Shown here: one piece after another, positions 1 to 64,000 of the stretch
How positions within the stretch are numbered: the stretch's first letter is position 1
Layout: each line of letters starts with the position of its first letter
Assembly: GCA_000310025.1 (NCBI GenBank)
Contig: FN648407.1
Span: 198,785 to 262,784 of the forward strand
Direction: 5' to 3'
DNA: 64,000 bases
Source of the DNA: Ectocarpus siliculosus
Taxonomy: Eukaryota; Sar; Phaeophyceae; Ectocarpales; Ectocarpaceae
Notes under the pieces: generated by a model
The model's input: the letters and a program-made list of their open reading frames with translations, nothing else
Database searches by the model: none
What the model was told of the DNA's origin: nothing
Made by a program: the position numbers and the translations under genes

Positions 1-67
1 TTTTTTTTTGTTTTTGGTGTGAGGCCGCTTGTTTCCCCCCCCCCCCCCCCGCTCTTCGTGACGAAAG

Positions 68-3000
68 GTTGACGTGGAAGCCAACACGCTTGCGGTGCTG
101 GCCTACAGATACACGTCGATTACGAGCGTGGCGATGCTCGACGCCTTCAGCATTCCTGGTGAGCATGGTCTGCGCTTGGGTTATACGTTATATACCCTGC
201 CGCGCGAAGAAAATACATGGTGCGTTGTTCTCATGCACCCCGACGTATGCATACCGGCACACTGAAAGAGAGTAAAAACAACAAACAGCCACGGTTGTTT
301 GCTTGGGAGGGGGGGGTGATCAGCAGCTTGGGGCTGCAGAGTCCATCCAGTCCATCCCCCCCCTCACGGAGTCGCATCCTTCCTCCTGTGCTACATATGG
401 ATTTCTCCCATCTCGTGGGGGTTGTGTGCTTTATTTAGGTAACAGATAATTGCCGCCGCGTTGCTAAATAAAGTGTTTGTTTATGACGATCGAAGAAAAT
501 GCGCATCATTACATGTAAATATGCATCCCGCCGGATACAACCACTTGCAAACCCACAGCTTTGCTATTCCGTGCTTTGGGACACATCCTCTATCTCTGTG
601 TCATGCTCGGGGAGGAGAGAGAAAACGTGAGGGGCACACTGCAAAAGGAGCTTCGGCGTATGCATAGCATACAAGTACAAGTATTCACTGCCGGTTTTTG
701 GCATCTCCAAATCTATTCCGTCGTACATTTTGTATGCATAGAGGGGAGGGAAGAGATAGGCTCTTCTGTCTGACCACGGGTTGGAACAAACGGCACTAGT
801 GCTGTGAGCGCTGATTTGAAGTGAAGAACAAAAAAAAAGAAAATAGAGTTGGTGAATATGGCCGCCACATGGCCGTGTGTGTGTGTGGTGTGGTTGTGCT
901 CGTGGTGCCGCAAAACGCTGAATCGTTGCTGGTTTAGGAAGTCGGTCGCCACCATGTCGATGTTTCAAATGGGGTTGAATTCGTCGAAGGTTGAAGTCGT
1001 CGAAAAGGTTTGACTTCAATTCTTCTTGTCAAAAATTAAAAATTCGGACGTGCCCTGGTGACTGCCATCGACTTGCCACTGCTGTAATATACACACTACT
1101 GTACGCTTGATGGAATTGCGCTGTATCCTTGAAGGAGAGTGTCATGTATCCGTGAAAGGAGATGATTTTCTACCCAACGAATCGTTTTTGTGCTTCATTC
1201 GCTCCAGCGACAACATCAGCAGCAGTGAAAAGCGCGATCAAGGAAACTACTTCTACAATTTCGTTTTTTGCCAAGTATCTTGGACATGTGAAGTGCTTAC
1301 TATCACGAAGGGATCGTTTTTTTTGCCCTATACAACCACGATCGGCGGTTGGTATCTGCTTCTCACTTCCCAACAATGACCCCGGCTGATACCGATACTC
1401 TGATCAGTCGAACGGAGTTTACCACCGAAGAAGAAGATGTGTAGGCTGGCGCCAGGGAAGGTGACAGAAACAACACACGGACGGATGTAGGTACAGCACA
1501 CGCACAACAAACCACCCGCATGTGTGTGTGTTTTGTGGGCTAACAAAAAAAGAGCACGAAAAGCCTGGCACACACAGATTACATGCCGTTGTCCTGATGC
1601 CACTGGTTGGCGGCCCGGTATTCGGAATCTATAACTAATGTATGGCAGGACAGGTTCGCAGCGTGGAAATCCACAATGGTGGTGCAGTTGCTACGTGCGG
1701 GCACAACAATCGACAATCGCATCGTGTGTCACCTACCGGGCGGGAGTGTTATTCGGGCGGGTTCGCTTGGTCTGCCCCCCAAACTAGCGTGTTTTCTGCA
1801 CATTTTCTCGCTTTATTTCGGGCGTGCACGTGCAATGCTCCTTCGACCTTGTTGACGCTCTCCCGGTCCCCCGCCCCGCCCCGCCACTCCAGCCGTGATG
1901 ATACTGTCGCGCTTGCTGTTGCGAGCGCAGTACAATGAGAAGCACATGACGGGGGTAGGTCTGTGCGTGGTGGGGCTAGCGCTGACCATCGTGTCCGACC
2001 TCCAGGGAGACGAGGCGGATAGCGGCCACCCGCACGCGTTCAAGGGAGACGTGCTCTGCATCCTCGGGGCCACGTTGTACGCTGGCTCCAACGTCATGCA
2101 GGAAGACTTCGTCAAGAACTACAACCGGGTGGGTTGCCGTCGCTGTTTCTTGCTCAAGTACCGTCCGTTCCAATCTGGGGTCAAAGGCAACGACGTACGA
2201 ACGGCAACGCTCTCCGAGTGTGCGTGGACCCGACAGTTTCGTCGCCAGCCCTATCTGTCTGTATCTCTGGACCCCCCTGATAGCCCTAGCAGGAGAGGGA
2301 GGCACGAAGAGGGTCCTCATCGGACGTGCGTGTGTCGTTAAATTAAGTTTAGAAGATGTCGGTGAAGACCTTATGTTCGTGAATCGTGCGCCATCTCAAC
2401 GTGGACGAGATGTTCTCGGGGCGGCGAACTATTGTTGTTGTTGTCACACCGTCCGTGAGAGGCCAACACGTTCACTACCGTGCTTGAGCCTGTTCGAGTG
2501 TGAAAGGGCCGAGAATATATTGACTAAACTTCGTCCTCTTTTTACATGTGTTGTGTGTTTGTGTGTGTGTGTGTTTCTTTCGTGTTTTTCCCTGCGCCGT
2601 TTCTCAGAGGGAATTCCTTGGCATGGCAGGGCTTTTCGGCACTGTTATATCCGGCGTGCAGACGCTTGCACTGGAGAAGCAATTGTTGGCGGAGGTTGAG
2701 TGGACGCGGTCTGTCGTGCTCTTCACCTTCGGATACGCCTTGAGGTTGGTGCTCAGGAGACAAGGCTGTGAACACATCCCTTGACCCTCAAGACACGGTT
2801 TTAGTTTTGGGAGGTCAATTGCAAAGCTTTGTCGGATATGTACGCGGAAAGGTTCACCGTCATTGAGATGGTAAGATGCGGGAGGTCAGCTGCGAAGCCA
2901 GCTTGTTTGCACCAATCGAATATACAGTAGGGTTCAAGAAGGCTAGCTACAGTAAATATCCTAGTATGTCTAGACCCTCATTGTTTTTTTTTTTTTTTTT

Positions 3001-3612
3001 TCGTCTGGAAACGTTGTCGACGTGGACGCGATTGGCTAATTTTATTGCTCGCGCCCCGGCTTCCCTCCGCTCGTCCCCCCATCACCGCCGCCGCCGCCGC
3101 CGCCTACACACCGGAACACCCACGATGTCGATGTGTGTTTCCCCCGCAGCTTGTCGGTGCTGTACAGCTGGACGTCCCTCTTCCTGCAGGCGGGGGACGC
3201 GGCGATGTTCAACCTATCCCTCCTCACCTCGGACGTGTACGCGCTCCTCTTCTCCGTCCTGGTGGAGCACGCCACCCCGCACTGGCTATATTTCGTGGCC
3301 TTCGTGGTGATATTCTGCGGCCTGGTCGTCTACCACGGCCAGCCCCCGCCCACGTGCGCGGAGCCCCTGCCGCGGCTGGCGCTCGTCGATGGTACCCCCG
3401 GGTCATCGTGGTCGAGGGAGGGCGACGATTGTGGTGGCCACAAGCGTGGCACCGGCCGTGCCTTCTTCGGCATGCAGCGGAGGGAGTGCAGCGGGGAGAG
3501 CGCGGGCACGAGCAGCACCGCCACCTTCTGCAGCAGCGAGTTGTCGCCGGGTGCGAGCGTTTCCCCTTCTCCTCCGGCGAAGAACCCGTGGCTTGATGTG
3601 GCTTCTTTGTGA
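68..3612 (+). CDS. SLC35F-type membrane transporter, 3' four exons (5' end outside window)
   Basis: Exons read as 68-158, 1893-2128, 2608-2744 and 3150-3612 (stop TGA at 3610), with GT/AG borders and agreeing phases. The spliced protein follows the SLC35F1/F2/F6 (DUF914) family in order: a VDVEAN block with TSITSVAMLDAFSIP, then GDVLCILGATLYAGSN followed by VMQEDFVKN, then REFLGMAGLFGTVISG, then FNLSLLTSDVYALLF and the last hydrophobic segment near 3285-3340. Members are polytopic proteins of the drug/metabolite transporter superfamily in endomembrane or plasma membranes; substrates are mostly unknown. What is seen covers roughly the C-terminal 60%, from about TM4 to TM10. The soluble tail after the last membrane segment, about 90 residues, is Ser/Gly/Pro-rich and not conserved. 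Upstream exons must lie before base 1; the window opens in an intron with T and C tracts leading to the acceptor at 66-67. Family call firm, substrate unknown. Confidence 0.88.
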
Positions 3613-6600
3613 TATATGCGTGTGTTGTCTCGGCCAGTGTGGCGCCGCGCGCCAGACCACACGCGGTGTTTTTGTGGCTAACACTTGTTGTTCGGGGGGT
3701 TTCCAACGGGGGTGCATGTCTGTTGCGGGTGCTCTGTCGTGACACATGGTGCGGGATGACGTCAGCGTCGCAATTTTATTTTGCAGCCGTTACTATTGTC
3801 TGCCCAACAAGGGCATGGAAAGGCAGGGGCGTGACAAGCGGGCCATCTTGAAGGAGGTCATGTTGACTGAGGCGTTGATCGTATCCCGGGCTCTCTGCGC
3901 GTATGTGCGAGGAGCCTTCCTGCGTTCCGCGTATTGGTTGTGCCCATGCGGTCAATTGGTCAGTTTCGCGGTGTCCATGACTTGATGGAGCGGAGTGCGG
4001 GAAAGAGGGGCGGAGGAGACGTCGCCACGACGATGATCGCGGCGGGGGGATGCACGTCCTGACGCTTACTCCAACTGTTCACGCATCCTTCACGAACCCC
4101 AACATTGTATAGGTACCAAGTACCCCATTTAGAGTTGTATAGATGTGTGGGTTGCTTTCTCCGGCGCGGGCGTTGAAAATGTGTCTTTACTCTCTGGTAG
4201 TTGTTGGGCTGTTTTTAGGAGCTGGGGGACTGTAGAGAACATCAAATTTGTTTGCGCACAATGTATACTAGGCATGCATGGCAGAGAGAGTGGGGAAGAG
4301 AGGCACGAAACTTTTAAGATTGGCTGTGTCCAACCGTAGCACGGCTCCACTGTGCTACCTGTTCCATGTACGAGTGTATACTCCCGAGGCACGTGTTAAT
4401 AGCGAACTTTTGCCGTGGCATCATTTCGTGTGGAACAAAAACGAGCATCTCTCGTTGTTTGTGCTGGGGGTCTGGCGAGGGCATCAGCCACGTCGTACAG
4501 TATGCACTGCTGTGTTTTGCGTTGTTGTGTTTTTTTTTTCCTTCGTCATTCCGCCTTCAGCGGTTGTGGGTCGGTCGACGGGGGCGACCCCCCAGCAATA
4601 AACCGTTTTCTACACCCTGCCGGGTCACTTTTGCTCGCAGCGGTAATAGACTCACGTACGTTCCCGTTGTGCGTGACGGAAGAGCGTCTCCTCGTGGAAG
4701 GGTGAAAAACGAGAGTGGTTGAAGGTGTGTGCATAGGAGGAATGATGGTCCGACGCATGTGTGCCTGTGACGACGTGAGGTTGGTGATGCTCATGATGGT
4801 CACGATTCTGTGTTGATTGTGCGGGAGACAAACGCCAACGAGGCCTTTGCTTGTTGGCTGACATGCTCCACCACGTACGGTAAGCATGACAGGAGTTGGA
4901 CGTGTGTGGCTTGAACAAGTTTAGCACATGACGGCAAAAGCGGTCGTGGGTATCAACGTATCAACTCTTGTGCCACGGTTCGCGCAACGAACGGCGGTTT
5001 TTGGTGGACGTGGAGCAGGCTTACACATCTGCTGGGATTTTTGGATCCAGAAATGTACATTAGTAATTGTGGGCTGGTCTTTGGTACTTCTTTCTGGTCC
5101 GGTTTGTTGGCTAGGAACTTCTTTTGCAAAGCGGCGGCGGAGATATCTTGGTATGTAGCGTCCACGTTTTTTTTCGCGGTTTCCCTTTCCGGGGCCCAGT
5201 ATTTTACTTCCAAGTTAATTGCACGGATGGATGCGTATGTACCTTGAAAAGTTTTTTCCCGTGGCTCTTAGTTGTCGAGGGGGGTTGGGGTATAGGTGCA
5301 AACAAACATTAAACATTTTATCGGCGCCAAGAAAGAGGCTCGTGGGGCCCAAAATTGACGATATTTTTACGGCGTGTCTGGCTTGAAGCCCGGAAAGGAT
5401 GTGTAAAGGGCTTGTTGCACTGACGGGTGTTTCCCGTGGAGAAAATTCAGTTGCCCTCTTATACACCGCCCGGAACAGAATGGTTTCTTCGTCTGCTGCC
5501 TCCGAATATTTTGAAAGGCAGGACAGCAAATAAATCATTGTTCGTTCAAGGGACATAAATAGATCGGCCTGGACCACCCAATTAACGCGATGTTGTCGGT
5601 TACCAGGTACCTCGAAGGACAGTTACGTGACATCCGCACCACCACCGGCTTTTGTTCGATTAACATTAAACAACCCGCAACTTCCCACGACAGCAGATGG
5701 AGGAGGGTGTACTTTTGCAACTGGGGAGAACCGACACACTGGGGACCTCCCCACAGGACTCGGACAAAAAACAGCTTTAACTCGTATCCACCTAGCTCCG
5801 CATCACAGGAGACCAGGAGACCGACAAATGTTGTCGCGCGCAGGAAAGCACGGCACGCGAAGCAACACTTGTCACCGGCCAGGTCACCACTACTCTCTTG
5901 TGCACCTTATCAACAACACAAACAGAGCTAAGAGTATGAAGAGATTATAAATCATGATAATAAAACTCAGGGGCAACGCGAGACCCTGCCGGACACTGAC
6001 CGACCGTAACCGTTGCGTGGGAACTTGCACCATGTGCCAAGGAATCAGCTACTACTGCACTGACGCGAACAAGCAAGAAGGGGATGGGTATGACTCTTTA
6101 AAAAAAGGCGATTGACACACACAAAGAAAGACAGACACCAAAGTGGGCAATAGTAGAGTATTCTAGCACTCCCACAAGACAAAAAGTTGTCAAGGACTCC
6201 ACCCCCGCCGAGAGCGCAGGAACAAAAAACGAATCGCCATTCTTCTCGCCGAGGTTAATGTACAAAGCAAACAAGCAACAAGAGCAGCTACAGCTTAGCA
6301 GTAAACGTGCGCAACGTACAACTAACTGCTGCCCACGACAGCCAACCACCACCAAAACAGCCATCGTAGCTACCCACGCAACGTCCGAAGAGAGGATAAA
6401 TAAAAAGACGTAAAGGGTTGCGCAAACAAAAACGCTCCTAGCCGTCCGAGAAATACATACAGTAACCAGCACATGCATATTGAACAAACGAGCTCTACCC
6501 AACACCCGACAAAGCAGCACACAGAAAAGGAACTTCGTCGGATCGGTGGATTCATCGCGAAAACAAGATTACCCCCTCCCCAATGCACATCTCTCTTGAG

Positions 6601-8061
6601 CCTCTAATCAACTTCGCCATGAGAAACAAAAACCACCCAACACACGCCCGTAAAGTGCTGCTACCGATATGGAGATCGTGGCGCACACAACCTGCCGCAC
6701 ACGTTGCGACCGTCAACGTCAAAACCACCACTCCGGACTGCCCCCCCCCACCCCCCCCCCCCCCTCGCGCGGGCCCGGCTTCAAGACCCGCGTACATAAT
6801 TAAAACGAGACGACTGCACAAACGAAAACGACACGAAAAAAACAAGGCAAAAAACACAGAGGACGACAGCAAGTGTTCAACATGGGCGAGCGCTACACAC
6901 AACACACAGAGGAACGTTTACCGCCACGTACGTCTATCATAGCACATCCAATGCGGCTTGCTAGGCATGTGTTGGGGCAACCGGCCACGCAGCGACGCCT
7001 AATATTCGGGACTGCTTTGCTGCTGCTGCGTCTGCCTACCTCATTCTACCCGCCATTGAAGCTACGTTTGTCTACATCCTCCCCCCGGTCGCGTGCCTCT
7101 CGGCGTGCCTCTCGACTCTTGTGCCTCCACTGGGCTTTGCATGCACGATCATCGAGGCAGGGCAATTTTCCTTCCGTTCACTCGTATTCACCACCGTGCG
7201 TGCGAAACCTCAGGAACCCGCGAGACTAACGCGTTCCTATCCCTCGACCTCTACAAAAGTGATGGCACTTCTCTCGGCCTCAAACCCAACGCTTGCGGGT
7301 TTGTCTGCTCTCCGCCGTGCCGAGCAATGCAACCCTCCCCTTTCTCTCCCGTTTCACACATGCAGACTCAGGCACTCCTGGGTCCGCCCGTCCACCGATC
7401 GAAGCGGGATGATTTTTTCTCGACAGCGGGGTCCTCGCAATCCTGGGCACCCCCCCCCCGCCAACATTTCACGAACCCCATCCCCGCTACGGTCACCATT
7501 TGCGTCTCCCCCGCCGGCGGCAGGCACACTCCGTCCTTACCCCCCCCCCGATGTTCCCACGCTAACGCCACAGACAAAACACACTTGGTCGAAATCGCCG
7601 CCGCTACGCAACAACACCTGTCCGCAAGAAGGCAGACAGACCACCCCCGCCCCCGAGTACAGGCAACCTGAAACTGTGGTGCCCCAGACGCGCGTGCCTC
7701 GAGTACGGCCAACGGCGTAAAAAGGTACCTCAATCACGCACGTCAAGGCAAACGCATAGCATAGGGCTGCTACTCCAGCCGCGGGTGCCCAGCAGAAAAG
7801 AGAGTGGAACCGTCAGACGCGGCTTGGGCAGCGGGCGGCATCTCCAAAAAGCCGCGGTGCGACGCGCAAGCAAATTCTTGTGGGTATTTCAAACAGTAGA
7901 CGGGTTTCCAAAACAGCCAAAAGGGTCTCTACAACTCCCAGAAAAAAAAAAAGACGCACGCAAACAAAAGCGCATTTCCCCAATAGATGCACCCCTCAAC
8001 ACAACGGTGCACGGAGAGGACAGGGCTCACCCTCCCCCCCCCCCCCAGAGGTATCACGGCG
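3613..8061. other. No supported gene; UTR/intergenic sequence
   Basis: This stretch separates the convergent 3' ends of the transporter gene (+) and the PH-domain gene (-), so it should contain both 3' UTRs. I see T tracts, a C-run near 6740-6765 and several C-rich runs at 7450-8050, but no open frame with recognisable protein similarity or consistent splice borders. The open frames at 7093-7720 are Pro/Ser/Arg-rich low-complexity reading of C-rich DNA. Confidence 0.5.
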
Positions 8062-9972
8062 TTACGCCGCCGGAATTCCCGAAAGGCGAGGGCCTGACGC
8101 CCCGTGGCCTCCGGTACCGCCGACGCTGCTGTTGTTTGAGACCCCGCAGCGGGTGTCGAGCAACGAGTCCATCGCCAGGTAGAAGACTACCGCGTCCGTC
8201 TCAAGGGATGCCTCGAAGCCGATGGTGCCGAGGTGCAAGCACTTGACCCACACTACCTTGCCCCTCCGCTCCACGTCCAAAACATCCCGCAGCGGTATCT
8301 GTTTTTTATCGCGGGGGAAACAATGGTTGGCTATGCTTAAGAGAGTTGGACGGGTAGAGGAGGACTGAAAGGACTAGGGGGTAGAGTGGCTTGGTCGGAT
8401 GCAGGCAGGCGTGTCTTCGTGGGGTCGTGAAATAAAATGACTTCAGGACGGTATGATACATGCGCGTGCAGAAGAGTGGCAAAAAAACACTGGGAGTGGG
8501 ACACGGGCGGGTGGAACATTCCGAGCTGTGACAGTTCATCATCACCCACACAACCAACCGCAGGCAGCAGCAAAGCAGCTGCAGCAGGTACCAGACGACA
8601 ACAGGATTGATAAGGCAGACACCGCACCTGCCCCCCGCCAGAGTCCCACCACTTGCTGCTCTTCCATCGCAGGCCCGGCAGGGTCGGATCGTACTTGACT
8701 ATACGGTGCGCCCACCCTTTCCCGTGGCGATGGTACTTCCGGACCCTCAGCCCGTGCTCCTGCATGACCGCCAAGAAAAGCTTCCACGCGCGTTCCCGCT
8801 TCTTACGCCTTCGGTGCGGCATCTCCCGCCCGAACTTGCTGCTGCTGCTGCTGCTGCTCGCGGTGCTGCTACTGTTGTGGCCGAGGCAATCATCGGTGTC
8901 GTCTTCCTCGTCCACCTAATTACAAAAAAAACCCCCGAAAGCATCAGCACCCGACCACGAGCAAGCGACTACCCCTTAGAAACAAATGTATTACTTCGAA
9001 CTATGAGACGGATGTCTCCAGGTGCACCTGTGGACAGTTCCCCTTGGGATGTGTGGCGTGGATACACACCGGTTCAAACTCTTGTGGAGAGGCTGAAGAG
9101 TACGGATAGTTGCGTTGTGAGTCAGGGGGGAAGCGAGCCTGCTGCAGCAGGTTCAGCGTACAGCATACACTGGCTCTATCTGTGGCAATACCCGGAAGGT
9201 AGATCTCCGACAGGTCATTTGACGTCACAATCTACAACAGTCTGAGGAGGCATTGTAGTAATTAATACTGGAGTACGGGAAATGCAAGGAGGGGTGTCTC
9301 GGGCGTTTGGGGATGGCGCTTCGCGGTCTGGATGCGGGAACGTATAGCGTCCATGTACGAGATCTGATTTCCGCTCATTTTTCCCCCGGGCCACCCAACC
9401 CTCTCATTCGCCTCACCTGCACCTCCGAAAAACTGAGGTACCCATGCCGTTCCGCGCCCCCCACGGAGCCCCCGGAACCCCTGCCCGCGCGGGGTACCCC
9501 CCCAGAGAACGACGCCGCCTTCTTGTGGGCGGGCAACCCGTTCCGGTGGTCCCACGCCCCCGACGACGGCCTCAGCGAATCCGTGGAATACCTTTTGCTC
9601 CTGCCGCGGCCTAAGCTGTGGCGCCTCGCCATCGCCGCCGCCGGCGACGCCTCGGCGGCACCGTCGGCCGCGGCGGCGGTGGCGGCAGCGGTCTTGTTGC
9701 TGTCGCGCGCCGCGGCCTGCTCTCTCGCGGCGGCGACGACGTCGTTGGTGTCGAAGAGCTCCATGATGGAAGGGGAGCTCTTGGCCTCTCCTCCAAGCTC
9801 GTCGTTGCCCGAGACCACCGTAGTGTGCAGGGTCTCTCCCCCTCCGCAGGGCCCCTCCCCTTCCACCGCCGTTATGGTTGACTTCTTGTTGCTGCTGTTA
9901 TTGTTGTTAATGCTGCCGCTGTCGGCTGTTCCAAGAGCCAGCGCTGGGCGAAAGTCGGTCCCTCTTCCGCTC
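8062..9972 (-). CDS. PH-domain-like protein, three 3' exons
   Basis: Read on the minus strand: exon 9972-9417 (acceptor TTTTCAG, donor CAG|GTGAGG), exon 8915-8628 (acceptor AATTAG, donor CAG|GTGCGG) and exon 8298-8062 (acceptor AAACAG, stop at 8064-8062). Phases agree at both internal junctions. The first exon gives a low-complexity region rich in Asn, Ser, Ala and Gly with a short SIMELFDTNDVVAAARE helix-like stretch. Exons 2 and 3 join inside a PH-like fold: basic helix RERAWKLFLAVMQEHGL, strands VRKYHRHGKGWAHRIVKYD, LRWKSSKWW, then IPLRDVLDVERRGK and GFEASLETDAVVFYLAMDSL, the usual order ending in the C-terminal helix. PH folds bind phosphoinositides or proteins, usually recruiting the host protein to membranes. 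The first exon starts with one base of a split codon, so at least one upstream exon exists beyond 9972; I could not place it. No catalytic domain is visible, so function beyond binding is unknown. Confidence 0.7.
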
Positions 9973-12900
9973 CTGAAAACGGCAATATTTATTGGTAGCA
10001 GGTGGGGCGGGGACAGCAGTCTAAGAGGTGAACGCAGTTTCGCTTTCGGAAGAAAACAACTCCTACCACATACAAAGATATGAGACAGAATGGGTGCGAC
10101 TACAGGGAAGAGGTTGGAGTGTCCGGGTCCACATCAAGACTATTAAGATGCTTGCATGGACGTTACTTCTGCCCATCCCCTGCCCCCTGCTGCCCACTCT
10201 GCAACGTAACGATTCCGCGAGGGGGGTACGCAGACTCCAACCAGTGCAGCAACAATTTTGAGTGAATTTGTGGTTCTCTTTCTCTCGTTCATGCTCTATG
10301 GCATGGCTTCGCCTGTGCACGCGAACGGCTGTCCGTCCACAAAACTAAAACAGGCGTAGAAGACGCCCGGCAGGCTGGTGACGCTTCCACTATATTAGTA
10401 CTATGCTGGGACTTCTTCCTTTTTCGCCATCGCAATGAGGATCATAACCTCTTACCAACGGTAGCCAAACTTCAGCTGAATCACAACAAAATATTTCGCG
10501 GGGTGTTTATAATAACAGCAAGCTCTACCTCTGCATGTTCCAACTCGATGGCCTTTGATGGGATTTTCCGTTAAACGGGCACGCGCAAGTGCGGCGGTGC
10601 TAGCAGGCTTTTGCTGAAGATCCGGAGAGCAACGATTTCTCCGAAAAAAAAAGGCAGCACCATGCTTCAAAACGGCCAAAGAGCTGCCGTGTAGACCGCC
10701 ATATCCATTCTTCATAAAGTACTTCACAGGCAGGGTATTTACTTGCACCGTCTCCACACGCGAACTGATTTGTCCCGCCCGTACCCCAACGTACGCATGA
10801 GTCCCTCACCCCCGGTTGGGTGCGCCAGAGTGCCGAAAGAAAGATCGATGCCGAGACCGGAGGAACGGGTGTAATTACAGCGAAAATAGGCTATCATAAC
10901 GGACGGATTGTTGTTGTTGTCTTCACATTAAAAACCGTGCAAATCTCTCTACCCACTGCCTTCGTCTGCCCGTACTGATCAATCAAACACTTTGACCGAG
11001 CGATTCCCGTGGTCACGTGCGTGTGCGTGTCCGTCGCACCTACAATTCTGGCGCCGGTCTACAGGCCTTTCGGTGTATAACCTGCTGACAATTTAATCGG
11101 CCGGCGTCACACAGCACAAGAGGAAGGTCACACAGGAGCGTTTTATTTTATTGGTTGTTTTCTTGCTTCACCTTTCCCCCTGCGGTGCTTCCCTTAGTTT
11201 TTAACGCGAGGTGGGTTCAGCCATCCCTTTCCCTCGTCGATCGTGAAGCCCAAGGTATACTCGAATAAAAAAAAAAATGGATCGTTGTGCAAATTGTGTT
11301 TTCGTTGGATGAATTTCGTCGGGGTCCGTTCTTGCATCACCACCCAAGGCTCTGTAGCAGCAGGTGCCGACTGTGCACACCAATTCAGTGCGCGCGGGCA
11401 AAGCACAACTTACCCTACCGAACGCGCCTGCACTTGGAACCCAGGAGTTGAGAAACTGGAGCCTAAAAAAAATAAATAAATACAAATTGAAGAAATTTGT
11501 GAAACCCCTACACAAAAACCAAAATAACGACCATTCGTATGCATAGATGCTAGCATGACCCCAGACATCAGGAAACCAGCCTCTGCCGAAACAAGAGGTT
11601 CTTAGGTCTTAGGTCTATATCTAGTTACAGAAGTCAATAGCACCAACGAGAGGGTGTTGTGTATGCAAATGTACTCTGGGTGTTTATGTACAGCGGCAGT
11701 GAACGTCATCCATTTAGTAGAAGGCGAGGTCGAGCACTCTCGTGTTGGTTTGAGAGACCAAGGAGGCGAAGCACTGCCCAAGGAAAGAAGAAAGAAGCAA
11801 ATCCAGCAATCTCTGCGTGCTCCGCGGATGATTTTAGACGCAGTCTCACAGGGGAGATAAATACAAGTATTCGTTCTGGTTTGTTTGTCTTCCTTGATGC
11901 CATGGTATCTGCTGCACAACCAACAAGCAAACCATTCGTACTCTCCTCTCCTGGGTGCTTGTTTGTTGAGGGTACGCAGTCAAGCCTTCTGCATTGCATT
12001 GTCGTTGCGCAGAACAGGGAAGAATTGCATGCCTTGTATGCATGCATATGGTACCACTAGTTTTTGCCGAAACCTACCACATGCATATAACAAGGCATGT
12101 TTTTGGTGCAACTTTTGTGTAACGGTCCACGCAACTATCTACTTCGAAGTTAAGATAGGCGCATTGCGATCACCCCGGCAAGAAACCAAAAGTGTCCGGT
12201 GCCTTTGTCTTCCCTCTGTGCCGTTCAATTTCCGAAATACCTTCGTTCTTTTCCAAAAACATGAGAAATATTCATCTTTGTTCTTCCACAGATAAAAGTC
12301 TGGGATAGATTTAGATTATCATTATGCACATATTCATCTTTGTTGGCGGAGACTTTGTCTGTGTGTCTCCCCTAATAGTTGTAGGGTACAGCAATATCTC
12401 GCCTGTACGCTCAACAAGAAAGTTTGGTGGTAATCTTGCCATCTCGTGTAATGGTATCGCGGTATCGGACAATCTCCCTTGTAAGACGAGAAGAAGCGGA
12501 TTTCCCCCCGGGTTGTACTTGTACGGTGGTTCCTAAAATGTGTACCCACCGCCGCCTACTTGCTCGCTTGTTGGGCAATTCGGTGTATGGTACCGATGAT
12601 GTCAATGAACCTATATGATACAACACCTACTGGTGTCAAATGTTTTTGAAGAGACGAGACAAGAAGGAGATCATGTGCGGTGGTGGTGTCATGTGTTTCA
12701 GCAGCACGCGAACTGGCTTGTAGCAAAAATAAAGAGCCGAAGGGATCATTGATCAGTCAGTGCAGGGGGAGCATGCGGTGTTTTGGGCTGTTGGTTTGCC
12801 GTCGTCCGCCATTGCGATGACGATATATGTCACGATTTCGCCGCCCGCCATGAGGTAGGTGCACCTCGGAAAAATATATACTCATGTATGAAACCTGAAC

Positions 12901-15139
12901 CATCGACTGCTGCTGTAGTATTTATCTTCGAACAAGTAGCCCCACTCAAGGTATGTCCCCCTTATACGGGAGGTCTTCGAAACTGAAGCAGCTACAACAG
13001 CAGTACTGCTGTAGTGAAGATTCCCGAAAAAAACGGAAATCCCGGTCTGCTGTTGTTGCCGCAGCACAGCTGTTGTTGTTTTCTTCACATCAAACTCAAA
13101 CAGGGTGAAAATGCATACATTTCGTAAGATGTAAAGAGACCGAGATTTGAAACCCACAACAGCAGGAGCTTCTTCCGTCAGCCAAATTTTAATTCGGCAC
13201 ATTGAACATTTTGCAAGGGCTTTATATAGTAAACCCATTTGCATCAATCCTGTGGGAACACGATTACTGCTGGGAAAAGTTAACGAGAGCTGGCCCGGAG
13301 GAACCGGTAGGCACTGCTACAGTAGTGCTGTTGCGCTTATTATGCATACAATATGGTGCGCGCGCCGAAAAAAAAGAAATTGTTGAGCACTCGAGGCTGC
13401 AGGGATCTTTAATGTAAGCTGTGTTTTGCGGCATCAGCTGTTTTTGCGCGAATAAACCCGCAACAGCAGAGCAGCGAATGAGGTAATCCATCCACAACAT
13501 AATATGTTCCTCGAGAAGACGCGCGGACAGCTCAAGACGCAACACGGGAAAAAGCACTACTGTAGCGACCATGGAGGAACGTGCGACGAAGAGGCACTAA
13601 CGGGCTCCAATGTTTGACGTGCGTATGTCTGTGCGCCTGACCGGTGAACGGGCTGTTGAGATCGCTGCGCAGAGAGCGACAAACGCTCTTTCTTTTCTTT
13701 GCGTTTCTTGTCCGCCCGCGGGCATGAGGATTTCTTTGTCCGTTTTTCGCCTCCCCCCCCCGCGCGCGGAACACCCGCTACACGGCTCACAAGCGATAAA
13801 CACTGACGCAGGCATGGGCTTAGGGGCATAAAATCCGCAAGACGGGCCGGGGAAACAACGACTCCGTGTGGAAATATTCAATATTCAAGATGCAAAACTC
13901 GCTCTCTTTTCTAGCATCTGTTGCCGTAACGAACGAACAGTTGTTTGATTGCTAATGGTGGTGACTGACGGACTGGTGTCGACAAACCTGCTGCTGCTTT
14001 CACGTCGGGGCCACATGAAGCTTGCTAGAGCGGTTCCTCCCTGTTCCTCCGCCTCCTCCTTTGCATAGCAAAAACAATGGCTCTGCGGGTGCTCTCTCCC
14101 TCTTCCTGTTGCTGCCCCTGCCTGCCTGCCTTTGTTTGGGGTGTGTTGCTCGTCGCTTGCTTGCCGAGGGGTCTCCAGGCTGTGGGGTCCCGTGGATGTT
14201 CTGTTCGGGATCCGGCACGGGGATCGAGGTATGTGGTTTCGGGGTTTGTCATATCTGCGTTGACCCTCAATGAGGTGGTCAATTGAGCAGGTGGCATCAT
14301 TTGCCATGCGTGTACCAGCAGGGCGTCTCCCCACTCCGGGCGATGGCGATATCCAACCTTGGCTTTGTTATTGCATCTTGGACGTACTTGTGCTCGGGGT
14401 TCAGGATGGTGTCGACTTCTGCAGGAGGTAGGCAAGGTCTCTATGGTCAAGACTACATACTCCGTATGTAGCATGTGGTGGGTGCTGTACATCCGCTCGA
14501 GAGTAGTGCGTTGGACTAGTCTACGTTTATAGCACACCCATGGTTTCCACCAGTAACTGCTGTATTGCCTAGGTGAGCGCGGCATGGAAGGCCGGCTTGA
14601 GTGCTGACGATAAAGTATGCCCTGTTCACGCTAGATTGTGTCGTACTCGAATGCTGTAGAGCCGTTTTTTGCGAAGATGTACGTTGCTCCATCATGTGTA
14701 GGTTCAACGTCGCTCTCCTCTGTTCTACCTGCTCACCGCACAGCACTGGTACCTGCTGCAGCACAGCACTACCTGCTGCAGCAGTGTGGAATTTCATGAG
14801 CATTTCGTCAGTCTTTTTGTCGTCTGGGCGATATTCTAATGCACTGGACTGAGACCATAGCGATTTTCGACGGAAAACCGACGACACTTTTCTGTTTGCA
14901 GCCGTACCGCGTACTGTTCATATTATGAAGTACTCGGGTGAGACTTGTCGCGAAAGGAGGCCTAGTCAGGCCTAGAGCCGTGGTGAACCCTGAGGGCTGG
15001 AAACCTGGCAGTTGCTTTTGTTTCGTGTCTACCACGTTCCCTCGGACAGAAGGTTTCCCGATGCCCCCTGCTCCTGCCATAGGTACACAGACCGCGACAG
15101 CAGTCATGCGAGATGGCTTTGTCTTTCTCCGCATGGTGC
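9973..15139. other. No supported gene
   Basis: The missing 5' exon(s) of the PH-domain gene probably lie here, but no start-plus-donor of the right phase stands out. A candidate ATG frame on the minus strand near 10290 ends at a possible donor in the wrong phase. The rest, including open frames at 11200-12050, 12880-13250, 13600-14590 and 14600-15130, shows no family similarity that I can recognise. Short GCTGCAGCA-type repeats occur near 14740-14790. Confidence 0.4.
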
Positions 15140-16440
15140 ATTTACATGACCTTTTCCTGTGCTAAGAATACTAAAAGTACGGCAAATTCATCAACTTGCG
15201 CTGGTGGTACTGCAGTCCCTGTTAAGAGCGTTGGCAAGAAATTCGGCGTGCTACTCCGTTGTCGATACGTCACGTTGCCCGACCTAGACAACCCGCGGTT
15301 AAGGCGGTATCGCACGTCGATGTGCTTGCTTGCTATTATAGGCGCGGAGTTGAGGCGGTTCTGCGCCAACGTCATGTCCTCAAGGACCTGGAAGCTGCTG
15401 CCACTGGTTTCTGAGGCAAACAAACACAGGGAGTGTACACATAAAAGAAAAAAGAAAAAACTTCACGCCCTGCCCGGGAGCTAGGTACTCGGCTTCGGTC
15501 GAATACATCGACACGATGCTGTGCGTTTTGCTGCCATGGCTGATTACGGTACCTCCAACCGTTGTTGCCAAACCTGACACAAAACGCCTACAACCACTGC
15601 GCCTACATGCGCTGCGTCGGCGTAGCTGGCGTCTACGTATACAGCCAGCTCTAGCCCCGACCCCCGTTTGTAGGTGATGCCGAAGCCCCCTCGTCCCTTT
15701 CGGGTAGCCGAGGTTCTGCATGATGGCCACCCAATGCGTCGAGGTCTGAGCGTGGGCGTGGCGCGCTACCGAACGCACGGCGAACGAGACGCCCGGCCGC
15801 GAGAAAGTCGACACACACACATATCATGCTGCCGATGGCCTCCCCCACCAGCCACTCGTCGCCGTACCCTAAGATAGGAAAGGTTTGCCCGGTGCCTCTA
15901 TCGTACTCTGTGGTAATTGACGAACACATCGGAGAGCGGTAGCGCCGGTGTTGGCCACAGACCTCTCCTGCCTGGCCTGCTCCACACCCCCTTCGACCAA
16001 CGACATTGTTACGCTCGCTTGGGATGCCACGGACCGCCAGTGCTTTCTCTGCCCCATCCAGTGCCATGGCGTCGTCCGCGGTCGTTCCGCCCACCGGCAA
16101 GCCCACCACAAGCACCGCCTCCTCGGACCGGCACTTGCCCTTGTCGTGCCCGAAACCCATGCACCGCACGGGGAGCTCGCTCTTGATGCAAGCGGTCCTC
16201 TGGTGCCCCCGCTCCCCGCGCCGGAGGCAGCGGCCGGGTACGTCGCCTGCGCCGCCACCGCCACGGCCAAGGCCAGCCTTCGCGTCGCCACCTTCTGGTT
16301 GACGCCGCTGCCGCCGCCCTTGCGCTGCCGTCGCTCGCGAGGAAGGACTGCTCCGCCTTCCGCTGGCCCTTCTTCTCCCCCGGGTTCTTGTCCTCGATGC
16401 GGTTTCCCTCGAGGGGCAAACTCTATACCGTACGTACCGC
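15140..16440 (-). mobile_element. Ty1/copia retrotransposon relic (gag end and RNase H region)
   Basis: On the minus strand, translated pieces recall copia polyproteins. From right to left there is a zinc-knuckle-like piece with GFGHDKGKC (about 16130), then a pol end with the copia RNase H signatures ARHAHAQTSTHWVAIMQNLG, SGLATTVGGTVISHGSK, STEAEYLA and, further on, ASKHIDVRY (about 15300). Gag-like and RNase H-like parts lie next to each other with the middle of pol absent. No LTRs were found. It is a fossil, clearly broken in many places, and looks old. Its knuckle resembles the one in the copia element at 55602-60049, so the two may be relatives. Confidence 0.75.
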
Positions 16441-17781
16441 ATACCTTTCGAGTGAGACTTGTTCAGTATATTAACTTCACGAGAGGAAGACAAACGTCCA
16501 TGCAAGGGAACAGAGGATAAGGAGGAGTGCCGCAAAGGGCGTCCTCATACACGCAGGGTCCCTGTGGATCATCACGGTGCCCCTACCCCCTAGCAGTCTA
16601 CACAATCTGCCTGGCACAAAACCATTCGGTAGACGTATCCAACGGATACATCCGTCAAACCAAGAACACAACGCACTGCTGCCTTCAACATTAATTCTCC
16701 CAAAACACCGCGCAGCTACAAATAGTTTCTACGGCGGTGATACAAAAGCCGTACAGGATGCATGATGGCATTTTTTGCTGTCTAGCGAAAGCAGGATGAA
16801 CGTCGCGGTTTGTATGCAGTGATGGACCTTCGTACATCCTATTGTGCACAATTTTTTTTGAAGGATTGTTTCGTTTTTTTGGGACAGCATGACATGTATC
16901 GTGATGTCATAACCATCGTTGGTTCGCTCCACTAGTAAGCAGGTCGCATCTCAGGAAACGAGACTGTGATTTACAACCAGGTGCACATCATTGTGCCGTT
17001 CTCCAACATGCCGCTTGTCCTTTAGGGCCGAGCTGGAGTAATAGCGGCTTGGCTGGGCGGCGCGTGCCTACGGCGGGAGTCGCTGTCTCTCGGTCTGGAC
17101 GTGCCGTTGCGGTGTGTCGAGCAGGTATAATGATTGGATGCGGGAAGGGGCTGGACAACCTCGATGGTACCACCGCTGCTGCTGCTGTGTTTGTGTTTTT
17201 GTTCGTTGTGGGAAACGGGTCCTCAACATCACGTAATCTGGATCCTGTTGAGATGGTTTAGCGGTGGGGGAGTCAGGGCGTATTTCAAGTGAGCGCGTCG
17301 AATCACACGACCCCCCGCCTATCGTGTGTCGGAGGCACCTCGGGCCTTTTTTGCATGCAGCAGAAATGTCACCTATTATAGCACACCGATGGTTATAACT
17401 TGAGGACATCGCAAGGGCGCAACAGCTCCAGCCAACATTGTTCTAGCTCTGCTTAACGAGAAAAAAGGGAAGTTACGCCGCAAAACGCAGCAAAAAATGT
17501 CCGTGGCAGTTGTTGTGGGCCCCAACCGAAGTGGCCCTTGCCAGTTTTCTGTTTATGGACAGAGTAAATCGCTGAGTTGTTGTGCACCATTCGATGTGTA
17601 GAACCGATAGTTTTGCGCTTGGTATGAGCCCCCCCCCCTCCCCCCGAGCATTGTAGGAATGCGAGGTCAATGGTCTCGCGACTACGGCATGCGTTTATGC
17701 GTTTATATGAGTACACCCACCCACCCCGCCCCTCCCCAGATCACCCGTTTGATACCTTTCTCTCCACCCGGCTCTCCCCAG
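16441..17781. other. No gene; contains a diverged dispersed-repeat copy
   Basis: No coding signal. Bases 17652-17718 match, in opposite orientation, the start of the sequence inserted at 59424-59961: both share a block reading GCGAGGTCAATGGT, then GACTACGGCATGC, then GAGTACACCC beside a C-rich run. Confidence 0.5.
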
Positions 17782-18099
17782 GCAGAGGACGTCATTCGCG
17801 CCCGCCGCACCGCAGAAGACCGCTCTATTCCTCGCGAAGAAGTCACTTGAGAGATGGGGGGTCCAATCGAGCAGCAGCAGCAAGAGGCGTGGAGGGGGGC
17901 GGGGGAGGGGAGGGGGGAGACGCGGAAGAAACTCTCGGAATGAGGCAAGGGCTGGCGTCAGCAGCATCGACGTCAGCGTCCGCCCGGGGGCCGACGAACA
18001 GCAGTGTATTGTCGGCAGGGGAGGGGGGCCGCAGTCCCGAGGAGAAGGCGCAAGGTGTGGAGAAAGAAAGAATGGAGAGAATATTGGCTCTTGCGAGTG
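17782..18099 (+). CDS. Candidate 5' exon of the PPR gene
   Basis: The interval has an acceptor (CTCCCCAG at 17774-17781) and a possible donor at 18100 (GTACGG). It is open throughout in one frame and ends in phase 1, which agrees with the two-base start proposed for the next exon at 19288. The product would be low-complexity: Arg/Ser-rich, then Gly/Ala/Ser-rich, ending EKERMERILALAS. That would suit the poorly conserved N-terminal organelle-targeting part of a PPR protein. A 5' exon with the start codon would still be missing. Support is phase and open frame only, so this is a guess. Confidence 0.3.
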
Positions 18100-19287
18100 G
18101 TACGGGCCATCGCTTAAGCGAGGGTATTTTTTTGTGCGCGAGTCTCGCCGCCTACGTCCTCTGCAGCGCAACCCAACATCGGCCACGTAGGATTCAGCTT
18201 AGGATTTTCAACACCTTAGCACCTGTTCTTGTGGTCGAGTCCTTAAGCTTTGGGAATCAGGGGTTTCGTTGCAGGACGCAGCCATCACTACTCGCAGGCC
18301 GATTCACAAATCCGGCGGCGCTGTGTCGTGTGCGAGGGCATCGTTCACCGCAGACAGTGCAGTCGGTCAACAGTCTGGACGACTCTATTTAGATCTTCTT
18401 TGTAGACTGGTCGCTGGGCCACCCAGCCTCGTGGTAAAGCGACTGATTTTGGAGCGTCTGGTCGCGTTCGTCTAACACCCTCGGTTTTCACTTCGCTGCA
18501 GAGACGCGTTGCACCGCTTTTTATGGGGGTACAAAGTTGCGAGAAGAGCTACGGCTTTTGACAACTTTTGGTCGGGCACTTTTGTCAAAAACACTTCTAT
18601 TGCACGCTCGCTAGGGGCGAAGGAAATTTTCTTCACGCGACTGGTGGAATGCGGAGGCGTTTATCATTTTGTTGTTGTTTGGGCAACGGCGAGAAGCAGG
18701 CACACCCCTTCATCCCACACAGCGAAATCGGCCGGAGCGTGCCACAAAGCGTGGAAAACGAGTTGGTGGCACAAAACCTGGCGTCATGCCTTCTAATCGA
18801 AGCCAGGAAGACCTCGATCATGCTCACATCCTCCAACACACATTGTTGACGCAGACTCGAAGAATATGCCCGGTATACGTACTGCCGGTGTTTTCGGCGG
18901 GCACACACTGAATTTCCAAGTCACTGTCAGCACTTTCAATAGTGCCGGTCCGGTATTGTGCCGGTGAATTTCTGGGCACATAATGCCGGCACTAAACAGG
19001 GACCCCGTGGTAGTTTTTTTTTTTTTTTTGGTGCTCGTCCCTTCCATTTCGGGTGCCAGTCTACGCCTCTCGGTGCACGTGGATACGAAAACATACAGCG
19101 TCGAAATTCGCTGGCCTTTTATATCTGCGGAACCGCGTCCGCGTAAAGGTGCTTCTGTGCAACTCCCTGTTCGAGTCCTTCTTTTATTTCTTGACGAAAC
19201 CCCTTTTTCCTTCCACGACAAACCATTAGGTGTCGCCCTTTTAACCTGCCACGTGTTGTTGTTGCTTGCCCTCTTCGGTGTTCGAAG

Positions 19288-22200
19288 CGAAAAAGGAGGA
19301 GGCGAAGGAGGCGAAGGCGGCGAAGGCGGCGAAGGCGGCGGCAGCTGTGGTTGCGGCGCTAGGGTCGCCGGCGAAGGCGGTCGCGACTGCTTCTACCACC
19401 GCCGGCGGTAACGGCGGTAACAAGGGCAGCGCCAAAAAGAAGAGGTTGATGGCTCAGATGGTGAAAGCCGCGGGGCAGCGGCAGCACTGGAAGGAGGCCA
19501 TCGTTTTGTTCGATCAGATGCAGGAAAAGGTGCGTTAAGTCTGTCGAGAAAAGCTAGGATGCACGCGACGAACTTTTTGTGCGCAAGGAGCCGAGAGAGG
19601 TACCGGCGTGGCAAAGCCTGTCTTGTTGGAGTCCAGAGGGGCCGGAAAAGGTATATAAGCGTGGGGTGGCGGGATCATATCTTGATTCACGGTGCCCCTC
19701 ACTCCCCGCATCGGTTTCGCAATGCCTCTCGCGGCAGTAACACCCGCTCTGTCACTAGGAATTTCCACGCACCAGCACCCAAAACCACAAACCCTATCCG
19801 AAACCACCGCTACAAACCTCTCAGAATTAACCCCAACTTGCCCAACCCTAGGGTGTCCCCACGGTGAAGGCGGCGTACGGGGCTGCTCTACGTGCGTGCG
19901 CCAAGGGAGCGGATTGGGAGCGCGGCACTCAGCTGCTAGATAACTACCTCGAGGTGCAGTAGTTTTGTGTTTGGAGGGTGGGTCTCGAGAAATTTTGAGG
20001 GCATCCAAGAAGAGCGGCCTGTTGTGCCGACGTGCAACGTTTCTGAAACGGTTTGTGTCGCGCCGACGTGTTGCGGTTGGTCGGTATGCGTACCCGCCCC
20101 CAGCTCTCTCTCTCTTACGAGAATGTCCAGAGCTCTCTTGGTTATCAGTGATTTTTAAGGTCGGAGCGATAATCAATGTCGGAAGGGGCGCCGTGTGGTC
20201 ATGTATTAAGTGAGTATCCCCCCCCCCCTCACCGCGCTTCCTTGCCTCGACACATTCAAGCATCACGGTCCTTTTACGTGTCTCGTGGCTTGGGTTCTTG
20301 CAGAAGGGAGATAAACGATCCCCCCCCCCTCCAACCCCGTACCCACACCCACGCTCCACTCCCCGCTTGTCCCGGCGTGATTTCACGGCGTCCCTCCGGT
20401 TGCGTTGCAGGAGGGGTACGAGCTGGAAGAGGGTGTGGTAAACAACGCAGTCAAGGCGTGCTGTCGGGCAGGGAGACCAAGCGAGGCGGAAGCAATTTTG
20501 GCCAACAGTCTCGAGCGGGGACTCGTTCCCGAGGTATGTGGCAAGCTTAAGGGTGGCGGCGGTGGCATGAAAAGTACACGGCCGTGTGGGGTTCAACAAC
20601 GCGCTCAAAGTAGTGGTATGTTGGATGATGAGTTGGTGGTACAAGCGTTGCTTGATTTTGCCAGTCGGCGACGTTTTGCGGAGAGTATTCTTCCACACAG
20701 AAAATTCTTTTATTAGGAGAAATAAAACCAGTAGCCCACCAGAGAAGAAGTGGTGTTAAAAGAGGTTTCGATGGGGGAGGAGGCGTGTGAGAGGTGGCGC
20801 CACCGGCCGGACGACCCCTTTTGCCGACACAAGCTTCTTGTCTTTCTTATATTTCGTTGTCGTATGATTCCAGGATAGAAGACCCGACTTGCATCATCGC
20901 GCATCCGAAGGTTTCGGTCATGACACAACAGGTGGTTGGATTTGATTGGGTCGAGTTGACGTCTATCCACCGCCGCAACCAACCAACCAACGACAACACC
21001 AACAATGACTATCACAACAGCAGCAGCAACGTTGTACTGTATCTGACGTTGGGCCACAACGGTTACGGCAGGTGTCGCTCTTCACGGCAGTGATGAACGC
21101 GTGCTACACGGTTGGCGACATGGACGCCATCTTGGCTATCGGAGAGCAGCTGCGGGCGCAGAGCCTCACGCCGGACCACGCCGGGTATCACCTCATCGTG
21201 ACCTCCCACATAAGCAAGCTCGTAAGTGGTTGGCCTAAGAATTGACGGCGTGCTGTTGTGTATCCTCGCGGGTTTGGACCTGAAGATTGTCGAACTGCGG
21301 CTGTGTCTGGCCCTGAGTGATTGGACTGAGTTGTCGGAGTGCTGCTGTGTTTGCTTAATCGGAGTGAAGGTTTCGGTGAAACGAGTTTATTTTTTTGGCT
21401 ACCGCTCAGTGGGGCGCACGCGGGTGCCAACACCGTACCGTGCATTTTTTTTTATTGTCACGATGGTTTTTTTGGCTGTCCGACTCTCGTACAATATGTA
21501 AATCGATTTCGCACACTCTTTGGTTGCTAAGCTGAGAATCACTTGTATTTTTTTAGGTCAATGTCATGCCTCCCCCAACACAGGACTCGTGATGCTTTTG
21601 GTTCCTAAACTCATCTGCGTTTTTATGTTTCTGATTACTTCACAACGATTTTTTGTAAAAACACAACAAATTAAACTCGTCCACAGACAAGATACGAGCC
21701 AATTTTGTCCACTTCGTTACTTCACGCCCCTCCTGCCCCTCCTTCTGCCCTCATTGCAGGACTGGGTGAGCGCCACCGAAGCGCTGGTGGAGATGGGGGA
21801 GGCGGGGCTGGCCCCTACCGCGGGCTCCGCTCGAAAGTGGAGGCTTGCCAACGCGGTGATAGAGGAGATCGACATAGAGGTTAACGAAGATTATATGCCC
21901 CGCGAGGGAGAAGAGGCAGACGACAGGATGCAAGGGGCGGGTAGTAGATGGGGTGACCGCGGGGCAAGGGAGGGCGGTGGTTTTGAGGAGCGGGAGGAGG
22001 AAGCCAAACGGCGGGATGGTGAGTATCAAGGAGAGGTTTGAGGGACAGCAGTAGCATTGTCGTGGTCTCTGTATTAAGGCCGCATTGTGGTCCCCGTAAA
22101 AGGCCGGTCGCACTGTGTAAGTCGTGTGATACTGGTGGAATGTTCAAGTCGTTTCATGCTCTGGATATTGCCGGGTGCCCGGTATAGAGGGCCAGCCATC

Positions 22201-22592
22201 CCCCTTGGCAGTATGCGGTCTTACGTCTTATATCACAGGAGGGGTGACTGCTGTTGTATGCGTGCAAGCAAATAGACTACTCTGTCGAAGCTAGGTGTTC
22301 CACACAGAGTGCTGTATGAGGGCTAGAGAGAACAACGCAGAGATAAGGGGCGAGGTGGACACATGGAAGGCTTTGAGTTGTTTGCCACCTTGGAAGAGCT
22401 GCAAATGTATTTCTAGTCTTTATCTAACGAGAGCCGATGTTCGAGGTGCTTGAGGCCAGGAGACGAGCGGACGGAGTGCGGCTGCAGCCGTACGGCTATC
22501 TATGGTTTACGCCGCCACCGATGTACTTTCTTGCTGCGCTAGAGAGAGAGATGAAAATTTCCCGCAGTTTTTTTATTGGCCAAACTTTGTGA
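19288..22592 (+). CDS. Pentatricopeptide-repeat (PPR) protein
   Basis: Exons read as 19288-19529, 19852-19953, 20411-20533, 21072-21221, 21760-22018 and 22432-22592 (stop TGA at 22590). All internal junctions are GT/AG with matching phase. The first exon begins with an Ala/Lys-rich stretch, then VKAAGQRQHWKEAIVLFDQM. Following exons each carry about one 35-residue helix-turn-helix unit: YGAALRACAKGADWERG, VVNNAVKACCRAGRPSEAEA with GLVPE, SLFTAVMNACYTVGDMDA with LTPD, then DWVSATEALVEMGEAGLAP. The spacing and AC..G pattern are those of PPR repeats. PPR proteins bind organellar RNA and act in editing, splicing, stability or translation in mitochondria or plastids. The tail is Glu/Arg-rich. The last exon depends on donor GTGAGT at 22019; without it the frame stops at 22041. 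The true start codon was not found. About four to five repeats is few for the family. Confidence 0.78.
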
Positions 22593-25368
22593 AAGGAGCT
22601 TTTGATTGGTCGAAAATTCCTGTTCGACATGTGACGTCATCCACGTATTCTAAAGCAAGGGGGTTCAGTTTCTGTTGCGCCTAGCACTATTCATTTCGAC
22701 TATTTAGTACAGGTTCTCGAGGGCACTGGCGGGAGTTGAGGGCTTCCAAGAATCAGGTGTATGCATACCATGCGTTTGTGTTGTGACCTCATCGCGGGAA
22801 TGTTTCTTTGAAGTGTCCTATAGGCTGCCCGTGCTATTTTTCGCCCCATCGTGAGAGTGTGTGCCGGAAAGGAGGCGTGAGGCCATTGGAGTTGAGGGAA
22901 GGCAGCTGGAGTGTGATGTGAAACTTCGTGGTGCTCTCGTAATGAAAGCAACATCCGGCGAGTCATGACGGCTTCTTGACACCACGTACCCTGTGGTCTG
23001 TCTCGCCCCCCCCCTCAATATGCGTGTACTGCCGATTGACGCTAGTTCGTGACCCCGAATTTTGTACGGAAGGTGAGAGGAAGGTCAAGAACGGTTTCAA
23101 ATGAGCATCACGACAACTCCAGCAACAAACCTCTCCGCTTGCTGAAAAAGCAGGCATATTGCTGTGGGGAGCGCCGATGCTACAAACGCAGGCAATGTTG
23201 CCGTGGGGACCGCAAACGCTGCAGTTCAATAGCAGCGGCGGCCCGGCGCCCGCAGCAGCAGTACAGCACTTGTCGCAATCACGAGTGTGTCCCGCCCGAA
23301 AATGTCGCACAAAGATCTACTTCGAAGTAGAAAATACTCTGGTGCGACAAGAACGAGATGCTCGACATGACCTACGTCAGTCTGATGGTACACCTTCCCA
23401 TTTCGCACGAAGGTGTGAATTGGGAGTACATGCTGTTCGATTGCTTCGGTATTTTGCTTGGCTCGAGTCCTACCATACCTCGTTTTATCCAGAGGAACTA
23501 CGAGTGACTGACGATAACTCCGACACGAATTTGTACCAAAACGCATACAAATATATGCGAAACAACCCCGTCTCCCTCCTCCTAAAGTGCTAAAAAACGT
23601 CACGACATACGGGTACACATGCAGCAGTTAGTCTATCGGCCCTCGTCTGCTCCCAGTGGAGGCGCGGTGGCAGTCCCTCGACGTGAACTTCAAGCACACT
23701 CATCCCGTAGTATAGCACACTCAACAACAACGACACAGGATGATACACACACGGTACATACGCAGGGAAGACTGGCGATTTTTTTCCCTCCCACCCCGAC
23801 AATCTTTCGCGTCGATCGTCATGTGGTGTCCAAAACGCACTTGCTTCTCACATACCACCTACGAATGCTTGGCACCCAAGCTCGCCTCGCGGAGCACACT
23901 ACGTTACTCTTCGCGGCGGCGCCAATTTTCACGATGACGCGCTTAATCGATTCCATGTGGTGCTTGTCCGCCAGACCGCGCCCCACTTTATTCACCCTCG
24001 ACTCCTCTAAAGAAACCATCCCCTCCTCTAAATCGTTTGCAGTACAAATAAATCAATACAGAACGAAACCCAACGTGACGGAAGGACTTTGCTTGATGTA
24101 GCAATCAGCAGTCCTTTGCCTGCTACAGTCTTTTTTCGTCATGCTGCTCCTGCAAATACAAACACACGCCGCAAGCATATGCACGAGTGCTCCCTGCGTT
24201 CCTCGTAACTCGGACCACGCAAGGAAGGCCTCCAAACTACGTCTATCATTCAGCAACATCTAAGAACTAGAATACCCTCAAGTTTGTCGTCTCTCCTTCC
24301 GGGAACAGCAACATCTGCTGACTCCCGTTCTACCTGTACAGACACGAGCGAGCTCGGAGACCTGCACCAGCTTTCTGATCGTACCTTTTCTCTCTCAAAC
24401 CAGGCATATCTCCCTCCCATCCAAATAAAAACCCATTCCAAACACGGGGCCCTCAAAACCCGTTCCAAACGAAGGACCCATCGCGGTTCGGAGCATGGTA
24501 CAGCCCCAGTATACCGCCAACCAGACCAGCACGCCGGGTGTGTACACATACATACCCTCAATTTTTCAAACTTCGCTGGTCCCCACACTTTTTCTTGCCT
24601 GCCAAACCATTTCCAGGCTTCCGCACCAGCAACAACAACCACCAGAAGCGACCCCGTCAGTGCATGCAAAGCATACGGAGTCTGCTTCTCTTCCGTCCTC
24701 CCTGCTCAAGCACAACAACATCTCCCTCGCCCCCGCTTTTGATTCTTCAAACAATTCCATGATCATGGGAGGGGATATCCAACCGTAAACTGAACCACGC
24801 GCACATCAACCAAGACACGGACGGGTAGAGTCCGAAGGTAGTAGGTGCAAAACAACGGGCCAAATTGTATCACAAGTTGATTGTCACCCCTTCCCACTCA
24901 ATGCCAACCCCTTATCAAGCCCTGACAACTCTGCTCGAGACTTTCCTCTCAAAAGACCAGAAGCATGGCGTTTCTTTTCTCTCCACCATGACCACAACGG
25001 CACTTGGGGCTCTTCCTCCGCCTGAAGCACACACTTTGGTGTAAGCATCAACAGAACCCTAAAGGCGCACAACACCGTATCTATTCCGGCCACCCGGCAA
25101 AAGCAGGCGTCCAATATCAGGTACAGATCTTTCAAATCACACTTGACCTCTACGCATGCGTCACCACGACCCTTGTACCCTTCTTTTCAAACGCAAATAT
25201 GTACAATCTTGGGAGAGCGCGCGCAACAAACAACAAGATCGTTCCCTTACAACGACTTAACGCGGGCTGCGCTCCCCCCAACTTCAAACCACTCCTACCC
25301 CCCTCAACAGACAGGGCTTCAAGTTCCTCTGTCCCAAGTGTTAACCCTAACCCAACTTCCAAACGATC
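22593..25368. other. No supported gene
   Basis: The interval lies between the convergent 3' ends of the PPR gene (+) and the gene at 25369-27055 (-). Open frames at 23159-23593, 23226-23618 and 24250-24742 show no recognisable family and no consistent splice borders. Nothing else stands out. Confidence 0.45.
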
Positions 25369-27055
25369 CTAGCCAAGGAAGCGGTTTCCCCCCCCGCCGC
25401 GCCCGCTGGCTTCAAATGGGTCAATGTTCGAGAACCCCACGAGGTCGTACGCGCTGCCGCTGTTCATGTCCGCGGGGCCCCCGCCGGTCCTGCGGATGGT
25501 CGACACGGTGTTGTAACCGTCGGATGCTCCGGAGAGGTACCGCTTTCCGAGCGGCGAGGTCACCAGCGCGCACCCCACGAAGTCCAAAGCCGAGTCGTAG
25601 GCGTCGGCCGCGCCTCCCAAAAACGTCGACAACACGGACGATCTGCTACCGCCGCCACCGCTGTCGCCGTTGCCGGTGAGCGGTCGCTCGGGTCCCTCCA
25701 AGGTCTCCGCGCTGTTGTACGTCGTAGCCGCCGCCTGGTCTCGGATTTCATCTTGGACGCAGTCCTCGCCGCCGCCGCCGCCGCTGTTGCTGTCCTTGCT
25801 GCTGCTGCCGCCGCCGTCAGCCTCGCTGGCGCCCCCGAAGATGCCTCTCCGGAGCGGAAACCCGCGGCCGCGGAACCGGCTGAGCAGCATCTGGGGGTTG
25901 CCGGCGCTGCCGCGGCGGGCGCTCCTCAGGCGGCGGCAGCCGGAGCATTCTGAGCAGCGTCGTGGGTTCGAGCCAACCTCCGCAAGCGGCGAGACCCAAC
26001 GTTGCCTAGCGGTGAGCGCGCCGCTCGTGGAGGCCCTGCGGTGCACGCCCGTCACCCTGCCGCGCGTGTGAGGCGTGGGGACGAAGGCCATCCCGCGCGT
26101 GGCCACCCGGACGGCGGCCATGGTGGCGGCGGCATCGGCGGCGGTAGTGGTGCTAGCGGTGTTAGCTGTAGAGCCGGCGTTCGTGTGTGTGGCGCCGGTG
26201 GTGGTGGCGGGTTTGTCTTGGTCGGCAGTCGACCCGCCCTTGCGTAGCCAGGCTACGACGGTGCTGTGGAAGCGCTGCTCGAGGGTCGGGGCCCAGTCGG
26301 GGGTGTAGTTGTCGTCCACGCCCGCCTTCGACTGCAGGATCTCCTCCGGAACGCCGACCCGCATGGCGAACTCGCTCACGTCGCGGCGTTTGTAGTGCCG
26401 CCTGTGGTCCTCCTGTCGAGATCGATTAATGCAGTCGCGTGAAGGTCTCATGTTAAGGTCGAGTAATGCAGTCGGGCTTAAGCTCTCAAGGTTGAAGACG
26501 TTCGGGGTATACAAGAGCGACAGACTCGGGACTCGAACAAACAAATCGGGCTACGGAGCGCGGTACAATAGGTGGCGGGCTTTCTGGGGGGAGGCGGGGG
26601 GGGGTACTCCTAGCCGTGCATGCCATAGGGGGGGCAAGTGCATGGCTGGGAAAAACTGGCAGGGGTTGAATCGACGGAGGCTACCTTATGTCATGGGCCA
26701 TGGGTCTAAAAACGTTTTACGCCTTCGCCTTGCGTGTCCTTAAAACAAAAGAAGAAGACCGCAAGGACTCAAGAAAAACGGCGGCGGTGTCTCCAACAAT
26801 AGGCATTCCGTCGGAGGCACAGCGCAAACACCCCGTAACCCGTCCATGGCCACCAAGGCCAAGCAGTCCACATCTCCCCGCGTAGAGCGAACGGACCAAC
26901 GTTGTACTCACGAGCTCGCTTTCGGTCTTCACCAGGTCCCGGTTCGCGTAACGGTTGCGGAGGTAGGCCTGTCCGTCGCACGTCGCCAGGGTGCCAGGGT
27001 GGCACAGGAAAAATAGCATCAGCATCTTCCCCAGCACATAGTGGATGAATACCCT
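25369..27055 (-). CDS. Possible TB2/DP1/HVA22 (REEP-like) protein, last two exons
   Basis: Minus-strand exons 27055-26912 (acceptor CTCGCAG, donor CTC|GTGAGT) and 26412-25369 (acceptor CGACAG, stop at 25371-25369), joined in phase 0. The first exon encodes VFIHYVLGKMLMLFFLCHP, then GTLATCDGQAYLRNRYANRD and LVKTESEL. This resembles the end of the TB2/DP1/HVA22 domain (hydrophobic helix, Pro, Gly-Ala/Gln, a tyrosine helix, then a Lys-x-Glu-Ser run). Members shape tubular ER membranes. The second exon adds about 345 residues: a basic start, VSEFAMRVGVPEEIL, TLEQRFHSTVVAWLRKG, then long low-complexity Thr/Ala and Gly/Ser stretches and a Cys-containing SECSGCRRLRSARRG. The upstream exons with the rest of the membrane domain were not found in 27056-29600. 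The coding sequence is good; the family is tentative. Confidence 0.55.
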
Positions 27056-28334
27056 CTGCGAGAAAGGAAAAGCACGATGGAAGGGAGAGGGAGCGAGGGT
27101 AAGGGTAAGGGTAGGCGTGTCGACCGGCAGGTTGTCAGGGTGTCGTAGTGTCTAGCGAGTGTGGAGGGGGGTATGTTGGTGGAAGAAACGCTCAGAAACA
27201 CGCTGTCTAGTCGTGGGCCCTCTACATACGTAAAGGGCGCTTTTACGTTGTAGGTCGCACAAGCTCTTGGCACACATCCAACAACAAACTTGTTTTGTCG
27301 ACGGGAGTATCTTCGAATATCATGGTTGCCTGCAATTTGCAAGTCGGGTGAATCGGTCAGTTGGCAGTACGCAAAATTGATGTGGATAGAGGCCCCACGA
27401 CCGAGATCCATATCTCATGTCTTGATCAACCGTGATGTCCGAAAAGGGCTGAGTATTTAGTTCAACCTTACCCTTGTTAATCGGGAGTTCTGCCCATAGT
27501 TCACCTTGCAGGCTTTGGGGGTGCCGTAAATTAGACAGAATTTTCGGAGCATCAACAAAGGTTAATGAACCACGTGTACAACAAGCAAGACGCTAACCGT
27601 GCCTAAAAATCAACACATCGTTGGGCTTGAAGTTGAATGGAACATCAAGCCGACATTGTAAATTGACCTGGCGAAATTCAACGAGCGCCGGGCGTCCATC
27701 AGGCCACACACACCACGGGAATTCGGAGGGAAAGCGGCGATGGGGGTTGGGGGAATTCCTTCACGTATTAGTCTCGGGATGTATCAAGAGCAGTAGCCAT
27801 CCATAAGGTGGAAGACAGAAAAAATGATAACTTAATTTTCCGTTCAACAGATGGTAATTTTCGAAGAACCGCGAAGCGCCGAAAAATAAAAACAAACCCA
27901 ATCATGTGTGGACAGGACAAAGCAAGGCAACACAACACAAAGAGGAGGGTTGGGGGGGGGCGAGGCGGACCTTTGCAATTCCCCCTGCTATGCTGTCCAC
28001 ACGTCATTCGTACTGAAAAGTTCCGCGTTCCAAAGGCGAAAAGGCGACGTGGCACACGATGATTTGTCACGTTATTCGTCAACGGTATATCTATCCATCG
28101 CTGTTGTGAAAAAATCGCATCCTCCCCCCGCCTGACGTAGAATACAGGTGGCTCAACACTGCAGCAGTGTTGATTCGGTGCCGGTAATCGCATCGTCTCC
28201 TGCTGTGTTGCTAAACCTCACGGTTGAGCGAGGTGCTGCGAAGTAGCCATGACTGACGAGCCTGTTTGTCTCAAGAAAATATATCTATGGTCGCCGGTTC
28301 CTTACACCACGCGACGGATGATCAATTCGAATGG

Positions 28335-28370
<36 letters not shown>

Positions 28371-29601
28371 CGGATGGAGGAGAACGACCCCGACAGATAG
28401 ATAACCACGCCATGAGACGGGTTTTCCAACATCGAATGCTTCCCGAGGCGTTCACGATTGTAGGGAGCAGCAAGCTCAAACGCGCCAACGCGCCGGCGGC
28501 GTGTGTTCCCGTTCTCTGAAGAGGAAGAAGAAAACAAGAAAACACACCCAAGAGACCATCGTAAGTACGTACTCGTGACCGCTGACATCGTTCCACCGTT
28601 CTGAGCACCCAAACGTCAAACTCAGCCCTCCCATCACACAAGCAATGGGGGCAGTGCCCTAACAGAAGAGGAAATAAACAAGAGCCTCCTTAGACGTACT
28701 AGGGGACTGCCATCTGTTCTGTTAACCTGGAGCCGATCAACACCAACCTTGGGGAGGGGAATAGATAGGTGTAAAGATCGAGTTTCTGTTCCAACTAGTG
28801 TTCGATTTTTTCCGGTCATGAGACATGTCACCAAGAGCATTGGTAGATACATTGTCCAACGTCCCCGACAACAGCAACACAACGGCGGGGCTCGCATCCC
28901 CCCTCCCCCGGTTCCCCACAACACCAGCACTGACCTCCTTCGTTGGTCCTGCCATTAGGTTCTCTCCCGCTCTGTTAATTAACGTTCTCCCTCGGGCCCT
29001 CGCTCCCCCGCTTAGTGTGTCTCGTTGCTGCTGCTGCTGCTGTTCTGCGTACAGAGCTTTTCGTGCGCGCAAATAGCCAGGGCCTGTTCTCAAGATCCCC
29101 GCTCGCCCTTCAGCCGCCGTAAAAAAACTGTAATTGCTGCGAGAACGGGTGGTAGTGGCCGCAGTCCAGTCTGATCTGGGGCGCCTGGGGGGTTAGAAGC
29201 TTCGCGGGAGAAACAACGATCCGCCGTTTGTGCAAAGTGGAAAGTTATGATTGGCTCCGTATTGCGAAAGTGCAACCTTGAAGGACTTGAGGCGTGGAGG
29301 GGACAAACTACTTGATTTTTTTCGGTCTCCCCAAACAAGTTGCACGCCTTCCATGTTCTAAAAATTTTGCATGCGTTCTCGTAGTTTTCCAGGAAGAATC
29401 TAGTGGACAGGTTGCGGCATGATCGGGGCCGCGCTCTTGTTCCCGCTCAAATGAAACGCTTAGCTCTTTCGCGTCTAATCGAATAAGAATGCGTACGACA
29501 AACGACAAGCTTGACGACAAGTGACGACATATTGCCGGCAATCAACGCCATACGTGCGTGCTTCAGTTTGGTGTACACCAGCCGTGTACGTCCATTAGAC
29601 T
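27056..29601. other. No supported gene; contains a (GA)n tract
   Basis: Upstream exons of the minus-strand gene ending at 25369 should lie here or in the following genes' introns, but none could be fixed. Minus-strand open frames at 28285-28641 and 28737-29093 have possible splice sites but no family similarity. A short purine tract of GA repeats sits at 28337-28368. The start region of the WSC gene follows at 29602. Confidence 0.4.
28337..28368. repeat. (GA)n microsatellite
   Basis: An uninterrupted run of alternating A and G, about 16 dinucleotides, inside non-coding sequence. Confidence 0.9.
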
Positions 29602-30556
29602 ATGCGCCACGAAGCGACGACTAGTCTATACAAGGGCACAGCCATGCTAAAAATATGCTGCTTCGCGTTGGTGGCGTTGCTTCCCACGACGGCGGTGTCC
29701 GCCTCCCAGTTTACGACGACGGACGGGTGCAACTTCACTTTCAGCGATGGACAGTTGCCGAACTTCCGCTTGCCGGAGGCAGGGCCAAACAGCCCTGGTG
29801 ACGTCCAGCTCAACCTCGGGAACAACATCATCACACGAGGATGGGTGGAGGAAGATGAAAGTGAGTCAATTTCGACGTTATTAGAGAGTAGACGTATCAA
29901 GCGAGAGCGCAAAGGTGACGGAAAGAAAATGCCATGTCATTGGCATGAAATTGTCATGTATTTACTGCTGTACTTATAGTCTACACTGGTGCGCGTGCCT
30001 CGCCGTGCACGTGTGTACATCACTCGAGCAGCGGTAGTCGATGCAGGTGCGCCATGACTTTGGCTGGCGCACACATTGAAATGTCCACGCATACGTGTGG
30101 TACGTCAATGGTGCCAGCCGGCGGTTTGTTGGAGGACAAGGGTGCCAGTCTCGAACCAACAGCACCCATATACTGTAGCGCAAATACCAGAACTGCGAAT
30201 GTTACTGCAGCATAATGATGTATTTGTTTATGTCCAATGCCTGTTGTTCTCTGCTCATCATGTACAACAACAGACGGAACGCTGCACAGCTGCAACGGTG
30301 AATCGAGTGCTTACCATGTAGGGGACGACACGTGGAACACCACATACATTGGGAACGATGGCGACGAGCTCGAAGTTGACGTGTTCTACGCGACCTACCA
30401 AAACCAGCTCTGGGTCCGCCACCTCCAGGTATGTACCCATTTTGAAAAGTTATGAATTTCATATGGCAAACATTAGGCCAGCACTTTTTGTGACCACGGA
30501 CCGAGAGTCTTTCCTAGATTTTGGGATTAGCAACTGACACGAGTTTAATGTGAAGA

Positions 30557-30594
<38 letters not shown>

Positions 30595-33500
30595 TGGCAA
30601 ACGTGTAAGATGTTCTCCCATATCTACAGTAATGAATAACCCCCGAAATACAATACCTACGATTCACCCCGACACGAGGCTTGTGGCCTCCTCGTGTATG
30701 CCACTCCTGAACTCTAGCAGCGCCCGTACATCTGCCTCACAAGCATAGCTAGCCGCAACACGTTATTTCGCTCCCAGTCCAAAATCATCGTTATTTACGT
30801 CCTTCATCCTGTTTCCTACGTGATCCAGCTACGCCATATCGCTTCACGCTGAACAGCTGTGCATGGGAAAGACATGCACGTTTGCCTTGTGCTCCACCTT
30901 CTTACCGTAGGTGGCCTACTGTAAGATGCCACACCACCTGGACGGGTTTTCTCAGCTCTAATGCTCATGTGGCAAGAACGGCGAGGGTGCCGAAAGTGAA
31001 GGCGTTGAAAGCTTTCCGCGAACGAACCGTTTGGTTCTGGCAATCTCTTCGTTGTGGAGTAATCGAGCTTTGAATTTCGGCCCAGGGAGTCTGGTATCTT
31101 TTGCGACCTACGGTATCCCAATACTCGGGGCACCATTCTTCTTCTGTGTCTTGGGGACAATCACCCTCTCCCTCTCCCGTTGGTCGACAACTATTTTGTC
31201 AGCCCCACATGGACCCAAGTCTGTACGAGGCCCTCAACGACACCACGATCCGGCTGAACATCACATGCGCGAAGATGGACCATTCTAGCTCGCTGCAGAA
31301 CGGCTGCCTCGAGTTCACGGTCAACTTCACAGAGGCCACACCCTACAACTACACCGAACCATACGAGTTCGTCGACGACTGCTCTCACGGATTTTCCAGC
31401 GGTGAACAGGTGCAGTCCGTTGTAGTGCACGCGGCGTCACCCATAGGGCCCACGAGCTCGGCTTCCCTGGGCGTCGGAAACGCGCTCATTTTGGCCGGAA
31501 AGGCAGACCAGGGTCTCCCCTGGTCAGAGGGGTTTAATGAGGACGGCAGCCGGAAAGATGACGAGTTCTGGAGTGATTGGTGGGCCACTGTCGATAGTCG
31601 GTACGTTAGTACCGAAGAGAGCGGTGAGTGCCGGGCGTGTCTGACAAATTCTACGTTGCTACTGCTGTCTTTTGACTCCTCCAACGAATTTGGCATATGC
31701 AGCAGACGAGCAATAAAGCGCACCTCGCAAATGTGCCTCATGATGTATATTCGTACGAAATGGTCTTTTCTGTTGATACTGGTCACTAGTCGTAAGTTGG
31801 TGACAGTATGCCGAGCGCAGATGCAGGAAATCAATGCAGCAAGCGGCTTGCACCACCAACACGTCGATTTCATACAAGTATCCTTAGCCTGACTGCTATC
31901 TGGGCAAAACTGTCACGGTAGCATGAACGGGTGCTAAATACTGAGATTCATTCCGTTTCACGATGGTTTGAGGAGGGCTAGGGTATACCCCAGGGTGTAC
32001 CTGAATCATTGGCGGAGCCCCTCTAGAGCGCCGCCTCAACACGTGTTTTGGGTGATCGCTCACTGTTAACACGGCCAATCTCGGAAGAGGAACTTTGACG
32101 CACCCGCTAAGAAGCAACCAGTCTGTGAGTCAAAGCATGAGAGGTAGATCTGGATAGATCTTGCCTAGACCCCCCTTGCTACTCCCACCTTGATTAGACC
32201 CACAGGGCTAGACCCACCGGGAGTGTATCCCTTTTCCTAGCCCCCAACTTGAATCCAATGGTAAGATACCATGAAACTGACCATGAAATGGATGAAACTA
32301 ATTGAACCCTAGCCAGTGCTTGTTACGCTAACACATGAGTGAGCTACCCTAAGCGATTCGGTCGGTGTCGTGGGCTTCACATGCCTATCAAGTATACTTC
32401 GACGAGAGGAATGCCGCCCGTGTGGTTGAGGATGCTCTGCGGGGCCGGTGAAAGGAGCACCTATGAACAGTACGGTGTCCTAGTAAGCAGTAAGCCTGTC
32501 TGTCTTCAGCGTGGATGTCAAAGAGGAAAAATGAGACACGTTGGACTGGACTGTGTGGAAATGTTGTATAGTGTCCACAATGTCATACCAAGCACCTTGG
32601 TTCTGCGATGGATATGACCTTGAGGGGATTTCCTTCACGCTTTAGGTTCTCTGTGATATCACAAGGCACACGTACATGTCCGCACCGACCTTGTACCCGG
32701 TTTTAATGCGGGGCCAAGAAATGCTAGTCCACGATGTGAGGGGTGGAAAACGGTATGTACCTCAACATGAGGTGACGGCACTGGATCTCCTGAGGCTCAT
32801 GACAGAAGAAGAAGCACGGAAACATTCTACGCGTCGTGCAGCCATCGCAGCATTCAACGATATAGTGTTGGGACTCAAGGAGTCGTGGTTGGCGGCGCAA
32901 GTGCGAATGGTGCAGTATTTCCGGGCCTCAAACCTTGACCCGGAGGCCCCGTACGCCACAGAAGAAGGTTACTTCTGGCATTTACTCTCTATGCGTGATC
33001 TTCAGATCTTGGAGGAGAAAGCGTTGCAGTTGTGCTTTCCTCAATGGGGAGACAGGATGCCACGCGAGGCTCAATTGCTCACGATCAGAGAAAACTACCG
33101 ACACAGCTCGACAAGATTCCAACCATCCGACATGAGCTGGGCTCGCCTTACATGGCCAGGAGGGGAGCACTCACCAAGGAGATATTCACAAAGTTCTCCA
33201 ACACCTTAGCCCACGATGCCGGACGTTACAAAACACCGACGTCTCAGGCATCGGTTACGAGCGACTTCTCAACGTCAACAGTCCCGCACTTTCTCTCCGG
33301 GAGTGACCCCAGACAAAGGAAAACAGAAAGAACGCAGGACCTTCCAGAGGAACCTCCCGGAGGAGGCACCGAAGCCAGAGGACTCTGCAGAGAACATTAA
33401 GAGGTATATCATGCGCCCAAAGACTTGCTTCTTCCACGCCAGAGGAGCATCTTGTCCTCACATGGCTGAACAACTCTTTTGCAACTACAGTCATGAAAAA

Positions 33501-36500
33501 GTACCCTTTGGAATCTACCCCTACAAGGAGAGGGTCTCAGCGAAAGTACATCTCGCTATGATCACTTTGGAACAACTCTCGCGTGAGGACGAGGAGACAA
33601 GGGGTGATGTGAGGGAGGCGCTGCCAGAGGAGATGGACTTTGAAGACGAGGAGGGAGAGCACTCATCGTCCCACTGAGGGTGCGCCCTAGGAGCAAGACT
33701 CCTGGGGAACACACAGGATAGGCATCCAACGCGGGAGTCCTGCGACAGCGCCCTGGACAATGAAGTTGCCGTTGTGACTCCCACAAACAAGACAGTTCCG
33801 CCACCTCGAGGGTCCCAGCAAGCATGGGTCAAAGCGAATCTATGGAATAAACAAACAAAGACAAAAGACTCAGGCGGTGGAGGTGCTGGTGGACTCGGGT
33901 GCGGGAGGAGGCAATTACGCGTCTTGGAAGTTCATTCAAGGAGTGGAAAGAAACCAGTATGGAGGAAAGAACATGGTGTCAACGAAGGGAAGAGGCCGAC
34001 TACGAGCAGCTAATCCGAGTGACAGTGGAGTGGCTCCGATGACCATTCGAGGGACATGTGTGCTGTTCTTAGTCTTTCCCTTGATTGATGAGATTTTCGG
34101 TGTGAGAGTGAGAGTCGTGGAGGGACTTCCTGTAGGTCTCATTCTAGGCACTGCGTTCATGCGTCAATACAACAGCACACTAGACTTTGGAGGCTCGGGG
34201 TCTGGGTGGTTTCGACCATCACCCACATCTGATCGAACACCACTGCTGCCATACATGGAGCCCTCGAGAGTGAAAGCTAAGACACTACGTGGACTACATA
34301 GGAGACCAAACGAGGAGAACGAACCAACTCGAGCGTTCTACATGGTGGAAGGTCAAGCAGAGGAAGACGTTCGACAATCACCGCCGTCTGAAGTGCTGGC
34401 AATGGAGGCTCTGGAATTAGGGTCAACAGCGTGGGAGGATGATGGGACGTTGACATGGCCCATCTATGTTGACCAAGAAATCAACGTACCTGGCAGCGTG
34501 AGTGTCGAGGTGGATGCACGTGAAAAAGGTCCAATACCGTTTACCAAAACTCTGGTGTTGGTTTTTCCAGTGGAACCTTTTGATATGGAAAAGGGAGGAA
34601 TACTTGGAGTCGCGAAAGGTGTTCAGTGGTGGGACCCGAGTGTCAGGATGAAGATCAAAGTGGTTAACAAAGCAACTTCTTACGAGACCATTACTGAGTT
34701 AACCCAAGTCGTGCGGGCGATAGCGGTTAACTGTAGTGATGTCGAAAGAATGCTACTCCTGAAAGAACCACTGCCGGGGAAAGCAACACCCGAGTAAATG
34801 GGCACACGACAGACCTTGGAACAGAGCCAGAGGCACGAGGAGCAATCGGTGGACGTAAGCACGGCCAAGACCGGCCAGACGAGCCCGGCGACGCGAGCGA
34901 GACTGCTAGCATTGCTCTACAAGTTTAGGAGTATTTTCCCGAAGAACACGAAGGTCGTCAAGATTAAACATGGACGGAAGGTGGGACTGCCACTCATAGA
35001 CGAAAACGTCACCCCAATCGCCTGCAAAGCTCAGAGGTGGAGTCCTCCTATGGCTGACCTCTTGATGAAACAGCTCAATCAGGGACTGGCAGCGGGAACC
35101 TTCAGGCTATCCACCTCTTCGTGGTGCTAACGGATTGTGCCTGTACCTAAATCCGACGGCACATACCGCATCTGTATAGACTACAGAGATCTCAACAAGC
35201 TCATCAAGAAGGATAGTGGTGGACTTGGCGACATTACGGGCATGCTCGATCGGATGAAAGGGAGTAAGTTCTTCTCATCTCTCGACTTGGCACAGGCATA
35301 TCATCAACTGGAACTTGAGGAGACGGACAAACATAAGACGGCCTTTAGGGACCCCACGGGACGTCTACTCGAGTCAAATCGATGCGCCTTTGGTATCACC
35401 ACAATCCCCGCCGTCTTCTCAGCCACGTTGGGTGATGATCTGCGAGAGTTATTGGGCAAGGGCTTGGAGAAATGGTTGGATGACATCGCACTCCACACAA
35501 AGACGTTGGAAGAACACTTCGTACTGCTGGAGAAGGTCCTCACTATCCTGAAACGAAAAGGGTACACAGGTCACTTCGTGAAAAGCGAATTTCTATTGCC
35601 AGAGCTCGAGTTCTTAGGAGTCATGGTCGGAAGGGATGGAACTCGACCAGCACCATCGAAGGTAACAGCCGTGCAAGAAATGGAAATGCCGTCGACGGTG
35701 GGAGAGTTGAGGTCCTTCCTTGGACTAGCCAACTATTTGAGGGGATTCGTACCCAACTTTAGCGCCATCGCCGCTCCACTATCGGACATCCTGAGGAACA
35801 AGGAATTTAGTTCTAAACGAGCCCGTAGCAAACGAGTCGTCATGGGGCCTCCAAAAATTGAGGCGTATATGAAACTCGTGGAGAAACTGACCACATACCC
35901 AGTGCTGGTACTACCTAATTGGCTGGAACCCTTCACGCTACATGCGGATGCCAGTTTGATCGCGGCAGGGTCAGTCCTGACACAGCAGGTGGAGAACAGA
36001 GAGGCTCCGGTCGGATACGCCAGTAAGAGGTTGTCCAGGTCAGAGGAAAAACTGTCGCCAAACGATCGGGAGGTTCTGGGAGTGTTGTATGCACTAGAAC
36101 ATTTCAAGATTTACTTTCAGCACCGTCAGTTCACTCTCATCACGGACTGTGCGGCCCTGGTGTGGCTCTTCACTAGCCAAAACCTATCGTCAAAGATGCA
36201 CCGTTGGGCGCTAAAGATGATGGCGTATTATATGGTCTTGAAGTGGAGAAGGGGAACAGACCATGTCGTTCCAGACACTCCGGCGGAAAGGCTCTGGCGA
36301 ACCCGATGTCGACACCACATTACCGGGTGATGGAGCTGGCGAAGTAAGGGGGAGCGGGCCGGCAGGACCAGTGTTGGAAGGGGTTCCTCTCCAAAGGATG
36401 GCACAATCACAACTTGCTGAAGAAGAGGAGAGAAGTGACTCACAACCGGAGTTAGTCATGCTCAACAAGAAAGACATCAAACTCGATGGAATCTGCTTAG

Positions 36501-39500
36501 CTGACCTGGGGCCAACAGAGGTCGATGACAGAGAAGTGGAGAATCTCAGTGTGTTCTATGCATTGCAGATCACACCTGATGCGTTGACGCCGAGGGACGA
36601 GGAGTGCGTAGCGGCGTATCAACAAGCACAAGGTCTCTTTACACAAAGACAGCCGAGGGCGGCTGTTCTCGGTCGGGGGGGTGGTGGAACATTACAAGCC
36701 GTTGAGGGTATGCTGGACGTAACATGTGTGATTGACTCTGATTGGAAGACCATGGAATGCATAGAGTCAACGGAGGAGCCGGTGATGCGACATTGATTCG
36801 TCAGCCTTTAGAGTCCGACACACGCCACAAAATCCTCGAGTATAAACCCGAAATCCTCATTGGCAATGCGTGCGCCATTGAGGATGGTCCAGACGAAGGA
36901 GCGAGGACAGGGCGAAATGCAGATAACATTGTGCAGATTTTCGTGTCGTCCCCCATCCAGATCCTGGCAATGGAGAAACCAGTAGGCTTTGCAGGGTCAG
37001 AGAGATGGAAGAACATTCTTCACCCAGAACAACTGCACCTGGCGGGCTGTGAAACGGCAACAGCGTCTCTATCAGCGACAGCAGTCGGGATACCCACAAC
37101 AAAACGGAGAGTGTTTTTGGTAGCAGTCAAGAAGAGCGGGGATCCCAATTTGACAGCTAAACTATCTCAGTGGAAGAGGAATGTGGAGAGAACCGCACCG
37201 TCGACACCCACGGCCGGTGCCTTTTTGAGAAGACAGGGATGCTTCTTCTTGAAACGGGGACGTCAGAACAAGGAGATATTCTCGTTTGAGGAGCCGGTGG
37301 TGACGGTTACAAGGGAACACATCATGGGCCGTAAACCCCTATCAACAGCTTTTACGGCACACCCCAACGACGCAGGGTCGTTGCAGGAAGCGCAAGAGCT
37401 ATCGTGGGAAGATTACGTGAAGCTAACCACCAACCGGGACAACTACGAGGTACCACCAACTCTGACAAGATGCGATGTAGCTCGAGTGATGCAAGAGCAC
37501 ACGTTAGCGCCAATGCTGAGAGAAGTTCTGAATCTCCTACAACTGAAAGGAAGGCCGAAGCGTCTAATGGATGGTAAAAGAACGGAGAGACAGATCACAC
37601 CAAACAAGTAGACGAATATCTGCTCATAGACTTGGCCAGCTTGTATCAGGAAGATGCGGCGGTGGCGGTGGTGACTAGGGGAGTTACCGTCGACCGTCAC
37701 GTCGACCGCACACGTTTTAAGGTGACCCCGGCGGAGACTCGGAGTGCGGCTCGACGAGCTCGACAGCCGACACTCACTCCATCCACCATAGCGAAGCCGA
37801 CGACCTCTTCAGAGAAGGAGACCGTTGTGCAAAAACCAGAGAGACGATCAGTGTCGACAGAGAGCTCTTCTACAACACCATCGAGGTCCGACCCAGAAAC
37901 ATCGCAACCACGGTTGGAACGGCCAGACAACGACATTCCCCTCTGTCGAGGGCATTCCGAACAGTTGGAACAAATGGAGCGTGTCTTGCGCGACGGTGCC
38001 CAACTGAAAAGGACCCAACAGGAAGACTTGAGGTTGAAACCCATCCGGGACAATCTGGAGAACGGCGAAGGAGAGCAAGCTGATTATATCCTGGACGATC
38101 AAGGTCTACTTTGGTTTGCGCCGAGAGGGGCGGCACATGTTGTAACCCTACCTCGCAAGCTGGTGTCTGCAGTACTGGCCCTGGCACATGGCACCTTTGG
38201 ACATCCGGGGATAGCTCGCACTACCATAATTGTGGCGGACAAGTCCACTGGCCATCGCTGAAGAAAGATGTACGAGACTACGTGTTATCATGTCAATGCC
38301 GTATGAGAAAAAGACAGTGGAGCAAACAAATTCACGTGTTAGTGGCACGATTCTTGCGTCCATTGGGAAGTCTTGGAGATGGATATTCTTGACATGAAGT
38401 TGACATCGAACAAGGGCAACAGGTACTTGCTGGTGATAGTGGATCGAGCAACCAAGTTCCTCTTCGCTTTCCCGCTTCCCACGAAGGAAACTTTGGGAGT
38501 CAGCAAGAAATTGTTGGAGCTCATCCTCACCCTCGGACTACCCATATCAGTGCGCTGTGATCCGGGGGGCAGAAAACACCTCGGCGATCATGGAACACCT
38601 GTGCCGGTGGCTCAAAATATCCCTCGACTTTGGACCGACCAACCATCCTAGAGGACAGGGAACAGTCGAGAGGATGGGAGCGGTGCTGCAAGAGATGCTG
38701 TCGGAGCTCTGCCAGGCATGGCCGAACAGGTGGGATGAGTATGTGGCAGTGGTCGCTTGGGCCCATCGTACGACGCCGGATGAGAGCCTTCCAACCAAAG
38801 AGTCAGCATACCAACTGCTCTTTGGACGGGCGCCAAGGACATCGTTTGATCACATGTCGCCATCACTAGACAACTCGGGCCCAGCATTGCCGTTGGAAAG
38901 GACGGTGGAGGAAACGAGAAGGAAGACTGTGGAAGTGATGCAAGTGCTAAAAGTGAGACAGGAAAATCGGAATAGACACCGCGAACTCCAGAATGCGAGG
39001 ATCAAACGTGCATCACCAGGCACCAAGGCTAAGGTGGGCGACAAGGTATTGGTCAAGGAGAGCGCCAGTACACTCTACCGGGATGGCGTCCACCCTAAAC
39101 TTGCCCATGACCACTTCACAGGACCGTGGCAAGTTGTGCACGTCGTGCGAGAGGGGGAAAGGGGTTGAGCTTTACTGTAAGAGTGCATGGACGTCAAATC
39201 CGCCAGCGGACGGTGGCAGCCACGGACTTCAAGCCGTTTCATTCTCGACCACAAGACATCAGACATCCATTCGAACATGAGTTTGGTCATTTGTATGGTC
39301 GCCGGATTTAGGATTAGCTGAAGACTCCGTCGTCGCGGCACCTCTGTATACTTTGGTGAATAGACGGGTGGTCCAGGGCGCTGGAGGCAGAGCGTCCGCA
39401 TGGGCATGGGAGTATAGAGGAAAGTATCAGGATGGCACCACTTCTCCGTGGATCACCGAAGACACTGCCAGGGACAGTTTCTCGCCTCTGCAACTTGATG

Positions 39501-42500
39501 TTTTTCATGCCCTGTGGGAAGACTTTCACGGGGTGAATATTGCACCACGACCCCCGGGACCGCCGTCGCGAGGAGAACGCGAAGTAGCAACGCGGGCCGA
39601 CGCTCTCGCGGAATTTCCCTGTGGAACCATGGTTGGCCGGGAGCTCATGGATCAAGAGAACAACATTGTGCTCAGCAGAGGGAAGGTCTGCGACTTCTAT
39701 GATCCGTACTGGAGAGTGGAGTTCAGCGACGGAGATTGGGAAGAGCTCAATCGCAGGGAGCTAAGGCGTGGAATGGATCTTGCAACCAGACTCCCACCGC
39801 TGACCGCTCAAGAATCGTGAAGTCGTACACTGCCAGCCATCTTCCGTCCTCCATGCGGGAAGCTGGGTGTGTGTGTGACGGCAGTGTTACGAATGAGGAG
39901 TTCCAAGATCGTCTTCTACAGCGGAAGATTGTCCTGAACAGTCGGTGAGCGTCGGTCAAGATGCAAGATCGTCGTCATAGTCGTCGGTCTGTGGAGACTG
40001 TTTGTGGAAGAACATCTTCAACAGTGGAAGATCACCTTCTTCAGTGGACGATCGCCTTGTTCAGTTCAAGATCGTCACCGTCAAGGAGTCCGGTATACGG
40101 CGGCCAAAGTACTAAAACGGCCGTCATTCGGGGTCGATGATTTCAGCAATGTAACATCGACGTCGAACACACCGGCATCCGTCCTCTCGAGGTTCAAATC
40201 CATTTTTTGTGGTTTAACCTGGGGAGGGCGGCATCCTCCCTTTTCTGATCTATATTCCCGGCGTGGTATGATCTGAGGAGGGAGAAGCGCACGTTCTGCT
40301 ACCTCCTTAGCATTTTGTGTTTTTCAACACATGTATGCTGGGGGGGTGTCACGGTAGCATGAACGGGCGCTAAATACTGAGATTCATTCCGTTTCACGAT
40401 GGTTTGAGGAGGGCTAGGGTGTACCCCAGGGTGTACCTGAATCATTGGCGGAGCCCCTCTAGAGCTCCGCCTCAGCACGTGTTTTGGGTGATGCTCACTG
40501 TTAACACGGCCAATCTCGGAAGAGCAACTTTGACCCACCCGCTAAGAAGCATCCAGTCTGTGAGTCAAAGCATGAGAGGTAGATCTGGATAGATCTTGCC
40601 TAGACCCCCCTTGCTACTCCCACCTTGATTAGACCCACAGGGCTAGACCCACCGGGAGTGTATCCCTTTTCCTAGCCCCCAACTTGAATCCAATGGTAAG
40701 ATACCATGAAACTGACCATGAAATGGATGAAACTAATTGAACCCTAGCCAGTGCTTGTTACGCTAACACATGAGTGAGCTACCCTAAGCGATAGCGTTAT
40801 AACAACTGTGACAAAACTTCGTATTCAAACAATACAGCGGAGGGGACAGAAAACATGCCTTGATTTGAGAAGACGAGAAAGAGAACTGTGTTTGTGTTCG
40901 ATTTTGCCGAGACAATGTGCGCACCAATAACATAATGGAAAACCGCACACCGCGCGCCTGAAACACGATTTCTTGCTACGTTTGGGGCCATGAGATCTGA
41001 TGGTGCGGGTACTTCGTGTGCCTATTTCATAAGTAGCATCGATTACCCCGCGTTTGCACGTCCAGCAGTACCACCCCTCGACGACTGGATTTGTCGTGTT
41101 GTCAAAGTTCGAACTTTCCCAACACAACGGCCTGTCAAACGTGCGCTGCCCCGTAACTGTCCGCTCTGCCACGAACAGATGATCCGTGCACCGAGTATGA
41201 CGGAATAGTCGATGCTGATGGTGTCTATTGCTGCTCTGACGAGGACAGCACCTGCGACTCGGGAGATGTTGACAGTGACGACGGGTTCTGCGGTGATGAT
41301 AACCCAGCGCCCTGCGAACTGCTTGGTGAGCCGTCGTGTTCAAGGAACGGCGATATCCAAAGACTCACGGCAACAGGCACAAGAGAGAATTCCAAGCAGT
41401 AGCTTGTCGTCTGAAGTAATAGTCACTTAGTCCATCGGGATGACCAACTTTTCCCTTTTTTCCCCATCGGTGCGCCATAACATCTACAATAGATCCTCCG
41501 AACAACAGAAAATACATTATAACAATATTTCCACACTTAAACAGGTCCCCCCGCCGATTTAGTCGACGATATCCCGTGTAAACCATGTCATAACCAAATC
41601 AGAGTTTCAACTCTCACCAAAACAATATTGGATAGCTAATACCGCCGTAGATAGTTCAGTTTCATGTGCGTATTGGAGGGAAGGAACAACTGACCCGTTT
41701 CGCGAAGAAAACGAAGAGGAGTGGCAAGACCGCTCTCTGTTAGTCTAGATTGGATCTCTTCGGTACGAAACGATTCAATCCTGAAGCGGAAGTCAGCCCT
41801 GCGAGCAATGGCGAGAGAAGGGATGAGGACGACACAAGAAAACAAAAAACAGCTGCATGTAGTAAAAATCATTTCTTGGTCAACGTCTCCCGCCTAGGCT
41901 CTCGCCCATTTCAGATCGTTTCGTGCTCCTTTTGGCGCTAGACAATGCTCGTACGTCAACTACCGCGTCCTGCGTCGCAGTGACGCCTATGGCACAATTC
42001 CTCCACTGCAGACCTGATCTGTTAATTGCCACGATTTGTCATCCCCCGTGGACTGACTGTCTCAAAGGGATCTCTGCTCCTTCCCGTGTGCGCCTTCCCC
42101 GCCCTCGGCCACAGACTACACCTACCTTGGATGTTTCGAGGACAATCGAGACCGTGAACGTTTCATGGAGATGGCGGCAAGGCGGTGGGACATGACCACA
42201 GAGGTGTGTGCATACGACGTACGGTCGTCTGCATGGTACCTTTAGGGGGGAAAGCGGGGATTGCCGTTTCTGTTGCTATCCGCAGCGGCTCTTATCATCG
42301 AAGAATTTGTCTTGTGTTTGTGTTTGTGTTTGTGTTCGTGGTGATCGTCGTCGTAGTCGTAGTCGTCATCACAGTCGTAGTCGTAGTCGTTGTCGTTGTC
42401 GTAGTCGTAGTCGTAGTCGTAGCCGTAGTCGTAGTCGTAGTCGTAGTCGTAGTCGCGGTAGTAGTTGTTGTTGCTTTCTGTCGTTGTTTTGTTGTGTTTT

Positions 42501-45500
42501 GTGTTGTGTCCAGTCTCGCGTGAAACGGAGAGAGCGAGCGGGCAGCGTCGAGGATTATCAGTTAAAATGACAAATCGCACTGTGTAGACCCTCGTCTCAC
42601 ATTGAAAGCTGGGATGGACCATGGCGGATTCGCCGCACCTGCACCAAACGCGATCTGCCGTGAGGTGTTCAGCGAGTCGAACAGCAAGCTGCATCCAGAT
42701 CTCACGAGACGGACTTCGGTGCATCCCATGCTTCACCTGCTCTACATACGACACAATTCCAAGTGTATGGTTTATTTCCAGTGGTGATAAGACCCATCAA
42801 GAATAAGGCTATTCTGCACACTACAATGTATGCAAAGAGTGACACGATCAACCATCTGGCACCGCGGAGTTGACCACACGTGGAAAAACATTTTTGATGG
42901 ACAAACATACCTCTCTTCTCTCGGACGAATTCGTTTCTCTTCCGTGTGTTGACGGGGCGATCGCGCCGCTAATATCCTTGCTCGTGACGGGGTGGCGGCG
43001 GCCCGCGCAGCTCTGCGAAGAGCTGTGCGCCGGGTCCAGGCAGTTCGGAACACAGTGGTCCAGAGAGTGCTGGTGCGGTCCGGAGGACGCCGACGCCGAC
43101 CACCTCATGTTCGGCGAGGCGACGAATTGTGACATGGAGTGCAGCGGGAGCGACGACGGCGAAATTTGCGGGGGTCACAACGCGATGAGCACTTATGAAT
43201 TCCGTCAACAGTCCATCACAGGTGAGCATGCGATGATGCGGGCGGCCCGCTCGTGAGCTCGTGAGCCTAACCCTCTTTCCATTTCAATCCTTGGGGATGG
43301 GTCGTTGCCGAATTGCACCAGAGCTAGATTTTCTCAGTCTCGCAGCCCCCTCCCCCGGTTCTGTTCGGGACGGGTCTGTCGCCTTTGATTAGAGGGGCAT
43401 GCAAGGGCCACCTCACTAAGGAAAACATCGGCCACGAGGGAAAAGCGTTGCTAGGGCTAACGACTGCACGGTCGCGGTACCAACCGGAAACCCACCGCAT
43501 CGCTAGCCTACGCTTGTCGCTTCGTACACACAAAACCCTCCTGATCGCTGTAGCTGTGAGGTGCAGAGAGCTTCCTGGAACATGCAAGCTTTGACAATGA
43601 CACGCGAAAAGCGTTTCGGGGACATGAACCTTGGGACTTACACTCTAGCGGTGAAACTACGTGAACCATTGGAGTGATCCCCAAAGGGGAATGAAAACGA
43701 GGGTGTAGCCACTCAAAACTACATGGATGAAACGTTGGGGCTAGACTATATGTAGGCTGACGACCACACTATTTGTAGGAGAACAATGTGGTTTTTGTAT
43801 GAAGAATGGCGGGTTGTACCAGCCAAACAACGTCCGTTTCGACGGGCGGCACAGCTGGTAGAGGTTGGTTCGAACGGGGCCGGCTGTTGTGTCACGGCCT
43901 GGATCAGTACGGACCGCTTCCGTTGAGCGGGAATCGGTCAAGCAGTGCCCGTGGTGGTTGATGTGCCCCGCGACCTGTACATTTCATCCCAGGTTTTGCA
44001 CACTCCCAATCATTCGAAGGATCTCAGACGCATTCGTTTCGACTGCTCTGTTTCCTCCTACCGTTTTCGCAAACAAGCATGGGATGTTGTCTGGCGGGAG
44101 AGGGCTGGCCAAAATAGAAGTGTTCCGTTTTCGTTTGAGTTTTTAGACTAACAGGACAATGGAAATTACATTTTGGGTGGTTGAAATGTGTAACGCTTTG
44201 GCAATGCATGATGGTTGAGTTTTCGCGCGTTGTTTGTTTGGACAGAAACGCCACCTCCAAGGTGTACCAGTCTCGCACCCAAGTCCCCGCCCAACATAGC
44301 AGAAAAACGCCAGGCCATAGCCAGAATTCCGCGTCCCTTTACTCCCATCGCACAACCCGAAAAACAGAGAACGCACTAGAAGAGAACGAGGAGCGCGGCT
44401 GCACGGGTAGCTCTGCCCAGTTCTGGGACCCCAAGAACGGGGAATGGCGGTCGACGTTCGAGACCATCGACGGAGAGTCCCACGACCTAGACATGTTCTA
44501 CATGAGCTTGGTAGACGGGGTGAACGAGCTGTGGGTGACGGAGATCGAGTCGTGGATGGCTCCCAGCCTCTACAACCAGCTCCAGTACAACTACGTAAAG
44601 CTGATCTTGACGTGCCCGGAGGACAACGTCGTCGTCGACTCTTGCGTCATCTTCGAGCCGACGTGAGTTAAAACAGGCTAATGAGTAGCGGTCGAATGCA
44701 CTCATCGCCTCCCACTCGAAACGCCGTCCGATCATCTCCTCGCCTAGCCACAAGAGAGGGAACTAGTGCATTTTCCGTTGTATAGGGTGTTATTTGTCTC
44801 GCACCCGAGGATCGGAAGAGGGGTTCGGCACACCGCCATCCTCGACAACAACGGGCAGCAACCTGAACAAAAAGAGTTGGTGTTGACGTGGCCAACCAGA
44901 GAGTAGGATCAACTGAACACTTCCATCCTTGACAAAAATAGTGCAGCAATATTCTCTCCAGAAATAAGAGCTGCTGCAAACCGTACTGTGCCAGTCACTA
45001 CAATACCCACACGCTCGCCCTTAAGCTCCCTCTTCCCCCTGTCCCCCGCTCCATTGCCTCCTGGTGCCGGAAGAAGAGGGATCGCGGAAGAAGAGGGATC
45101 GATGAATTGTGTCTCTAAAGAATCGCCGAATCAAGCCGAATCAACCACGACCTGAAGGGACTTTCTCCCACGAGAATACACAATCTATCGGTGACCGCCC
45201 GTTGACCTTTCGAAACTAAAGCATGACCGATGTAAATCCTATTGATGCTTTGGGTATCTCTGCCTAGCGAAACCAAACTTCAACCGCCCCTCAACAAAGC
45301 TACACCGGGTTTTCTGGGAATTTCCCTGCGTTTTTCAGAGTACTTTGAGAATAAACGAAAATAACTATTGGATCCATCTGTCACCACGTCGCGGTTGCGC
45401 CGCAGGTTCACCAACTGGTCCCCGGACGTCGACGGAGCCGCGGCCGGATACCGGTTCTCCGACCCGGCGTTGCCTTCGTTCGACATTCCGGAGGCCGTGC

Positions 45501-48108
45501 CCAACTCGCCCGGGGACGTCCTCTTGACGACGAGTAACTCCGTGGTCACCAAGACCGGAGCAACGACGGAGACTTACTGCAACGGAGATTCGGCGTAGTA
45601 CTCCGGAGAGGACGGCTACTGGTACAACGAGGTGAGGAAGCATCCGATAGAAGGACCATCACCATGAACATCACCATGAATGGGAAAAAGACAACTCGGT
45701 CCTTTATTAGGTTTATTAATGTGGCATTATCGGGGGTGATAGACTATATGTTTCGCACAGGTTGGTGTAGGCCAATGCCCTGAGAGTAATGTTTGTGCTT
45801 CGGCGGTGCCAAAGACCGAGGTAAGGGGAGACCGTGTCAAGAGAGGGGATCGTATCGAGAGAGGAGGGTAGACGAGGCGAGTTTATCCAAGCTTACTTAC
45901 CTGATCACGAAGCCGCCATGGACGTCACCGCGAAAAGGCAGCGGGGTGAAATAAATTACTCACCGCTCCATTTGAGAGGACCGAGATAGCCAAGACGACG
46001 CGACGTTGTGGGTCACAAACACCCGCCACGCATTTGTTGGCTGCGAACCAACCAGTTCGCATAATTGGCTGACCTCCATGGCCGCTGGCGGCCGAGCGGT
46101 TATCAATCCAGCGCCGCACGGGTATTTGAGACTGCTCTTTCCGCCTCACCCGAGAACCGGGCTCTACGCTATGCCTGCCTGGTGGGAGCAACGACGGCTT
46201 TTAGAGGATCGCTTCTGGTAGCCTTTCACCCACGTCCTCCGCGTTACTCTTTTCTACTCGGCCGTTCTTCGCTCTGCTCTTTCGTTCTCCTGTCTGCTGT
46301 ACATCTGGCGGGAAACACCGCAGTTTGTCAAGTCTGACGGGGAGACCCACGAGCTCAAGCACGTCTTCTACCCGACCCAGAGAGACCTGTACGCAGCCAC
46401 GATACAGGCCAATTGGGAGCCGAACCTCCGGGGACTGTTGGAGAACAGGATCGTCCGCCTGCAGGTGTACTGCACCAACGACGAGAGGGCTGAGTACCTC
46501 TACATCCGAGTTAGCGGAGAGTCGGCGACCTGCGATGACATCGAAGACCTTTGCACGGTAAGATGGGACCCCATCCCTTTGGGGGACCTCGTGCTGCCGT
46601 TGAGTTTGAGTTTTCGAGACGGTAGTGCTGCTTCCATTTGTTTCGTATGAGGCAGCTCTTTCGCGCTGCCAATGACTTACGCCGATTTCGCCGTTTTGGA
46701 GGCGGTCTTCCCCTCGGGCCGGCCTCGACAAGGTCTCACTCACGACGAAGTTAGGGCATGCAGCGTGTTCTCCCGTTGGCGCACGACCACAGCGATACCA
46801 CTCTCACCATGCCAAATATTGGTCAGCCCTGCCCTTCGGTGTATAGTTCAGAGAAGTGTATGCTGAACAGGTCGCGATCATAGTGATGGGATGGGTGTAG
46901 TCTCGGAAACAAATCTCACGCAGCACGCCGCAGTCGCACCAGTAACCGGTTGCTTCTTTCTTCGGACTCTCTTCCCGAACACGCCCAACAGCAGTCAACA
47001 ACATCGATACAGCATGCCCACACCCGCCCGCCACTTCACATATGGCACGTGAATCCTTACAGCCTCGGCCCCCGTGTGCCGTATACACTAACAACATTTG
47101 TCATTGTGTGCACGAACTGCTGTCTGCGAAAGCCAGCTCTCGCTGTGATGCTGCTGGGATAACACGCCACATCACAGTCAGTCGCACGTACCAAGCGAAG
47201 TCGATGTGTTCCAGTCTCGACGTAGCGACTCCTCCCGTCCAGCGGTAGTGGCCTCCGCCCCGTCGGAAAAGACGACAACACTAGCTCCCGGAACAGAATG
47301 TCCTAAACCAGCAGCTGGCAGTGTTGTCCAATCGTACGTCTAGCAGTCCCTGTGCTCCAGCACTGCTGATGCTTCAACGTGATCGGGCGCAAACGGAAAC
47401 TCCTGCGAGCAGCTTCCTTATCTCGGCGCGCATGCCTCCTCTCCTGCAAGCACGCAGACATACTCTTTGCCATATAATATAAATGCCCACTTCTTCATTC
47501 AACTCCAATAAACACCAATTTCAGACTCCTCCCCCCTTTGGTAGGATCCATCTGAAATATTCGCTTTTTCTCGTGAAGATATGAGTCTACCATCCCGGGC
47601 AGTTAAGCTCGAAGCGTACTCCAAGAGGCAATTCCCCGAGCTACGGCATCCAGATATGAGTAGGTTCACCTTTGCGCATTATGACTGATTGTGGATGCAC
47701 CAGCGCTCAGTAGTGCTTCAACTCGTACCGGCAATGCCATCTCTTAGTTATTGTGAAAGGTATGCAGCCTTTTTTATCGAAGCGTTTGTCGCCCTTGACA
47801 TGGAGTCGAAAGTCAGAAAGGTAGCTCACAATCGATCTGGCCCTGGTGCATATGATCTAGTGCTTGTCTACCTCGTAGCGTAGCACCAATGATTTCCGGG
47901 GCTACGAGCGGACAAGAAACATATGATTCGCGGCTTTTCTTCCCCCCCCCCCTTTCTCTTCCTTGGCGCGTTTTGTCTCCGAACCTGCCTGTCGTGATAG
48001 GAAGTCGATGGCGACGGGGACGGTGCTCTTCAGCTGGCTCCGGTGTTCAACCTAGGTGCTGCGGCGCTGTCCGCGGCCTACCTTTTGTGGTCCTCGACTG
48101 TGCACTAG
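29602..48108 (+). CDS. Secreted WSC-domain surface protein with repeated novel domain; TE in intron 3
   Basis: Exons: 29602-29860, 30274-30428, 31203-31623, 41179-41325, 42115-42203, 43011-43221, 43779-43857 (least sure), 44411-44662, 45406-45631, 46324-46557, 48001-48108. Phases agree at every join. An internal ATG at 29644 gives a typical signal peptide (MLKICCFALVALLPTTAVSA); the ATG at 29602 is in frame upstream. Order: repeat unit 1 (LPEAGPNSPGDV, ELEVDVFYATYQNQLWV, TIRLNITCAK), a Cys-rich linker (GVYCCSDEDSTCD), a WSC domain (YTYLGCFEDNRDRE, LCEELCAGS, RECWCGPED, EICGGHNAMSTYEF), unit 2 (DLDMFYMSLVDGVNELWV), unit 3 (IPEAVPNSPGDV, ELKHVFYPTQ) and a hydrophobic tail (LAPVFNLGAAALSAAYLLW) ending at TAG 48106. 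WSC domains bind cell-wall glycans; the tail suggests a GPI or membrane anchor. Oddities: an in-frame TAG at 45596 in unit 3, and an 8.9-kb retrotransposon inside intron 3. Unit 2 could instead start at 44368. Confidence 0.75.
30557..30594. repeat. (AAC)n microsatellite
   Basis: About twelve AAC triplets in the second intron of the WSC gene. Confidence 0.9.
31911..32357 (+). repeat. 5' LTR of the Ty3/gypsy element
   Basis: 447 bases starting TGTCACGGTAGC and ending CTAAGCGAT. It pairs with 40347-40792 with about eight differences in all. The exact right border is uncertain by a base or two because no target duplication fixes it. Confidence 0.92.
36640..37590 (+). other. C5-cytosine DNA methyltransferase-like domain inside the retrotransposon
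   Basis: Between RNase H and integrase the element reads as a cytosine-C5 methyltransferase. The conserved blocks come in family order: a glycine-rich start followed by LDVTCVIDSDWKTMECIE (SAM-binding motifs I-II); KPEILIGNACAIEDG (position of motif IV); ILAMEKPVGF (motif VI, ENV-type); LAGCETATASLSATAVGIPT then TKRRVFLVAV (motif VIII, the GVPQxRxRvf pattern); EEPVVTVTREHIMGRKP (motif IX-like); and a last helical block RVMQEHTLAPMLREVLNLL (motif X-like). The spacing fits a compact domain of about 300 residues with a short target-recognition region. Such enzymes methylate cytosine in DNA. Here it is part of a broken element and is treated as a fossil. Identification rests on motif order read by eye. 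Confidence 0.8.
40347..40792 (+). repeat. 3' LTR of the Ty3/gypsy element
   Basis: 446 bases matching the 5' LTR, preceded by a run of G that serves as a polypurine tract. Host intron sequence resumes after it and leads to the exon acceptor at 41178. Confidence 0.92.
42337..42462. repeat. (GTCGTA)n-type microsatellite
   Basis: Degenerate GTC/GTA hexanucleotide array in the WSC-gene intron between 42203 and 43011. It is open in several frames (Val-rich on plus, Asp-Tyr on minus), which creates false open frames. Confidence 0.9.
42570..42700 (-). repeat. Diverged copy of a dispersed repeat
   Basis: Bases about 42631-42690 resemble 59535-59600: both carry GCCGTGAGGT, then GCGAGTCG and AGCTGCATCC at similar spacing. 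It lies in a WSC-gene intron. Class unknown; borders approximate; given strand is arbitrary. Confidence 0.35.
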
Positions 48109-50149
48109 GTTGACAAAATACATAGCCAGCGGGGTCGTTTTTCTGCCCTTTCAACCTGAGCCAAGAAGCTATGAGTAGCGTCTGTCTTCAACTCAGTCGA
48201 GTCTTCTCTCGCCACAACCCTGTGGAGTCATCAAACGGGTGAAGGCATTAAGGTTCCGGGGCCGGGAAAACCTGGTTGGCAGTAGTGCTCAACATTTCTG
48301 CGCATGGATTGCACATTGCTACAGCAGCAGTCGTTGCGTGCACGGTGCTTTTCGCAGCAGCACGATGCTATCACGGGTGGCCAGAGGGCACGTTGTGGGT
48401 GGGTTGTGAGCATCCACAAGGTGCGGGCAGGTGGTAGAGGGGGGTTGGGAGGAGGCCTCAACCTTGGCCAAACGGCTTGGTTGTACAAGGACGGATGCGG
48501 AAGGTTGGGAGGCAGCCACAACGTGAGGCCACACCTCATGGTTGTGCAAGCACCGGTCACACAGGTTGCACACGTAGCCACTTTGCTCCGCCTTTTGCGT
48601 ACCCTGCGGGGCCAACACCCTGTACACACCCTGTCGAGACCCTGCCAGGGACTCTTGTTCTACAAGGTCGCCTACTGGAGACCTTGTGGAGAGACCACCC
48701 TGGTCAGGGGTGCATTGCCTATACCCTGTGCCACCATGGCATGTATTTAGAGCGCCCAAAGAGGCACCACCATTGAAGAGTCCTCACCCGACGATATGTG
48801 TTCGTATTATACTAAATATGGTATCAGAATATGCATACTCCGGAGTACGATGTGTTTTGATTTCCAGAGGCTGTCCACAAGTACGGAAAAAACAAACTAG
48901 ATCCGCAGCACGTGTACCGGAGGTGACACAAGATACCGCACCCCCTGAACCGCTTTTCAGAGCTCGATTTTTCTCCCCAAAACATAATGAGTGGCAGCGC
49001 CGAAAACGGCAACGTTGAAGAAGCCGTCCCGTCAAGAGCTTTCCGACAAGGTGTCGTTCCACTTCTGCAATATCCACAAAAAAAAAGAAAAAAAACAATT
49101 GACAAACACCAACACAGACACCAATGAAATTCCCCAACAAGAGGTACAGTAGTTCAGATGTCACACGGTGAACGCGGTTTAATCTGCTTAATACAAAGTA
49201 TACAGCACGCAAGGATACGCAAAAAATCTTCGATGAACGACACTTGGCGCAAATCAAAACAACGGCCCGTACAACGCGCGAACATACAACCAAACATGTG
49301 GTGCTTTGTTGATGATGAGCATGAGGCCGATCCCTATGCGTCCAAGACGAGGGCACTATTTACCCTTTCCCTCGGGGTTTGTCTCCCTCGGGGTTTGTCT
49401 CCACCGCGTCGGGTCCATCAGAAACGTCGATCCTGTGACGTCAATGCACACGGGACGAAACGTGTCGTTGTCAAAGAGGAAGACGACAAAACAACATCTA
49501 CAAGCTCTGCGGCGGCGACGTGTACTCGTACAAATATACAGTGAATTCAGGGTCGTACAGTTTCTACGTCGACGAAAAATTAATGCGTGGCTCGTACAAT
49601 GAAGGCCTTTGGCCGCGGCCCCGCCCAACATCCGAATATTGAGAACATATAGATCCGTTCCCACCTCAAACGAAAGTGTCCTGGTTGACGCTGTGGTGAA
49701 CCTCGTTTAAAAGGTACCTATCGGAGCCGTTGTGAGAGCCCGGATGTGCCAGCTGAATCTGTGCTGCCAAGCGCGCGTGGTGTGACCCTCCTCTCGGGTA
49801 TGTTCGCAACAGTCACAACCGAACTGGCTTGGTGTGGGCGTGGAGGAAAGCGCGCCAGTGTGCCCTCACCCAGATCCAGGGCGCGACGCTGAGGGCGTTT
49901 GTCGCATCTCCCGTGTTTCGTACAGTGCACGCGCACGCCGAGGCCTTGGGCAGGTCTCTTCATCATACTTACTTGTTGCAGATTTAAACGCTACGGTGGG
50001 TTTTGTTGTTTTCAAAGCTCCAAGACGTTTCGTCTTTCCTTAGTCGGGACGAATAGGTCACGTGGTGATCATCATGATTACCCGTCGGCACCCGTAGGGT
50101 GCTACACCACCGATACCAATGGATCGCTACCCACGGTTATCACCACGGG

Positions 50150-50330
50150 TGCCTGTGGCACCATGGGTACCCACGGGCAATACCCATGGGTACCCATGGG
50201 CATTGTCTGTGGGAACCCATGGGTACCCATGGGTACCCACGGGATAATTTCACTTGGTTATGTATGGGTACCCATGGGTACCCATGGGCATTGCCTATGG
50301 TGCCCGTGGGTACCCACGGGGGTAATTTCA
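50150..50330. repeat. GGGTACCCATGGGTACCC palindrome cluster
   Basis: Many overlapping copies of GGTACCC and CCCATGGG units, each self-complementary, packed in about 180 bases, with a second small cluster at 50505-50552. The block can fold on itself extensively. Confidence 0.9.
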
Positions 50331-50730
50331 CTTGGTTATGGGCGAATGTATCAAACATCTGCACCGAGACAAAGAAATAAACGGAAAACCACGACGCATT
50401 GAAGAGGGCCGCGGGGCGGGAAAGCTTCGGGTATGGTTTGAAACGCTTTTTTCACCTGAACGTGCACGCACGAATGCGTGTATACTACCTCGGGAGAATT
50501 GCCCGTGGGTACCCATGCGCATTGCCCATGGTGCCCATGGGTACCCACGGGGTAATTTCACTTGGTTATGGGCGAATGTATCAAACATCTGCACCGAGAC
50601 AATGAAATACACGGAAAACCACGACGCAATGAAGAGGGCCGCGGGGCGGGAAAGCTTCGGGTATGGTTTGGAACCCTTTTGTCACCTGAACGGGCACGCA
50701 CGAATGCGTGTATACTACCTCGGGGAGAGA
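50285..50730. repeat. Tandem direct duplication, about 240-bp period
   Basis: Bases 50285-50495 repeat almost exactly at 50525-50730: the palindromic GTGGGTACCCACGGG start, then GGTAATTTCACTTGGTTATG, and so on to CTACCTCGGG. Only a few substitutions separate the copies, so the duplication is recent. No coding function seen. Confidence 0.9.
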
Positions 50731-51643
50731 TAAAGTAAGGAACAGAACGCCGTTTGGCCTGCGGGTTCGCTTCGGCGACGATTTGAAACCCGGTATGTCG
50801 TGACCATGTCTCGTCCACGTGGTTGAAGCCCTCTTACGCTTCTTGGGGCAGGGTCGCTTCTGCCACGACTTGAATCCCTTACCCCTTGCTGTATATGCCC
50901 CATTTTCGGAACTATTTGGCTCGGTCCTGAAGAACCACGAAGGAAATACTAGCATACGTACTTGACGCCACAAAAAACGATGTTGTGAAAAAATATATGG
51001 AGCCAAACACAGCACCATAGGAAATCCACGCTCGACACCTTCACCACGAACTCCGCATCGGGCATCGGAAAATATCGTCGTTACACGGTGTACGACGCAA
51101 CAAGGAAAAAAAGATTTCGTCGGAACCAAGATATTGACAAGAAGTCGGAACCACGATGTTGACATACGCACGGCACATATTGTCCCGAGAACAGACAATA
51201 CCCCCGCCAGGAAGGAAACCCATACCGGGAAACGTTGGCAATTTACAATGTCAACCGTGCAATGGGACAAAAAAAACAACGACAACAACGTCAACCCATT
51301 CTAGTAAACCCACTGTAGTAAGAAACATCGCCGATCAAAGTGACATGACGCAGCTAGATAAGAGGAAGCAACCTAAACGGCTCGAATGTACGTAAAGCAG
51401 CCCCATCAGGCAGCGCGAATGGTGTAACCATAACCAAGTGCATCCTTCAGCCCATCACTCCAGGACATCTGTGCGGGTGGAATTCCACTCTGCTAGGTAG
51501 AGAGCACCAGGGAACTCGGATCGGCAGGAATGTTGGCCCGCTCTCGACACACCGTAGGAGGACGAAAAAGATGGCAGCGGGAGCTGTGCGGTTCCTGACG
51601 TCTTCAACCTGCCGTTCCGGATGTATGTGTTGTACGTGCTTCA

Positions 51644-52645
51644 CTAACGGTCAAAGGTCGGGTGCTGGGACAACAGCTTTTTGGTGAGCAGGAGCTCGTT
51701 CTTGAAGCAGATGTTGTTGTCCAAGACGAAACGGTTCAGCACCTTTGGCATGCGCATGAGGACATGTCGAAACCCTGGTCAACAAGAGAGAGAGGCATGC
51801 GTTTCAGAACAAGTGAGGGTAGTTAACGTAGTTGGAGGTACTTAGCCTTAATGGATGAAACAACACGGACGAGTAAAAGACATCAACGGGGGGCTGTAAT
51901 GACGGTGTCAACCAGCAACTGCTATTGGTTCGACGCAGGGTGTATCTGACGCACCACTTAGCAACCCGTTGTTGGACTCGGCGATGGAGGAGTTCCAGTA
52001 GAACTCGGGTGGGTCTTGCTGCAAGTTCCACAGAGGAGGGTTGTTGTAGTCGTTTGGGTTGTTGAGGATAGAGCACCCAAGCTCCGTATGGCCCCGATAA
52101 TGGAACCTGCCGGCGTCCACAGTAACGATATGCGCACAACACGGGTATTGGGTACGGCAGGGGTATGTGTTCGACGACGGCACTTCATTCCAAGTTGGAG
52201 TTTGGACACACTGTACACGTCACCCCCAACGCCCCGCAAACTACAACTTAGAACTCCCCACCAACCTGCTGCTGTGAGTAACTTACTTACAGGGAGCACG
52301 CCCTACGTTAGGCCGAGGTGTACGTAGTCTCTCGTTGAATTGCCCCGGGTGCTTTGGAAACACAGGCCCACGTGTCACGTACCGGTCGACGATCAGCATC
52401 GTTCCAACCCAGGACAGATCCCCTCGGCCGCTCAGGTAGCGGTCCAGAATGCAGGCCTTGTCGTGAAAGAGGATGGTCGGGCGTCGATCCTCATCGGGAA
52501 AAATATGTTTCAGGGCCACGTCCACATCGGCACATCCTTCCGCCTCCAAGAGGGGCACTATCCTGCAGATGATCCCGCAAGACCAGCTCGCGGAAAGACT
52601 CCCCCAGCTGCTCTTCCTTCCTAGAATTGCACGGAGCATCCTCAT
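51644..52645 (-). CDS. KDZ/CxC-type transposon-associated protein, C-terminal part
   Basis: Minus-strand exons 52645-52383 (donor GACCG|GTACGTG), 52106-51958 (acceptor CCGGCAG) and 51774-51644 (acceptor TTGACCAG, stop at 51646-51644); phases 2 and 1 agree. Splicing yields FHDKACILDRYL, WVGTMLIVDRFHYRGHTELG, NPNDYNNPPLWNLQQ, WNSSIAESNNGLLRFRHVLM and LDNNICFKNELL. A DKAC block, a VDRFHxxGH block and a late NSSxAExNN block are, from memory, typical of proteins encoded with KDZ (Kyakuja-Dileera-Zisupton) or CxC-cluster transposons, where they form the end of a transposase-like protein. The joined VDR|FH motif appears only after splicing, which supports the first intron. The ATG at 52645 is the first in frame, but an acceptor just upstream (ACATAG) allows further 5' exons. 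All three exons are open, so it may still be expressed. Confidence 0.5.
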
Positions 52646-53679
52646 GTCCTCAGGCTATGTTGTGGGCACACACACGCACGCAGTGACAAGGGAGGTAGGG
52701 GTTTGTGATGGTGCGGATCAATGTGGTTTAAATCCGGCTGCTCCCATGCTCGCCAGATTCGTTATGATACATTCGATATCGCCACGTTCAAAATAGGTTA
52801 AACCCGAAGCCTGCGGTGTCAGGTGGGCTTCAATCGCAGGCCCTCCTACAGTGTATTTTTGGAGTACAGGTGATGTACACCCTCAACTGATGTCGGTGTG
52901 TGGACCTTCTGTCTCATTCCCATGCGGTGTGACAAAAAACGTTCTCGTCGTCTGCCGGGCGCGTTCCGTCCTCGCCTGAGAACGGTTAATTCCGGCCGGA
53001 ACGCGCCTATTGTCCTGTAGCTGTGGTGGGGTTAGGAGTAGAGTGTAGGGTAAAATAGCTTGCACCGTTGAAGGAAATACGTAGAGGTGGGTATTTCTCG
53101 CCCGTGAAGCAGAGGGGCAGTCGATGCAAAAGCCACAGCGCTTGTGCGAGAGTTTTTAGATTGGAATGTGCACACACCACGTACGGGAGTACCTCTAACA
53201 TTTGTTTTTGCTGAAGCAAAACCGGCACCCTTATCGGAGCGGTTTTCCAAAAAAAAACTACCAAAAATAAAGAACTCAAGGGGAAAGGAGTAACAGTTAT
53301 TGGGGTTCTGTAAAACGGGCCAGATGAAGGAGGAGGACCCTAAGCAGCCCTGTACCTTCGAAGAAGTCCAGAGCCTCCCCTTAAGAACTCTTCTTTTGAC
53401 TCACGACGAAACACATACTTGAGAGGTAATTGAGAAGCCCTCCCGAGCCCTCTGGTGATGCAAAGACGATATCATGTCGGTAACCAATCACAGAGTATGC
53501 CACCGCCGCGATGGTTGTTTATGCGGGTGTAGTGTGCCTTTATCCCTTTACGTCTTGCTGGCGGTATGTGCGAACCTAGGTGAACCAGCCGTACAAACAC
53601 GTGAGAATCGTTCTGGCTGCACAGGGGGTTCGTTTTTTGTATGCGGTGCACTACACGTACGGGCTTTCCTGCCCGAGGA
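52646..53679. other. No supported gene
   Basis: Possible 5' exons of the minus-strand gene ending at 51644 would lie here, but none was found with the zinc-cluster motifs expected for the family. Minus frames at 52883-53279 are unrecognised. Confidence 0.4.
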
Positions 53680-53950
53680 TCGCCCTACCGCAATTACCTT
53701 CGTCACGTCATGCGACCGGAACCTGTACCTGAAGTTGCATATTTCTATGATGCAATGATGCGCTTGGGCAAGTATGTGCTCAGGCGGTAAAAATGAAATT
53801 GATTTTGGAGCAGTTCTGCAGCTCTCATCAAGAAACGGAACGATGGGACGAGCACATACTTGCCCAAGCGCATCAATGCATCATAGAAATATGCAACTTC
53901 AGGTACAAGTTCCAGGCGTATGACGTGACGAAGGTAATTGCGATATGGCG
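53680..53950. repeat. Foldback inverted repeat, arms about 100 bp
   Basis: The left arm 53680-53781 and right arm 53850-53950 are near-perfect reverse complements (for example GAAGTTGCATATTTCTATGA against TCATAGAAATATGCAACTTC), separated by a spacer of about 68 bases. It would form a long hairpin. No coding capacity; foldback or MITE-like remnant. Confidence 0.88.
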
Positions 53951-53972
53951 GGAGGGTTCCCACATTATCGTG

Positions 53973-54560
53973 TAAATGGATTCACTGTTATAACAGTGAA
54001 CTGTCACGAACTGTTACTCTTACAACGGTGAGGAGCACTCTTATGAAAGTTTGGAGCACTCTTAGAACAGCGACTATCACTTTCATAAGAGTGGCGTCAC
54101 TTGTATAAATGTGATAGTCACTTTTACAAAAGTGATATTGACTGTTGTAAACGTCACTCCCTCCCACAATGAAAGTGAAAGCCACACTCACTTTCACAGA
54201 CACTCCTACAACAGTCAAATCACTATCACGAGAGTCATTTCACGGAATGAAAGTGAATGATACTTTTATGAAAGTGACTTGGAGGTCACTTTTATATAAG
54301 TGCAGAACTAGTCCACGATACTATCACGTGCGTGACTTTCGTCACTTTTACGAAAGTGAAGACAAGTGACGAACGATTTCGTCACTTTCATTAAAGTGCA
54401 TGATCAGTGCACGGTACATATCACGTGCGTGACTTTCGTCACTTTTACGCAAGTCAAGACAAGTGACGAACGATTTCGTCACTTTCATTAAAGTGCATGA
54501 TCAGTGCACGGTACATATCACGTGCGTGACTTTCGCCACCTTTACGCAAGTGACGTCATA
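53973..54560. repeat. Array of short palindromes, left copy
   Basis: Dense series of 14-18-base self-complementary units of the type CACTGTTATAACAGTG, CACTTTTATAAAAGTG and CACTTTCATTAAAGTG. The last third consists of a 97-base tandem unit repeated nearly twice plus a partial copy (starting at 54326, 54421 and 54518, each TCACGTGCGTGACTTTCG). The array opens with ATGGATTCACTGTTATAACA, which reappears in reverse complement at the far end of the array at 60340-60612. Confidence 0.88.
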
Positions 54561-55601
54561 TGAACATAGGGTTGACTGCGTGTCCTTTGATGAAAGTTTT
54601 GCTTGTGTGCTGGCGCTAGGGATAATGCTTAGCGCGCTGCCGACAATCTCCGAAGGCGCCCCTTGAAGTTGTTTTTGCTCTTGTGTTATTTTGTTGTGGT
54701 CTCTGCGAGGGTGAAAGGGTCCCCGCAATACCAGATGGTCATACCACTACCCCAACTAACTGCGTATCCCCGAAATCCATCCAGACCAGTATCTTCACCC
54801 ATGTACCACAAACAGCCCCCTGCTTGGATAAAGGTACTGTCGTCCAAGCGAAGTACATGCATGTACCGTTCCAGGAACGGCAACTTGAAACATACAAAAA
54901 TATACCGTCAAAGATATACCTTATACGCCAAGAGCCTACTTACCTTACCCCCTTGAGAAAATTCAATCCGTAAAAAAACCAGAAATATTCTTGGAAAAAT
55001 ATCCAACGAGATTCAACATTACATCAGCGTTGCGTCTTGCAGAACAACGGACAACACCGGAAAGGCGTCATCAAGTCAGAATCAACAACCTCAAACAACA
55101 CCGTACCTTTCAATCTCTTGGTCAGCACATAATCATTATTCGGAAAGCACATAGGCCCCAACCATTTACTAATCAGCACATACCAAATCCTTCCTTCAAT
55201 ACAACATCCAGAAATACCCAGGACTGCAAAGACAGAATAACGTCCAAAATCCCAACACAAATCCCAACACAAAAATGACGCTTGCAACTGTCGTTGCATT
55301 TGCATCAATAATTCTCATTCCATCGCCCCCCCCGCTCCGTGGGACTTAAATAAAGCCACTAGAAAACGGGAACAGACAATATATAGTGCAGACATCTGCC
55401 GTTATCCTAAGGCAATTCAACACCTTGTCAACGCAAAACATGAAAAGATCGTACTGCTACAAGGGGCATAGCACATGATACTTGTATGCAGTACGCCAAC
55501 ACAAAAGAAACCGCCCTTCCTTGTGAACATAATGATAACACACAATCTGCGACAGCCAGTCAATGATATCATGCACCTCCCTTCTGATCCTCACTGACTT
55601 T
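54561..55601. other. No gene; interior of the palindrome-bounded segment
   Basis: Sequence between the left palindrome array and the copia LTR. Open frames at 54663-54973 and 55024-55308 show no recognisable family. Confidence 0.4.
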
Positions 55602-55839
55602 TGTTAGTATACCCTTGTAAGTGTGTTGAAGATGATGGTATCACTTGTATTTAGGACAGCAGACACGATCAGGACGCGGCGGGAGAGAGAGAGTGCCACG
55701 ACACAGCAAGCACTCCCGCAGGGTCGAGCCCCGTGGATCAACCATGAAAACCAACCCAGGGGACTATCAATTCCTATCTGCCTAGCCAATTCCTACAGTC
55801 CCGTTGGAATATTCTCATCCGCTCATGCACACACGAACA
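55602..55839 (-). repeat. LTR of the copia element (3' copy by minus-strand orientation)
   Basis: 238 bases beginning TG and ending CA, flanked on the left by ACTTT. Confidence 0.85.
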
Positions 55840-56733
55840 CCCCTCCCTGGTTCTTTACGCTAGTAACTAACCACTAGTGGGCATGCACACGCAGGATGTG
55901 ACGAAAAGCCAAACGGACAAAAAAACAACGCGAAAAAACAACAGGGGGAAACCCGGCCTCCGGGTCAAAACCCCCACCAATATTCACCGTTCCACCAGAT
56001 ACTGTCACTGTTGCGCTACCAGAGCAAGATCAATACATGCATAATACCAGTCACGCCAGGATCCACGCTCGGAATCTATATCTACAAACGTGGGCGGCGT
56101 GCTATCATATTCTTCCTGCATGACGTACCAAGATCATAACCCTGTTTCCAACAACGACCTATCTCTATTCTTGGTGAGCAATAGCGTAAGACTATCCTGA
56201 GGAGTTGGTTCAAACAACTACCATGCGGCTGCGCTACTATCTGTTCTTCAAACAAACATCAGACAAACATCGAAATCGTCCCCCCCCCCTCGCTGACGTG
56301 ACACAGCGCACCGGGGCATAAGGCAGTCATCCAACATTTTCTGAGCGACACACAACCGGCATGCCTTTTTCGACAATCCTCTGTTCTCGTCGACGTACAA
56401 CACTGATGTCCCAATTTTTCCTCATACGTTCCTTCAGCGGTTCCAACAGTATACCAGATTCCTGCACATTTCGCAACCTACAGAACGGCCCCACTTGGCG
56501 GCAATCAAGAAGTTTCAACCAAATGACTACCAGGAAAATACTGAACATGTGGACGCGAACGCCTCCGAGAAACACGGAACACCCTCCCTGGCTCTTCAAC
56601 CAAAGTGCACTCATGACAACTAACGAGGATCACCAACTTCGCTACGAATACCATCAAACACCAAATACCGTCAAGAAAGACGCGCCAATCCAGCACTGTG
56701 ATGCGTGTTGCTCCCCTCCCAGCGCTCGTCCCG

Positions 56734-56886
56734 GCCTGTAGCCTCGCCAGAAAAGGAGTTCCCGTTTTAGCACCACGAGGCAAGTACCCTCCCCCCCACG
56801 CCCCTTCCGACGTGCCGCGGAGTTCCCCCTCACGCCCTTTCCGGCACGCCACGGGGCTGCTTCGGTTTTCTCCCCCCCTCACGCCC
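56734..56886. repeat. 153-bp GC-rich repeat, also at the window end
   Basis: Nearly identical, in the same orientation, to 63848-64000 (start GCCTGTAGCCTCGCCAG). Here it leads directly into the 66-base minisatellite. It contains degenerate CACGCCC-TTCCG-CGCC units. Confidence 0.9.
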
Positions 56887-56924
56887 CGTCCGACGCGCCA
56901 TGGGGCCTTAGATTTTTTTTTTTG

Positions 56925-57645
56925 TTGTTGCCCTCCCGCGCCCCTCCCGTCGCGGCTGCGAGCACACGGCCCTCCCGCCGTGTTATTTGGTTGTTGCCCT
57001 CCCGCGCCCCTCCCGTCGCAGCTGCGAGGACACGGCCCTCCCGCCGTGTTATTTGGTTGTTGCCCTCCCGCGCCCCTCCCGTCGCAGCTATGAGCACACG
57101 GCCCTCCCGCCGTGTTATTTGGTTGTTGCCCTCCCGCGCCCCTCCCGTGCGGCTATGAGCACACGGCCCTCCCGCCGTGTTATTTGGTTGTTGCCCTCCC
57201 GCGCCCCTCCCGTCGCAGCTATGAGCACACGGCCCTCCCGCTGTGTTATTTGGTTGTCGCCCTCCCGCGCCCCTCCCGTCGCAGCTATGAGCACACGGCC
57301 CTCCCGCCGTGTTATTTGGTTGTTACCCTCCCGCGCCCCTCCCGTCGCAGCTATGAGCACACGGCCCTCCCGCCGTGTTATTTGGTTGTCGCCCTCCCGC
57401 GCCCCTCCCGTCGCAGCTATGAGCACGCGGCCCTCCCGCCGTGTTATTTGGTTGTTGCCCTCCCGCGCCCCTCCCGTCGCAGCTATGAGCACACGGCCCT
57501 CCCGCCGTGATATTTGGTTGTTGCCCTCCCGCGCCCCTCCCGTCGCAGCTATGAGCACACGGCCCTCCCGCCGTGTTATTTGGTTGTTGCCCTCCCGCGC
57601 CCCTCCTGTCGCGGCTATGGGCACACGGCAATCTTGCCGTATTCT
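56925..57645. repeat. 66-bp minisatellite, about eleven units
   Basis: Unit starts TTGTTGCCCTCCCGCGCCCC and carries a small hairpin, CACGG-CCCTCCCG-CCGTG. Units differ by only a few bases; one is a base shorter. Because 66 is a multiple of three, long open frames appear in several frames on both strands. I regard those as artefacts. Confidence 0.95.
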
Positions 57646-59275
57646 CTGAGTGCTGCCCCCCCACGCCCCTTCCGTCGCGGCTATGGGCGCACGGCCTTGC
57701 GGCCGGTTTTCTGTGTCTCCACCTTTCCACGCTGCTGCGATGGTGTAGATGGAGCGTGCGCGGTGACCCGCGCGGCTTTGGCGTCTTTCCCCCGCCTGTC
57801 CTTACAACGCCTCACGTGCCACATCCAGCTCCTCGTCATCGCTCGCCACCACAACCGCCACGACTGCCGTCTCGCCCTTCGCCTCCTCCTCACCCTTCGC
57901 CGACGGGCACTTGCTCTTATCGTGTCCATACCCGTCGCAGACTTCGCACTGGGTCAAGAAGTTGGCGATGGGGGTAGTGCACGAGACCGACTGGTGCCCT
58001 CGCCTGTTGCACCGGTAGCACCGGCCCCTGCGGCGGCCGCCGTCACTGCGACCGTCTCCACCGCCGTTGCCGTTGCCGTTGCCGTTGCCGTTATTTCCGC
58101 CGTTGCCGCCGCCGCCGCGTCCCCCACGGCCGCGGTTGCGACCAGCTTTTCCGCCGGCGCCATTGTCGGTGCTCACGAGTAATCCCTGCTCAGACGCCTC
58201 GTGATTGTTGCGGTTGCCGTTCCGATGGTTCTTCCCCTGCCTGATGCTGGAGTGCTGGGAGCCCACCACTCTGATGACCTCTCCCTGGTCCAGAGTCGGG
58301 GCGGACTGCAGAGTCAGTTTAGCATGGTCGTACTCGGCTGGTAAGGCCGAAAGGAAGAGCGACAGCACGTACGGGGCCTCGACTTTGACCCCCCTCTCGT
58401 TCAGACGACTTGCGAGTTGCTCCATGGCGATAAGCGATTCAGTAGGGTTTTTGTCGGCCGGCATTGCGAAGTTCTGAAACTTGCTGAGCAACTCCTGCGT
58501 GGCGACCTGCGATTCCGGGTTGTGCACCTTGTGGAGTTCGTCCAACGCCTGCTGCGGCGTCACACATCTCCCGAAGACGACCTTGTCTGGCTCCCTCACC
58601 AGGGCCGAGGACAGAAAGTGAAAAGCTTGGAGGCTGCGGTGTATCTATGCCTCGGAGTACCCCTCTGCCAGCAGCGTAGCTTTGGGTTTATTCATGTCCC
58701 CGACGTCCGGCTGGCGTTCCATGCCCCCTACGAACTGACCGTCCATGTCTACCGGTTTTGCAGCCTGGATAAAGGCCCTCCTCCACGAGTAGTATCCCTG
58801 GCCGCCTTCGAGGCGCGGTGCGTGCACTGACGCACGCACTTTGCTGGTGAAAACCGTCTCCTTCTCCGACGAGTCCGCCAAAACCGTCAGTACCACCGCC
58901 GTATGTCTCGGTTGTCTCACCTTGGGGGAACGATCCCCTGTCACGCCCGCCACCCGGCCCAGCCGCCGGGTCTGAGGGCGGCGTGATTCCCTCGTTCTGC
59001 GGTGCCCCCTCCTGGGCACCGCCGGTGGACGTAGTGCCCGTGACGACAGCGCCCACCCCAGCGCCGCCGGACTCCCCCTCCTTGTCTAACTTTCCGAGGG
59101 CGGCTCGGAGCAGCCCTGCCAGCTGCTGTACCTCGTCCGTCAGGCCTGAAACTTTGCTCTCCAGGGTGTCAACCCTGTCCTGCGTACTAGTGGGGTGACG
59201 TCGGCAGCCTCTGATGCTGCAACATCGGCGCCACTCATCTCCAGCACGGGTTCCCTCGAGGGATACACTCTAGAG

Positions 59276-60049
59276 TGTTAGTATACCCTTGTAAGTGTGT
59301 TGAAGATGATGGTATCACTTGTATTTAGGACAGCAGACACGATCAGGACGCGGCGGGAGAGAGAGAGTGCCACGACATCCCGCAGGGTCGAGGGCCGTGG
59401 ATCAACCATGAAACCAACCCAGGGGGGGGGGGGGTGTACTCATAGTCGTGCATGCCGTAGTCGTTTGACCATTGACCTCGCATCCCTACAAAGCCGGGAC
59501 GGAGCACGCCGGGTTCTCACCGGACCAGGGTCTCACATCACCAAGCGCGAAGCGCCGTGAGGTATTTGGCGAGTCGCATGAAGGGTGAGCTGCATCCTGC
59601 TAAGGGTGTTCGGCATCTTGTGCTTACTTCCTTGCGTACGGATGACAGCTACGTATGACTTAATTTATTTTCTGGTGCTTTCACTTCCAGAGCCAGTTGT
59701 AAGCACTGTGTAACTGCCTCGAGGAAGCTTGACCATTTTAACACAACGTGGTGCGATCATCCCCCGTTGCGCGGAGTGAGGTTTCTCGACCCCGCACAAC
59801 ATGATCTACTCGACCACCATTATGGTTACCGCCAAAAAAAAAAAACGAGGTAAAAAAAAAAAAACAGTAACCTGGTTGCCGAGTTCACGAAGTGAATTGG
59901 CTTGTTTTACAACGTCGTTGCCAAGCGACGAAAACCCAATCCCGATGGCAAACACCGAGACCAACCCAGGGGACTATCAATTCCTATCTGCGTAGCCAAT
60001 TCCTACAGTCCCGTTGGAATATTCTCATTCGCTCATGCACACACGAACA
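59276..60049 (-). repeat. LTR of the copia element with insertion (5' copy by minus-strand orientation)
   Basis: Same ends as 55602-55839 but about 536 bases longer. The extra sequence lies between two copies of ACCAACCCA(GGGG). The flank on the right is ACTTT. Confidence 0.85.
59424..59961. mobile_element. Unclassified insertion inside the copia LTR
   Basis: About 530 bases bounded by a 9-13-base direct repeat ACCAACCCAGGGG, as expected of a target duplication. The segment begins with a G-run and TGTACTCATAGTCGTGC, and near its far end has two A-runs (59834-59870). Related, older pieces occur at 17652-17718 and about 42631-42690, and perhaps at 26590-26625. No open frame of interest; SINE-like or other non-autonomous element, class undecided. 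Confidence 0.6.
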
Positions 60050-60339
60050 ACTTTAACCGCAGATCGCATGACACACGGTGTTCTTTCAATGTCCCAAAAT
60101 ACAAGCAACACAAACCTCTAAATAAAAGGGCACCAACCACGAGTACAGTCACTACGACACGTCGGATCCTTCCTCCAAATATACTATCCGACATCCACTA
60201 AACGATAGGGAGCGCACTCGCCTACACGACATCCGTGTTTCTACCGTTGGAGAAGTTTCTGCCGTTGGTGAAGAATCAAATAGAAAAACAAAAATATGCA
60301 ATCAGCACGCCCCCCTGCTGTTGCACATAAAAGCAAGCG

Positions 60340-60612
60340 TTAAAGGTGACTTGTACGACAGTCGTTTCACTTTTATAAAGTCCCCAAACTGACTGTTAGT
60401 AATGTGCACCCACCTCACTTTCATAAGAGTCAGCTGACTGTTATATCAGTGTGTGAGCTGACACCTCACTTTCATACGAGTCAGCTGACTCTTATGAAAG
60501 TGAGTAAACTGACTGTCATAACAGTGAAACAACGATGACTGTTATTGGAGTGAGCCGACTGTTATAACATGTTATAACAGTCAAATTATTCACTTTTATA
60601 ACAGTGAATCCA
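60340..60612. repeat. Array of short palindromes, right copy
   Basis: Same palindrome family as 53973-54560 (GACTGTTATAACAGTC, CACTTTTATAACAGTG, CACTTTCATAAGAGTC). It ends with ACAGTGAATCCAT, the reverse complement of the opening of the left array. Confidence 0.88.
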
Positions 60613-61379
60613 TATATAAGATTGTGTTGGAGCCCGAATCCAACTAAGCGGGGGCGGATACGACAGGTAGGTACGGAACACGAGTACTGTCTGGTGTCGA
60701 CTGTGTACCGAAGGAGGCCGTGGACGGTCATACGTGGAGCCGTTACAATGATGCCGATTACAGGTGGTGAATAAAATAACGCGGGCACCGCCAGTCTTCA
60801 GTGGTTAAGTCTTCCGTGCTGTTTCGCCAAGCGCTGCCGCGACTTCCACCCAGAGCTCTCCACCTGAGACTATAAGGGAAGTTCCTCCGTAGGCGAGTTT
60901 ACATGGAAGAGTTGTTTCACTTCCACGATATCCAGATAATTAACACAGACAGACAGGCGCTGCCATGACTTCGACCTAAGGCGTTCCACATGACACTATT
61001 GACAAACACCAACTGTTCCCACTTTTCAGAGGAAGCTAGTTGACTTCCAATAGTTCCACCACTTCCACCACTTCACCTCGCGCTTCCTCCACTTTCACCT
61101 AAAAGGCGGTTCACCCCACACCAATATGGGACGAATGCCACCTATTGCCAGATGCCGTGGAGGTACAGAGCCAGCAACATCCAGGTATCACGACTCATCA
61201 AAGCTGATCTCGACATCACAGAGAGAGCGACGTGCACACCCTGCACCGTAATAATATACTCAAGAGTCTTCGGAGATGACGTCGACATGGAAACTGGCGG
61301 GACGTGAAGTACTTGCGTGGAAAATTTCCTGATTTTCCCATGGATACCGGGCCGGCCGAAAATGTCTACCACATAATAA

Positions 61380-61742
61380 GGCGTGGCGTCGAGCAGAAAC
61401 ACTTTCATGGAAGCTGACTTCAAGAAGTTTCATGGTGACAGCGGTGGAAATCAACTTCCACGGAAGCTGGTCGAAGATGGCAAGACTTCCATGGAAGAAC
61501 GCGCAGACTTTTTCGACAGCTCCCATGGAAGTCTTGCGGAGGTTACTTTCATGGAAGTTGGATGGACGCAATATACTTCCATGGAAGCTCGTTCGATGAC
61601 TTCCATGGAAATAAATGTTCGTCGACGACTTCCATGGAAGCGATGTAAACCATTGTGGACTTCCATGGAAGCTACCTCATGCCATTCCAAAGAGCTTTCA
61701 TGGAAGTCCGTGATCTCACTTCCATGGAAGCGATGTAAACTG
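61380..61742. repeat. Array of CTTCCATGGAAG palindromes
   Basis: About eleven copies of the 12-14-base palindrome (A/G)CTTCCATGGAAG(C/T), some with one change such as TTTCATGGAA, at irregular 20-45-base spacing. A looser series of CTTCCAC and GGAAG words extends left to about 60900. Distinct from the TTATAA palindromes but similar in style. Confidence 0.9.
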
Positions 61743-61843
61743 TTATAGGATTCAGATGTGTAGACGGAACAAAGAAGAGAATGGTTCCTTCTAGAAGGCG
61801 CGGAGAGATGTAACTCCCCGCGGAAGGATAAAACAGGGGACAG

Positions 61844-61952
61844 GATCTAGTAGCCCCTGCTTGTATTGAGGATCCTGCGCCCCTTGGTGTCATTCCTACC
61901 GATACCCAAGGCAACAGCTACTGCTGCTGCTGTTCTACAAGAGTAACAGCAA
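61844..61952 (+). CDS. Possible exon, copy 1 of a tandem pair
   Basis: After CAG the frame gives IEDPAPLGVIPTDTQGNSY followed by CCCCS, and it stops at a strong donor GTGAGT. The Gly-x-x-Tyr-Cys-Cys pattern recalls the Cys-rich exon at 41179 in the WSC gene (GVYCCSDEDSTC). Start phase 0, end phase 1. The acceptor has no good pyrimidine tract and no neighbouring exons were found, so this may be a gene relic or chance. Confidence 0.3.
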
Positions 61953-62028
61953 GTGAGTTCTTCTTCACGGGTCAACCAGACTTCATCACGCGTGCATACC
62001 ACCACACTTGGCGTCGTCGGCAGGACAG

Positions 62029-62137
62029 GATCTAGTAGCCCCTGCTTGTATTGAGGATCCTGTGCCCCTTGGTGTCATTCCTACCGATACCCAAGGCAAC
62101 AGCTACTGCTGCTGCTGTTCTGCAAGAGTAACAACAA
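62029..62137 (+). CDS. Possible exon, copy 2 of a tandem pair
   Basis: Repeats 61844-61952 at a period of 185 bases with three base changes, keeping the frame open and both splice sites. The duplication runs from about 61838 to 62206. If both were real exons, the 0-to-1 phase would prevent using both in one mRNA. Confidence 0.3.
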
Positions 62138-62209
62138 GTGAGTTCTTCTTCACGGGTCAACCAGACTTCATCATCAGGCGTGCATACCACCACACTTGGC
62201 GTTGTCGGC

Positions 62210-63847
62210 TTATTCGTACGGTGTTGTCTGGGTTGGTTGTGTCTTGGCACGGTGTGGTGCTTTAGGGTGCTGCTGCAGTTTTTTTGCGCTCTCGTACCAA
62301 CCACAGCTTAGCTTCGCCTCGCTTATCGGTATGTCTCAACCTAGCGTCGGCATCAACAGAGGGCAAATTAGCACCAAGTGCTACCACCATGACACTACTT
62401 TACGTCGACTGCGTACACAATCACATCGTGCGCTATCAAAGTTGTCCTCACGCTAACCTTACGCTGCAAACATGCATACCTCTCCCAGAGAAAAAAACAC
62501 GAAGGCGATGCGCGGGCGCAGCACAGACGTCCTCGTCTTTGTCAGAACCATCCCACCCCCCCCCTGCCGCCGCCCCGCGCAGGTCGTCGATTATGTCGAA
62601 GCGCGATTACCCACCTGTTATGGTTTTTTATTTATACGTTGGTGAATGGACAGGCATGTATACAGCCTCGACTTCCCTGTGAGCCCGAATATCTACCATG
62701 TATCAACATAGTGGCGGGCACACTCATAAATAAATGCACGTCCGTACGAGCAATGATATTGCGGTCGCGTCCTGTCGTAGTCTCGCCGTCAAGAGGAATT
62801 CCGGACACGATTGCACACTCCGGAATACACCAGACAAAACATGATACAACTAGGTGACAGACCTCGCGTTACACTGCCGTGCTTTGATGCCCCCCTGTCC
62901 ACCTACCCTCCTACCCTCAACCAGACTATGCGTTGGTCGGGCTGTTTTGACGGGTATAGGGTAGGTTGCATGAGAGACCACACACCCGTGCACGCTGATT
63001 TCAGAGCAACGATTACTCCACGGCGAAGAAGATGTATAAATGTAACGAAATGTTTTCGGAAAGCTCTCTAGGAGACAGCTTCAACGCGGCCGTTTTGTCA
63101 CCGTCACGCTTGATATCCTGGAGAAATGGAGCTGTGATACCCGGTTCAGGGGGGTGGTATATAATGTCACCCACCTGTTGACATACGTTGCCTCCAGCGT
63201 CGGGTTTGCAACGTCCACATCAGGCACCCAACTAATGCCACACGGCAGAGAGTATAAGAGCAAGTCTCTATTTGGGTCATCTCCCACGCCCCTGAGGGAC
63301 GTCGGCGATACACAAACCCACAGGACGTGACATGTGACAACTGCGGTGTCCTTGCGGGACCACTGAATTTGAACTGAAATCAACAAGTTTTCTCACAAGT
63401 ACGAAGCGAGTTGATGATCAATTGCCGTGAAACTTTGCCATATCAGAGGAAACGTAGATGACTACGGAGGGACAGCAACCGTTGCGTACGGGAAAGCTTA
63501 GTAGCCGAGAGCGGCAGAGAAGGGCCCTAGCACCTCGCTGCTGCTGCTTTGAACTGAGCTGTAACATTTTTCAGTTTTTCTCCCCGCACCTGTTGCGGAT
63601 TGAGCCCAATCCTCCTGCACGACGTTGCCAGGTGTATGCAGCCACGTTCTCGCACCCTAGCGAGGAGAAGCACTCTCCTGGTGTGCTCCACTTCTTGCGT
63701 TTGTGGGGCGGCGTGGGGCCAAGCCGGGGGGTTTCGTATGTTTTTTCGAAGCTTTTTTGGGGGGCAAAATCCGGCGCGCATTGCGGACGGCTTTTATATA
63801 GGAAATTTGGGAGTGATCGGCCTATGGTTATTATAGTCATAGTCTTT
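62210..63847. other. No supported gene
   Basis: Open frames at 62284-62682, 62811-63071 and 63081-63386 (minus) show no recognisable family or reliable splice borders. The minus frame 63386-63081 has ordinary-looking composition but nothing to identify it. Confidence 0.4.
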
Positions 63848-64000
63848 GCCTGTAGCCTCGCCAGAAAAGGAGTTCCCGTTTTAGCACCACGAGGCAAGTA
63901 CCCTCCCCCCCACGCCCCTTCCGACGTGCCGCGGGGTTCCCCCTCACGCCCTTTCCGGCGCGCCACGGGGCTGCTTCGGTTTTCTCCCCCCCTCACGCCC
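63848..64000. repeat. Second copy of the 153-bp GC-rich repeat, cut by the window end
   Basis: Nearly identical to 56734-56886. By analogy the 66-base minisatellite, or another copy of the same element, may begin just past the window. Confidence 0.88.

Follow-up and report, generated by a model that had tools for sequence, protein, structure and literature searches.

Retroelement-borne C5-cytosine methyltransferases are already known; their key residues are conserved and they have been discussed as self-methylating tools (PMC5890265). KnitGypsy-Dnmt3 of Klebsormidium nitens carries its C5-methyltransferase domain inside a gypsy Pol, as does the element described here, and is likewise under purifying selection, its Ka/Ks being below 0.2 (PMC5890265). 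SymbioDIRS-Dnmt3 and SymbioLINE-Dnmt of Symbiodinium are further algal retroelements harbouring such an enzyme; they are of DIRS and LINE type, respectively, their key residues are conserved, and the SymbioDIRS-Dnmt3 domains methylate CG in yeast (PMC5890265). In addition, Ty3/gypsy and DIRS elements encoding DAM and DCM have been reported in several groups including stramenopiles (PMC6338049). Gypsy-10_Ec32 of Ectocarpus resembles the present element in being a brown-algal gypsy with a C-terminal Tudor domain (PMC12477816) and perhaps belongs to the same broad lineage, a likeness which is drawn from its description. The mentions of “methyltransferase” in the main text of that paper refer to a different transposon, of the 4mC/6mA type, and to histone enzymes, not to Gypsy-10_Ec32. 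Within the parts of the literature available to us (including PMC5890265, PMC12477816, PMC13076208, PMC12344493, PMC11244446, PMC9998398, PMC3145265 and PMC6338049) we found neither a catalytically lost C5-methyltransferase in any retroelement nor any C5-methyltransferase in a brown-algal gypsy. The element studied here departs from the known kind in its catalytic loss, its nearest relatives, its Tudor-like partner and its host. While KnitGypsy-Dnmt3 is Dnmt3-related and retains the key residues (PMC5890265), the nearest relatives in hand of the present domain are bacterial-type enzymes and its catalytic motif is lost; unlike KnitGypsy-Dnmt3, the element possesses a Tudor-like C-terminus and resides in a host in which only a DNMT2-like gene was found.

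The window, i.e. the whole analysed stretch of 64,000 nucleotides from Ectocarpus siliculosus, contains a single Ty3/gypsy element, which measures about 8.9 kb from LTR to LTR and whose parts all lie on the forward strand in the order gag-like, protease-like, RT-RNase H, C5-methyltransferase-like segment, integrase and C-terminal Tudor-like region. The LTRs and the location of RT-RNase H upstream of integrase identify it as a Ty3/gypsy LTR retrotransposon. The 5' LTR (31911-32357, about 447 bp, starting with TGTCAC) and the 3' LTR (40347-40792, possibly reaching to 40813 and ending with GTGACA) form a direct repeat; eight differences, including one indel, were counted between them by eye, so that the insertion is probably young despite the broken copy. 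The gag-like region (32646-33677) comprises two frames and a cysteine/histidine cluster recognised by eye, CFFHARGASCPHMAEQLFCNYSH, which is CCCH-like (33420-33510) and has a similar counterpart in the gag-like ORFs of L009 and L010; in Pfam the first ORF has no match and the second just a weak one to Tho2 (E 0.02). The following ORF (33778-34797) contains the aspartic-protease-like motif VLVDSGAGGGN, seen by eye, and shows no Pfam protease match. A stop at about 35128-35130 breaks the region of reverse transcriptase and RNase H (34798-36330); downstream of it, the ORF 35131-36330 matches RVT_1 (E 1.7e-20) and RT_RNaseH (PF17917, E 4.6e-27). A linker and the frameshifted integrase occupy 37578-39168; in this broken copy rve (E 1.9e-6) and Integrase_H2C2 (E 0.018) both stay below the Pfam cut-off, which both exceed in L009. 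The C-terminal region (39281-39820, best match about 39680-39766) resembles PTM_DIR17_Tudor (PF21743) with E values of 4.5e-4 in the window, 5.4e-4 in L009, 8e-5 in L080 and 1.6e-4 in L081, all below cut-off, while a scan of L012 yielded no PF21743 match.

Between RNase H and integrase the initial annotation had recognised a C5-methyltransferase-like segment at 36640-37590. This segment is real, and alignment with sister copies places it at 36647-37545. A frameshift near 36763 divides it, leaving motif I in the ORF 36242-36796 and the remainder in the ORF 36742-37611; with one stop and several frameshifts in total, the window copy itself makes no such protein. With a profile built on 119 bacterial-type C5-methyltransferases we searched 1727 ORFs of at least 60 aa, namely the window ORFs, the same ORFs with shuffled residues and the frames of 11 sister loci. 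The sole window ORF matched was 36742-37608 (26.2 bits, E 4.2e-7), the ORF carrying motif I being unmatched on its own. All 11 sister loci were matched, L009 being the weakest (E 4.4e-4), while the shuffled window ORFs gave no match at E <= 1. In the reverse direction, a profile of nine retroelement domains scored the 25 best-listed bacterial-type enzymes with 53.3-59.9 bits (E 1.7e-18 to 1.8e-16 among 135 sequences). The PF00145 search proposed in the initial annotation turned out less favourably: for both window domain ORFs Pfam returned no family at E <= 1, and among five intact sister copies two matched PF00145 at E <= 10 (best E 0.031, 14.1 of 22 bits), the gathering cut-off being reached neither by the window ORFs nor by the best sister copy. 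Formally, both observations which the annotation had named as speaking against it were thus made, a missing PF00145 match and related elements devoid of the segment (see below), yet rather than an unrelated spacer the segment is a domain of C5-methyltransferase descent inside a Ty3/gypsy Pol. Weak matches to Seadornavirus VP8 were taken as chance.

Further copies of the domain were sought in the genome from which the window derives, 189.5 Mb in 492 contigs. Three domain sequences used as queries gave 71, 67 and 77 matches, many of them pieces of one copy, and the domain was found in four lineages. Lineage A is that of the window, to which L002-L008 are 88-95% identical. The domains of lineages B and D share 42-44% identity with that of the window and 54-55% with each other, those of lineage C 32-33% with that of the window. 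Three Pol frames are open through the domain (C147, 1807 aa; C98, 1649 aa; C30, 1943 aa), and 11 metagenome proteins (9 + 2) are further relatives. The domain tree has the topology (C,(A,(B,D))), with which the RT tree agrees within the carriers, lineage D being represented by L013 in the former and by L049 in the latter; the domain was thus inherited together with Pol. The domain is missing from the related elements L080, L081 and L082, as a scan of their long open Pol frames showed, and from the frames of at least 250 aa scanned in L083 and L088. L080-L083 constitute a Tudor-like Ty3/gypsy lineage without methyltransferase domain (the Tudor match having been scanned for in L080 and L081). 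The RT of the elements without the domain is 51-57% identical to that of lineage C, and in place of the domain L080 contains a linker of 208 aa. In the RT tree the branching of lineage C, the domain-free lineage and A+B+D is not separated (support 61/37), while in the integrase tree lineage C joins the domain-free lineage (82/99), which would mean loss of the domain or recombination. The domain-free lineage may thus have diverged ahead of the capture or have lost the domain afterwards.

Motifs I, IV, VI, VIII, IX and X had originally been reported to occur in order. Motif I holds up well: the three glycines of its SAM-binding GxGG are invariant in the alignment with real enzymes and are gone in a few decayed copies among 29 readings. 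Motifs IX and X are discernible through alignment only, VI and VIII are altered, and motif IV has lost its hallmark. Of 38 loci surveyed, among them the window copy and decayed ones, 36 allowed motif IV to be read, and none of these contains PCQ or even PC; 19 read GNAC, 9 are close variants thereof, 7 belong to the lineage C type (CNVEK or similar) and 1 is decayed. In the window the motif reads IGNACA, and compared with the enzymes the motif IV loop is shorter by one residue. Lineage C, with CNVEK or a close sequence, has no cysteine at the place where 24 of the 29 readings outside this lineage retain the cysteine of the GNAC loop. Motif VI, expected to be ENV, is MEKPVG in the window; glutamate is present in 27/36 readings, EN in 2/36, one of which stems from a doubtful alignment. 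Motif VIII, expected to be PQxRxR, is GIPTTKRR in the window, and in 32 insertion-free readings proline occurs 29 times, glutamine never, Lys/Arg 29 times and the second arginine 27 times. The bacterial-type relatives, in contrast, show PCQ, EN[V/I] and EPxxT[I/V] in 119/119 sequences. Hence, all lineages examined have lost the nucleophile motif but retain the glycines of the SAM site and some nearby active-site residues.

We consider it probable that a captured bacterial-type enzyme persists in Pol, next to the Tudor-like domain, as a module without catalytic activity that perhaps binds DNA and SAM. A Ty3/gypsy lineage of the Tudor-like type would have captured a bacterial-type C5-cytosine methyltransferase into its Pol, where it came to lie between RNase H and integrase; the PCQ nucleophile loop of the enzyme would have been lost either ahead of the divergence of today's lineages or repeatedly. 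Retained thereafter as a non-catalytic module, the domain would bind DNA, perhaps with SAM at the preserved glycine motif, within the Pol or integration complex and would not methylate it; together with the C-terminal Tudor-like domain it may help to place or stabilise the element on chromatin. A bolder version, which we put forward tentatively and hold to be clearly less probable, sees in this pseudo-DNA-methyltransferase a DNA reader, perhaps gated by SAM, which with the Tudor domain would steer Pol or integration to particular chromatin and would have persisted in several lineages of the element, within a host lineage that has abandoned DNA methylation. If the domain was indeed retained whole although its catalytic motif had gone, and this in a host whose only PF00145 gene found is DNMT2-like, the useful part of such an enzyme can be something other than methylation. 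The genome lends itself to a natural comparison, since it contains related Tudor-like elements both carrying and lacking the domain.

Alternatively, the domain might be a decaying passenger whose function was lost after capture and which persists only through its in-frame position inside Pol. The loss of the catalytic motif would agree with this, as would the related elements which manage without the domain, L080 with its linker among them. The dN/dS values, obtained by pooling comparisons of L004 with 8-9 copies, window included, which share L004 and are not independent, amount to 0.267 (0.220-0.311) for the domain, 0.225 (0.171-0.286) for RT-RH and 0.114 for integrase, while the flanking linkers yield 0.348 (0.260-0.451) and 0.371 (0.306-0.449), both intervals touching that of the domain. 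Purifying selection thus acts on the domain near the level of RT, and the linkers show only somewhat higher values. Across lineages A, B and C, identity in global alignment is 35-45% for the domain, 45-63% for RT-RH, 51-61% for integrase and 27-41% for the linkers, synonymous sites being saturated for A-B and A-C. Since the linkers are also constrained, part of the constraint on the domain may be general to Pol. The three Pol frames open through the domain, however, speak against mere decay, and so does the fold: predicted models of sister copies from lineages A and C, whose domains are 37% identical, both display a C5-type class I methyltransferase fold; in lineage A, the TRD-like part (residues 196-230 and 233-243) is modelled at pLDDT <50. 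Selection and shared predicted fold together argue for a function without catalysis, although they do not strongly counter a general constraint on Pol; overall, we regard a passenger as unlikely.

Less likely still is an active DNA methyltransferase which uses an altered motif, with the cysteine of GNAC as nucleophile, and marks its own or nearby DNA. The frequency of this cysteine outside lineage C makes an unorthodox nucleophile possible there, and the retained glycine motif, the glutamate of motif VI (27/36), Lys/Arg in motif VIII (29/32) and the activity of the SymbioDIRS-Dnmt3 domains in yeast (PMC5890265) would be in line with catalysis. Against this stand the complete absence of PCQ (0/36) and of the motif VIII glutamine (0/32), the shortened motif IV loop and the cysteine-free CNVEK of lineage C. 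The CpG content points in the same direction. Observed/expected ratios are 0.96 for the window, 0.99 outside the element and 0.92-1.08 in the tested loci of lineages B, C and D. A mild deficit is confined to lineage A, with 0.81 for the element and 0.84-0.85 for L004 and L005, accompanied by TpG values of 1.17-1.23, and could be taken in favour of activity; strong depletion is seen nowhere among these loci. In the host genome PF00145 is found only in L019 and L020 (C2:8124750-8127041), which lie about 2 kb apart and were taken as one gene. One exon matches DNMT2 (1g55, E 3.4e-13), and judged by its sequence this sole PF00145 gene found is probably DNMT2-like. Both the gene and the CpG values fit the description of brown algae as devoid of DNMTs other than DNMT2, the sister Schizocladia possessing DNMT1 (PMC13076208). 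Together with the Tudor-bearing Gypsy-10_Ec32 of Ectocarpus (PMC12477816), they make a brown-algal host likely. The original suggestion of an element able to mark DNA is therefore not borne out.

An RNA cytosine methyltransferase of the DNMT2 type, acting on the primer tRNA or on element RNA, appears very improbable. DNMT2 structures do head the Foldseek rows for the models, but in VIA-align M.HhaI (21.9) and M.HaeIII (21.8) lead over DNMT2 (20.5 and lower), and DNMT2 depends on the same PCQ and ENV motifs that are missing here. Chance motif likeness in an unrelated spacer, to which one might attribute the window ORFs without Pfam match, the absence of the segment from related elements and the outcome of sequence searches of the PDB (nothing by phmmer with the lineage C domain; with a five-domain profile at E <= 10 no methyltransferase and one unrelated chain, E 0.72), is rejected as next to impossible because the profiles match both ways and hhalign and the two structure models agree.

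As to its origin, the domain comes closest, among the sequences in hand, to P0014-P0132, a set of bacterial-type C5-methyltransferases with an FSIDEPxxTIRG...H segment, most of which are metagenome proteins and a few named bacterial ones. Their alignment with the domain covers almost all of it and includes the stretch following motif VIII; they differ from it in having PCQ and EN[V/I] in all 119 and in being free-standing proteins of about 280-305 aa. These 119 were drawn from 5063 sequences with the retroelement domains and L069 as query and hence are no neutral sample. The retroelement profile also scores P0014 with 50.4 bits and L069 with 53.0 bits. An origin from MET1/DNMT1 was discarded, Arabidopsis MET1 reaching just 2.5 bits compared with the 53.3-59.9 bits of the 25 best-listed bacterial-type relatives, even though the IMG stretch of the domain looks, by eye, like the PMG stretch of MET1. 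A viral or other intermediate may have been involved in the capture. As to the independent capture envisaged in the initial annotation, the nearest relatives in hand are bacterial-type and not of the MET1 type, so that the domain may plausibly have been acquired independently of the published Dnmt3 captures, as far as sequences of a panel without DNMT3 can tell. A tree with three groups, in which the retroelement branch measures 3.5, does not indicate the group nearest to the retroelement clade. Scans of viral and prokaryote genomes produced 73 and 385 pattern matches and, by tblastn, no relatives.

Among 50,697 phage records two matched at E <= 10 (best E 3e-3) and led to L069 (MT837117.1, 2341-4353), a pair of adjacent C5-methyltransferase reading frames on a faecal phage contig, of a type close to the retroelement domain. 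Beyond the 3' LTR, the window contains a short array of GTCGTA-like repeat units (42312-42479) and an ORF with a WSC domain (42843-43253; PF01822, E 2.9e-7), which is probably an exon of a host gene.
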